DNA from: Anaerolineales bacterium
GTDB lineage: Bacteria; Chloroflexota; Anaerolineae; Anaerolineales; UBA6663
DNA: 45,513 nucleotides
Assembly (NCBI GenBank): GCA_020845955.1
Contig: JADLEU010000233.1
Span: 1 to 45,513, forward strand
Reading direction: 5' to 3'
Shown: positions 1-45,513 of the stretch, piece by piece
Layout: each line of letters starts with the position of its first letter
How positions within the stretch are numbered: position 1 is the stretch's first letter
Notes under the pieces: model-generated
What the model saw: only the letters and a program-made list of their open reading frames with translations
Told to the model about the DNA's origin: nothing
Database searches by the model: none
Position numbers and translations under genes: made by a program

Positions 1-33
1 ACAGGGTGTATAAGGGTAACATGATAGGCGTTC

Positions 34-639
34 ATGATGGCGGGCAGTGAACTGAGTCCGGAGGCGCTCAACGACTGGCTGGCGCGCGGCCGGCAAGGCG
101 ACGAAGCCGCCTGCGCTGCCATTTTCGAGCACTTTAGCCCGGCCGTGCTGCGGCTGGCGCTGGGGCTCTTGGGCGACCGGCAGGATGCGGAAGAGGTGGT
201 GCAAGACTCGTTCGTCTATGCCCTGCGCAATCTGGCCCGCTTTGACCCAGCCCGGTCGGCATTCTCGACCTGGCTGTATACGATTACGCTCTGCCGATGC
301 CGCAACAAGCGCCGCCGCAAATGGCTGCTGACCCTGCCGCTTGATCGGCTGGCGGCCGAAGCACAAGGGCCAGGCGAGCGTCAGGTGGAGGCGCTGCTGG
401 AGCGCCGCGGTGTACGAGCCGATCTGTGGCGGGCGCTGCAAACGCTCCCACCGTACTTGCGCGAGGCCGTTGCCTTGCGTTACCTGGGCGAGATGCGCTA
501 CCGAGAGGTCGGGCAAGCCCTGGGCTGCAGCCCGAAGACGGCGGAATCGCGGGTGCGTCAAGGGGTCGTCAACTTGCGCGCTGCGCTGCGCGCGTGGGGC
601 GTGGAGGCGCACGGCGATCTGGCGGAGCAGGGAGTATGA
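34..639 (+). CDS. ECF-type RNA polymerase sigma factor
   Basis: A 201-residue sigma-70 family protein of ECF size. Region 2 (about residues 22-95) holds the typical run ending in a D-A-E-E-V-V-Q-D helix and the F-S-T-W-L-Y motif used for -10 recognition. Region 4 (about 130-188) has L-P-P-Y-L-R-E-A followed by a helix-turn-helix with S-P-K-T-A-E-S-R-V. It would direct core RNA polymerase to a small regulon. Its stop codon overlaps the start of the next gene, an anti-sigma factor, in an ATGA arrangement, so the two are translationally coupled and presumably form a regulatory pair. Two adjacent ATG codons (34 and 37) are possible starts. A TATAAG hexamer at 9-14 could be a -10 element. The signal that releases this sigma factor cannot be read from the sequence. 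Confidence 0.93.
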   Translation: MMAGSELSPEALNDWLARGRQGDEAACAAIFEHFSPAVLRLALGLLGDRQDAEEVVQDSFVYALRNLARFDPARSAFSTWLYTITLCRCRNKRRRKWLLTLPLDRLAAEAQGPGERQVEALLERRGVRADLWRALQTLPPYLREAVALRYLGEMRYREVGQALGCSPKTAESRVRQGVVNLRAALRAWGVEAHGDLAEQGV

Positions 640-1151
640 TAGGCCAACACGTGCAGCTCGATCTAGTGCGCTATGTCGAGCGGCGGCTGGATGCGGCCGG
701 CCGCGCCCGAGTGGAAGTCCATCTGGCTGGGTGCGCCGCGTGCCGCGCCGCGGCGGCCGAGACTCTGGCGCTGGTGGACGGGCTGCAGGCCATGCCGGCC
801 GCGCTGGGCCGGCTGCCAGCGCTCACGCGCCGCGATTGGGCTAACGTCTGGGCGCGTGCCCGGGCCCCGGCTAGGCCGCCAAGTCTGCCGCGCCTCAGCT
901 TCTGCCTGAGCCTGGTGATGGCCGCCTTCAGCCTCGTCACCCTGTTGCCCCCGGATTTGGCCCGTCAGCCCGCGGCCGTCACGGCCGGCCTGGTCCAAAC
1001 GCCGGGCGCCGCCGCCTTCACGCCGCGCGCGCTGCCCTCCAGGCCTGACGACGGCTGGATCGACACGGCGCCGGCAACGGCCGCCAGCGGCGAGGTCTCC
1101 GCGGCTGGCCCGAGCCCGGCGCCTACGCCGATGCCGGGGCCGCAAAGCTGA
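636..1151 (+). CDS. Zinc-binding anti-sigma factor, single-pass membrane protein
   Basis: A 171-residue protein whose ATG overlaps the sigma-factor stop (ATGA), which fixes this start although the frame is open further upstream. The N-terminal cytoplasmic part carries the zinc anti-sigma signature H-x3-C-x2-C (H29, C33, C36), as in RsrA/ChrR-type proteins. One membrane helix lies at about residues 87-104. It is followed by a low-complexity Ala/Pro/Thr-rich extracytoplasmic tail with no recognisable sensor domain. It probably holds the upstream ECF sigma factor inactive until an envelope or redox signal. The zinc motif and coupling are seen directly; the regulatory role is inferred from the family. 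Confidence 0.85.
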   Translation: MIGQHVQLDLVRYVERRLDAAGRARVEVHLAGCAACRAAAAETLALVDGLQAMPAALGRLPALTRRDWANVWARARAPARPPSLPRLSFCLSLVMAAFSLVTLLPPDLARQPAAVTAGLVQTPGAAAFTPRALPSRPDDGWIDTAPATAASGEVSAAGPSPAPTPMPGPQS

Positions 1152-1163
1152 GCCCACCCGCCG

Positions 1164-1958
1164 ATGGAAGAAAGGATTCAAAAGATCCTGGCCCGAGCGG
1201 GCATTGGCTCGCGCCGCGCCTGCGAGGCGTTGATCCTCCAGGGGCGGGTGACCGTGAACGGCCGCCGGGCCGAGTTGGGCCACAAGGCCGACGCCGGCCG
1301 CGATGTCCTGGCCGTCGACGGCGAGCCCCTTCGGGCGCCGGAAAAGCCCACGTACGTGATCCTCAACAAGCCGCGGGGCGTTGTCTCGTCGCTGGCGGCG
1401 CAGGACGACCGGCCCACCGTCCGCGAGCTGGTTGGGCTGGAGGGACGCCTGTATCCGGTGGGGCGCCTCGATGCGGACAGCGAAGGCCTGATCGTGCTGA
1501 CCAACGACGGCGACCTGACCGATCACCTGACGCATCCCCGCTACGAGTCTGAAAAGGAGTACCGCGTTCTGGTGCGGGGCACGCCGAAGGCCGAGCAATT
1601 GGCAGCCTGGCGCCGCGGCATCCTGCTGGCGGGGATGCAGACCGCGCCGGCCAGGGTGGTGCTCGAGAAAGAGACTCACGGGGGCGCCTGGCTGCGGGTG
1701 ACGATGCGCGAAGGGCGCAAGCACCAGATCCGCGACATCGGCGCTCTGCTCGGCCTGCCGGTGCAGCGGCTGATCCGCGTTGGCATGGGTGGGCTGACAC
1801 TGGGCGACCTGCCGGTTGGCGGTTGGCGCGAACTGCGCCGTGACGAGGTCAGGAAGCTGCGCCAGCCCGGCCGCGCGCCCGATCGGGTGGGGGGGCGCCC
1901 ACGGCCCAGCCGCGCCGCGCCAGCGCGCCGACGCCCAACCCGGAAGACACCAAGGTGA
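1164..1958 (+). CDS. rRNA pseudouridine synthase, RsuA/RluB family
   Basis: A 264-residue enzyme that isomerises a uridine to pseudouridine in ribosomal RNA. An S4 RNA-binding domain fills about residues 2-50 (R-I-Q-K-I-L-A-R-A-G-I-G-S-R-R). The catalytic domain follows, with the family signature G-R-L-D-A-D-S-E-G-L containing the active-site aspartate D103, and the motif R-E-G-R-K-H-Q-I-R near residue 190. The last 40 residues are Arg/Pro-rich and resemble the basic tails of RluB. Sequence alone does not separate the 23S-specific RluB from 16S-specific RsuA, though the K-H-Q-I-R motif and basic tail favour RluB. The stop overlaps the GTG of the next gene. Confidence 0.92.
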   Translation: MEERIQKILARAGIGSRRACEALILQGRVTVNGRRAELGHKADAGRDVLAVDGEPLRAPEKPTYVILNKPRGVVSSLAAQDDRPTVRELVGLEGRLYPVGRLDADSEGLIVLTNDGDLTDHLTHPRYESEKEYRVLVRGTPKAEQLAAWRRGILLAGMQTAPARVVLEKETHGGAWLRVTMREGRKHQIRDIGALLGLPVQRLIRVGMGGLTLGDLPVGGWRELRRDEVRKLRQPGRAPDRVGGRPRPSRAAPARRRPTRKTPR

Positions 1959-4900
1959 TAGAGACGATGACCACGACAACGCTTGAAAGCCAGACCTCGA
2001 CCCTCGACCAGCCGATCGCGGCGGTCCTGGGCCTAACCTGGGAGAAGGTCCTCTATGCCGTGTTGATCGTGGCGGCCTTCATCACCCGGTTCTATGACCT
2101 GGGCACGCGGGCCATGAGCCACGATGAGAGCCTGCACACCCAGTATGGCTGGTACCTCTTCCAGGGCCGGGGCTTTCAGCACTCACCGCTCATGCACGGC
2201 GTGCTGCGGTTTGAGGTGACGGCGTTCTCCTATTGGCTGTTCGGCGACAACGACTTCACCTCGCGCATCGCGCCCGCGCTGATGGGCGTGGCCGCCGTCG
2301 GGCTGATGTACTACTTCCGCCGGTGGCTGGGCCGCGCCGGGGCGCTGGTGGCTGCGCTGCTGATGCTCATCTCGCCGTACATGCTGTATTACTCGCGCTA
2401 CATCCGCGATGAGCCTTACGTCATCGTGTGGGGGCTGCTGACGACCCTATGCGTGCTGCGCTACATTGAGACGCGCGCCGCGCGCTACCTGTACTGGCTG
2501 GCGGCCATCTCCGCGCTGTTCTACGCGACGATGGAAGCCTCCTTCATCTACATCGCCATCACGATGTTGTTCCTGGGGCTGCACCTGGTTCGAGAGCTGT
2601 TCGCGGCGCGCTGGCCGCGGCCCCAATATCGGCAGCCGTTCCAGATCTCGTTCTGGATCACGTTGGCGGCCGTGGCGGTAGCCCTGGCTTTCCTGGTGGT
2701 TGGCGCGCGGGCCGGGGCCGGCACGGGCACCGCCTTGCCCGCCAATCCGGAGGCGGGCCTGGCCACGGCGGCGATGGCGGCGGCGGCCGGGTCGCAAGTG
2801 ACGCTGATCGCCGCCGTGGTGGCGGCCGTGGGGCTGCTGGCCGGCGTTTACCTCGTCCTGCGCGCGTTTGGCCAGGAGATCCGGCGCTTCGCCGTCATCG
2901 ACCTGCTGATGATCTTCGGGTTATTCGTGCTGCCGCAATTGACGGCCTTTCCGATCCTGGCCCTGGGGCGCGATCCGCTGAATTATGCGCCGCCGGCCAC
3001 TCAAGGACTGGTCTTTGGCGATGCGCTCATCGCGTTTTTCAGCTCCGATGGGGGCCTGACCTTGCTGGTCTGCGTGCTGCTGCTGGCGATTACGGTGGCG
3101 GTCGGCGTCTTATGGGATTGGCGGCGCTTCGCCATCAGCGCCGGCATCTTCTACGGCATCTTTGTCACACTCTTTACGACGTTCTTCACCAACGGCGGCG
3201 GCCTGGCGAGCGGCCTGATCGGGTCGCTGGCCTATTGGCTGGCGCAGCACCCCGTGCAGCGCGGCAGCCAGCCCTGGTATTACTACATGGTCATCAATCT
3301 GCCAATCTATGAATTCCTGCCCGCCACGGGGGCCCTGCTGGCCGGCTACTTTGGGCTGCGCCGCTGGCTTCGGGTAGACACCGCCGCTGACGCGGAGGCG
3401 GCGGGTCGGGGCGAGACGCTGCCCTTCCCCGTCATCGCCTTCTTTGGCTTCTGGGCGGTGACGGCGCTGATCGGGTTCAGCATTGCCGGCGAAAAGATGC
3501 CCTGGCTCACAACCCACATCACGCTGCCGCTGATTCTGCTGAGCGGCTGGTCTATCGGCCGCGTCGTCGAAGCCATCGATTGGCAGGCCTTCCGCGAGCG
3601 GCGGGCGTGGTTGGTGGCGGTGCTGCTGCCGGTTACGGTAGCAGCGCTGGCCGCCACGCTGGGGAGCCTGCTGGGGGCCAGTCCGCCGTTTCAGGGGAGC
3701 GAATTGGCGCAACTGCAGGCCACCGGCGTCTTTATCTCGTCTTTGCTGGTGACCGTGATCGGATTGGCGGCGCTGTACGGGCTGGGGATGCAGTTGGGGT
3801 TTGACAACGTGCTGCGCCTGGCCGGGCTGTCGTTCCTGGCGCTGCTGGCGTTGCTCACGGCGCGGACCGCGTTCCGCGCAGCCTACGTGAATTATGACTA
3901 CGCGAACGAATTCCTGGTCTACGCGCACGGTTCGAGCGGCGTCAAAGAGGTGATGGGACAGGTAGAGGCTCTCTCGCGTCGCCTGGATGACGGCCTGGGC
4001 ATGAAGGTGGCCTACGACTCGGACGTCGCTTGGCCCATGACCTGGTATTTCCGCGACTACACCAACCAGTCGTATTACGGCGATCAGCCCACGCGCGAGG
4101 CGCTGGATGCGCCGGTTGTCATCTCAGGCCCGAAGCACTGGGACAAGGTGGAATCGCTGCTCGGCAATCGCTACTATCAGTTTGAATACATTCGGATGGT
4201 ATGGCCGACCCAGGAGTATTTCAACCTGGACTGGGACCGGGTCCGCTACGCGCTGGGCAGCGCCGACTACCGCCAGGCGCTCTGGGAGATTTGGTACAAC
4301 CGCGACTACACCCTGTTCGGGCAATTGACTCAGAAGAGCTTTGATCTGTCGGAATGGCCGGTAGCAGAGCGGATGCGCATGTACGTCCGCAAGGATATCG
4401 CCAGCCAGATTTGGGAGTACGGTGTTGGGCCGACCGTGCTGGAAGGCGAAGTGGCGCCTGAAGACCCATACGCAGCCTCGCGCCAGGCGCTGCCGGCGGT
4501 GCAGGTCTGGGGCAGTGAGGGCACGGCCGCGGGCCAGTTCCAGGCGCCGCGCGGCCTGGCGGTCGGACCGGATGGCTCGATCTACGTGGCCGACTCGCGC
4601 AACCACCGCATTCAAAAGTTCAGCGCCGCGGGAGACCTGATCCTGACCTGGGGCACGCCTGGATCCATTGAGAACAACTCGGCCCAGCCCGGCGCCTTTA
4701 ACGAGCCGTGGGACGTGGCGGTCGGGCCGGATGGCAGCGTGTACGTGGCCGACACCTGGAACCACCGCATTCAGAAGTTCGATGCCAACGGGCAGTTCCA
4801 GAAGATGTGGGGCGTGTTCGGGCAGGCGGAGACGCCCGAGGCCTTCTGGGGCCCGCGCGCCGTGGCCGTCGACTCGCGGGGCCGCGTCTATGTGGCCGAC

Positions 4901-5386
4901 ACGGGCAACAAGCGCGTGGTTGTGTTTGACAGTGAAGGCGTCTTCCAGAACGTCATCGGTATGGGCGGGTCAGAGCCAGGCCAGTTTGACGAGCCGGTTG
5001 GCCTGGCCGTGACCGGCGATGGCAGCGTGTACGTGGCCGACACCTGGAACCAGCGCGTCCAGGTCTTCCAGTGGGACGAGGCCAATGGCGAGTATGCCTA
5101 CGTGCGTCAATGGCCAATCGTAGGCTGGTATGGCCAATCGCTGGAAAACAAGCCCTACCTGGCGCTTGACGCCCAGGGCAACGTCTATGTGACCGATCCC
5201 GAGGGGTACCGGGTGCTGGTGTTCGCGAGCGATGGCCGGTTCATAACCACCTGGGGCGATTTTGGCGCCGATGCTGGAACGTTCGGATTGGCGGGCGGCG
5301 TGGCGGTCGACGAGCAGGCCAACGTCTATGTCAGCGATACCGGGAATCACCGCATCATGAAGTTCCTGCCGGCTATCGCGCCCTAG
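1955..5386 (+). CDS. Agl23-like GT-C glycosyltransferase fused to a six-repeat NHL propeller
   Basis: A 1143-residue polytopic membrane protein resembling the TIGR03663 group (flippase activity-associated protein Agl23). The first extracytoplasmic loop has the GT-C acidic motif S-H-D-E-S-L-H (D57, E58, H61). About a dozen hydrophobic segments extend to roughly residue 650. A soluble domain follows at 650-840. The C-terminus (about 845-1141) contains six NHL repeats, each with a Y-V-A/S/T-D core, enough for one six-bladed beta-propeller outside the membrane. GTG 1955 overlaps the previous stop (GTGA); ATG 1967 is an in-frame alternative. The family probably transfers sugars from lipid-linked donors, and the propeller may bind glycan or protein; neither is proven here. 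Confidence 0.85.
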   Translation: MIETMTTTTLESQTSTLDQPIAAVLGLTWEKVLYAVLIVAAFITRFYDLGTRAMSHDESLHTQYGWYLFQGRGFQHSPLMHGVLRFEVTAFSYWLFGDNDFTSRIAPALMGVAAVGLMYYFRRWLGRAGALVAALLMLISPYMLYYSRYIRDEPYVIVWGLLTTLCVLRYIETRAARYLYWLAAISALFYATMEASFIYIAITMLFLGLHLVRELFAARWPRPQYRQPFQISFWITLAAVAVALAFLVVGARAGAGTGTALPANPEAGLATAAMAAAAGSQVTLIAAVVAAVGLLAGVYLVLRAFGQEIRRFAVIDLLMIFGLFVLPQLTAFPILALGRDPLNYAPPATQGLVFGDALIAFFSSDGGLTLLVCVLLLAITVAVGVLWDWRRFAISAGIFYGIFVTLFTTFFTNGGGLASGLIGSLAYWLAQHPVQRGSQPWYYYMVINLPIYEFLPATGALLAGYFGLRRWLRVDTAADAEAAGRGETLPFPVIAFFGFWAVTALIGFSIAGEKMPWLTTHITLPLILLSGWSIGRVVEAIDWQAFRERRAWLVAVLLPVTVAALAATLGSLLGASPPFQGSELAQLQATGVFISSLLVTVIGLAALYGLGMQLGFDNVLRLAGLSFLALLALLTARTAFRAAYVNYDYANEFLVYAHGSSGVKEVMGQVEALSRRLDDGLGMKVAYDSDVAWPMTWYFRDYTNQSYYGDQPTREALDAPVVISGPKHWDKVESLLGNRYYQFEYIRMVWPTQEYFNLDWDRVRYALGSADYRQALWEIWYNRDYTLFGQLTQKSFDLSEWPVAERMRMYVRKDIASQIWEYGVGPTVLEGEVAPEDPYAASRQALPAVQVWGSEGTAAGQFQAPRGLAVGPDGSIYVADSRNHRIQKFSAAGDLILTWGTPGSIENNSAQPGAFNEPWDVAVGPDGSVYVADTWNHRIQKFDANGQFQKMWGVFGQAETPEAFWGPRAVAVDSRGRVYVADTGNKRVVVFDSEGVFQNVIGMGGSEPGQFDEPVGLAVTGDGSVYVADTWNQRVQVFQWDEANGEYAYVRQWPIVGWYGQSLENKPYLALDAQGNVYVTDPEGYRVLVFASDGRFITTWGDFGADAGTFGLAGGVAVDEQANVYVSDTGNHRIMKFLPAIAP
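4730..5052 (+). repeat. Exact 35-bp direct repeat within the NHL repeats
   Basis: Positions 4730-4764 and 5018-5052 are identical over 35 bp, within repeats 2 and 4 of the NHL propeller. Repeats 1 and 2 also share a long, nearly identical stretch (4561-4621 and 4720-4780). This level of DNA identity exceeds what protein conservation alone requires and suggests recent duplication or gene conversion between blades. Confidence 0.85.
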
Positions 5387-5764
5387 CGCAGGATCAGGGA
5401 ACATCTTCGAGATGCGCGTAGGCGCGACACTTATAGCGACGTGCCCCTGCCGACTCGCGGCCGGCCTCGGCCCACAACCTCATGCGCCGCGCTCGCCCCT
5501 TCGCTACGCCAGGGTGCTACGCGAGGGTGCTGCGCGCGGGCCGGGCAACAGGATACCGGCCAGGTTGTCCGGCATTGCAAGAATGCGCGGCCTTGTTGGC
5601 TTGTGCCCGGATCGGGACGCAGCACGGCCCGGGAAAAATGCGTTACAATGATCACTTGGCATCTCTAAGAAAACCTGCCGCGCGGCGACTATCGCTGGCT
5701 GCCGGCCGAACCCAATCCGCGCCGGGATGCAGGCCAGGATTTTCCCCATTCCCTGGAGGTCCGT
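5387..5764. other. Intergenic region upstream of sucC
   Basis: This 378-bp stretch has no convincing gene. The short open frames on both strands have random-looking Arg/Ala/Pro-rich translations. It contains a small tandem repeat near 5510-5540 (agggtgctacgcg / agggtgctgcgcg). It also contains a TACAAT hexamer at 5644-5649 that could be the sucC -10 element, but no good -35 lies at 16-18 bp. Transcription from there would give a leader of about 105 nt of unknown function. Confidence 0.5.
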
Positions 5765-6904
5765 TTGAAGCTCCACGAATACCAATCGAAACTGCTGTTC
5801 GCCAAGAACGGCATTCCCATCCCGCGGGGCCGGGTCGCGGCCACGGCGCGCGAGGCGCGTGACATCGCCAGTGAGCTGGGCGGGCGGGTGGTCATCAAGA
5901 GCCAAGTGCTCGTCGGCGGCCGCGGCAAGGCCGGCGGTATCCGGCTGGCGAAGTCGCCGAGCGATGCCGAGGATCTGGCGACGCAGGTGTTAAGCATGAC
6001 GATCAAGGGCCTGCCGGTGCGCAAGGTCCTGGTCGACGAGGCGGCCGACATCCACAAAGAAATCTATTTTGGCATCACTAACGATCGGGCCGCCCGCCGG
6101 CCGGTGGTGATCGCGTCATCCGAGGGCGGGGTCGAGATCGAGGAAGTGGCGCGTACTGATCCGGACAAAATTGTCCGTGAGCACATCGACCCGGCGCTGG
6201 GGCTGCGCGACTACGAAATCCGCAACATTGCGCTAGCCATCGAGCTGCCGCGTGAGCATTGGCGCGCTTTCGAGAAGATCGCCCATGGTCTTTATAACAC
6301 CTATACCCAGACCGACGCGACGTTGGCCGAGATCAACCCGCTGGTGATTACGGGCGACAAGCGCCTGGTAGCGCTGGACGGCAAGATCGTGCTGGACGAC
6401 AACGCCCTGTACCGCCATCTTGACCTGGCCGAGATGCGCGACCTGGACGAGGAATCGGCGCAGGAGACTGAGGCCCGCAAGTACGGGCTGTCGTACGTGA
6501 AGCTTGACGGCGAGATCGGCTGCATGGTGAACGGCGCCGGTCTGGCTATGGGCACGATGGACATCGTCAAGCTGTTTGGAGGGGCGCCCGCTAACTTCCT
6601 TGACATTGGTGGCGGCGCCCAGGCCGACAAGGTGACCGCCGCGCTGCGCATCATCCTGAGCGACCCCAAGGTGCGGGCGGTGCTGATCAACATCTTCGGC
6701 GGCATCACACGCTGCGACGAGGTGGCGCGTGGCATTATTGCCGCTCTGGCCGAGCTGAAGACGCACGTGCCAATGGTGGTGCGCCTGGTGGGCACCAACG
6801 AGGCAGAGGGCCGGCGGCTGCTCGCCGACGCAAACTTGATCACTGCCGCCTCGCTGGCCGATGCGGCTCAAAAGGCCGTGGCCGCGGCGCAGCGGGCCGG
6901 CTGA
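5765..6904 (+). CDS. sucC: Succinyl-CoA synthetase beta subunit (ADP-forming)
   Basis: A 379-residue subunit of succinate-CoA ligase, which couples succinyl-CoA cleavage to nucleoside triphosphate formation in the TCA cycle. It opens with the family N-terminus [11 protein letters not shown] and has the ATP-grasp domain over about residues 1-235. The C-terminal CoA-ligase domain includes [15 protein letters not shown] and the [14 protein letters not shown] stretch. The start is a TTG with a GGAGG Shine-Dalgarno at 5755-5759; the next candidate would remove the conserved N-terminus. sucD follows 28 bp later, so the two form an operon. Confidence 0.96.
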
Positions 6905-6932
6905 CCCAGAGCGGGTCAAGGGCAACACAGCG

Positions 6933-7790
6933 ATGAGCATCCTTGTAAATAAAGACACCCGGCTGTTAGTGCAGGGCATGACCGGCCGTGAGGGGTTGTT
7001 TCACACCAAGCAGATGATCGCCTACGGCACCCGGGTCGTCGCGGGCGTCACGCCAGGCAAGGGCGGCGAGTGGGTTGAGGGTGTGCCGGTCTTCGATACG
7101 GTCAAGGCGGCCGTCGACTCGACCGGCGCCAACTGCGCGATCCTGTTCGTGCCGGCGCGTTTTGCCCCCGACGCGATGTACGAGAGCGCCGACGCCGGGC
7201 TCAAACTGATCGTGACGATTACGGAAAACATGCCGGTCCAGGATATGATGCGCGTGCGGCAGTATCTGGATCAGCAGGGGGTGCGCCTGGTGGGGCCGAA
7301 TTGTCCCGGCCTGCTGACGCCGGGTGAAGCCAAGGTCGGCATCATCCCCGGGCACGTGGCCAGGCCTGGTAACGTGGGGATCGTGGCGCGCTCGGGCACC
7401 CTGACCTACGAGGTGATCCAGGCCCTGACCGCGAGCGGCATGGGCCAGTCGACGTGCGTGGGCATCGGCGGCGATCCGGTCAAAGGCATGAACTTCATTG
7501 ATGTGCTGGAGTTGTTCAACGCCGATCCACTCACCGACCGGGTCGTCTTGATCGGCGAGATCGGCGGGAACGACGAGGAGCAGGCGGCTGACTACATCGC
7601 CGATCACATGACCAAGCCGGTCGTGGCCTTCATCGCCGGCCAAACGGCGCCGCCCGGCAAGCGCATGGGACACGCCGGCGCCATTATCGAGGGCGGCTCG
7701 GGCCTGGCGGCTGACAAGATCAAGGCCCTGCTGGCCGCCAACGTCAGGGTCGCCGCTCACCCCGAGGAGATACCCAGCCTGCTGCGCTGA
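6933..7790 (+). CDS. sucD: Succinyl-CoA synthetase alpha subunit
   Basis: A 285-residue partner of the preceding beta subunit. The N-terminal CoA-binding Rossmann domain begins [18 protein letters not shown]. The phosphohistidine loop [10 protein letters not shown] places the catalytic histidine at H247, close to H246 of the E. coli enzyme. The frame is open further upstream, but that part overlaps the end of sucC and is not family-like, so ATG 6933 is chosen. A hairpin with a T-run follows the stop and likely ends the sucCD transcript. Confidence 0.96.
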
Positions 7791-7814
7791 AGCCAGCTTA
7801 TCAGAACCGGACAT

Positions 7815-7851
7815 GGGGCGGCGGCCGCGGAGGCGGCGCGCGCCCCTTTTT
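7815..7851 (+). terminator. Rho-independent terminator after sucD
   Basis: Stem GGGGCG (7815-7820) pairs with CGCCCC (7841-7846). The GC-rich intervening region can fold further (gcggccgc), and TTTTT follows at 7847-7851. It lies 24 bp after the sucD stop and only about 6 bp before the next ATG. Confidence 0.6.
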
Positions 7852-7856
7852 CTCGT

Positions 7857-10214
7857 ATGCCGACCAAGACTAGGCGTAAGCGAGCTCTTCTGGTTGATCC
7901 GGGCCTGGTCGTCACGCTTCTGCTGGCGACGCTGGCCGCCTGGCCCCTCCTGGCGCGCGCAAGCCTGCCGACCTTCACCGATGCCGAGATGCACGCTTAC
8001 CGCACGTACGAAATCATCTCGGCCTGGCGGGCGGGCGTGCTGTACCCGCGCTGGGCGCCCGACTTGTTCTACGCCTATGGCTACCCGGTCTTTCATTACT
8101 ATGCGCCGCTATCGTATTACCTGGGCGCGGGGTATGGGCTGCTCTTTGGCGGTGCGGTGGCCGCGGCCGTGGCCGGAGTCAAGTTCGTTCTCGTGGCCTC
8201 CGCCTATCTAGGCGCGCTGGGCATGTACGCTTTCGTGCGCGACCGGTGGGGCGGTCTGGCCGGGCTCGTCAGCGCGGCGGCGTACGCCTTTGCGCCCTAC
8301 ATGGTCTACATTGATCCGCACGCGCGCGGCGACGCGCCCGAAACCCTGGCGATCGCCCTGGCGCCGTGGCTGCTGTGGGCGTTTGCGCGGCTGAGGCGCA
8401 CCGCTTCGCCCGGCGATGTCGTCATCGCAGCCGCGTTCCTGACCGTGCTGATCGTGTCGCACAACTTGATGGCCCTGATCTTCTTTGGCCTGCTGCTGGC
8501 CTGGCTGGCCTGGGACGTGGTCTTCGGGCACATGTTCTTTGGGGCCTGGGTGATTGGCGCGCGGCCCTCCAGCGCCGCCGCGCGCAAGCAGGTGATCGGG
8601 GCTTTGGCAGCGGCGGTCGGGCTGGGCCTGGGCCTGAGCGCGTTCATGTGGCTGCCGGCCGTGTTGGAGCGCAACGCAGTCCAATTCCGCAACGTGGCGA
8701 GCGGCACCTACTTCGACTTCCGGAGATACTTCATCGACGTCGGGGAGTTGTTCGCCCCGGCGCAGATCTTTGACCTGGGCGCGACGCAAATGCGCTTTCA
8801 CTACAGCGTCGGCATCGCGCAGGCCGCGTTGGCGGCGCTGGGCGTCCTGACCGTCTTCCGGCCGCGGTTGCGGCGGCTGTCGGTGCTGTTCTTTTCCTTC
8901 GCGGGGATGGGGCTGCTCTATCTCATGCTGCCGGCGTCGCGCGCCGTCTGGGAAGCGATCCGGCCGATGGCGTTTTTTCAGTTTCCCACGCGCTTCCTGG
9001 GTCCGGCGGCGGTGGTGCTGGGCGTTCTGGCGGGGGCGGCCTTGGGTTGGGCAGACGTGCTGCCCTGGCACTGGAGCCGGCCGGCGATGGCGGCCACGGC
9101 CGTGGCGGCGTGCCTGGCCGCGGCCCTGCCACTGCTCTATCCACCCGACTGGCCCGACTTTGGGCCCGTCGCGGCGCAGCGTATCCTTGACACGGAGCTC
9201 AACGGGCGCGGCATCGGCACGACCTCGGCCAACGACTTCTTGCCGGTTGCGGCCGCGGTCGTCCCCGGGCCGCAGGCCTCCCTGCTGGCCTCATACGCCG
9301 GTGGCCTGGTGGACAAGCTGAACCACGCCACGCTGCCCGCCGGGACGACCGCCGAGGTCGTTGCGCATGGGCCGCAGCACGACCGCTTCCGGGTCAGCGG
9401 CGGCACCGAGTTTGTGCTGCGGGTATTCACGTTCTACTTTCCTGGCTGGACGGCCTATGTCGACGGCCAGCGCACCGGCATCATGCCGTCTGAGCCGGAA
9501 GGCTGGATCACGCTGTGGGTGCCGCCGGGCACGCACGACGTGCTGGTGCGGCTCGAAGATACCCCCGTGCGCCGGCTGGCCTGGGGGGTGAGCGCGCTGG
9601 CGCTGGCGGCGTCGGCGGCCCTGACCGTGTGGCGCATGCGGCTGCGCATCACGCGGCCGCGCCCAGAGCCGCTGGCGCCTCGGCCGGCCGCGGCGCTGGC
9701 GTTGGTGGTCATCGCGGGGTTGGGATTGCACTGGGCGGGAGACCGGGCTGGCTGGTGGCGGGTGCACTCGACCGGCACACAGGCCCTGGTGGCGCAGACA
9801 CAGCGCTTCGCTGCGCTCGAGAACAACGTGGCTTTGTTGGGCTTCGACCTGCCGCGACCCAGGGCCCGGCCCGGTGGGATGGTGCCGGTGACGCTCTATT
9901 GGAAGGCCACCGCCCCTGTGCCCGTCAATCTGCGGGTATACATTCACTTGATCGGCCCGGATGGCCAGCTGTGGGGCCAATCCGACAAGTGGAATCCGGC
10001 TGACTTCCCCACCGGCCGCTGGCCTCTCGACCGGTATGTGCGCGACGAGCACGAAATGGCGCTGCGGCCTGACGCGCCGGCTGGCCTGTACCGGATAGTG
10101 GCCGGCCTGTGGGATGGCGAGACCGGACAGCGCATGCGCGTGCTGAATGCCAGCGGCCAGTCCGCCGGCCAGGACGGCGTGCTGCTGGTCGATCGTTTCG
10201 AGGTGCGGCCCTGA
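7857..10214 (+). CDS. PTPS-related GT-C membrane protein with C-terminal beta-sandwich module
   Basis: A 785-residue membrane protein of the Pfam group called 6-pyruvoyl-tetrahydropterin-synthase-related. Despite the name, it looks like a GT-C glycosyltransferase. After the first helix comes the loop T-F-T-D-A-E-M-H with an acidic/His motif, then L-Y-P-R-W-A-P-D and Y-P-V-F-H-Y-Y-A-P-L, all typical of the group. About 12 hydrophobic segments run to residue 430. A periplasmic domain follows, then one or two helices, and the last 130 residues form a module (V-A-L-L-G-F-D ... L-Y-W-K-A ... G-L-W-D) repeated in the two GT-C proteins at 31.2-35.9 kb. ATG 7857 lacks a Shine-Dalgarno. The substrate is unknown. 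Confidence 0.8.
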   Translation: MPTKTRRKRALLVDPGLVVTLLLATLAAWPLLARASLPTFTDAEMHAYRTYEIISAWRAGVLYPRWAPDLFYAYGYPVFHYYAPLSYYLGAGYGLLFGGAVAAAVAGVKFVLVASAYLGALGMYAFVRDRWGGLAGLVSAAAYAFAPYMVYIDPHARGDAPETLAIALAPWLLWAFARLRRTASPGDVVIAAAFLTVLIVSHNLMALIFFGLLLAWLAWDVVFGHMFFGAWVIGARPSSAAARKQVIGALAAAVGLGLGLSAFMWLPAVLERNAVQFRNVASGTYFDFRRYFIDVGELFAPAQIFDLGATQMRFHYSVGIAQAALAALGVLTVFRPRLRRLSVLFFSFAGMGLLYLMLPASRAVWEAIRPMAFFQFPTRFLGPAAVVLGVLAGAALGWADVLPWHWSRPAMAATAVAACLAAALPLLYPPDWPDFGPVAAQRILDTELNGRGIGTTSANDFLPVAAAVVPGPQASLLASYAGGLVDKLNHATLPAGTTAEVVAHGPQHDRFRVSGGTEFVLRVFTFYFPGWTAYVDGQRTGIMPSEPEGWITLWVPPGTHDVLVRLEDTPVRRLAWGVSALALAASAALTVWRMRLRITRPRPEPLAPRPAAALALVVIAGLGLHWAGDRAGWWRVHSTGTQALVAQTQRFAALENNVALLGFDLPRPRARPGGMVPVTLYWKATAPVPVNLRVYIHLIGPDGQLWGQSDKWNPADFPTGRWPLDRYVRDEHEMALRPDAPAGLYRIVAGLWDGETGQRMRVLNASGQSAGQDGVLLVDRFEVRP

Positions 10215-10452
10215 GCGTGGGGCGCCTCTTGGTTTCATGGCCGCTTATGACTTTCGCGTCCCGCAAAGCCCGCCGGCGGTCTGAACGCGAACGCAATCGC
10301 CCCCGGCCGGGCTCATTCCGCGATCGAAGCCTCTCATGTTCCGGGCAGACCTGCCACGTTCGGCAGAGGCGCCGGAGCATAGGGGCGTCTGGTCGCGCGT
10401 GAGCAGCGGAGTATAATGTGCCGACACGATACGCGCTGCGGAGGATCCCTCA
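10215..10452. other. Intergenic region with the TPR-gene promoter
   Basis: This 238-bp gap holds no credible coding sequence. Its right end contains a promoter (10389-10417) and the GGAGG ribosome-binding site for the TPR gene. A weak hairpin around ctgcc/ggcag near 10351-10366 lacks a T-run and is not called as a terminator. Confidence 0.5.
10389..10417 (+). promoter_or_regulatory. Sigma-70-type promoter of the TPR gene
   Basis: CTGGTC (10389-10394), a 17-bp spacer, then a perfect TATAAT (10412-10417). The expected start site is near 10424, giving a leader of about 29 nt with GGAGG before ATG 10453. The -35 is weak but resembles CTGG-type hexamers at the same spacing before pncB and the rmd-like gene. 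Confidence 0.6.
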
Positions 10453-10833
10453 ATGCCGGATGCATCCCCAACCCTGCTCGACAACTACAAGGCTGCGGCG
10501 AATGCCAATCCGGCCAGCGCGGAGGCGCAAACCAATCTGGGCTGGGGCTACTACGGTCAGCGGCAGTATGCGGAGGCCATAGAGACCTTTCGCCAGGCTC
10601 TTACCCTTGACAACCGCTTGATCGACGCGCACTACGGGCTGGGCCTGGCGCTGAAAGAAGCCGGCGCGGGAGCCGAGGCCGTAAAGTCGTTTGAGGCGGT
10701 GATAAAGCTGGCCGCCGAGCTTGAGAACGCCGTGCGCGGTCAGATGATGGTCCGGTTGGCGCGCGGACACATCAACCAGATCCAATTGGGGGATTGGCGC
10801 ATGGACAGCATTATGCGGGGCGAAGGCGCCTAG
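10453..10833 (+). CDS. Small TPR-repeat protein
   Basis: A 126-residue soluble protein with no signal peptide or membrane helix. About two and a half tetratricopeptide repeats cover residues 20-95 (A-E-A-Q-T-N-L-G-W-G-Y-Y, then A-H-Y-G-L-G-L-A-L-K-E-A-G), which usually form a helical scaffold for protein binding. It has its own promoter (10389-10417), a GGAGG about 8 nt before ATG 10453, and a strong terminator 31 bp after its stop. It is therefore a monocistronic unit. Its partner cannot be inferred, because the neighbours are unrelated in function. Confidence 0.85.
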   Translation: MPDASPTLLDNYKAAANANPASAEAQTNLGWGYYGQRQYAEAIETFRQALTLDNRLIDAHYGLGLALKEAGAGAEAVKSFEAVIKLAAELENAVRGQMMVRLARGHINQIQLGDWRMDSIMRGEGA

Positions 10834-10864
10834 GATCCAGCCGCGCCGGGCCAAGCCAAACGCC

Positions 10865-10908
10865 ACAGCGGCGAGCCGCGCGGGTCGAGCGGAGCGCCGC
10901 TGTTTTTT
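10865..10908 (+). terminator. Rho-independent terminator after the TPR gene
   Basis: A perfect 8-bp stem CAGCGGCG (10866-10873) / CGCCGCTG (10895-10902), extendable by one A-T pair, is followed by six T residues at 10903-10908. This is the clearest intrinsic terminator in the window. Confidence 0.85.
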
Positions 10909-10951
10909 CGGCCGCGGCCTGGTCAAGAGCCAGCCAGCGAGGTAGAACGGT

Positions 10952-11515
10952 ATGCCAGGGATACGCGTCATCGCCGGATCGGCCAAGGGGCGCCGGCTGC
11001 TGATGGTGCCGGGCGAGGGGACCCGGCCGATCTCAGACCGCGCCAAGCAGGCGCTTTTCAATGTCCTGGGGGCCGACGTGGTTGGCGCCGTGGTGCTGGA
11101 CCTGTTTGCGGGTACGGGGAGTGTCGGGATCGAGGCCCTGAGCCGCGGTGCGCAGCGGGCTACGTTTGTGGAGCGCGACCGCCTGGCAGTCAACACGATC
11201 CAGGCCAATTTGCGCACGACCGGGTTCGAACGCCGCGCGCGGGTAGTCCGTTCAGACGTCTTTATCTATCTGCGCAACGACCCCGCCGTGGGCTTCGATT
11301 ACATCCACGTGGCTCCCCCGCAATACCAGAGGTTGTGGGCCGACGTCCTGGCAGCCCTGGATGCGCGGCCCGCTTGGGTCAACCCCGATGGCGTCGTGGT
11401 CGCGCAGGTTGACCCGCGCGAGTTTCGCCCGCTGGCGCTCGAACACCTGGTCCTGGTCGATCGACGCCGATACGGCAACACCCTGCTTTGTTTCTACGAA
11501 CTTCCGGGTCGCTAG
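10952..11515 (+). CDS. RsmD-family rRNA (guanine-N2)-methyltransferase homologue
   Basis: A 187-residue class I SAM-dependent methyltransferase. The N-terminus I-R-V-I-A-G-S-A-K-G-R-R-L matches RsmD, which methylates G966 of 16S rRNA. R-P-I-S-D-R-A-K-Q-A-L-F-N and the SAM-binding loop L-D-L-F-A-G-T-G-S-V-G-I-E-A-L-S-R-G are intact. V-E-R-D at about residue 72 would bind the ribose. Motif IV, normally D-P-P-Y/F, reads V-A-P-P-Q-Y here, so the usual catalytic aspartate is alanine. The enzyme may therefore be a diverged subfamily, may act differently, or may be less active. The length is normal and no frameshift is seen. It is transcribed after the TPR terminator, probably from its own promoter. 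Confidence 0.85.
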   Translation: MPGIRVIAGSAKGRRLLMVPGEGTRPISDRAKQALFNVLGADVVGAVVLDLFAGTGSVGIEALSRGAQRATFVERDRLAVNTIQANLRTTGFERRARVVRSDVFIYLRNDPAVGFDYIHVAPPQYQRLWADVLAALDARPAWVNPDGVVVAQVDPREFRPLALEHLVLVDRRRYGNTLLCFYELPGR

Positions 11516-11772
11516 CCCCGCCGGGCGCCGTAGCGCTAGTTGTCCGCCCAACGCACCGGCCAGGCTCCGGCACCCTACCTGGTGAAACCCATCCTTATCC
11601 GTCCTACAACCGAATCAGCCTCTGACTGATAGTGACGAGCGTGGCCAGCAGTTATGGTGAATGCTGGGCAGCAAACGGGGCGCGGGCAAGCCAACCGCGC
11701 GCGCTGCTGAGCTCGCTGATCGGAAGAACGGCGCAAGGCGAAGGTGGAATCCGATGAGGCGCTCGGGTTCTG
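11516..11772. other. Intergenic region upstream of the PDZ protein
   Basis: This 257-bp region contains no recognisable gene or clear promoter. An open frame beginning at ATG 11754 overlaps the PDZ gene in another frame but yields an unfamily-like translation. No protease-domain homology to the PDZ protein could be seen in any frame here. Confidence 0.4.
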
Positions 11773-12207
11773 GTGCGCTGTTTGGGTGTGGGGCTGTTGT
11801 GGCCCTGGCTGGGGGTGACTGGTGCAGCCGTCAACTTGCTGCTGGCGGAAGCCAACGACCTCGAGACCCAGGCTGGCGCCTATATCCACACGGTTGTAGC
11901 GGGCGGCCCGGCCGAGGCCGCCGGACTGCGCGGCAGCACCGGCCTGGCGACCGTGCATGGCGTATCCATCCCGGTAGGCGGTGACGTCATCGTGGCCATC
12001 AACGGCGAACCGGTGGACGACTTCAGCGTGTTGCTGGTGGCGGTGGCGTTCAGCGCTCCCGGCGAGACGCTTGACCTCACCGTGCTGCGGGAAGGCGCGC
12101 AGGTCCAGATACCCGTGACGCTGGCGCCTCGCCGCGCGACAAGTGCCGGGCCTTACGCCCAACCCGATATTTCACCGCATCCGGCGGGCGGATTTGTGCT
12201 AGAGTAA
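11773..12207 (+). CDS. Orphan PDZ-domain protein, resembling the C-terminus of HtrA proteases
   Basis: A 144-residue protein consisting almost entirely of one PDZ domain. P-W-L-G-V-T-G opens it. A-Y-I-H-T-V-V-A-G-G-P-A-E-A-A-G-L-R-G is the carboxylate-binding and second-strand region. G-G-D-V-I-V-A-I-N-G-E-P-V follows, then L-T-V-L-R-E-G. This order matches the C-terminal PDZ of DegP/HtrA proteins, but no trypsin-like domain lies upstream. The first possible start after an in-frame stop at 11755 is GTG 11773, which has no good Shine-Dalgarno. It may be a remnant of a truncated protease or a stand-alone adaptor. The absence of internal stops argues that it is still under selection. Confidence 0.6.
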   Translation: MRCLGVGLLWPWLGVTGAAVNLLLAEANDLETQAGAYIHTVVAGGPAEAAGLRGSTGLATVHGVSIPVGGDVIVAINGEPVDDFSVLLVAVAFSAPGETLDLTVLREGAQVQIPVTLAPRRATSAGPYAQPDISPHPAGGFVLE

Positions 12208-12232
12208 TAGCAGGGCCGCCGGCCCTCGCTAG

Positions 12233-12261
12233 CTGGCCGCGCCCGCCTGGCGCGATACAAT
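12233..12261 (+). promoter_or_regulatory. Promoter of pncB, probably giving a leaderless mRNA
   Basis: CTGGCC (12233-12238), a 17-bp spacer and TACAAT (12256-12261). The start codon ATG is at 12268, seven bases after the -10 element and exactly where transcription would be expected to begin. No Shine-Dalgarno at a workable distance is present. Confidence 0.55.
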
Positions 12262-12267
12262 GGGATT

Positions 12268-13818
12268 ATGAAGCCCGACGCCGAAGCGACTGCTGAAGGC
12301 ATTCTCTACACAGACGAATACCAGTTTACGATGGCGCAGGTCTATTTTCGGATGGGCCTGCACGAAACCCCCGCGCAATTCGACCACTTCTTCAGGCAAT
12401 ACCCTGACTACGGCGCCCATCAGGCCGGCTATTGTATCAATGCCGGTTTGGAATGGCTGCTCGACTGGATGGGGCAAGCGCGGATGCGGGTGGAAGACCT
12501 CGAGCACCTGCGCAGCCAGACCGACCGGCGCGGGCAGCGCCTGTTTGACGAGGCGTTCCTGCGGTGGCTGCAGGCGCATGGGAGCTTTGACAGCATCAGC
12601 CTGGCGGCCATCCCGGAGGGACGGGTGGTGCATCCGAACGTGCCCCTGACCGTGGTGCGCGGCCCGCTGGCGCTGGCCCAAATCCTTGAAACGCCCCTGC
12701 TCAACCTGCTGAACTACCAGACCTTAATCGCCACCAAGGCCAGCCGGATTCACATCAGCGCGCGGGGCGGCACGGTGCTGGAATTCGGCATGCGCCGCGG
12801 GCAGTCCACGGGCGTTAACGCCGGGGGGCGCGCGGCGCTGATTGGCGGCGCCGACTTCAGCTCCAACGTGGGCCTCTCGCACGTGCTGGGTTATCCGCCC
12901 AAGGGGACGCACGCCCACAGCCTGGTGCAGGTGTTCATGGCCATGGGCGGCAGCGAGCTCGATGCCTTTCAGGCTTACGCCGATACCTACCCCGATGACT
13001 GCCTGCTCTTGGTCGATACGATCTCAACGCTGGAAAGCGGCGTGCCGAACGCCATCAAGGTCTTCGAGGCGCTGCGGCGCCAGGGGCACGAGCCGGTCGG
13101 CATCCGGCTTGACTCGGGCGACCTGGCCTACCTGAGCATCCAGGCCGCTAAGCAATTGGACGCGGCTGGTTTTGACAACGTTAGCATCGTCCTGTCCAAC
13201 AACTTGGACGAGCTCATCATCTGGCAGATCATCACGCAGATCCAGGATGAGGCGCCGCGCTACGGGGTGGAGCCGGACCGGCTGATCCAGCGACTGGTGT
13301 ACGGCGTGGGCACCGGGCTGATTACCTCGCGCGGCCAGGCGGCGCTCGACGGCGTCTACAAGCTGGTAGCCGTGTGCCAGGACGACGATTGGGTGCCGGC
13401 CATCAAGGTGTCGGAAACGCCCGAGAAGACCCTCAACCCAGGGCACAAAGGTGTGTGGCGCTTGTATGACCAGCGAGGCCGCGCCACCACCGACCTGCTG
13501 ACGCTGCAGGCTGAAGACCCGCGCCAGATGGACCCGCTGGTGCTGCATCACCCGGTGGCGCCCACACGCTTTCGCAGCCTGCGCCAGGCCGAGGTCTCGG
13601 CTGCCGAGCCTCTGCTCCAGGACGTCCTGGTGGAGGGCCGGCTGGCCGTGGATCAGCCAAGCCTGGAGGCGATGCGGGCGCTGCGCGAGGCCGACCTGAA
13701 CCGGCTTGATCCAGGCGTCAAGCGCCTGATGAACCCGCACATCTATCACGTGTCGCTGAGCGAAAAACTGTGGCGACAAAAGCAAGCGCTGATTGCGGCG
13801 GCTCAACGCCCGCGTTAA
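12268..13818 (+). CDS. pncB: Nicotinate phosphoribosyltransferase
   Basis: A 516-residue enzyme of the NAD salvage (Preiss-Handler) pathway that joins nicotinate and phosphoribosyl pyrophosphate to give nicotinate mononucleotide with ATP hydrolysis. The N-terminus [12 protein letters not shown] is diagnostic. The [10 protein letters not shown] motif around H215/H217 includes the autophosphorylated histidine position, and [10 protein letters not shown] contacts the phosphoribosyl group. Length is somewhat longer than the E. coli enzyme and fits the long bacterial subfamily. The ATG sits at the predicted transcription start of a TACAAT promoter, suggesting leaderless translation. Confidence 0.95.
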
Positions 13819-13901
13819 GAAAGGAGCAGCACCGAGCAAGCCGATCACAAGAGCGCGGGGGCGAGCCAGTTGCAGGCGCCAAGCAGAAAGGATTGTCATC
13901 G

Positions 13902-15080
13902 ATGAGCACTGTCGATCACGTTTCCCAGGCAGCATTGCGAACCCTGGCCGAAACTCGGGACCAGGGCTGCGTCTCGATCTACATGCCGACCCATCGCGTG
14001 GGGATCGAGACGCAGCAGGATCCGATCCGGCTGCGGAACCTGCTGGCGGAGGCGGAGAAACGGCTGCTGGCCGTCGGGCTGAAGACGCCCGCCGCGCGCG
14101 CCATTGTGGCGCAGGCTGAGGAGTTGCTGCCACGGCAGCTGTTCTGGCAGCACCAACACGAGGGGCTGGCGGTCTTTATGGCGCCGGGCCTGTTTCAATA
14201 CTACCGGCTGCCGTTCGAGGTCGAGAGCCTGCTTCAAGTGGGAAACCGGCTGCACGTAAAGCCGCTGCTGCGCACTCTGCGGCCAGACGGGCAGTTCTTC
14301 GTGCTGGCCCTCAGCCAGAACCAAGTTCGACTACTGGAAGGATCGCGCCACGATGTGCGCGAGGTCGACCTGGCGGGCGTGCCGCAGGGGCTGGCGGATG
14401 CGCTGCGCTTTGACGAGGCCGAGCGGCAGCTTCAGTTCCACACGGCCACCCGCGCGCCCGGCGGTCGCGGCGGTGAGCGGCCGGCGATCTTCTTCGGCCA
14501 CGGCGGCAGTGACGAAAGCGCCAAGAGCGACATCTTGCGTTACTTCCACCAGGTGGACGACGGCCTGCGCGAGTGGCTTGGGCCGAGCCAGGCGCCGCTG
14601 GTGTTGGCGGGGGTTGAATACCTGCACCCACTTTACCGGGAGGCCAACAACTACCCGTACCTGGTCGAGACTGGACTATACGGCAACCCTGAAGAACTGC
14701 GCGCCGAAGTGCTGCAGGCGCGGGCCTGGGAAATCGTCCGGCCGTTGATTGTGCGCGTGCGCGAAGCCGCCGTCGAACGTCTACGCCAGTTGAAGGGCAG
14801 CGCCAGCCCGCTGGCGTCGACTGACGTGAAGGAGATTGTCCTGGGCGCCTACTATGGGCGGGTGGATACGTTGTTTGCCCGGCTGGGTCAACAGCGCTGG
14901 GGCCGGGTGGATACCCAGGCCGCCGAGGTCACGCTCGACGACGAGCCTCTGCCCGAGAGCGAAGACCTGCTCGACCTCGCGGCCGTGCAGACCTATCTGA
15001 ACAGCGGCGCGGTGTACGTCGTGCCGGCCGACCAGATGCCGGGCCCCGAGCCGATTGCGGCGATCTTTAGGTATCGATAA
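13902..15080 (+). CDS. Bacterial eRF1-like release-factor family protein (baeRF)
   Basis: A 392-residue protein resembling the bacterial archaeo-eukaryotic release factor group, closest by eye to baeRF3/baeRF7. It shows V-S-I-Y-M-P-T-H-R followed by Q-Q-D-P-I-R-L-R-N-L-L near the N-terminus, a central F-F-V-L-A-L-S-Q-N-Q-V-R-L-L segment, and the C-terminal V-Y-V-V-P-A-D-Q-M-P-G-P-E-P-I-A-A-I-F-R-Y typical of these proteins. Families of this kind are proposed to act on ribosomes or nascent chains, by analogy with eRF1/Pelota, but their biochemistry is poorly known. ATG 13902 is chosen from AAAGGA about 10 nt upstream and from the conserved N-terminus; the frame is open from 13770. A strong hairpin follows the stop. 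Confidence 0.75.
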   Translation: MSTVDHVSQAALRTLAETRDQGCVSIYMPTHRVGIETQQDPIRLRNLLAEAEKRLLAVGLKTPAARAIVAQAEELLPRQLFWQHQHEGLAVFMAPGLFQYYRLPFEVESLLQVGNRLHVKPLLRTLRPDGQFFVLALSQNQVRLLEGSRHDVREVDLAGVPQGLADALRFDEAERQLQFHTATRAPGGRGGERPAIFFGHGGSDESAKSDILRYFHQVDDGLREWLGPSQAPLVLAGVEYLHPLYREANNYPYLVETGLYGNPEELRAEVLQARAWEIVRPLIVRVREAAVERLRQLKGSASPLASTDVKEIVLGAYYGRVDTLFARLGQQRWGRVDTQAAEVTLDDEPLPESEDLLDLAAVQTYLNSGAVYVVPADQMPGPEPIAAIFRYR

Positions 15081-15090
15081 CGCGGGACCA

Positions 15091-15122
15091 GCGCGGGCGC
15101 CCATCCGGCCGGGCGCCCGCGC
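15091..15122 (+). terminator. Perfect 12-bp GC hairpin after the baeRF gene
   Basis: GCGCGGGCGCCC (15091-15102) pairs perfectly with GGGCGCCCGCGC (15111-15122) across an 8-base loop. No T-run follows. It lies 10 bp after the baeRF stop, between convergent genes, so it may end or stabilise transcripts from either side rather than be a classic intrinsic terminator. Confidence 0.45.
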
Positions 15123-15137
15123 GATTGATTGCGCGGC

Positions 15138-15590
15138 TCACGCAATGCGCTCCAGCGGAGCCTTCCAGCCGGCGATGACGCGCTCTTCGGGCCAGGCGGC
15201 GTCCAGGCGCAGGCCGAAGGCTAAGGCCAGGCCACCGGCGGCGGCCAGCTCATCGGGGCTGTGAGCCCAGACCCGCCAGTGGTGGTGGCGGGCCAGGCTT
15301 CGCCGGCCTCCGCTGCCTTGCGCAAGTTGTCGCCAATGTCGGTGGCGTCTTGGGAATAGCGCCCGCGCTGCCCGCGGCTCTCCAGATAGCGGGCGAGCGC
15401 GCCGACCGCGGCACAAGTGAAAGCAGGCCCAGGTAGGTAGTGTCGTACGAGGTGATGCCGCAGGCTTCCCGGGTGACTTTCGGGCCGGCGGACACGAGCG
15501 GCTCCGGACGGCGGGTCAGTGTGTGATCGAGCTGCAAAGGATTCTTGGAGAGCGTGATGCGCTGGCCCCCCAGATGATGGCAGAGTGGGC
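15138..15590 (-). pseudogene. Frameshifted coding remnant of unknown function
   Basis: Read on the minus strand, three successive frames give protein-like sequence that joins into one product. The first segment ends S-Y-D-T-T-Y-L-G-L-L near 15425. The second reads A-A-V-G-A-L-A-R-Y-L-E-S-R-G-Q-R-G-R-Y-S down to about 15280. The third contains H-S-P-D-E-L-A-A-A-G-G-L-A-L-A-F-G-L and ends at a TGA at 15138-15140. At least two indels (near 15420 and 15280) break the frame, and no start codon is evident. The family is not recognised. It could be a decaying gene or a functional gene damaged by sequencing or assembly errors. Confidence 0.5.
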
Positions 15591-15636
15591 GGCGCCCGCC
15601 CGGTGATTGAGGCAGCCCGAATTGGCCGGTGCCAGG

Positions 15637-16824
15637 CTACAGGTACGGGAGCGCGAGCGGGCTCAGGCGCTTGCCCACGGGGGCGGAGGTGAGGGACGCC
15701 GCCGGTGTGGGCGTGAGCGTAAAGGTCGTGAAGTGATATTGGATCAAGCCGCCTAGGATGCCGAAGGTATCAGCGCCGTCGAGCACCACGGCCTGGGTCG
15801 AACGGGCTGTCCAGGTGACGAACCGGGAATTGCCGCTGCCCTGGATGGTCTGAAGAGTATAGGTGGCGCTTGGAAGGTCGGCCAGCAAGGCCTGGAACCA
15901 CTCGGCCAAGACGCTGCGCCCATAGCGGGTACGCTCCGCGGTGACCAGTGCCGCGTTCGGTTGAAAGCAGTCCAACACGCGGGTGAGCTGGCCCGAATTC
16001 AGCGCCTTGAAATAGCGCCTCACGGCCGCCTCCGCGTCCAGGTCACTGGTCGCTTGACGCCAGTCGAATTGGGAAACCGCGTCCCACAGTTCCGCGTGTC
16101 CGCTTGCGGCGGCGTAATCCCAACTATAGAAGTTAACGGCCCGCAAGCGCTGGCGCAGGGCCTCGCTCAGGAATTCGTGCAGGTCGCGAGGAGTTGATCG
16201 CCAGTTGCCCGCGCCATAGGCCGCGCCGGTGGGGACGATGGGCCGAACGTATCCGACCAGGTCGGCATTTTGAAACTCGCGCACAGAGCGCGCCAATTGC
16301 TGCGCCGGGTTGTGGGCCTGTTCCCAGTACACCTGCGGCATGACCAGATCGCAGTGTTCCAGGAAGGCCCGCCAGGGGAGCTGTCGGTGCAGGGCCGGGT
16401 ATCGGTACGACGATAGCGCGACAATGGCATCAGGCGGCAGCCCGGCCCGCAGGGCGGCCATAAACCGCTGGGCCGCAGCCGACTTGCCCGGCTGCTTGTA
16501 GTGCGCTTCGGCGTCGATGACATACCCGTCGAGCTGGAGTTGCCGATATCGCTGGACACCGGCCTCGGCTTCCTCGATCGGCCGGTCGCCGTAGACGTAG
16601 TGCCAGCCCCAGACCTGGAGCCCGCGCTCGCGCAAGGCAGCGGCCACCGGGGCGACCAGGTCGCGGCCCAGCCGGTCGCGGCCATAGGCAAAAGTGCGCT
16701 CGGCGACCTTGATGAGCACGTGGGTCGCGCCCGAGGCAGCCGCCCGGGCAGCGATCGCCTCCGGATTGCCGCGCTCACAGCGTGAAACCTGCCAGATAAA
16801 CCAGCCTTTTCCAGCCAGACCCAT
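15637..16824 (-). CDS. TIM-barrel glycoside-hydrolase-like protein with C-terminal SnoaL domain
   Basis: A 395-residue protein without a clear signal peptide. Residues 1-250 look like a glycoside-hydrolase-type (beta/alpha) barrel: strand A-T-H-V-L-I-K-V-A, then L-Q-V-W-G-W-H-Y-V-Y-G, then the acidic motif G-Y-V-I-D-A-E-A-H-Y-K (D104, E106), and later L-V-M-P-Q-V-Y-W. Residues from about 262 to 376 look like a SnoaL/NTF2-type cone domain (V-R-R-Y-F-K-A-L-N-S-G-Q-L). The last residues are Pro/Ser-rich. The D-x-E pair would be the catalytic candidates if it is a hydrolase. It lies 97 bp downstream of a lipoprotein gene on the same strand. Substrate and location are unknown. Confidence 0.65.
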   Translation of the reverse strand: MGLAGKGWFIWQVSRCERGNPEAIAARAAASGATHVLIKVAERTFAYGRDRLGRDLVAPVAAALRERGLQVWGWHYVYGDRPIEEAEAGVQRYRQLQLDGYVIDAEAHYKQPGKSAAAQRFMAALRAGLPPDAIVALSSYRYPALHRQLPWRAFLEHCDLVMPQVYWEQAHNPAQQLARSVREFQNADLVGYVRPIVPTGAAYGAGNWRSTPRDLHEFLSEALRQRLRAVNFYSWDYAAASGHAELWDAVSQFDWRQATSDLDAEAAVRRYFKALNSGQLTRVLDCFQPNAALVTAERTRYGRSVLAEWFQALLADLPSATYTLQTIQGSGNSRFVTWTARSTQAVVLDGADTFGILGGLIQYHFTTFTLTPTPAASLTSAPVGKRLSPLALPYL

Positions 16825-16921
16825 CGCGCTGCGACCGCCTTTCGCGCGCCCGCCCAGGCGCGGGCCGCTGCAGCCAGGGGTTGCAATTTGGGTGCCAGGC
16901 CGGTTGGCCCGGGGCGAGAGG

Positions 16922-17647
16922 TCAGGCGGACGGCGGATTGCTTCTGCCGCGCCGGCTGAGGAAGAAAGCGCCAGCGCCGAGCGCGGCGGCCAACCCGCCG
17001 CAGCAGCACAGGCCGGCCAGGCCGATGAGGATGAGCTCGGTGCGGCCCAGGCCGCCGGTGCCCGGCAGCGTCACTAAGTCACTCCCACCGACGCCACTGA
17101 CCGCGCGTGCGTTGACCGCCTCGCCCGGCGACAGGTACCAGATCAGGGTTGTCTCGTCCGACTCGTCGGCGTTGTCGCTCCTGACCGTGCCGGGCATGGC
17201 GACCACCCAGCGAAACTCCACAGGCACATCACCCAACTCGCTGATCGATGCCTCCGAGAATTCGACGTCCACATCGTAGGTGAACTCGCTGGAGGTCAAG
17301 GCGAGCTGATTGACGTCGACGCCCTCCATGCCGTCATAAAGCTGGCGAAGCTCGTCTAGGCTTTGGAATGGCATCGTCACGATGCACCAGATCTCGTCGC
17401 CGCGCTCGACCACCGTCACGGGCGAGGCAATCGGCATGCCTTGGTCGCTCTGGAGATCCTCGCAGAACTGCTCGGGCGACATCCCCAGACCCTCCAGGCC
17501 CTGCTGGTCCAGCTGGTTGAAGCCGACCTCCGTCCGGAATTCGCCGCTGCCTCCTGGCTCAACCTCGGTGGCGAGGTGTAAGGTGCAGGCCGCCAGCAGC
17601 CAGGCCAGGGCCAGCAGCGCCGCCTGGCGGCGCCAAAGCGTATTCAT
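16922..17647 (-). CDS. LppM-like lipoprotein with C-terminal membrane anchor
   Basis: A 241-residue envelope protein. The N-terminus has a lipoprotein signal peptide ending in the lipobox L-L-A-A-C, so the mature protein would start at Cys21. The ectodomain (about 25-190) resembles LppM-domain lipoproteins of actinobacteria and Chloroflexota: a first strand L-H-L-A-T-E-V-E-P-G-G-S-G-E, a Cys pair (E-Q-F-C and E-I-W-C) that might form a disulfide, and V-E-F-R-W-V-V-A-M-P-G. A C-terminal helix near 205-228 is followed by S-R-R-G-R, a plausible stop-transfer. Double anchoring (lipid and helix) is typical of the group. It has a good promoter at 17710-17738 and GGAG before ATG 17647. Confidence 0.72.
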   Translation of the reverse strand: MNTLWRRQAALLALAWLLAACTLHLATEVEPGGSGEFRTEVGFNQLDQQGLEGLGMSPEQFCEDLQSDQGMPIASPVTVVERGDEIWCIVTMPFQSLDELRQLYDGMEGVDVNQLALTSSEFTYDVDVEFSEASISELGDVPVEFRWVVAMPGTVRSDNADESDETTLIWYLSPGEAVNARAVSGVGGSDLVTLPGTGGLGRTELILIGLAGLCCCGGLAAALGAGAFFLSRRGRSNPPSA

Positions 17648-17709
17648 GCGTCTCTCCTGGCGGGGCCGCGGCCAGCGGCCAGCGCGCTTGTTGGGAACCA
17701 GACTCGGTC

Positions 17710-17738
17710 AGTGTAAGCGAAACAGGCTGCGGCGGCAA
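17710..17738 (-). promoter_or_regulatory. Promoter of the LppM-like lipoprotein gene
   Basis: On the minus strand TTGCCG (17738-17733), a 17-bp spacer and TACACT (17715-17710). The expected start is near 17703, giving a leader of about 56 nt with GGAGAG before the ATG. It is divergent from the relA/spoT promoter 18 bp away and shares the same -35 sequence. Confidence 0.7.
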
Positions 17739-17755
17739 GCCTCGCGGCGTTACCC

Positions 17756-17784
17756 TTGCCGGCTAACCAGCCGCCCGGTATACT
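17756..17784 (+). promoter_or_regulatory. Promoter of the ppGpp synthetase/hydrolase gene
   Basis: TTGCCG (17756-17761), a 17-bp spacer and TATACT (17779-17784). The start codon GTG is at 17794, only nine bases after the -10 element, so the transcript would have at most about three untranslated bases. No Shine-Dalgarno can fit. Confidence 0.7.
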
Positions 17785-17793
17785 CACTTTGCC

Positions 17794-19935
17794 GTGAAAC
17801 TCGAAACGTTAACGCATGCGCTGCCGCCGGCCTTACCGCCGAGCGAGCGCGCGCAGATTGAAAAAGCCTACCAGGTGGCTGAGAAGGCTCATGCCGGGCA
17901 GAAGCGCGCCTCGGGTGATCCATATGTGCAGCACTGCCTAAACGTGGCCTATATCCTGGCCGAGCTGCACATGCCCACCGCCGTTATCGTGGCCGGCCTG
18001 CTGCACGATACGGTGGAAGACACCGTCTTGACCCTGGATGACATCCGCCAGGATTTCGGCGACGAGGTGGCGCAGCTGGTCGACGGCGTGACCAAACTGG
18101 CGCAGCTGCCGCGCGTATCCAAAGAGGGCAACACGCCCATCGACCGGCACACCGAAAGCCTGCGCAAGACGTTCCTGGCCATGAGCGACGACGTGCGCGT
18201 CGTGCTGATCAAGCTGGCCGACCGGCTGCACAATATGCGCACCCTGATGCACGTGCGCCCGGAAAAGCAGGCCCGGATCGCGCGGGAAACGCTCGAGATC
18301 TTCGCGCCGCTGGCCAACCGGCTGGGCATCTGGTCGCTGAAGTCCGAGCTCGAAGACTTGAGCTTCCGCTATACCAGCCCCGAACGCTACCGCGAAATCG
18401 CCAGCCAGATCGTCGAACACCAGGCCGACCGCGAGCGCACGATGGCGCACATCGTGTCGCACGTGCGCCGCGCCCTGCAGACGCACAACATCGACGCCGA
18501 CGTGTCGGGCCGGCCGAAGCACATCTATTCCATCTACAAGAAGATGGGGCGCAAGGAAGTCGGCTTTGACGAGGTCTACGATGTGCGCGCAGTGCGCATT
18601 ATCGTGCGCGATCAGCCAACCTGCTACTACGTGCTGGGCGTGATCCACAACTTGTGGCGGCCGATCCCAGGCCAGTTTGACGACTACATCGCCACGCCCA
18701 AGGATAACTTCTATCAGTCGCTGCACACCGCGGTCGTTTACGACGATGGTAAGACCCTGGAGGTGCAGATCCGCACGCCGGAAATGCACGAAAGCGCCGA
18801 ATACGGCATTGCCGCCCACTGGCGCTACAAGGAGGGCAGCAAACGCGACGAAGCCTACGAGAAACGCATCAAGTGGCTGCGCTCGCTGATGGATTGGCGG
18901 CAGGACCTGGCCGACGCCGGCGAGTTCGTCGATGCCATGAAACGCGATGTCTTCGAAGACCGCGTGTATGCCTTTACGCCGCACGGTGACATCATCGATC
19001 TGCCGGTCGGGGCGACGCCTATCGACTTCGCCTACCACGTGCACACCTCGGTGGGCGACCGCTGCCGTGGCGCCAAGGTCAACGGCAAGCTCGTCAGCCT
19101 GGAGTACCACCTCAAGACTGGCGACCAGGTGGAGATCCTGACGGCCAAGCGCGGCGGCCCCTCGCGCGACTGGCTAAACCCCGACCTTGGCCTGGTGCGC
19201 TCCCATCGGGCCAGCCAGAAGATCCGCCAGTTTTTCCGGCGGCAGGACCGGGAACAGATCATTACCCAAGGGCGCGAGGTCCTGGAGAAGGAGCTGAAGC
19301 GCCTGGGGGTAGAAGACTACAGCTACGAGAACGTGGGCCGCAAGTTCGGCTACGCTAAGCCGGAGGACCTGTTTTTCGCGTTGGGCGCCGGCGACATCCA
19401 CGGCCGGCAGATTGCCGCCCGCGTGCTGGAGGACGAACAGGCTGCCCAGGCCAAGCGCCAGGTGCCCACGACCGCGCCGCGCGGCGTGGTGCGCTCCGAC
19501 GAGATCGCAATTTTGGGCACCCGCGGCCTGCTGACGAACCTGGCGCGCTGCTGCAAACCAGTGCCGGGCGATCCGATCGTGGGCTATATCACCCGCGGGC
19601 GCGGCGCTACCATTCATCGCCGGGACTGCCCGAATGTGCTGTACCACAAGGAACCCGAGCGGTTGATCAAGGTCTCTTGGGGGCAGGCGCAGCAGACGTA
19701 CCCGGTGGCGGTGAGGATCACGGCTTATGACCGCGATGGCCTGATGAAGGACGTCTCGACTGTCGTGGCGGAAGAGCACATTAACATGGCCTCGCTCAGC
19801 GTCGCGACCAAGAACAGCATCGCCACGTTTGAGGTGACGATGGAGATCGCCGACGTTGAGGTGCTGGCCCGGGTGCTGGCGCGGATCGAACAGCTGCCCA
19901 ACGTCATCGAGGCCCGTCGCTGGAAGCCGGGTTAG
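17794..19935 (+). CDS. Bifunctional (p)ppGpp synthetase/hydrolase, RelA/SpoT family
   Basis: A 713-residue long RSH enzyme controlling the stringent response. The HD hydrolase domain is intact (H47 in V-Q-H-C-L-N, and H-D-T-V-E-D-T at 71-77), so hydrolysis is expected. The synthetase domain (about 225-350) has G-R-P-K-H-I-Y-S-I-Y-K-K-M and V-Q-I-R-T-P-E-M-H-E-S-A-E-Y-G-I-A-A-H-W. Its nucleotide loop reads P-K-D-N-F-Y-Q-S-L-H instead of the common P-K-x-N-G-Y-Q-S-L-H. TGS (about 388-450), a zinc-finger-like segment with R-C-C-K-P-V-P-G-D and a C-terminal ACT domain follow. The GTG start is supported by the conserved N-terminus and by the promoter placement. Confidence 0.95.
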   Translation: MKLETLTHALPPALPPSERAQIEKAYQVAEKAHAGQKRASGDPYVQHCLNVAYILAELHMPTAVIVAGLLHDTVEDTVLTLDDIRQDFGDEVAQLVDGVTKLAQLPRVSKEGNTPIDRHTESLRKTFLAMSDDVRVVLIKLADRLHNMRTLMHVRPEKQARIARETLEIFAPLANRLGIWSLKSELEDLSFRYTSPERYREIASQIVEHQADRERTMAHIVSHVRRALQTHNIDADVSGRPKHIYSIYKKMGRKEVGFDEVYDVRAVRIIVRDQPTCYYVLGVIHNLWRPIPGQFDDYIATPKDNFYQSLHTAVVYDDGKTLEVQIRTPEMHESAEYGIAAHWRYKEGSKRDEAYEKRIKWLRSLMDWRQDLADAGEFVDAMKRDVFEDRVYAFTPHGDIIDLPVGATPIDFAYHVHTSVGDRCRGAKVNGKLVSLEYHLKTGDQVEILTAKRGGPSRDWLNPDLGLVRSHRASQKIRQFFRRQDREQIITQGREVLEKELKRLGVEDYSYENVGRKFGYAKPEDLFFALGAGDIHGRQIAARVLEDEQAAQAKRQVPTTAPRGVVRSDEIAILGTRGLLTNLARCCKPVPGDPIVGYITRGRGATIHRRDCPNVLYHKEPERLIKVSWGQAQQTYPVAVRITAYDRDGLMKDVSTVVAEEHINMASLSVATKNSIATFEVTMEIADVEVLARVLARIEQLPNVIEARRWKPG

Positions 19936-19974
19936 GGCTGCCCGGGCGCCGCGACGGGGGTCAACGGCACCTGC

Positions 19975-19980
19975 TATAAT
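19975..19980 (+). promoter_or_regulatory. Possible -10 element of moeA
   Basis: A perfect TATAAT lies 22 bases before ATG 20003, implying a leader of about 16 nt without a Shine-Dalgarno. No convincing -35 is present at 16-18 bp (CGACGG at 17), so the call rests on the -10 alone. Confidence 0.35.
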
Positions 19981-20002
19981 GCGCCGGCTAACCAGATCAA
20001 GT

Positions 20003-21277
20003 ATGGATCCCTTGCAGCAGATGTTGAGCGTGGCCGAAGCCCGCGCTCGGATACTGGAACACTTCGAACCCCTCAGCACCGAGGTCGTGGCTCTGGGGGC
20101 TTGCCTGCGCCGGGTCTTGGGCAGCGCGGTCGTCGCGCGGCATGATTTGCCGCCCTTTGCCAACTCCAGCATGGACGGCTACGCCGTGCGGCGCCACGAC
20201 GCGGACGGCGCCGGGCCGGGACACGAGGTGCGCCTGCCAGTCAGCATGGACATTCCGGCCGGCAGCGGCCTGCCTGGGCCATTGACGCCGGGAACAGCCG
20301 CGCGCATCATGACGGGCGCGCCAATGCCGCCGGGGGCCGACGCCGTGGTGCCGGTCGAGGATACCAACGACCGCCGCGACCGGATGGGTGGGACGCCTGC
20401 CGAGGTGGCCATACGCGTTGCGCCGGCGCCGGGGCAGTATGTGCGCCCGGTGGGGCAGGATGTACGCGCCGGAGAGGTCGTGATGCCAACTGGCACGGTG
20501 CTGGGACCGGCCGCCCTCGGGGTGTTGGCAGCGCTCGGCTACTCGCAGGTGACGGTCTATCGCCAGCCTCGGGTGGCGCTCTTCTCGACCGGTGACGAGC
20601 TGCGCCAGGTTGGCGAGCCATTGGGGCCGGGTCAAATCCGAGACGTGAACAGCTACACCCTGGCAGCGGCGGCTGAGCACTATGGCGCGCAGGTGCTGCG
20701 CCTGGGCATCGTGCGTGACCGGCTCGAAGCCGTGCAGGCCGTTCTGGCCGCCGCGGCCGGACAGGGCGCGGACCTGGTGCTCTCGTCGGCCGGCGTTTCG
20801 GTCGGAGCGTATGACGTCGTCAAGACGGCAGTCGAGACGGCCGGAGGCCTGCAATTCTGGCGCGTGCGCATGCGGCCCGGCAAGCCGCTGGCGTTTGGCC
20901 GGGTGCATGGGGTGCCCTTCTTTGGGCTGCCCGGGAACCCCGTCTCGGCCCTGATGACGTTTGAGGTGTTCGTGCGCCCGTCGCTGCTGAAGCTGGCCGG
21001 ACGCCGGCATTGGGATAAGCTGGCGATCACGGCGGCCCTGGCAGAACCGGTGCGATCCGATGGCCGGGAAAGCTACCTGCGGGTCGTGGTCACGCGCCGC
21101 GGCGAGGCCTACGTGGCGCGGCCAGCCGGGGACCAGGGTTCGGCGGTGCTGTCGTCGCTGGTGCGCGCGAATGGGCTGTTGATTCTGCCTGAGGGCGTTA
21201 CCGAAGCCCGGGCTGGGGAACGCTTCACGGTATGGCTGGTGGACGGCGCTGATGCCGCACTCCTGGACGAGGGCTGA
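20003..21277 (+). CDS. moeA: Molybdopterin molybdenumtransferase
   Basis: A 424-residue enzyme that inserts molybdate into adenylylated molybdopterin in the last step of molybdenum cofactor synthesis. MoeA features appear in order: S-S-M-D-G-Y-A-V-R near residue 58, I-M-T-G-A-P-M-P-P-G-A-D-A-V-V-P-V-E-D-T, then F-S-T-G-D-E-L, S-S-A-G-V-S-V-G-A-Y-D, and F-G-L-P-G-N-P-V-S-A-L. The frame opens upstream inside the preceding gene, but ATG 20003 gives the family N-terminus. No other Moco gene is in the window. The DsbA-like gene begins almost directly after its stop. Confidence 0.95.
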   Translation: MDPLQQMLSVAEARARILEHFEPLSTEVVALGACLRRVLGSAVVARHDLPPFANSSMDGYAVRRHDADGAGPGHEVRLPVSMDIPAGSGLPGPLTPGTAARIMTGAPMPPGADAVVPVEDTNDRRDRMGGTPAEVAIRVAPAPGQYVRPVGQDVRAGEVVMPTGTVLGPAALGVLAALGYSQVTVYRQPRVALFSTGDELRQVGEPLGPGQIRDVNSYTLAAAAEHYGAQVLRLGIVRDRLEAVQAVLAAAAGQGADLVLSSAGVSVGAYDVVKTAVETAGGLQFWRVRMRPGKPLAFGRVHGVPFFGLPGNPVSALMTFEVFVRPSLLKLAGRRHWDKLAITAALAEPVRSDGRESYLRVVVTRRGEAYVARPAGDQGSAVLSSLVRANGLLILPEGVTEARAGERFTVWLVDGADAALLDEG

Positions 21278-21281
21278 GGGC

Positions 21282-22016
21282 GTGACCAAGAGCGCCGTCA
21301 AGCGAGGCCTGGCGGCGCCGGCCGGGCGCCCACGCCAGGCGCTGGCCTGGGGAGCGGGCGTGGCGGCAGTCCTGGCGCTGGGCGCCCTGCTGCTGGCCCG
21401 GTGGCGCTCGAACCAGATGGCGGTCGAGATTCTGGACTTGAGCGGCACAGCGGAGATGGGGCTGACCGCGGAGGGTCGGCCTTATCGCGGCAGCCTGGAG
21501 GCGCCGGTGGTCGTGCTGTCCTATGAAGATCCGCGCTGCGCTCAGTGCCAGCACTTTTTCTCCAACACCGAACCCCGGCTGCTGGAGGCCTATATCCAGA
21601 CCGGCCGCGTGCGCCAGGAGGCCTACCTGCTGCCGATCCTGGGGACAGAGTCACTGCCGGCGGCGGAGGCCGTTGAATGCGCTGCCGAACTGGGCAAGTT
21701 CTGGGAGTACCGCCAGCTACTCTTCCTCAACCTGCCGCTGGTCGATCAGCGGGCCGGGCGCGACGAACTGATCACCTATGCCCGGTATGCGGGGGTCGAC
21801 CTGCCCGCGTTCACGAGCTGCCTCGACGGTGGGCGGCATCGTGTCAAGCTGCAGCGGCTGGTCGAAGAAGCCGCGCGCGCCGGCGTCGACGCCGTTCCGA
21901 TTTTCGTGATCAATGGGCGGGTTGTGCCCGGCGACCGTCCCTTTGCGGGCGATGCGAACGGCCCCGGTTTCGAGGATTTTGTGGAGCAGGCCCTGGCTGG
22001 GCAAGGTGACGAATGA
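21282..22016 (+). CDS. Membrane-anchored DsbA-like thiol oxidoreductase
   Basis: A 244-residue thioredoxin-fold protein. An N-terminal helix at about residues 22-40 anchors it with the catalytic domain outside. The active site is D-P-R-C-A-Q-C (C86, C89), and V-D-A-V-P-I-F-V-I-N-G contains the cis-proline of DsbA/thioredoxin_4 proteins. It would introduce or isomerise disulfides in exported proteins. GTG 21282 lies four bases after the moeA stop with GAGGG upstream; an in-frame ATG at 21252 overlapping moeA is a less likely alternative. Its stop overlaps the start of a VKOR-family gene (ATGA), its likely electron acceptor. Confidence 0.88.
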   Translation: MTKSAVKRGLAAPAGRPRQALAWGAGVAAVLALGALLLARWRSNQMAVEILDLSGTAEMGLTAEGRPYRGSLEAPVVVLSYEDPRCAQCQHFFSNTEPRLLEAYIQTGRVRQEAYLLPILGTESLPAAEAVECAAELGKFWEYRQLLFLNLPLVDQRAGRDELITYARYAGVDLPAFTSCLDGGRHRVKLQRLVEEAARAGVDAVPIFVINGRVVPGDRPFAGDANGPGFEDFVEQALAGQGDE

Positions 22017-22480
22017 GCAATTCGGCAGATCAGGCCCGACCCGGCCGGCTGCGGTGGGTGAGCGCCGTATTGGCAGCGTTGGGGGTGCTTGATTCCGCCT
22101 ACCTGACGTGGGTAAAGCTGGCCAACACGCGCGCTTTCTGTTCGGGCGTGGGAGATTGCGATGCCGTGAACTCGTCCGTCTATTCTGAGGTCAGGGGTGT
22201 CCCAATCGCGCTCCTGGGATTGGGGGTCTACCTGCTCATTCTGGGTCTCCTGGCGCTCGAACGCCGGCTGCCCATCCTGGCTGAATTTGGACCGCTGGCG
22301 GTCTTCGGGCTGGCATTGACAGGAACCCTATACTCGGCTTATCTTACCTACGTCGAGTTGTTCGTTCTCTACGCTGTTTGCCCCTATTGCGTAGTTTCGG
22401 CGCTATTGATTACGGGCATCCTGGTCCTGGCAGTGGCGCGGCTGCTGCACGGCAGTCGGGCCGCTTCGTCGGCGGGTTAG
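22013..22480 (+). CDS. Vitamin K epoxide reductase (VKOR) family membrane protein
   Basis: A 155-residue, four-helix quinone-linked oxidase that would re-oxidise the DsbA-like protein encoded immediately upstream. It has the VKOR pattern: the loop cysteine pair C43 and C49 (F-C-S-G-V-G-D-C), the conserved serine near S54/S55, and the active C-P-Y-C (C123, C126) in the last loop. The ATG overlaps the dsbA-like stop, so the pair is translationally coupled. In many actinobacteria, cyanobacteria and other phyla VKOR replaces DsbB. Confidence 0.93.
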   Translation: MSNSADQARPGRLRWVSAVLAALGVLDSAYLTWVKLANTRAFCSGVGDCDAVNSSVYSEVRGVPIALLGLGVYLLILGLLALERRLPILAEFGPLAVFGLALTGTLYSAYLTYVELFVLYAVCPYCVVSALLITGILVLAVARLLHGSRAASSAG

Positions 22481-22523
22481 GATGCTAAGCTGATGCTCAT
22501 CCACCTGGAGGAAGGAGGCATTC

Positions 22524-22772
22524 ATGCCCCGAATTCGGTGCCACTATGAAGATTGCGTCTTCCTGGAGGACGGATACTGCGGCGCTGCGGCGATCGAGCT
22601 CGAGCCGGAGGGCGGCTGCCTGACCTATACGCGCGTGGACGAGGCCGAGGATAAGGCCGGCGCGGAGTGGGAGGAAGACGACTTCGAGGACGAAATCGAA
22701 GACGAAGGCGACGACTATTACGACGAGGACGAGGACGACGAGCTCTGGGACGACGAGGACGAGGACTACTAA
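22524..22772 (+). CDS. Small DUF1540-like cysteine protein with a highly acidic tail
   Basis: An 82-residue protein with a strong AAGGAGG ribosome-binding site. The first 36 residues match the DUF1540 pattern: four cysteines spaced C-x4-C-x7-C-x12-C (C6, C11, C19, C32), with I-R-C at the front and C-G-A-A-A-I between, which suggests metal binding. The remaining 45 residues are almost all Asp, Glu, Tyr and Trp, probably disordered. The function is unknown. It is followed by a clear terminator and appears to be the last gene of the moeA-dsbA-VKOR run. Confidence 0.75.
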   Translation: MPRIRCHYEDCVFLEDGYCGAAAIELEPEGGCLTYTRVDEAEDKAGAEWEEDDFEDEIEDEGDDYYDEDEDDELWDDEDEDY

Positions 22773-22880
22773 CGCGTGATCCGGGCCGCCCAACTGTATA
22801 TCAGACCCTGCACCAGCAGCCGTTTCCGGCGCACCGGCCGGCGGATCATAGGGCGCCCGGCGCGGCGCCAGGCAATCATA

Positions 22881-22906
22881 AAGCGGGCCAGAGCGGCCCG
22901 CTTTTT
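22881..22906 (+). terminator. Rho-independent terminator after the acidic-protein gene
   Basis: AAGCGGGCC (22881-22889) and GGCCCGCTT (22895-22903) form a 9-bp stem with a 5-base loop, followed by a T-run to 22906. It lies between convergent genes and terminates the plus-strand transcript. Confidence 0.85.
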
Positions 22907-22930
22907 CTGCGCTGACTGCTCGCTCGGCGC

Positions 22931-23638
22931 CTATTTGCGCTTGCTGGCCAATGTGCGGCTGAGGAGTTCTTCTTGAGCCTTCCGGTCGTGCTCACGGGCA
23001 CGCTCGCGGCGCGCGTGGGCCGCGGCCCGCGGGTTCTGCTGGGCCATGGCCCGCTGCATCGCGATCTGCATGGCCGTCAGCGGCGCCTCGCCCTGCTCTT
23101 CGGGCTCGGGCTCAAAGACGTCCAGTGCCTTGATGCTGAGCTTGATCTGCTTCTTGCGGGGGTCGACGGCCAAGACCTTCACCTCGACCTCTTGGCCCAG
23201 CTTGACGACTTCGGTCACTTCTTCGACCCGATAGGTAGCCAATTCGCTGATGTGGATCAGGCCGGGGCGCTCGGCGCCGATGTCGACAAAGGCGCCGAAG
23301 CGCTCGATCTTGACAACCTTGCCGGTGTACACCTGGTTAGGCTTGACCTCGTCCCAATCAAGGCCGGCGGGCTCAGTCATGGTCAGGTCTATCCGGCCGG
23401 CCTGCTCGTCAACCCGGCGAACCCAGACGGTCACGTCGTCGCCCTCCTTAACGATGTCCTCGACGCGATTGACCGGTTGTTTGCTCAGGGCCGAAATGTG
23501 TACCAGCCCATCGCGGCCAACGCCGACATCGACAAAGGCGCCAAATAGCTCGACCTTCTTGACCCTGCCGGTCAGTTTCATTTTGCGTTTTAGGTCCGCC
23601 AGCCGCGTGGGCGTCTGGGGCTCAGGGGCAACAGTCAC
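22931..23638 (-). CDS. Two-domain S1 RNA-binding protein
   Basis: A 235-residue cytoplasmic protein with two S1 OB-fold domains, residues ~20-90 (V-E-L-F-G-A-F-V-D-V-G-V-G-R-D-G-L-V-H-I) and ~98-170 (I-E-R-F-G-A-F-V-D-I-G-A-E-R-P-G-L-I-H-I). A basic, Gln/Arg-rich C-terminal tail follows. It resembles short S1-like proteins involved in translation or RNA turnover rather than the four-to-six domain ribosomal protein S1. GTG 23638 is chosen because GGAGG (23652-23648) lies nine bases upstream; an in-frame TTG at 23647 would abut that site. It is driven by a perfect consensus promoter, suggesting high expression. Confidence 0.85.
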   Translation of the reverse strand: MTVAPEPQTPTRLADLKRKMKLTGRVKKVELFGAFVDVGVGRDGLVHISALSKQPVNRVEDIVKEGDDVTVWVRRVDEQAGRIDLTMTEPAGLDWDEVKPNQVYTGKVVKIERFGAFVDIGAERPGLIHISELATYRVEEVTEVVKLGQEVEVKVLAVDPRKKQIKLSIKALDVFEPEPEEQGEAPLTAMQIAMQRAMAQQNPRAAAHARRERAREHDRKAQEELLSRTLASKRK

Positions 23639-23685
23639 TTGCGACAACCTCCGGGGTGGAATAGGCAGCTCGTGGGGTACGCTGA

Positions 23686-23714
23686 ATTATACCCGCCGCT
23701 TGGTTGGCTGTCAA
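23686..23714 (-). promoter_or_regulatory. Perfect consensus sigma-70 promoter of the S1 protein gene
   Basis: On the minus strand TTGACA (23714-23709), exactly 17 bp, then TATAAT (23691-23686). The start site would fall near 23679 and the leader of about 40 nt carries GGAGG. It is the strongest promoter seen in the window. Confidence 0.88.
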
Positions 23715-23740
23715 AATACGCCGGACGCCTACACGGGATG

Positions 23741-23769
23741 CTGGCACCTCGGCCAAAACCAGTTATAAT
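23741..23769 (+). promoter_or_regulatory. Promoter at the head of the rhamnose / glycan gene run
   Basis: CTGGCA (23741-23746), a 17-bp spacer and TATAAT (23764-23769). It is divergent from the S1-gene promoter. The leader to TTG 23825 would be about 49 nt and includes GGAGG at 23816-23820. Confidence 0.65.
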
Positions 23770-23824
23770 AGCCCGCGTCTGGGAAATTAATCACACAGTT
23801 TACGGCAACGCCCTCGGAGGCAGG

Positions 23825-24814
23825 TTGCGGTCACTAATCACAGGCGTTGGCGGTTTTGCGGGCAGTCATCTAGCGGATCTTCTGGTCGCCAAGCACGCCA
23901 GCGCGGGTGAGACCGCCGCAGAAGTATGGGGATGTGATCTCAGCGGTGAGCGCCGCGCTTCTTATCCCCCCACGCTGCGCGTCATGCCCGCCGACCTGCG
24001 CAGCCCTGAGGCCGCCGGCGCCGTGATCGAGGCGGTGCGGCCTGACCGGATCTATCACCTGGCCGGCCAGGCCCACGTCGGCGATAGCTGGGCCAGCCCG
24101 TGGGAGACAATCGAAACAAACTTGCGGGCGCAATTCAACCTGCTGGAGGCGGTCGTGCGCGTTGGGCTGCGGCCGCGCGTGCTAGTGATCGGCTCGGCGG
24201 ACGAATATGGCCCGGTCACTCCGCAGGAGCTGCCGCTCGATGAAAACCGGCCGCTGCGCCCCGACAGCCCATATGGCGTCAGCAAAGTGGGGCAGGACAT
24301 GCTGGGCCTGCAATATTTCCTGAGCTACCAGCTTCCGGTCGTCCGAGTCCGGCCCTTCAACCACATCGGCCCGCGGCAAAGCCGGCGCTTCGTGGCGGCC
24401 GGTTTCGCATCTCAGATTGCGGCCATTGAGGCGGGCCGGCAGCCACCGGTGCTCAAGGTTGGCAATCTTTCCACCCGGCGCGACTTCACGGATGTCCGTG
24501 ATGTCGTCCGGGCGTACGCGCTGGCGTTGGAACTTGGAGAGCCGGGAGAGGTCTACAATATCGGCACGGGCCGCTCGTGGGCCATCGCCGACTTGCTGGC
24601 AACGCTGCTGCGCCTGTCGCCGGCGAAGGTGACGATCGAGCCGGATCCGGCTCGCCAGCGGCCTAGCGACCTGCCGGACCTGATCTGCGATGCAGCGAAG
24701 CTACGGGCCCGAACCGGCTGGCAGCCGCGCCTAACGCTGGAGCAGACGCTCGATGATCTCATGACCTACGAGCGCCAGCTCGCGACGGAGGCCGCCAGCG
24801 CCCCAGCTTCGTAG
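23825..24814 (+). CDS. rmd: GDP-4-dehydro-6-deoxy-D-mannose reductase (Rmd-like)
   Basis: A 329-residue short-chain dehydrogenase/reductase of the extended NAD(P)-sugar type. The nucleotide loop is G-V-G-G-F-A-G (7-13). The catalytic pair is Y150/K154 in P-Y-G-V-S-K with S124 in I-G-S-A-D-E-Y, and R-P-F-N-H-I-G-P is typical of Rmd. It would reduce the Gmd product to GDP-D-rhamnose. Fucose-type GMER/Fcl is the main alternative, but the H-L-A-G-Q-A-H-V and R-P-F-N-H-I-G-P segments fit Rmd better. The start is TTG 23825, four bases after GGAGG; upstream sequence in the same frame is not protein-like. Gmd follows 42 bp later. Confidence 0.85.
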   Translation: MRSLITGVGGFAGSHLADLLVAKHASAGETAAEVWGCDLSGERRASYPPTLRVMPADLRSPEAAGAVIEAVRPDRIYHLAGQAHVGDSWASPWETIETNLRAQFNLLEAVVRVGLRPRVLVIGSADEYGPVTPQELPLDENRPLRPDSPYGVSKVGQDMLGLQYFLSYQLPVVRVRPFNHIGPRQSRRFVAAGFASQIAAIEAGRQPPVLKVGNLSTRRDFTDVRDVVRAYALALELGEPGEVYNIGTGRSWAIADLLATLLRLSPAKVTIEPDPARQRPSDLPDLICDAAKLRARTGWQPRLTLEQTLDDLMTYERQLATEAASAPAS

Positions 24815-25828
<1,014 letters not shown>

Positions 25829-25872
25829 GGCGCGGCCCATTCGGCCGGCCCGGCTTGTCCGGAGGTGAATCT

Positions 25873-27303
25873 ATGCTGGAAGAGGTCGTAATCCGCTTTG
25901 GCACAGACGGCTGGCGCGGCAAGATCGCGGAGAACTATACCTTCGCCAACGTTCGCCGCTGCGCCCAGGGGTTCGCAGCCTACCTCATTTCGAAGGGGTG
26001 GGCGGGAGAGAGCATCGTCGTCGGCTACGACAAGCGCTTTGGCTCCGAGCAGTTCGCCGCGGCGGCGGCCGAGGTGCTGGCGGGCAACGGCCTGAGGGTC
26101 TGGCTCACGGGTGGCCCGACGCCCACCCCGGTGATCGCCTACGCCGTGGTCGAGCGCAAGGCCAAGGGGGCCATCAACATCACAGCCTCGCACAACCCGC
26201 CGGCCGACAACGGTTTCAAGGTCCGCGACCCAAACGGGGGGGCGATCGACCCGGAAGGCCTCAAGGAGATTGAGGCGCGGATACCGGGCAGCGAAGGCGT
26301 TCGGCGGCTGGATTACGCCGCTGGCGTGGACAAGGACCTGATCCAGGTCTTTGACCCGGCGCCAGCGTATGTTGCCAACCTGCACAAGCTGGTCGACATT
26401 GAAGCGATCAAGGCGGCCGGCCTCCATGTGCTGGTGGACGCCATGTGGGGCAATGCCGGCGGCTGGTTTCCGCAGCTCCTGCAGGGCGGGCGCACCACCG
26501 TGCACGAGATCCACGCCGAGCGCAACCCAATTTTCCCGGAGATGCGCCGGCCCGAGCCAATCCAGCCCAATGTGGATGTCGGCCTAAGGCGCACCGTGGA
26601 GTTGGGCGCGGACGTGCTGCTGATCACCGACGGCGATGCCGACCGCATGGGCATCGGCGATGAGTGCGGTCAGTTCCTCAACCAGCTCGAGGTAATGGCG
26701 CTGCTGGCGTTCTATTTGCTGGAGGTCCGCGGCCAGCGCGGGCCGATCGTCAAGACGCTCAGCACGACGTCGATGCTGAACAAGTTGGGCGAAATCTACG
26801 GCGTTCCGGTCTACGAGACGGGCGTGGGGTTCAAATATGTGGCGCCCAAAATGGTGGAGACCGACGCCATCCTCGGCGGCGAAGAGAGCGGCGGATATGC
26901 CTTCAAGGGAAATGTGCCCGAACGCGACGGCATCCTGGGCAACCTGCTGTTCCTAGATTTCATGGTGCGCACCGGGAAAAAGCCGTCCGAGTTGCTGGCG
27001 CTGCTGTTCGCGAAGGTCGGCGCGCACTATTACGATCGCGTCGATACACCCTTTCCCACCGAGCAGCGCGCAGCTGTACGGGAGCGTGTAGAGGCCGCGC
27101 GGCCGGGCATTGAGCTGGCCGGGCTGAAGGTGACGCGCATCAACACTACCGACGGCTTCAAATTTCAGTTCGAAGACGGAGGGTGGCTGCTTATCCGCTT
27201 TTCGGGCACCGAGCCGATCATTCGCGTCTATTGTGAGGTGCTGCGGCCCGAACTGGTGCAGCCCGTTTTGGAGGCCGGGCTGAAGCTGGCGGGGTTGAAG
27301 TAG
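25873..27303 (+). CDS. Phosphoglucomutase/phosphomannomutase
   Basis: A 476-residue alpha-D-phosphohexomutase that moves phosphate between C6 and C1 of glucose or mannose. The phosphoserine loop T-A-S-H-N-P is at 104-109 (S106). The metal loop D-G-D-A-D-R-M-G, the sugar-binding G-E-E-S-G-G and the C-terminal phosphate loop [10 protein letters not shown] are all present. The frame is open from 25741, but GGAGGTG just before ATG 25873 sets the start. The GEESGG motif does not separate the two sugars; the position next to gmd suggests mannose-1-phosphate for GDP-mannose. The guanylyltransferase that would complete this route is not in the window. Confidence 0.94.
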
Positions 27304-27308
27304 GCCAG

Positions 27309-28109
27309 GTGGTCGGCGAAACCGCAGCCGCGCCGGGTCCCTTCCTGTGCGACACGCACTGCCACCTTGACTTTGCGCAGTTTGACGCCGACCGGGCCGA
27401 GGTGCTGGATCGGGCCCGAGCGGCCGGGGTCCGGCGCATCCTCATCCCGGCGCTTGATGTGGCGAGCAGCCGCCGTGTGGTGGCGCTGGCGGAGCGGCAC
27501 CCGGCGCTGCGGGCCGCGGTCGGGGTGCATCCGACCAGCACCGGCGACTTCTCTGCGGAAAGCCTGGCCGAACTGCGCGACCTGGCGCAGCATGAGACAG
27601 TGGACGCGATCGGGGAAATTGGGATAGATTTATATTGGAAGACCGTGGGCCTGGAACAACAACAGCGCGCCTTTGAGCGCCAGCTCGAGCTGGCGGCGGA
27701 ACTAGGCCGGCCTGTTATCATCCACGACCGGGACGCGCACGGCGAGGTGATGGCAGGCCTGCGGGCTGTGCCGCCGCCAGCCGGGGCAGTCCTGCACGCT
27801 TTCTCGGGCGAGGCCGGCATGGCGGCCGAGGCGGTTGCCGCCGGGTATTACCTGGGCGTGGATGGGCCGCTGACGTACAAGAAGAATGAGGCGCTGCGCG
27901 CGGTTTTCGCCGCGCTGCCCATGGATCGGATCTTGATCGAGACCGACGCGCCGTACCTGACACCGCAGGCGCGGCGCGGCCAGCGTAATGAGCCCGCCTT
28001 CGTGCGCTTTGTCGCCGAAAACCTGGCGGAGGTCCGCGGCGTGCCGCTGGAAGACACCGCAGCGGCGACTAGCGCCAACGCGGCGCGGCTGTTCCGGTGG
28101 GAGTGGTGA
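27309..28109 (+). CDS. TatD-family metal-dependent hydrolase
   Basis: A 266-residue TIM-barrel hydrolase, usually described as a 3'-5' DNA exonuclease involved in DNA quality control. Metal-binding motifs are complete: D-T-H-C-H-L-D (D15, H17, H19), G-E-I-G-I-D, I-I-H-D-R-D-A-H, H-A-F-S-G and I-E-T-D-A-P-Y-L-T-P. The start is a GTG five bases after the mutase stop. It is a housekeeping gene embedded in the glycan gene run and probably co-transcribed. Its stop overlaps the next gene (GTGA). Confidence 0.93.
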   Translation: MVGETAAAPGPFLCDTHCHLDFAQFDADRAEVLDRARAAGVRRILIPALDVASSRRVVALAERHPALRAAVGVHPTSTGDFSAESLAELRDLAQHETVDAIGEIGIDLYWKTVGLEQQQRAFERQLELAAELGRPVIIHDRDAHGEVMAGLRAVPPPAGAVLHAFSGEAGMAAEAVAAGYYLGVDGPLTYKKNEALRAVFAALPMDRILIETDAPYLTPQARRGQRNEPAFVRFVAENLAEVRGVPLEDTAAATSANAARLFRWEW

Positions 28110-29092
28110 GAGTGATCCCGACGCAAGCGACTGCCGATATCTTCCTGCCGGTCCAGGCCGAACTTCAGGCCGTGGAGGCCAAACTGCGCCAGGCGGCCCT
28201 AGGCAACCAGCATCCGGCCCTCACCAGCGCGCTGGAACACTTGTTGGCCTCGGGCGGCAAGCGTGTCCGGCCGGCCATGGCGCTGCTGACCGGGCGCTTG
28301 TTCGACGCCGACCGGCAGCGAACCGTGGCCCTGGCGGCGGCCATCGAGATGCTGCACACGGCCACGCTGGTCCACGACGACCTGATCGACGGCTCGCTGC
28401 TGCGCCGGGGCCTGCCGACGCTGAACGCCCAATGGACCCCCGGGGCCACGGTCTTGACGGGCGACTTTCTGTTTGCGCGGGCGGCCGAGCTGGCCACTGA
28501 GACGGAATCAGTGCGCGTCATCAAGGAGTTTTCGCGCACGCTGATGATCATTGTGAATGGCGAGATCAACCAGATGTTCGTAGGCCGGGGCGAGGCGTCG
28601 CGCGAAGGATACGTGCAGCGTATCTTTGCCAAGACCGCGTCGCTGTTCGCCGTGGCGGCCGAAGCCGCCGCCGTCCTGGGCGGCGCTGACGAGCGCACGA
28701 TCACGGCTATGCGTTCTTTTGGGCGCGAGGTGGGCATGGCCTTCCAGATCGTCGACGACGTTCTCGACTTCACGGCCGACGCGACCCGGCTGGGCAAGCC
28801 GGTCGGCAGTGACCTGCGGCAGGGCCTGTTCACCCTGCCGGTCCTGCGCTACCTGGAGCGCCATCCTGACGACGCCGACCTAGCGGACTTGCTCAACGGG
28901 CATCCCAACGACGCCAAGCGGGTTGAGCGTGCCGTCGAGGCGGTGCGCGGCTCTGGTGCGATCGCCGATGCGTTGGACGAGGCCAAGGCCTACGTCGGGC
29001 GCGCGCAGGGAGCGCTGGCCCCTCTGCCCGGTAGCGATTGCCGCCGCGCCCTGTACGACCTGGCCGACTACATCGTCAGCCGGACTACCTAG
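28106..29092 (+). CDS. Polyprenyl diphosphate synthase (trans-isoprenyl)
   Basis: An enzyme of about 328 residues that adds isopentenyl units in trans to make a long isoprenoid diphosphate. The substrate motifs are G-G-K-R-V-R-P, the first Asp-rich motif H-D-D-L-I-D with L-R-R-G, and the second D-D-V-L-D-F with G-S-D-L-R-Q-G. The product could be a quinone side chain or another lipid precursor; the chain length cannot be read safely. GTG 28106 overlaps the tatD stop, and GTG 28112, eight bases after GGGAG, is an equally plausible start. Placement ahead of glycosyltransferases hints at, but does not prove, a lipid-carrier role. Confidence 0.92.
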   Translation: MRVIPTQATADIFLPVQAELQAVEAKLRQAALGNQHPALTSALEHLLASGGKRVRPAMALLTGRLFDADRQRTVALAAAIEMLHTATLVHDDLIDGSLLRRGLPTLNAQWTPGATVLTGDFLFARAAELATETESVRVIKEFSRTLMIIVNGEINQMFVGRGEASREGYVQRIFAKTASLFAVAAEAAAVLGGADERTITAMRSFGREVGMAFQIVDDVLDFTADATRLGKPVGSDLRQGLFTLPVLRYLERHPDDADLADLLNGHPNDAKRVERAVEAVRGSGAIADALDEAKAYVGRAQGALAPLPGSDCRRALYDLADYIVSRTT

Positions 29093-29129
29093 CCCCGGTC
29101 GCTGGGCCGCCTGGGCACCCATCACTGCC

Positions 29130-30053
29130 GTGCCGCCCCCCGCCATTTCGATCATCATCGTTTCGTGGAACGTCCGCGAGCTCTTGCGCGCCTGCCTGGC
29201 CAGCCTGCCGCTGGGCCAGCCAGACGTGGAAGTCATCGTGGTGGACTCGGCCTCAACGGACGGCACGCCAGCCATGGTGCGGTCTGACTACCCGGCGGTG
29301 CGGCTGGTGGCCAGCGCTGACAACCTGGGCTACACCCGCGGGAACAACCTGGGTCTGGAGCAGGCCAGGGGCCGCTGTCTTTTCATCCTCAACCCGGATA
29401 CTGAGCTGCGTCCTGGAGCGCTCGACGCGCTGCAGGCTTACATGCAGGCGCATCCGCGGGTGGGCGTGATCGGCCCGCAGCTCCTTTGGCCGGATGGCGC
29501 GCCGCAGCCGACGTGCCGGCGCTTTCCCACGTTGGCGCTGGCATTTTTCGAGAGCACCTGGCTGCAGCGGCTGACACCGCGCGGGTGGCTGGACCGATAC
29601 TATGCCGGGGACCTACCGGCAGATGAGCCAGCCGTGGTTGACTGGGTGGTGGGCGCGGCGCTGTTTGTGCGGCGCGAGACGTACACCCAGGTGGGGGGGC
29701 TAGACGAAGGCTTCTTCATGTACTCCGAGGAGCTGGACTGGCAGCGGCGCATCCGGGCCGCGGGCTGGCAGGTGGTGCACCTGCCAGCGGCGCAGGTGGT
29801 GCACCACGCGGCCCGCTCCAGCGCGCAGGTGCCTGCGGCCACGCATATCCGCTTCAACACCAGCAAGGTGCGCTACTACCGCAAGTATCACGGGCCCCTG
29901 GCGGCCGAGGCGCTGCGTTGGTACTTGCTGGGGCACTTTGCCGTGCAGCTCGCTTTGGAGACCGGCAAGTGGCTGCTGGGCCACAGGCGCGACCTGCGCC
30001 GCGCACGTGCGGCCGCGTATCGCGAGGTCCTGCGCTCGGGGCTGCGCGGCTGA
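29130..30053 (+). CDS. Family 2 glycosyltransferase, WbbL/rhamnosyltransferase-like
   Basis: A 307-residue cytoplasmic GT-A glycosyltransferase. It begins I-S-I-I-I-V-S-W-N-V and has V-D-S-A-S-T-D-G-T, G-N-N-L-G-L-E-Q-A and the L-N-P-D-T-E-L acidic motif of the nucleotide-sugar site. G-A-A-L-F-V-R-R followed by G-G-L-D-E-G-F-F-M-Y-S-E-E-L-D-W and A-A-Q-V-V-H-H are typical of WbbL-type rhamnosyltransferases. Nearby GDP-rhamnose genes make rhamnose a plausible donor sugar. The frame is open upstream into the previous gene; GTG 29130 is the first start giving the family N-terminus. It overlaps the next gene by one base. Confidence 0.88.
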   Translation: MPPPAISIIIVSWNVRELLRACLASLPLGQPDVEVIVVDSASTDGTPAMVRSDYPAVRLVASADNLGYTRGNNLGLEQARGRCLFILNPDTELRPGALDALQAYMQAHPRVGVIGPQLLWPDGAPQPTCRRFPTLALAFFESTWLQRLTPRGWLDRYYAGDLPADEPAVVDWVVGAALFVRRETYTQVGGLDEGFFMYSEELDWQRRIRAAGWQVVHLPAAQVVHHAARSSAQVPAATHIRFNTSKVRYYRKYHGPLAAEALRWYLLGHFAVQLALETGKWLLGHRRDLRRARAAAYREVLRSGLRG

Positions 30054-31192
30054 TGCGCGTGGGCCTGGTGACGGGGGAATATCCGCCCATGCAGGGCGGC
30101 GTGGGCGACTTCTCGCGCATGCTTGGCGCGGCGCTGGCCAAGCAGGGCGTGGAGGTGCACGTGATCACCAGCAGCCGCGCGGCCAATGGGCGGGGGACCG
30201 CCGCCGTGCACCCGGTTATTCGGCGCTGGGACTGGCCGGCCTTGCTGCGTGTGCGACGGTTGGCACGCCATCTGCGTCTGGAACTACTCAACCTGCAGTA
30301 CCAGGCGGCGGCATTTGGCCTGGGAGCGCCGGTGCATTTCCTGCCGCGCTGGGCCGGCTGCCCAACCGTCGCCACCTTTCACGACCTGCGCATCCCCTAC
30401 CTGTTTCCCAAAGCGGGGCGGTTGCGGCCGGCGGCCGTCACCTTTCTAGCGCGCAGCGCGGCCGGCGTCATCGTCACTGACCCGGCCGACGAGGCGGAGT
30501 TGCGCCAGCGGGGCGGCATCCACCGCCTGACGCAGATCCCCATTGGGAGCAACATCACGCCCGCGCCGCCGCCTGGCTACCAGCGGGCTGCCTGGCGGGC
30601 CGCGCTGGGAGTGCGCTCCGATGAGCTCCTGTTGGGATATTTCGGTTTCCTGAACGCCTCCAAGGGCGGCGACACGCTCGTGAGCGCGCTGGCCATCCTG
30701 GCTGAACGCAAGGCGCGGGTCAAGCTGATCTTGATCGGCGGGCGCACGGGCGATAGCGATGCCGCCAACGCCGAATTCGACGCCCAGATCCAGAAGAGGA
30801 TTGCGCGCTACAACCTGGCCGAGCGCGTCATCCGCACAGGTTATGTAGCGCCGGGCGAAGTGTCGGCGCATCTGCTGGCCTGCGATGCGGTTGTGCTGCC
30901 GTATCGGGATGGCGCTTCTTTCCGCCGGGGCAGCTTGCTGGCCGCTCTCGTTCACGGATGCCCAGTGATCTCGACCGAGCCGGCCATTGCCTTGCCGGAA
31001 CTGCGCGACGGTGAGAACATCCGCCTGGTGCCGCCAGGCTCGGCGCCGGCGCTGGTCCTGGCAGTCACCGAGTTGTTCGATGCGCCTCAGCTGCGGGCAC
31101 GGTTGGGCCGGGGCGCCCGGGTTCTGGGCGCGCGTTTCAGCTGGGACGACATTGCCGCCCGCACCCTGGCGTTCTACCGGAGCGTGCCCTGA
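30053..31192 (+). CDS. Family 4 glycosyltransferase
   Basis: A 379-residue GT-B glycosyltransferase. It begins M-R-V-G-L-V-T-G-E-Y-P-P with the glycine loop G-G-V-G-D-F-S. The C-terminal nucleotide-sugar domain (about 195-360) has Y-F-G-F-L-N-A-S-K-G and Y-R-D-G-A-S-F-R-R-G-S-L-L, where GT4 enzymes have their E-x7-E-like donor loop; here the first acidic position appears replaced. The ATG overlaps the previous TGA by one base, so it is coupled to the GT2 gene. It probably adds a sugar to a lipid-linked or protein acceptor at the inner face of the membrane. The donor is unknown. Confidence 0.88.
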   Translation: MRVGLVTGEYPPMQGGVGDFSRMLGAALAKQGVEVHVITSSRAANGRGTAAVHPVIRRWDWPALLRVRRLARHLRLELLNLQYQAAAFGLGAPVHFLPRWAGCPTVATFHDLRIPYLFPKAGRLRPAAVTFLARSAAGVIVTDPADEAELRQRGGIHRLTQIPIGSNITPAPPPGYQRAAWRAALGVRSDELLLGYFGFLNASKGGDTLVSALAILAERKARVKLILIGGRTGDSDAANAEFDAQIQKRIARYNLAERVIRTGYVAPGEVSAHLLACDAVVLPYRDGASFRRGSLLAALVHGCPVISTEPAIALPELRDGENIRLVPPGSAPALVLAVTELFDAPQLRARLGRGARVLGARFSWDDIAARTLAFYRSVP

Positions 31193-31203
31193 CGGGCGGC
31201 CAA

Positions 31204-33534
31204 ATGCGCAGCCAGGTGGCAGTTCCGCCGGCCGTGCGGGAACCGGCAGCCAGAGCGCCATGGCCTCAGCGCTACGGGCTGAGACTGCTGCTGGCGGCCT
31301 TTGGGCTGTTGGGCAGCCTCTACGCCATTGTCACACCGCTTTTTGAAGTGTCTGACGAGGTGTGGCACTATCCCATGGTGAGGACACTGGCGGAGGGTCA
31401 TGGGCTGCCCGTGCAGAACCCCGCTCAGCCCGGGCCCTGGCGCCAGGAGGGCAGCCAGCCGCCTTTGTATTACGCCGTGATGGCGCTGGCCACGGCCTGG
31501 ATCGACACCGGTGATATGCCCGTGGTGCGCTGGGTCAACCCGCATGCCGATAACGGCATCATTACGGCCGATCGCAACAATAACATCATCATCCACACCG
31601 ACCGGGAACGCTGGCCGTGGCATGGCACGGTGCTGGCGGTGCGACTGATCCGGCTGCTGTCTGTGCTGCTAGGCGCCGGCACGGTCTACTTCACCTATCG
31701 CCTGGCTGCCCAGGTATTGCCCGGGCGCTCCGGCCTGGCGCTGGCCGCGGCCGCATTCACGGCCTTTACGCCGATGTTCGTGTTTATTAGCGCCTCGGTC
31801 AACAATGACAACCTGGCCATCACGCTCTCGGCAGCTGCGCTCTGGCTGGCAGCGCGCTGGGTGCGCGGCCCGGCGGCCACCTCGCGAGAGTTGGTGCTCA
31901 TGGGGCTGATCCTAGGCGGCGCTGCGCTGAGCAAAACCTCGGCGCTCGGTCTCTGGCCGCTGGCTGGCGCGGCTCTTGTCTTTGGCGACCTTAAAGGGGC
32001 CGGCTGGCTGGCGCGGCCCGCCGGCGCGCCGAGCCCTGCCTTGCGCGGCCTTTGGCCAACCGCCAGACGTCTGGCGGTAGTCTTCGGATTGGCGCTGCTC
32101 ACCAGCGGCTGGTGGTTCTGGCGCAATTATCAGCTTTACGGCGATTGGTTGGGCTGGAACGCGTTCCTGGCCACGGTTGGCCAACGGCCGCACCCGGCCG
32201 GTCTGCTGCAGTTGTGGGGCGAGCGGGTAGGATTTGTGCAGGCCTATTGGGGCCTGTTTGGCGGCGTCAGCGTCGCCATGCCTGGCTGGGTGTATGCGGC
32301 GCTGAACCTGGCGGCGGCGGCAGCGGGCGCCGGCCTGCTATGGGCCGCCGGCGCTGCCCTGGCGCGAGGCCGAATCGACCTGACCAGCCTGGCGCTGTGG
32401 GGGCTGGTGCTGGGCTGGTTGGCCCTGATCGTGGCCGGCCTGGGGCGCTGGACCAGCCTGACCTGGGCGTCGCAGGGGCGCCTAGCCTTCCCGGCGATCT
32501 CGGCCATTGGCGTGCTGCTGGCGGCCGGCCTCAATCGTCTTTGGCGCGGGCTGCCCTGGCTGATCGTGGCCGGCATGGGGTTGCTGACCGGCGCGGTTCC
32601 GTTCGCCATCATCGCTCCGCACTACGCGCCGCCGCCAGCGCTGAGCGCGGCCGAGCAGGCGGCGATCCCCAACAAGCTGGCTGGCGGCGCCGGCGTCAGC
32701 TTCGGCGGCGAGCTGCGGCTGCTGGGCTACGCTCTGGAAACGGGCGCGGCCCGGCCGAACGAGGCCCTGCGCTTGACGTTGTATTGGCAAAGCGAGATCG
32801 CCTTGGATCGCAACTGGAGCATTTTCGTCCACGTGGTGGATGTGGCCGGGGTGATCGTCGCCCAGCGCGACCGCTATCCGGGCCAGGGCTCGCTGGCGAC
32901 TACGCTGCTAACGCCTGGCCAGACCTGGGCTGACGCGTACGTTATCCCGATTCCCGATGCGGCCTTTGCGCCGGCCGCGGCCCACATCGAGGTGGGTCTG
33001 TTCGACCTGGTCGACGGCGTCCGGCTGCCGCTGGCCGACGGCACCGATGCGCTGGTCCTGACACCGGTTACGATCCTGGCCCGGCCGGCCGTAGCGCTTC
33101 CAGGCCTGGGCGAAATCCCCAATCCCTTCGGCCAGAACTTCGCAAACCAGATCGAGCTGCTGGGGTATGACATGGATCGGCGCGCGCTGCGGCCAGGCGA
33201 AACCCTGAGGCTGGCGTTGGACTGGCGCGCCCTTGGCCCGATCCCGGCCAACTACTCAGTGTTCGCGCACGTGCGCGGTGAGGGCGAGAGTCTATGGGCG
33301 GGCCAGGACAGTTGGCCGCTGCGCGGAAGCGCGCCGACCTCGACCTGGCGGTTGGGCGACGTCTATCGCGATCCTTATGAGCTGACCTTGCAGTCCAACA
33401 CGCCGCCGGGGCTTTATGACGTGGAAGTGGGGCTGTATGACGCCGATGGCGCACGCCTGCGGGTCATCGCCGACAACGGGCGCGTGACTGACGCGGACTT
33501 CGTCTTTCTGAGCCGTATCCGGGTGCTGCCATGA
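31204..33534 (+). CDS. GT-C-type membrane protein with two C-terminal beta-sandwich modules (tandem copy 1)
   Basis: A 776-residue polytopic protein. After the first helix is an acidic motif E-V-S-D-E-V-W-H-Y, then E-G-S-Q-P-P-L-Y-Y, as in PMT/DUF2142-type GT-C proteins that use lipid-linked sugars. About 11 membrane segments run to residue 470. The extracytoplasmic C-terminus has two related modules of 110-120 residues: L-R-L-L-G-Y-A ... L-Y-W-Q-S ... G-L-F-D, then I-E-L-L-G-Y-D ... L-D-W-R-A ... G-L-Y-D. The next gene encodes a paralogue with the same layout. It starts 11 bases after the GT4 stop and ends in an ATGA overlap. It probably glycosylates outside the membrane; the acceptor is unknown. 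Confidence 0.82.
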   Translation: MRSQVAVPPAVREPAARAPWPQRYGLRLLLAAFGLLGSLYAIVTPLFEVSDEVWHYPMVRTLAEGHGLPVQNPAQPGPWRQEGSQPPLYYAVMALATAWIDTGDMPVVRWVNPHADNGIITADRNNNIIIHTDRERWPWHGTVLAVRLIRLLSVLLGAGTVYFTYRLAAQVLPGRSGLALAAAAFTAFTPMFVFISASVNNDNLAITLSAAALWLAARWVRGPAATSRELVLMGLILGGAALSKTSALGLWPLAGAALVFGDLKGAGWLARPAGAPSPALRGLWPTARRLAVVFGLALLTSGWWFWRNYQLYGDWLGWNAFLATVGQRPHPAGLLQLWGERVGFVQAYWGLFGGVSVAMPGWVYAALNLAAAAAGAGLLWAAGAALARGRIDLTSLALWGLVLGWLALIVAGLGRWTSLTWASQGRLAFPAISAIGVLLAAGLNRLWRGLPWLIVAGMGLLTGAVPFAIIAPHYAPPPALSAAEQAAIPNKLAGGAGVSFGGELRLLGYALETGAARPNEALRLTLYWQSEIALDRNWSIFVHVVDVAGVIVAQRDRYPGQGSLATTLLTPGQTWADAYVIPIPDAAFAPAAAHIEVGLFDLVDGVRLPLADGTDALVLTPVTILARPAVALPGLGEIPNPFGQNFANQIELLGYDMDRRALRPGETLRLALDWRALGPIPANYSVFAHVRGEGESLWAGQDSWPLRGSAPTSTWRLGDVYRDPYELTLQSNTPPGLYDVEVGLYDADGARLRVIADNGRVTDADFVFLSRIRVLP

Positions 33535-35867
33535 GTGTTGGGCCGCGCGAAGCGGCTTCAGGCGCCAGGCGTTCGTTTCCAGCGACGCGCTGGCTGGGCG
33601 TGGTGATCGGCGCGCACCTGGTCCTTGGCCTGCTGTACGATTGGGCCACGCCTAGTTACGAGGCATCGGATGAGGGCGCGCATTATGCGGTCGTCAATTG
33701 GCTGGCAGACGGCCGGCCGCTGCCGGTGCAGCAGCCCGGCGGCCCTGAGCGCGACTGGGCGCAGGAGGGGAGCCAGCCGCCATTGTATTACTGGCTGGCA
33801 GCGCAGCTCATTCGCGGGCTCGATCGCACGGATTACGCGGCGCAGCGCGTTGAGTTTCCACTGTCGGCCATCGGCACCCCCGGCACAGACCACAACGCCA
33901 ATCTCTACCGCCACCCGATGGAACCTGGTCCACTGGCCGGCACGCTCCTGGCCATCAAGGTCGTGCGCCTTTTCTCGCTCACACTCAGCGCCGCAACGGT
34001 CGGGCTGACCTTTGTTCTCGCCCAGCAAGCCCTGCGGGCCGAGCACTCCGTCAGCCTCCTGGCTGCCGCGCTGGTGGCTTTCAACCCGATGGCGCTCTTC
34101 ATTAATGCCTCGGTCAACAACGACAATTTGCTCATGCTGTTGAGCACTGCTGGCTTAGTCGCTACGCTGGCGCTTATGCGGGGAGTGGGCCGCACGCGGG
34201 CCGGCTGGCAGCTGAGAGCGACACTCGGCGTTATTCTGGGACTGGCAGCGCTGACAAAGATCAGCGGGCTACTGCTCTGGCCGCTGGCTGGCGCTGCGCT
34301 GGTGTGGGCTGAATTGGCAGGCGACGGCCGGAGCGGCATTCAGCGCGCTCCCAAGACGCCTGCGGCGCTGGTCCGATCAGCCTGGCCGGTGGTTTTTCAG
34401 TTGATGGCGGTCTATGCTCTGGCCCTGCTCGTGTGCGGCTGGTGGTATTGGCGCAACCTTCAGCTATATGGCGAGTGGCTGGGGCTGGAAACCATGGTCG
34501 CCGTCGCCGGGCCGCGCCCGGCCACCACGCTGGCAGCTTTGCTATGGAACGAATGGTATGGGTTCTATCTGTCGTTTTGGGGGGTGTTCGGGGTATTCAC
34601 GGTGTTGCCGGCCGCGTGGGTGCATGGGCTATACGCGGCGCTGACTGGGGCGGCTATGTTTGGTGGGCTGCTGGCCTGCCTACGCCGGCCAGTGCGCGTC
34701 AGCGCCGACCTGGCGCTGCTGGGCGCGTTCTGCCTGCTGACCCTGGCTGGCGTCATCCGCTGGACGCTGCAAACGTATGCGTCGCAGGGCCGGCTCCTGT
34801 TTGGGGCGATAGCCCCGCTCTCGATCTTGCTGGCCGCTGGGCTGTTCTCGCTGGCGCGGCCGGTGCTGCGGCCGCGCGCCGGGCGCGGGTGGGCCAGCGG
34901 CTTTGTGCTCACGCTAGCCGCCGCGCTGGCCTTGGTCGCCGCCGTCATCCCCGCGGCGTATATTGCGCCGCATTATGCGCCGCCGCCGATAGTATCGGAG
35001 GCCGGCCTGCCGGCCGACCTGCGCCCGGTGCAGGCTACCTTTGGCGGGCAGATCGAGCTGCTGGGCTACACGGCCCAGTCCGAACCGATCGCCCCGGGTG
35101 ATACGCTCAGCGTGACGCTGTATTGGCGCGGAAGTCAGCCGATCGCGGCCGACTATAGCCTGGCCCTGCACGTATTAGGACGGGGACAGACCGAAGAAGT
35201 CGGCAAGCTCGATACCTGGCCTGGTGGAGGCAACGCTGCCACCAGCCAATGGACGCCCGGCACGATCTACGCCGACACCTACGCGCTGCCGATCGCGGTC
35301 AACGCCCAGGTGCCCACGCAATTGTGGCTGGACGTGTATTTTCGGCAGGGCGAGACCGGCCGTCTGCCGATCGTCACGCCCCAGGGCGCTTCGGCCCAGG
35401 CCGTCAGGCTGTGGGCCGGCCGCGCCGCGCCGCGGGCGGCCCACACCGACGAACCCGAGCAGCCGAGCCTGGCGCAGTTTGAGAACGGCCTCCGGCTACT
35501 CGGGTATGACGCCAGTGCCAACGGCGCGCTTTACCTGACCCTCTATTGGGAACTGGCGGCCAACGAACCGCTCGGGCAGGATTACACGGTCTTCTTGCAT
35601 CTGACTGACGCCCAGGGCGTGTTGGTGCTGGAGCCGGCTGACGCGCCGCCGCTGGACGGTGATTGGCCCACTTCGGCCTGGCTGCCGGGGCGCCAGGTGG
35701 CCGACACGCATGTCATCGGGCTGTCTCCAACTCTGCGCGCGGGCCGGTATAATCTGCGCATGGGCCTCTACGATCCGAGCACCGGCGCCCGGCTGGCCGC
35801 CTTCAGGCCCGATGGCACGCGCTGGCCCGACGACGCGATTGTGCTCGAGGGCATCGTCGTCCGATGA
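33531..35867 (+). CDS. GT-C-type membrane protein with two C-terminal beta-sandwich modules (tandem copy 2)
   Basis: A 778-residue paralogue of the preceding protein, coupled to it by an ATGA overlap. The same landmarks occur in the same order: E-A-S-D-E-G-A-H-Y, E-G-S-Q-P-P-L-Y-Y, F-I-N-A-S-V-N-N-D-N (copy 1 has F-I-S-A-S-V-N-N-D-N), G-W-W-Y-W-R-N, A-S-Q-G-R-L-L-F, then A-P-H-Y-A-P-P-P. Two C-terminal modules follow (I-E-L-L-G-Y-T ... L-Y-W-R-G; L-R-L-L-G-Y-D ... L-Y-W-E-L ... G-L-Y-D). Divergence outside the motifs is large, so the duplication is old. The pair could act on different sugars or as a heteromer. Confidence 0.82.
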   Translation: MSVGPREAASGARRSFPATRWLGVVIGAHLVLGLLYDWATPSYEASDEGAHYAVVNWLADGRPLPVQQPGGPERDWAQEGSQPPLYYWLAAQLIRGLDRTDYAAQRVEFPLSAIGTPGTDHNANLYRHPMEPGPLAGTLLAIKVVRLFSLTLSAATVGLTFVLAQQALRAEHSVSLLAAALVAFNPMALFINASVNNDNLLMLLSTAGLVATLALMRGVGRTRAGWQLRATLGVILGLAALTKISGLLLWPLAGAALVWAELAGDGRSGIQRAPKTPAALVRSAWPVVFQLMAVYALALLVCGWWYWRNLQLYGEWLGLETMVAVAGPRPATTLAALLWNEWYGFYLSFWGVFGVFTVLPAAWVHGLYAALTGAAMFGGLLACLRRPVRVSADLALLGAFCLLTLAGVIRWTLQTYASQGRLLFGAIAPLSILLAAGLFSLARPVLRPRAGRGWASGFVLTLAAALALVAAVIPAAYIAPHYAPPPIVSEAGLPADLRPVQATFGGQIELLGYTAQSEPIAPGDTLSVTLYWRGSQPIAADYSLALHVLGRGQTEEVGKLDTWPGGGNAATSQWTPGTIYADTYALPIAVNAQVPTQLWLDVYFRQGETGRLPIVTPQGASAQAVRLWAGRAAPRAAHTDEPEQPSLAQFENGLRLLGYDASANGALYLTLYWELAANEPLGQDYTVFLHLTDAQGVLVLEPADAPPLDGDWPTSAWLPGRQVADTHVIGLSPTLRAGRYNLRMGLYDPSTGARLAAFRPDGTRWPDDAIVLEGIVVR

Positions 35868-37321
35868 GAGTGGCCAAGCGGCGCCGGCCGGCGGATGTTT
35901 CAACCCACGCCCCCGCGATCGCGCTCGGGGCAGCGCTGGCGGTCGTGGCAGTTGCGTTGGGAGCGCTGCTGGGCTTTGCCGGGCCGCTGATCGCGGTGGC
36001 CGCGCTGCTGGCCCTGGCCGCCGCGCTTTGGGCGCTCACCAGCCTCGAGGTCGGCCTGTGGGGGACGATTGCCATCATTACCCTGCTGCCGTTCGCAGCC
36101 CTGCCGGTCAAGATCGTCTTTACGCCCACCTTCCTGGACCTGGCGCTGGGCGCTGTGTTCTTCGTCTACGCGATGCAGTGGATGATTGGTCGCCGGCGGC
36201 GCCTGGTGCTGACGCTCGCGCACGGTCCCCTGACCGTGTTTATAGCGCTGGCGGTGTTCAGCTTCGTGGCCGGGAAGCCAAACGGCCCACTCACCAGCAA
36301 CCTGCTGCGGCAATTCGCGGAACTGCTGCTGAATATGGCCCTGACGTTTGTCGTGGTCGATTGGGTGGATAGCTGGGACAAGCTGGCGCGCGTCGCGCGC
36401 GTGATCTTGTTGGGCGGCACCGGAGCGGCCGCGTTGGGTATTGGGTTGTACTTCCTGCCTGAATCAGGCGCGGAACGGGCGTTGTCGGCGCTGCGCGTGA
36501 TTGGCTATCCGTCGGGCGGCGTCCTGCGCTACCTCGAGGACAACCCGGCCCTGGCGCAGCGCGCGATCTCAACCTCCGTCGACCCCAATTTCCTGGGCGG
36601 CCTGCTGGCCATGGTAGGCGGCTTGCTGGCCCCGCAACTGCTCTCGCGCCGCCCGCTGCTGGGTGCCCGTTGGCTGACCTACCTGGCATTCACCAGCGTG
36701 CTGGCATGCGTGGTGCTGACCTTCTCGCGCGGCGCCATGGCGGCGCTGGCGCTGGCGGCGCTGGGCGTCGCGCTCCTGCGCTACCGGACAATGATCTGGG
36801 TGATTGTACTGGCCGCGGTCGTCATCCTGGTCTTGCCGGCTACAAGCGGCTATGTGGTGCGGTTCATCGAGGGCTTCCGCGGCCAGGACCTGGCCACACA
36901 GATGCGCCTGGGCGAGTACAAAGACGCCCTGATCCTGATTCAACGCTATCCGTTCTTGGGCGTTGGTTTTGCGGGCACACCCGAGATTGATATTTACCTG
37001 GGGGTGTCCAACGCGTATTTCTTGATCGCTGAACAGATGGGGCTGGTAGGGCTGGCGGCCTTCTTGCTAGTGATGTTGGTGGTTCTTGGATGGGGGTTTC
37101 AAAGCCGGCGTGCTGTGTATGCCGCTTCGACGGCAGATGCGGGTGTGGATGCCACCGCCTTGTGGCTCGGAGCTCATGCCGGCCTGAGCGCTGCTCTGGC
37201 TGTTGGGGTCGTCGACCACTACTTCTTTACGCTGAGTTTCCAGCCGGCGGGCACGTTGTTTTGGATGTTCGCCGGCATGGCGCTGGCCGCGACGCGGCTG
37301 GCTCGCGCGCAACAGCGCTGA
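35864..37321 (+). CDS. O-antigen ligase-like (Wzy/WaaL family) membrane protein
   Basis: A 485-residue protein with about 11-12 hydrophobic segments and a large extracytoplasmic loop, the layout of O-antigen ligases and polymerases. The loop holds S-T-S-V-D-P-N-F-L-G-G-L-L and later L-T-F-S-R-G-A, and E-Y-K-D-A-L-I-L-I-Q-R-Y-P-F-L-G-V-G-F is the family region preceding the conserved N-A-Y-F. It would join or polymerise lipid-linked glycans outside the membrane. Its ATG overlaps the preceding gene (ATGA), which makes it the last member of the glycan run. No LPS core genes are present, so the acceptor is more likely a protein or cell-wall polymer. Confidence 0.82.
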   Translation: MRVAKRRRPADVSTHAPAIALGAALAVVAVALGALLGFAGPLIAVAALLALAAALWALTSLEVGLWGTIAIITLLPFAALPVKIVFTPTFLDLALGAVFFVYAMQWMIGRRRRLVLTLAHGPLTVFIALAVFSFVAGKPNGPLTSNLLRQFAELLLNMALTFVVVDWVDSWDKLARVARVILLGGTGAAALGIGLYFLPESGAERALSALRVIGYPSGGVLRYLEDNPALAQRAISTSVDPNFLGGLLAMVGGLLAPQLLSRRPLLGARWLTYLAFTSVLACVVLTFSRGAMAALALAALGVALLRYRTMIWVIVLAAVVILVLPATSGYVVRFIEGFRGQDLATQMRLGEYKDALILIQRYPFLGVGFAGTPEIDIYLGVSNAYFLIAEQMGLVGLAAFLLVMLVVLGWGFQSRRAVYAASTADAGVDATALWLGAHAGLSAALAVGVVDHYFFTLSFQPAGTLFWMFAGMALAATRLARAQQR

Positions 37322-37326
37322 TTGTT

Positions 37327-37354
37327 ATGACATTGACTTTATCTGCGGTATAAT
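37327..37354 (+). promoter_or_regulatory. Promoter of the STAS / kinase pair
   Basis: ATGACA (37327-37332), a 16-bp spacer and TATAAT (37349-37354). A leader of about 27 nt includes GGAGG (37376-37380) before ATG 37388. It begins six bases after the ligase-like gene ends, so the pair is transcribed separately. Confidence 0.65.
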
Positions 37355-37387
37355 GCCGCGCATTCACGCGATCAGGAGGCAGGGTGC

Positions 37388-37720
37388 ATGGAAATCGCAA
37401 CGCAGGATTTCAAGCGCGTGGCCGTCATGGCCGTATCCGGGCGGGTCGACAGCGCTACCGCGCCCGAGTTGGAAAGCAAGCTGCGCGAGCTGGTAGATGC
37501 GGGCAAGACACAGATTGTCCTGGACTTGAGGAACGTGGAATACATGTCGTCCGCCGGTTTGCGCGCGATGGTGTCAACCCTGAAGGCTGTCAAGCGCGTG
37601 AACGGCGACTTGCGGCTGGCCAACCCCTCGCCGCGGGTCGAGGAAGTACTTCGCCTTGCCGGGTTGACCTCGATCTTTTCAATCCATCCATCGCAAGAAG
37701 AGGCAGTTGCCAGCTTCTAG
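37388..37720 (+). CDS. STAS-domain anti-anti-sigma factor (RsbV/SpoIIAA-like)
   Basis: A 110-residue single STAS domain. The core strand and phosphorylation loop read V-E-Y-M-S-S-A-G-L-R-A, with S55 aligned to the serine phosphorylated in RsbV. The N-terminal V-S-G-R-V-D-S-A-T-A-P-E-L is also typical. In partner switching, the unphosphorylated form binds the anti-sigma kinase and frees the sigma factor. The cognate kinase is encoded 43 bp downstream. ATG 37388 has GGAGG seven bases upstream and a good promoter. Confidence 0.92.
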   Translation: MEIATQDFKRVAVMAVSGRVDSATAPELESKLRELVDAGKTQIVLDLRNVEYMSSAGLRAMVSTLKAVKRVNGDLRLANPSPRVEEVLRLAGLTSIFSIHPSQEEAVASF

Positions 37721-37763
37721 CACCTGGGCCGGCCGCCTGGCCGCGGCCCCTGCTTGGCTTCGG

Positions 37764-38180
37764 ATGGACCTTCGCCTGAGTATACCCGGCCGCTTTGACC
37801 GCCTCGAGCAAATCGCGAAATTCATTGAGCACGCCGGGCAACAAGCCGACCTGGACGAAGTGGCTATCTGCCGCTGCCAGTTGGCCGTCGACGAGGCCTG
37901 CACCAACATTATCGAGCATGCTTACGGGGGCGAGGGCCGTGGCAACATCGATTTGCTGTGCCAGCCCGGGGCGGGAGAACTGGTCATAACGATTGTGGAT
38001 TACGCCAAGCCGTTTGACCCGGACGCGATCCCACAACCGACGCTGAATGCCAGCCTGGAGGAGATGCAGGTTGGGGGTCTCGGCATGTATTTTATGCGCC
38101 AGGTGATGGATGCCGTCGAGTTTTCGTATGTGGACGGGCGCAACCAGCTGGTGTTGGTGAAGCGCCGCGAAGACCGCTGA
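37764..38180 (+). CDS. RsbW/SpoIIAB-like anti-sigma serine kinase
   Basis: A 138-residue GHKL ATPase of the HATPase_c_2 type. It has an N-box D-E-A-C-T-N-I-I-E-H-A-Y (E44, N48), a G1-like V-D-Y-A-K-P-F-D-P where the usual D-x-G is altered to D-Y-A, and G2 G-G-L-G-M-Y-F-M-R-Q-V-M-D. It would bind a sigma factor or other target and phosphorylate the STAS protein encoded just upstream. The frame is open from 37707, but ATG 37764 gives the family N-terminus. No matching sigma factor or PP2C phosphatase is nearby, so the target is unknown. Confidence 0.9.
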   Translation: MDLRLSIPGRFDRLEQIAKFIEHAGQQADLDEVAICRCQLAVDEACTNIIEHAYGGEGRGNIDLLCQPGAGELVITIVDYAKPFDPDAIPQPTLNASLEEMQVGGLGMYFMRQVMDAVEFSYVDGRNQLVLVKRREDR

Positions 38181-38225
38181 GCGCTCCGGCTGTCCGCTTG
38201 ACTAGCGCCGAGCCTCAGGCGGTGG

Positions 38226-39701
38226 TCAGCCAGACCAACTGAAGTAGTTGTAGACGGCGCGCGAGACGGAGATGATGAACCGGTTGGCCTCTTCAAACGT
38301 CATGGTGTCACGGCGATGGACAAAGATGGTCAGCGCATAGGTGCCGGAGGGTGTGAAGACCAGCGCGACATCGGCCACGTTGGTGAGGGGCAGGGCATCC
38401 CAGCCGTGCTTGTGGGCAACCACGCCGTCAGGCTCTGACCCGCCGCTGATAAAGATCGGTCCGACCTGGTTGGCGGTGAGATAGTCGATCATGCTGCGGC
38501 ATTCCTGCGGCGTGAACTGGCCAGGGAAAGCCGCCATCAGCGCGCCGCCCCCGTTGGAACACTGATAGATCATCACCATCAGCGTGCCCATATCCTCGAC
38601 CGTGGTCTGGTTGTAGGGGTCGGGCCTGGTATCGAGGTCGCTGCGGCTATTCGCCGGCGTAGGGACAGGCAGCAACACTGCTCCAAGAGTGTCGAGCAGA
38701 CCTGAGATGTAGGTGTTGGCTAGGCCGAGGCGCTGCATATCGGCCGTCACCTGGCGCGTGCCCTCAAACCCGTCGCCGTCTCCCAACACGCTCAGAAGCT
38801 GGTCGGTGGCGGCATTCTGCGAGGCATCGATGCTGCGCTCCAGCAGCAGCTCCAGCTCGGCCGTCAGCGGGCCCGAGTGCCGGGCAAAGAAAGAGACCAT
38901 AATCGGGATCTTGATAGTGCTCATGCCCGAATAGGCAATCGGGCCTTGCACTGGCACCTGGTTGTCTAGTTGCAAGGTCAGTTCGCGCCCGCTGTCCAGA
39001 TCGCTCAGAAACAGGCTGACGATGCCGTCAAACTGGAACAGGCTGACGTCAGCCACGATGAGGTCGGCCAGCGTGTCAAACGAGGGGCGGACAATCGTCT
39101 GCTCGCTGATGGGCAGTGCCACGGCGCGCTCGGTGGGCGAGCGCAGGCTGGCGTCGATGAGGCTGACCGCCTCGTCCACGTCCAGCGCGTGCCCCGGCTC
39201 TCCGGGCACGAACCCCAGAGTATCGGGGTCGGCCGATGGCGCGCTGCCGGGCCGGTCGTAGCGGGCGGCCACGTCGTTCAGGAAGGTCCGCAGCCGCTCT
39301 TGTGAGTACTCGGCTCGGAGCGGAATGTCATTCGCCTGGCCGGGCTTGAGCCAGAGGTGATCCCAAAAGCCCGCCCAGAAGCTGGCATTGGACCGGAACT
39401 GGTTAACCTGAGGCAGCATGAGGCCGCTGTCGATCTGGAAGTTGACCAGCGATGGGTCCAGCTTGATCACCTGGTCGCGATAGCGAAGCTCAATCGGGGA
39501 GCGGTAGACGAGGAGCAGCTGCTCGAGCGCCTGTTGCTCGGTCAGGCCGCCAACTGGCACCTCGGCCAGCGAAAGACCGGCGGGCAAGGTCGAAAAGCTG
39601 CGGCTATACAGCACCAGCTCGATGACCAGCAGCAGGATCGCAGCTAAAACGCTGAGACTGGAGAAGACCCCCATCCAATTCAGGCGACTACCGCGTGTCA
39701 C
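38226..39701 (-). CDS. Class A beta-lactamase-fold serine hydrolase with N-terminal membrane helix
   Basis: A 491-residue envelope protein. A single helix at about 12-32 anchors it. Residues ~40-215 include a domain like the peptidoglycan-binding domain found in YkuD and VanW proteins. The C-terminal part (about 225-490) has the beta-lactamase2 motifs: S-T-I-K (S261, K264), S-Q-N in place of S-D-N (294-296) and K-H-G in place of K-T-G (431-433). The omega-loop glutamate of true class A lactamases is not seen; the loop runs into N-Q-T-T-V-E-D-M-G. It may therefore be a D,D-peptidase or wall-modifying enzyme. GTG 39701 has GGAGG six bases upstream and a good promoter at 39753-39781. Confidence 0.8.
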   Translation of the reverse strand: MTRGSRLNWMGVFSSLSVLAAILLLVIELVLYSRSFSTLPAGLSLAEVPVGGLTEQQALEQLLLVYRSPIELRYRDQVIKLDPSLVNFQIDSGLMLPQVNQFRSNASFWAGFWDHLWLKPGQANDIPLRAEYSQERLRTFLNDVAARYDRPGSAPSADPDTLGFVPGEPGHALDVDEAVSLIDASLRSPTERAVALPISEQTIVRPSFDTLADLIVADVSLFQFDGIVSLFLSDLDSGRELTLQLDNQVPVQGPIAYSGMSTIKIPIMVSFFARHSGPLTAELELLLERSIDASQNAATDQLLSVLGDGDGFEGTRQVTADMQRLGLANTYISGLLDTLGAVLLPVPTPANSRSDLDTRPDPYNQTTVEDMGTLMVMIYQCSNGGGALMAAFPGQFTPQECRSMIDYLTANQVGPIFISGGSEPDGVVAHKHGWDALPLTNVADVALVFTPSGTYALTIFVHRRDTMTFEEANRFIISVSRAVYNYFSWSG

Positions 39702-39752
39702 GCATGCCTCCGGCCGGCTCCCGGTTTGCGCTGGGCATCCTCGGCCGCAGCG

Positions 39753-39781
39753 ATTGTAATATACCCCTGGAGCCTAAACAA
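39753..39781 (-). promoter_or_regulatory. Promoter of the beta-lactamase-fold gene
   Basis: On the minus strand TTGTTT (39781-39776), a 17-bp spacer and TACAAT (39758-39753). The leader to GTG 39701 would be about 45 nt with GGAGG. Confidence 0.68.
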
Positions 39782-39794
39782 TGGTGAAGCCGAC

Positions 39795-39823
39795 ATAACC
39801 AGGCCCCCGTTATTCGATATAAT
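39795..39823 (+). promoter_or_regulatory. Possible promoter of the ATP-grasp gene
   Basis: A perfect TATAAT at 39818-39823 stands 31 bases before ATG 39855. The hexamer at 17-bp spacing (ATAACC, 39795-39800) is a poor -35, so the call rests mostly on the -10. Confidence 0.45.
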
Positions 39824-39854
39824 GTATTGACGAGCAGCAGGGTGGGTCATAAGC

Positions 39855-41171
39855 ATGCCACGGATCCAAACTCAACAAAGTACCAAAGAACATGCGAAGC
39901 AGGGAGATCGTGGGGCGCGCCCGCCGCGCGTGCTGGTGCTGGCGACGGCCTATTCCTACCGCCTGCAGCCGTTCCTGGCAGCGGCAGCCAAACTAGGCGT
40001 GGAGGTGGTGCGCGGGCTAGATGTGCCGCCGGCCCACGTGGGTGGCGGCGAGGGGGTGCTGCGGCTGGACTTTCGCGATCCGGCCCGGGCCGCGCGGCAG
40101 GCCCGCCAGTTCACTCGCGAGCATCCGCTGGACGCGGTGCTGCCCACGGATGATGCCACGGTGATGCTGGCAGCCTACCTGGGGGCCACGTTGGGCTTGC
40201 GCCACAACGACCTGGCCGCGGCTGAGGCCGCGCGAGACAAGCACCGCATGCGCCAACTCCTGGCGCAGTCGGGTGTGCGGGTGCCGCCCTTCCGGCGCTT
40301 TGCGGCCGGACAGGCGGCCTCCGAAGTCGCGCGAGCGGTAGGCGCAGATATTGGCTATCCGTGCGTGGTCAAACCGACCTGTCTCTCGGGTAGTCGCGGC
40401 GTCATCCGTGCCGACGACGCGGCCGGGCTGGCAGCGGCCTTCGAGCGGGTGAGCGCGCTGTTGGCACGCTTGGGCGACGGCGTCGTGCTGGTGGAACGCT
40501 ACGTTCCAGGTGAAGAGTATGCCCTGGAGGGCTTGCTGAGCGACGGCCAACTCAAAGTGCTGGCGCTGTTCGACAAGCCGGACCCGCTGGAGGGGCCTTA
40601 CTTCGAGGAGACCATCTACGTCACCCCTTCGCGGGCCGCGCCAGACGTCCAGGCGGCGGTCGCGGCCTGTGTGGGGGAGGCCGCCCAGGCGCTGGGACTG
40701 CGCGAGGGCGCGGTGCACGGCGAGGTGCGCGTCAACTCCACGGGCGCGTGGCTGATCGAAGTGGCGGGCCGCTCAATCGGCGGGCTGTGCGCCCAGGCGC
40801 TGCGCTTTGCGCACGGGGCAGACGTGACGCTGGAGGCGTTGATCTTGCGCCAGGCGCTGGGCTGGCCGCTGGACGACGGGGAGCGTGAGCGGCAGGCCGG
40901 GGGGGTCATGATGATCCCTATACCGGCGGCGGGCGTGCTGAGGGTCGTGGACGGGATCGATGCGGCCCGGGCCGTGCCCGGGATCGACGCGGTCGAGATC
41001 ACGGCTAAGCTGAACTATCCGCTGGTGCCGCTGCCGGAGGGCGAGAGCTATTTGGGCTTTATCTTCGCTCGGGCCGAAACGCCGGCTGAAGTGGAGGCCG
41101 CACTGCGCCGCGCGCACGCGCGTCTGCGGTTCGAAGTAGAGCCGGAGTTGGCGCCCGTGGTCTCCAGGTAG
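39855..41171 (+). CDS. ATP-grasp carboxylate-amine ligase (L-amino-acid-ligase-like)
   Basis: A 438-residue ATP-grasp enzyme. After a poorly conserved basic leader (1-22) a Rossmann-like preATP domain begins at R-V-L-V-L-A-T-A. It continues with V-L-P-T-D-D-A-T and A-A-R-D-K-H-R-M-R-Q-L-L, as in BacD/YwfE-type L-amino-acid ligases and related carboxylases. The ATP-binding core has Y-P-C-V-V-K-P-T-C-L-S-G-S-R-G-V, V-E-R-Y-V-P-G-E-E-Y and G-E-V-R-V-N ... L-I-E-V-A-G-R-S-I-G-G. The C-terminal ~110 residues resemble the LAL_C2 domain. It would join a carboxylate to an amine through an acyl phosphate; substrates cannot be predicted. No natural-product genes are adjacent. Confidence 0.8.
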   Translation: MPRIQTQQSTKEHAKQGDRGARPPRVLVLATAYSYRLQPFLAAAAKLGVEVVRGLDVPPAHVGGGEGVLRLDFRDPARAARQARQFTREHPLDAVLPTDDATVMLAAYLGATLGLRHNDLAAAEAARDKHRMRQLLAQSGVRVPPFRRFAAGQAASEVARAVGADIGYPCVVKPTCLSGSRGVIRADDAAGLAAAFERVSALLARLGDGVVLVERYVPGEEYALEGLLSDGQLKVLALFDKPDPLEGPYFEETIYVTPSRAAPDVQAAVAACVGEAAQALGLREGAVHGEVRVNSTGAWLIEVAGRSIGGLCAQALRFAHGADVTLEALILRQALGWPLDDGERERQAGGVMMIPIPAAGVLRVVDGIDAARAVPGIDAVEITAKLNYPLVPLPEGESYLGFIFARAETPAEVEAALRRAHARLRFEVEPELAPVVSR

Positions 41172-41180
41172 GGAGCGACC

Positions 41181-42584
41181 CTACGGAGTGGGCGCTGCTG
41201 GCGTTGCCGACGCGCCGGCGCCGGGTAGGAGTCCCAAGCGCCGCTGGTCGATGGGGATCATGATCGTCGTACCCGCGACGATCAGATCAGGATTGGGGAG
41301 GTCATTCCACTGCACGATGGCTTCCACCGCGACATCATGCTCAATGGCGACGGCGAGCAGCGTGTCGCCCGGCTGGATCTGGTACTCAATCCAGGCCAGC
41401 GTGACAGGCGGGCTGCCTGCCTGGTCCAACAGGATGCTCATTTTGGCCGAGGGATCGTCGTCGGAGGGGCCAGCGCTGGCCGCCACCGGCTCGCTGCCCG
41501 GGTCGAGGGCGGCAAAGCCGGGGTCGGCGCGAGTTAGGTTGAGGGCCATTATGGCAGAGGCGGCCAACCGGCTGGCCTCCGGCTGGCTCGGCGCCGCGCG
41601 GGCGGCCAGCGAGGCGATCATCCGAACGGCCAAGTATTGGGCCAGAAAGGTCTCGCCGGCGGGCCCGGCGGGAATGCCGGCAATCTGCGGCGAGGGGACG
41701 CTGACGAAGTAGTCGGCCGGCAGCGCGCCTGGTCCCTCTCCAAACTCCACGCGCACCTCCACGTTCGCCAGCGGGTTGTACTCCAGTGAGCCGACGTAGC
41801 TGTCCAGGTAGAGTTTGGCCGGCAGCGCCCCGGCGCAAGGCGTGGACCACGTGCCGCAGGCTTGCCGGAGCCAGGCGTCAAGGCGAGGGGCAACGGCGGC
41901 CACAAGGGCCGCGTCACGCTCGGAGTGGCGTATGTGGAGAAAGTCCGTGCGCCAGTCGGTCCAGGCGCCCCAATATTCGCCGGGCGGGGCCGTGTGCTGC
42001 CAGTCATCCGGTCCTTCGCGCTGGTAGATTTGCGGCAGCACAAAGCTGAGCTGCTGTCCATCTGGGGTGAGGTACGCGCGGCGGGCAGTAGCGGTGACAT
42101 AGCCGGCATCGAGCGTCGACACGCCATCGACCGCAACCGCCGCGCCGGCTGGCTGCAGCATGGGAACCGGAAGCGGGGCGGGCAATTCCCGCGCAAGCTG
42201 GGCGCGACGCGTCTCCAGCCAGTCGCCATTGCCGGAATCCTGCACGCTCAGCACGAGGTCGGCCCGGCCTGCATAGGCCTGCTGGTCTTCGTACCGCACC
42301 ATGGCTTCGATATCGCCGGTGACGCGCTGCCAGCCCAGGCGGGTGATGGACCGAACACTCACTGCGCTGACGACGGCCAGCGCCAGACCAAGCAGCACCG
42401 GGCGGATCCAGGGGCGGCGAGGCGTTTGCGCGCGCGGTACGGGTTGCGGCGGCCTGGCGGCCTGCGGAGTTGGCCGCGGCTCCGGCGCGGCGGTGCTAGG
42501 CTCATTGAGCGCTAGGTCTGGGACGTCGCCAAGGGGCCGGCCATCCGGCGCCTCGGCGACGTCCCACTCCAGCTCAATCGACAT
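41181..42584 (-). CDS. LysM-domain membrane-anchored protein
   Basis: A 467-residue protein. The first 58 residues are acidic then Pro-rich and cytoplasmic; one helix lies at about 61-80, and the rest is outside. The large middle domain (about 85-330) is not recognised. Close to the C-terminus a single LysM motif (Y-Q-I-Q-P-G-D-T-L-L-A-V-A ... I-V-Q-W-N-D-L-P-N-P-D-L-I-V-A-G) should bind peptidoglycan or chitin-like glycans. The tail is Ala/Pro/Thr-rich. It is third in an operon after the zinc-ribbon LysM gene and yggX, 19 bp from yggX. It converges with the ATP-grasp gene, 9 bp apart. Confidence 0.8.
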   Translation of the reverse strand: MSIELEWDVAEAPDGRPLGDVPDLALNEPSTAAPEPRPTPQAARPPQPVPRAQTPRRPWIRPVLLGLALAVVSAVSVRSITRLGWQRVTGDIEAMVRYEDQQAYAGRADLVLSVQDSGNGDWLETRRAQLARELPAPLPVPMLQPAGAAVAVDGVSTLDAGYVTATARRAYLTPDGQQLSFVLPQIYQREGPDDWQHTAPPGEYWGAWTDWRTDFLHIRHSERDAALVAAVAPRLDAWLRQACGTWSTPCAGALPAKLYLDSYVGSLEYNPLANVEVRVEFGEGPGALPADYFVSVPSPQIAGIPAGPAGETFLAQYLAVRMIASLAARAAPSQPEASRLAASAIMALNLTRADPGFAALDPGSEPVAASAGPSDDDPSAKMSILLDQAGSPPVTLAWIEYQIQPGDTLLAVAIEHDVAVEAIVQWNDLPNPDLIVAGTTIMIPIDQRRLGLLPGAGASATPAAPTP

Positions 42585-42603
42585 CAGTCACTGAGGCAGG
42601 CGG

Positions 42604-42894
42604 CTACTTCTTTCTGGGGCCGGGCTGAGCCTCCGGGGTCCAGTCTTCCGGCATACGAGCACCCTCGCCAAAGAAGAACTCCTCCAGCTGCTGCATGAGG
42701 AACTTCTGGGCATCAGGATCGCGCAGGTTTAGGCCGTAGTGGTTGATCAGCAGCGTGGATTGCTGCCGCCAGAGCTGCCAGGCTTCCTGCGAGATATTCT
42801 CGAATACTCGCTTGCCGAGCTCGCCGCCGAACGGCGGCCGCGGCAAACCCAGCAGCTCGCGCCCAAGCTTAACACAGTTGACCATACGTGCCAT
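42604..42894 (-). CDS. yggX: Probable Fe(2+)-trafficking protein
   Basis: A 96-residue small cytoplasmic protein of the YggX family, linked in enterobacteria to iron handling and protection of Fe-S clusters. The N-terminus R-M-V-N-C-V-K-L-G holds the conserved cysteine (C7). P-P-F-G-G-E-L-G-K-R-V-F-E-N-I-S and W-L-W-R-Q-Q-S-T-L-L-I-N-H-Y-G-L-N (with W-Q-L-W here) are near-diagnostic. R-M-P-E-D-W is near the end. It sits 18-19 bp from LysM genes on both sides in one operon, an unusual context. The family is best known from Proteobacteria. Confidence 0.9.
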   Translation of the reverse strand: MARMVNCVKLGRELLGLPRPPFGGELGKRVFENISQEAWQLWRQQSTLLINHYGLNLRDPDAQKFLMQQLEEFFFGEGARMPEDWTPEAQPGPRKK

Positions 42895-42912
42895 GGCAGC
42901 TCCTTTGCGCCT

Positions 42913-44076
42913 TCAGGGCGCCGACGCGCCGGTCCCCCCGGCCCAGACAAAATCACGGATTGGACTGGTGGCGCCCGCCGGCTCAAAGTCGGCCGGCGCG
43001 GTGCCCTCTGATTTCTGCCGAACGGTCGTGACCGTCCAGCGATAAACGTGAATGTTGTCGCCAGTATGCTGGAAAGTCGCCGGGACAATCAGCTTGGTGT
43101 CCGTGGTCGGCTGCCGGTAGAAGCGCGCGCAGTTGCAGGTGACGTCTTCAATGGTGACGTAGTAGAACTCACCAGGCCGCAGGGCGCCAACGGACGCCCA
43201 CTGCAGGGTGGCGCCCTCGCCGGCGGCCAAAATCTGGCCGTCGGCCGGCAGCAGTTGGTTGGGGGCTGGCCAGGGCGGCGGCGGCGTGGCGGTCGGCGTC
43301 GGGCCTGGGGTCACCACCCGTTCGAGCGGGATGATGAGCACCTGCCCTTCGCGAATGCTAGTGGCATCGGTGATGCCGTTGACCTCCATCAGATCGCCGA
43401 CGGTGACCCCGTAGAAGTTGGCGATGCCCAGCAGGGTGTCGTTGGCGTGAACGGTATAGGTGGTGCGCGGCACCTGCGTCGAGACCACGCTGCCCAGCGT
43501 GGCGGTGGGCAGGGGCGTTGGGGTCGGAGTGGGCTGGGGGATCAGCAGCACCCGGCCGACCGACAGGTTGCAATTCGGGTCGAGCCCATTGAGCCCCACA
43601 ATGCTCTGCCAGGACACATCGTACTGCACGGCGATCGACACGCAGGTATCCCCCGTCGCCACGGTGTACTCGACCGGGGGCAGGGAGGTGCCGGTGGGCA
43701 CGGGGGTCTCCGTGGCGGTGGGCAGGGCCGTGTTAGTAGGCGGTGCGGTGTTGGTGGCAGTGGCCGTGAGCGTCGGCGGTGTTTGGGCGACAGCAGCGCC
43801 CGCAAATGGCCAGCGGAGGCGGCCGGTGGCGAACAGAAAGGCGACGACGCTGGCGGCTGCCAGGAGCAACAGCAAAAGCAAGAGCCAGGGACTGGGCAGG
43901 CGCACCGGGGCCGCTCGGGCCGAGAGAGGGCCAGCGCGTGCGGCCGGGCGCCCGCCCGGTTTGACCGTCAGGTCCGCGCCGCAGACCAAGCATTTTGTAG
44001 CCGCCGCTCCTACGCGCGTGCCGCAAGTCGGGCACAAGCGAGGTGCGGAGGCAGTAGAGGCAGGCGATTTCGTCAT
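42913..44076 (-). CDS. Zinc-ribbon, membrane-anchored protein with two LysM domains
   Basis: A 387-residue protein with clear modular order. A cytoplasmic zinc ribbon is formed by C15/C18 and C29/C32. A helix lies at about 62-84. A Thr/Pro-rich linker follows. LysM 1 is near 137-182 (Y-T-V-A-T-G-D-T-C-V-S-I-A) and LysM 2 near 207-252 (Y-T-V-H-A-N-D-T-L-L-G-I-A), joined by P-T-P-T-P repeats. The C-terminal ~110 residues look like an Ig-like or fibronectin-like domain (L-Q-W-A-S-V-G-A-L ... Y-R-W-T-V). It would span the membrane and grip the wall. It begins an operon with yggX and a second LysM gene, with a promoter at 44168-44196. Confidence 0.85.
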   Translation of the reverse strand: MTKSPASTASAPRLCPTCGTRVGAAATKCLVCGADLTVKPGGRPAARAGPLSARAAPVRLPSPWLLLLLLLLAAASVVAFLFATGRLRWPFAGAAVAQTPPTLTATATNTAPPTNTALPTATETPVPTGTSLPPVEYTVATGDTCVSIAVQYDVSWQSIVGLNGLDPNCNLSVGRVLLIPQPTPTPTPLPTATLGSVVSTQVPRTTYTVHANDTLLGIANFYGVTVGDLMEVNGITDATSIREGQVLIIPLERVVTPGPTPTATPPPPWPAPNQLLPADGQILAAGEGATLQWASVGALRPGEFYYVTIEDVTCNCARFYRQPTTDTKLIVPATFQHTGDNIHVYRWTVTTVRQKSEGTAPADFEPAGATSPIRDFVWAGGTGASAP

Positions 44077-44167
44077 GGAGGCTCAAAGCCAGACCGCGGT
44101 TCTGGCGGTGACCACGGGATTATGAAAAGCTCGGCCGGACACGTGCGCTGGCTGGCCGAGCGTCGCC

Positions 44168-44196
44168 ATTATACCATCCGTCCTTTCGCGGGTCCT
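44168..44196 (-). promoter_or_regulatory. Promoter of the LysM / yggX / LysM operon
   Basis: On the minus strand AGGACC (44196-44191), a 17-bp spacer and TATAAT (44173-44168). The leader would be about 85 nt to ATG 44076. The -35 matches the consensus only in its GAC core. Confidence 0.55.
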
Positions 44197-44235
44197 TGGG
44201 CGACATAAACTCGTTGGGATGTCACAGGCGAGGCG

Positions 44236-44823
44236 TCACGGGGCCGAAGTCTCAGCCGGCGGGGTTGTCCCTTCCAGCCCCAGCGTGCTGGCGATGCCGC
44301 GCATGGCCGCGATGACGAGGGTAATGTGCTCGTTCAGATCGACGCCCAGTTCGCGCGCGCCCTGCTCGATGTCGGCCCGGTTGACGCCGGCCGCGAACGC
44401 CCGGTCTTTCCACTTGCCCTTGACCGACTTCGCGGTCAGATCATGCAGGCTGCGCGATGGGCGCACCAGGGCACAGGCGGTGATCAGGCCAGTAAGCTCA
44501 TCCACCGCGAACAAGGCCCGATCCATGACAATTTCGCGCGGCACGCCGGTGTGCGGGGCGTGGCTCTGGATGCAGCGGATCACGTCTTCGGGGACGCCCT
44601 GCTCGCGGAGGATCGCGGCGCCCTTTTGCGGGTGCTCCTCTAGGGTCGGGTGAATCTCCCAGTCAAAGTCGTGCAGCAAGCCAGGCAGCGCCCAATAGTC
44701 TGGGTCGCCGCCGTATTTGGCGGCGTAGGCGCGCATGGCGGCCTCGACCGACAGCATATGCCTGATCAAGTTCTCGTTCTTGACGTATTCGGTGACGATG
44801 GCGTAGGCGGCGTTGCGGTTCAT
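44236..44823 (-). CDS. HD-domain phosphohydrolase-like protein
   Basis: A 195-residue cytoplasmic protein of the HDIG/HD superfamily. Metal-binding positions fit: H22 (L-I-R-H-M-L), H51-D52 (L-L-H-D-F-D-W-E), H64 with E-E-H-P-Q-K-G, H88/H91 in S-H-A-P-H-T-G, and D118 in A-V-D-E-L-T-G-L. These proteins hydrolyse phosphate esters of nucleotides or related compounds; the substrate is unknown here. ATG 44823 has no clear Shine-Dalgarno. Just upstream is a G-tract and decayed coding sequence, so the gene may have lost its original neighbour. It ends 160 bp before the LysM gene start, which has its own promoter. Confidence 0.85.
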   Translation of the reverse strand: MNRNAAYAIVTEYVKNENLIRHMLSVEAAMRAYAAKYGGDPDYWALPGLLHDFDWEIHPTLEEHPQKGAAILREQGVPEDVIRCIQSHAPHTGVPREIVMDRALFAVDELTGLITACALVRPSRSLHDLTAKSVKGKWKDRAFAAGVNRADIEQGARELGVDLNEHITLVIAAMRGIASTLGLEGTTPPAETSAP

Positions 44824-44849
44824 GGGTTAAGGAGTGTCAAGTCGCGTCA

Positions 44850-45240
44850 ATGCACGGGGGGGGGCCGAGACGCCGACACTGTCCAACTCGGGGCGTTGCA
44901 CAGATCGAGCGCGCGGGGCAGGTGAAAGCGCTGCGTGGCCAGAATTGCCTGATCGAGGCGAAGATGTCCCGTGCCCAGTAACAGGTATCGCAGGTGCGGC
45001 GTCGGGCGGCATCGAGCACGATCGCGTCGTCGAGCACGCCCCGTTGGCGGGTCGCCTCGGCCATGGCCTATGGCTTGCTGTAGGCGGCGGGCTGGTAGTT
45101 GCCACTCAGCAAGCGCCGATCGACCTTGCTGCCGTGAAACAGGTCGGCGGCCGTGGCCACATGGTCGTACAGCACGGCGCTCATGCGGCCGCTGCGCTGG
45201 CGCCGCACCGAGGGCAAAGATAGCGCGCTCGTAGCGCAGC
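44850..45240 (-). pseudogene. Decayed coding remnant upstream of the HD gene
   Basis: On the minus strand protein-like stretches appear in sequence: S-V-R-R-Q-R-S-G-R-M-S-A-V-L-Y-D-H-V-A-T and L-L-S-G-N-Y-Q-P-A-A-Y-S-K-P, then an in-frame stop near 45070. M-A-E-A-T-R-Q-R-G-V-L-D-D-A-I-V-L-D follows, and, after a frame change near 44985, L-D-Q-A-I-L-A-T-Q-R-F-H-L-P-R-A-L-D-L-C. The parts read as one protein broken by a stop and at least one indel. A run of nine G residues lies at its end (44856-44864). The family is not recognised. Pseudogene and sequencing-error explanations both remain open. Confidence 0.35.
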
Positions 45241-45414
45241 CAGGTATATAGCCGCGGCCCAAGAGACGGCCACGGGCGCCGAGGCTGGCCAACGCCAGGG
45301 CGAGTCTATAGCGCTTGCGCATGTAGTCCGATCCGCGACGGCAAACGGAGTAACCATAGCATAAAAACATGAGATCGTGGTGAGAGGCTCTAAGTCACTC
45401 GTAGAAAGTTCGGA

Positions 45415-45513
45415 TCATGTTTTGGCCGCTCCCGCCTGGGCCAGTCGGACGACCTCACAGTTGGTCAGCGCCAAGGCGCGCGCGGGCAGGAAGTCCGCGA
45501 AGTAGCCGCGGAT
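45415..45513 (-). CDS. C-terminal end of an unidentified protein, running off the window
   Basis: The last 32 codons of a minus-strand frame that is open to the window edge and ends in TGA at 45415-45417. The translation runs from I-R-G-Y-F-A-D-F-L-P-A-R to A-Q-A-G-A-A-K-T. It is too short to assign a family. Codon usage matches the genome. The next 170 bp toward the left contain no clear gene before the decayed remnant. Confidence 0.4.
   Translation of the reverse strand: MRGYFADFLPARALALTNCEVVRLAQAGAAKT

Follow-up and report, generated by a model that had tools for sequence, protein, structure and literature searches.

Zheng et al. 2011 (PMC3160421) described leaderless genes in which a TA-like (Pribnow) signal lies beside the start codon, and the excerpted text of that survey puts such genes at 4.7% on average for four of its 12 Chloroflexi genomes. 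In excerpts of other work, GTG serves poorly as a leaderless start in E. coli (PMC9031893) and is accepted as one in mycobacteria (PMC4633059). For the phylum itself, both Chloroflexi species of a further survey fall, in an excerpt of it, on the negative side of an axis linked to leaderless or S1-type signals (PMC5397173), and the Anaerolineae are placed in a group with the Shine-Dalgarno core AAAGGAGG in the excerpted part of PMC10783764. Among the matches listed in literature searches on leaderless genes, start sites in the phylum and the stringent response, the titles and abstract openings revealed no start-site map for the phylum and no leaderless RSH gene.

The locus considered here lies in the genome of an uncultured member of the Anaerolineales (GCA_020845955.1, contig JADLEU010000233.1); the window is the whole stretch of 45,513 nucleotides that was analysed. 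It carries a rel/spoT-type gene for which a sequence-only reading had proposed a leaderless transcript, and with it a possible feedback of the stringent response on translation.

The RSH gene and its upstream region

The following features of the window are used throughout.

17648 to 17793, no strand: intergenic region between RSH and the divergent LppM-domain gene, 146 bp
17756 to 17761, plus strand: -35 element TTGCCG, from the consensus scan
17779 to 17784, plus strand: -10 element TATACT, from the consensus scan, common before the RSH gene across the order
17791 to 17794, plus strand: predicted transcription start, G17791 (3-nt leader) or G17794 (leader 0), from the -10 position
17794 to 19935, plus strand: rel/spoT-type long RSH, 713 aa, GTG start, with HD_4, RelA_SpoT, TGS and ACT_4 domains (TIGR00691)

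Domain content supports a putative ppGpp synthesis/hydrolysis enzyme. The HD hydrolase, RelA_SpoT synthetase, TGS and ACT domains of a long RSH (RelA/SpoT) are all present, and the protein scores 759.8 bits against TIGR00691, for which the cut-off is 499.2. It also provides the single PF04607 match genome-wide (6.06 Mb, 431 contigs), and its earlier label as the main ppGpp enzyme is upheld by these results. The closest named relative found, at 81% protein identity, is the MAG Anaerolineales bacterium SJ819. The synthetase loop (P0001) reads QFDDYIA, which looks nearer the ExDD than the RxKD form of RSH enzymes.

The assignment of the start to GTG 17794 likewise held. An in-frame stop lies 10 codons 5' of it, with no further ATG, GTG or TTG in the frame between the two, and the next in-frame start is 27 codons downstream. 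Homology picked exactly this residue in 39 of 56 loci from the order, its own included.

The gene upstream of RSH is divergent (LppM domain, 16922-17647, minus strand), so the RSH promoter should sit inside the 146-bp intergenic region. The layout described there earlier is correct to the base: TTGCCG, a spacer of N17, TATACT ending at 17784, nine nucleotides (cactttgcc) and GTG at 17794. A scan with one consensus, which required at least 9 of 12 matches and has other promoter types outside its scope, found one sigma-70-like site between 17500 and 18100, namely this promoter, where shuffles averaged 0.1. TATACT resembles the -10 of E. coli sigma-S. In agreement with the earlier statement that a Shine-Dalgarno is lacking, no 4-mer of the GGAG/GAGG/AGGA type was flagged in the usual window before the GTG. 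A search of this assembly (6.06 Mb, 431 contigs) for a 16S gene, as a source for the genome's own anti-Shine-Dalgarno, gave no match.

Several further observations concern the neighbouring genes. The divergent LppM-domain gene has AGGAG before its ATG and looks to have a leadered message. A promoter-like TTGCCG-N17-TACACT for this gene (17710-17738, minus strand) was matched by the RSH-promoter matrix described below, and its -35 is 17 bp from the RSH -35; RNA polymerases on the two divergent promoters might interfere with each other. On the 3' side of RSH, TATAAT precedes the ATG of a gene with MoeA domains by 22 nt (19975-20005), and this gene is therefore probably transcribed from a promoter of its own with a short leader. 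The 13-mer GCCGGCTAACCAG occurs both in the RSH promoter (17758-17770) and in the leader of the MoeA-domain gene (19983-19995). With at most one mismatch, it has two matches in the window against 0.06 expected, and 1 of 100 shuffles had two; among the other fetched loci it was found in none except L001 and L002, copies of the same locus.

Leader length and the placement of promoters genome-wide

It is quite likely, judging from the DNA, that a sigma-70-family promoter puts the 5' end of the RSH message 0-3 nt before the GTG, and that this message undergoes leaderless-type translation as part of a clade-wide class. TTGCCG-N17-TATACT, as a sigma-70-family promoter, would drive the single long RSH gene, and RNA polymerase would initiate at G17791 or G17794, so that 0-3 nt precede the GUG. 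The ribosome would then bind the 5'-terminal start codon, and translation would follow the leaderless route without Shine-Dalgarno pairing. RSH would thereby be one case of a leaderless class spanning this order, and no device special to the stringent response. From sequence we infer that this promoter is used, where exactly +1 lies, and that translation is of the leaderless type.

The placement of such promoters was surveyed in a sample of the same genome comprising 81 pieces (944,216 of 6.06 million bases, the window among them), in which a custom gene caller, with some uncertainty in its start assignments, called 737 genes, 341 of them operon-first-like. For 18 of these 341 genes a TATA[AC]T hexamer ends 6-10 nt upstream of the start codon, against 1.83 expected from gaps of 40-99 (Poisson 1.5e-12). 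The counts are 4, 3, 7, 3 and 1 genes at gaps of 6, 7, 8, 9 and 10 nt, with none at 0-5 or 11. A Shine-Dalgarno-like 4-mer, present in 130 of the 341 genes (36/341 in a control window), precedes one of the 18 leaderless candidates compared with 129 of the remaining 323 genes (Fisher 0.002). Among the 10 candidates covered by a Pfam scan, domains of ftsY, ligA, rarA (MgsA), mutY and starch synthase were included and two had no family at all; the class is therefore not one of stress genes.

Counts of bare motifs point in the same direction. This genome as a whole contains 95 copies of TATAAT-N6-9-ATG, compared with 3 of the backward pattern and 9 with N1-4; for TATACT-N6-9-ATG the corresponding figures are 39, 13 and 15. 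Over 21 genomes, summed by hand, the totals are 2066 for TATAAT-N6-9-ATG (backward control 338) and 786 for TATACT-N6-9-ATG (456). Some genomes show little or no excess of TATACT, as in G014 (38 vs 54) and G017 (36 vs 51), with counts also near control in G012 (70 vs 61) and G015 (73 vs 66). In a 292-kb sample of the closest relative, G001, the excess is weak, with the TATA[AC]T placement in 3 of 91 operon-first-like genes and 1.0 expected. On these predicted starts, near-leaderless placement is ordinary, being common to many genes in this genome and its relatives.

For RSH itself, both G17791 and G17794 fit the -10 position, and the start range of 17791-17794 given by the sequence-only reading stands. 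If +1 is G17791, TATACT ends at -7, the canonical distance, leaving the 3-nt leader GCC; a leader of exactly 0 requires initiation 10 nt past the hexamer, at G17794. Since G17791 is a purine, the 3-nt leader is favoured, and the message would strictly not be leaderless. The earlier proposal of a leaderless transcript is well supported by sequence as regards near-leaderless placement, and its strict form would hold only if +1 is G17794. A related alternative, to which we give some room while considering it unlikely, is that the promoter is real and the leader is about 3 nt or more, with a start at G17791 or earlier. Translation would then use another route free of Shine-Dalgarno pairing, strict leaderlessness not being the working feature. 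The purine at the canonical distance fits this alternative, as do 11 of the 56 order loci in which 14-23 nt separate TATACT from the start, implying leaders of about 8-17 nt, nine of them without a flagged Shine-Dalgarno. The sharp peak of gaps at 6-9 nt in the genome sample speaks against it and fits starts on or beside the codon. The 9-nt gap of RSH, at the outer edge of that peak, counts against the near-leaderless reading, as do the poor performance of GTG as a leaderless start in E. coli and the negative value of the two Chloroflexi species in PMC5397173; the acceptance of GTG in mycobacteria speaks for it.

Conservation across the order and against other genes

Three sets make up the 56 order loci: the 30 best homology matches, which include the RSH gene under study, 20 chosen from the other 26 places, and six further members. 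Left out were the matches in G008, G011, G024, G027 and G036, together with a second G057 piece. L197 and L199 were excluded as duplicates of genomes already represented, and six of 61 genomes gave no RSH match at the search threshold. The homology script returned no start for L203 and clearly wrong ones, with an extended N-terminus, for L005 and L007, which were kept in the order-wide counts with these script-picked starts, though GTG starts are more likely.

The nearest -10-like hexamer before RSH lies at 5-10 nt in 18 of the 56 loci, at 11-25 nt in 16 and at 26-80 nt in 16, and six have none within 80 nt. Dinucleotide shuffles (200 rounds) place a hexamer at 5-10 nt in a mean of 0.8 loci and a maximum of 4, figures that, like the Fisher values for the order below, overstate significance because the sequences are mutually related. 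At 5-25 nt the comparison is 34 loci against 2.4 by shuffle, and for TATACT alone 24 loci against a mean of 0.2 and a maximum of 2. A 0-3-nt leader is made likely by this excess near RSH, far above shuffle, together with the peak at 6-10 nt in the genome sample. A conserved Shine-Dalgarno before RSH, which the sequence-only reading had named as contrary evidence, was looked for in these relatives and not found: a 4-mer was flagged in 5 of the 56 loci, none of which has a -10-like hexamer at 12 nt or less.

It could also be argued that the -10 match is fortuitous and that RSH is read from another promoter or another start codon, since the scan used a single consensus and is blind to other promoter types. 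We regard this as very improbable. One site was found where 0.1 was expected, the divergent neighbour makes read-through unlikely, hexamers within 5-25 nt in 34/56 loci far exceed the 2.4 of chance, and the same start residue recurs in 39/56.

As for near-leaderless placement, its conservation is uneven. The earlier suggestion to check whether the spacing between -10 and start is kept has a divided answer. Four of the six loci in the gene's own family have a gap of 9 nt, G001 with its TACAAT -10 among them. In a sister genus, g5, with two genomes, TATACT is separated from the likely GTG by 36 and 39 nt, and across the order the gap ranges from 6 to >50 nt. The 9-nt gap also precedes an ftsY-like gene, both in this genome and in G001. 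In other orders and classes of the phylum, a -10-like hexamer lies at 5-12 nt from the RSH start in 5 of 17 loci.

To set RSH against other genes, 30 loci each of ligA, rarA and ftsY were processed by the same procedure; these were picked since they look leaderless here, as RSH was. A hexamer at 5-12 nt was found in 17/30 ligA, 21/30 rarA and 22/30 ftsY loci, or 60/90 pooled, compared with 18/50 for RSH (Fisher 0.0007). The predicted near-leaderless placement of RSH is real, yet less conserved than that of ftsY, ligA and rarA, and is not specially guarded.

These comparisons bear on the feedback that had been proposed, in which leaderlessness of RSH would be selected because (p)ppGpp favours its own enzyme's leaderless message, or because such a message sustains the enzyme when canonical initiation is shut down. 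There is some precedent in excerpts of the literature: according to a review citing a preprint, (p)ppGpp promotes the translation of leaderless mRNAs in E. coli exposed to oxidative stress (PMC9031893), and leaderless mRNAs increase upon starvation in M. tuberculosis (PMC3898074). Against this, the placement at RSH is less conserved than in the three other genes, and in other lineages the RSH promoter lies 14 to >50 nt from the start. As nothing in the comparison singles out RSH, a dedicated leaderless ppGpp feedback is unsupported by conservation, and we hold it to be improbable. A special role in the stringent response had been suggested by the sequence-only reading and finds no support here, leaderlessness being common to many genes and less conserved at RSH.

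Promoter type and comparison with known systems

What is conserved at RSH, and unusually constant, is by predicted promoters the TATACT spelling of the -10 together with a TTG -35. Within 60 nt of the start, TATACT and TATAAT stand at 28:1 for RSH, in the 29 of 56 loci that have either hexamer with enough upstream sequence, compared with 9:47 in the controls (Fisher 1e-13). Of the 29 RSH promoters, 18 have a TTG 16-18 nt upstream of the -10, the distance being exactly 17 in 11 of them; among the 56 control promoters, 2 have one. The control promoters favour G at -14, and TGn precedes the -10 in 13/23 ftsY, 7/13 rarA, 2/20 ligA and 0/29 RSH promoters.

The RSH type, TTG-N17/18-TATACT, differs in this way from the TATAAT promoters of the control genes, which lack a clear -35, and could be the mark of a particular sigma factor or a tuning of strength. 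A stronger version of this idea is that RSH of the order has its own promoter type, kept while the distance to the start drifts, and that a dedicated group-1/2-like sigma factor could set ppGpp enzyme levels, the leaderless message being a by-product in some lineages. We would put this forward as doubtful. PF00140 matches number one to five in each of 21 genomes, with four in this one.

Other sites of the RSH type were sought with a 30-position matrix built from 27 RSH promoters (its own left out) over the 944 kb at a threshold of 11 bits. It gave 45 matches of at least 11 bits; 16 of them precede a called gene by no more than 80 nt, and 13 are intragenic. The two best have no called downstream gene, with no tRNA at their loci, and no claim is made for an RSH-promoter regulon. 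Separately, ARAGORN calls a tmRNA gene at L126:1862-2249 with the tag AGVPPKTPRLGRKTKRLVAR. Its basic, non-AA ending is not known to be usual for such tags, and the tag or the tmRNA call itself may be wrong.

The sequence evidence suggests that many genes of the order, the stringent-response gene included, are probably translated without leaders. The gene-by-gene retention of the -10 spelling leads to a testable prediction on sigma-factor use.

Compared with long RelA/SpoT homologues (TIGR00691), the protein has the same HD, synthetase, TGS and ACT domains and exceeds the family cut-off; domain and family searches revealed no departure from the family. Compared with the leaderless genes of PMC3160421, in the excerpted text of that survey, the gene has the same -10-like hexamer just upstream of the start and likewise lacks a Shine-Dalgarno. 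The first T of the signal is about 12 bp upstream of the start there and 15 bp for RSH here, and the 4.7% given for Chloroflexi compares with 18/341 operon-first-like genes in this genome, although the denominators differ. In mycobacteria, as excerpts of PMC3898074 and PMC4633059 describe, leaderless mRNAs need no more than a 5'-terminal ATG or GTG, and the Shine-Dalgarno is absent in both cases. Those mRNAs, about a quarter of transcripts or genes, were mapped experimentally, whereas the present case is inferred from sequence. RSH also differs from the three other leaderless genes tested (ftsY, ligA and rarA) in its TATACT with a recognisable -35. It is a probable further example of the known leaderless genes with a TA-like signal, with a gene-specific TATACT that is worth following.
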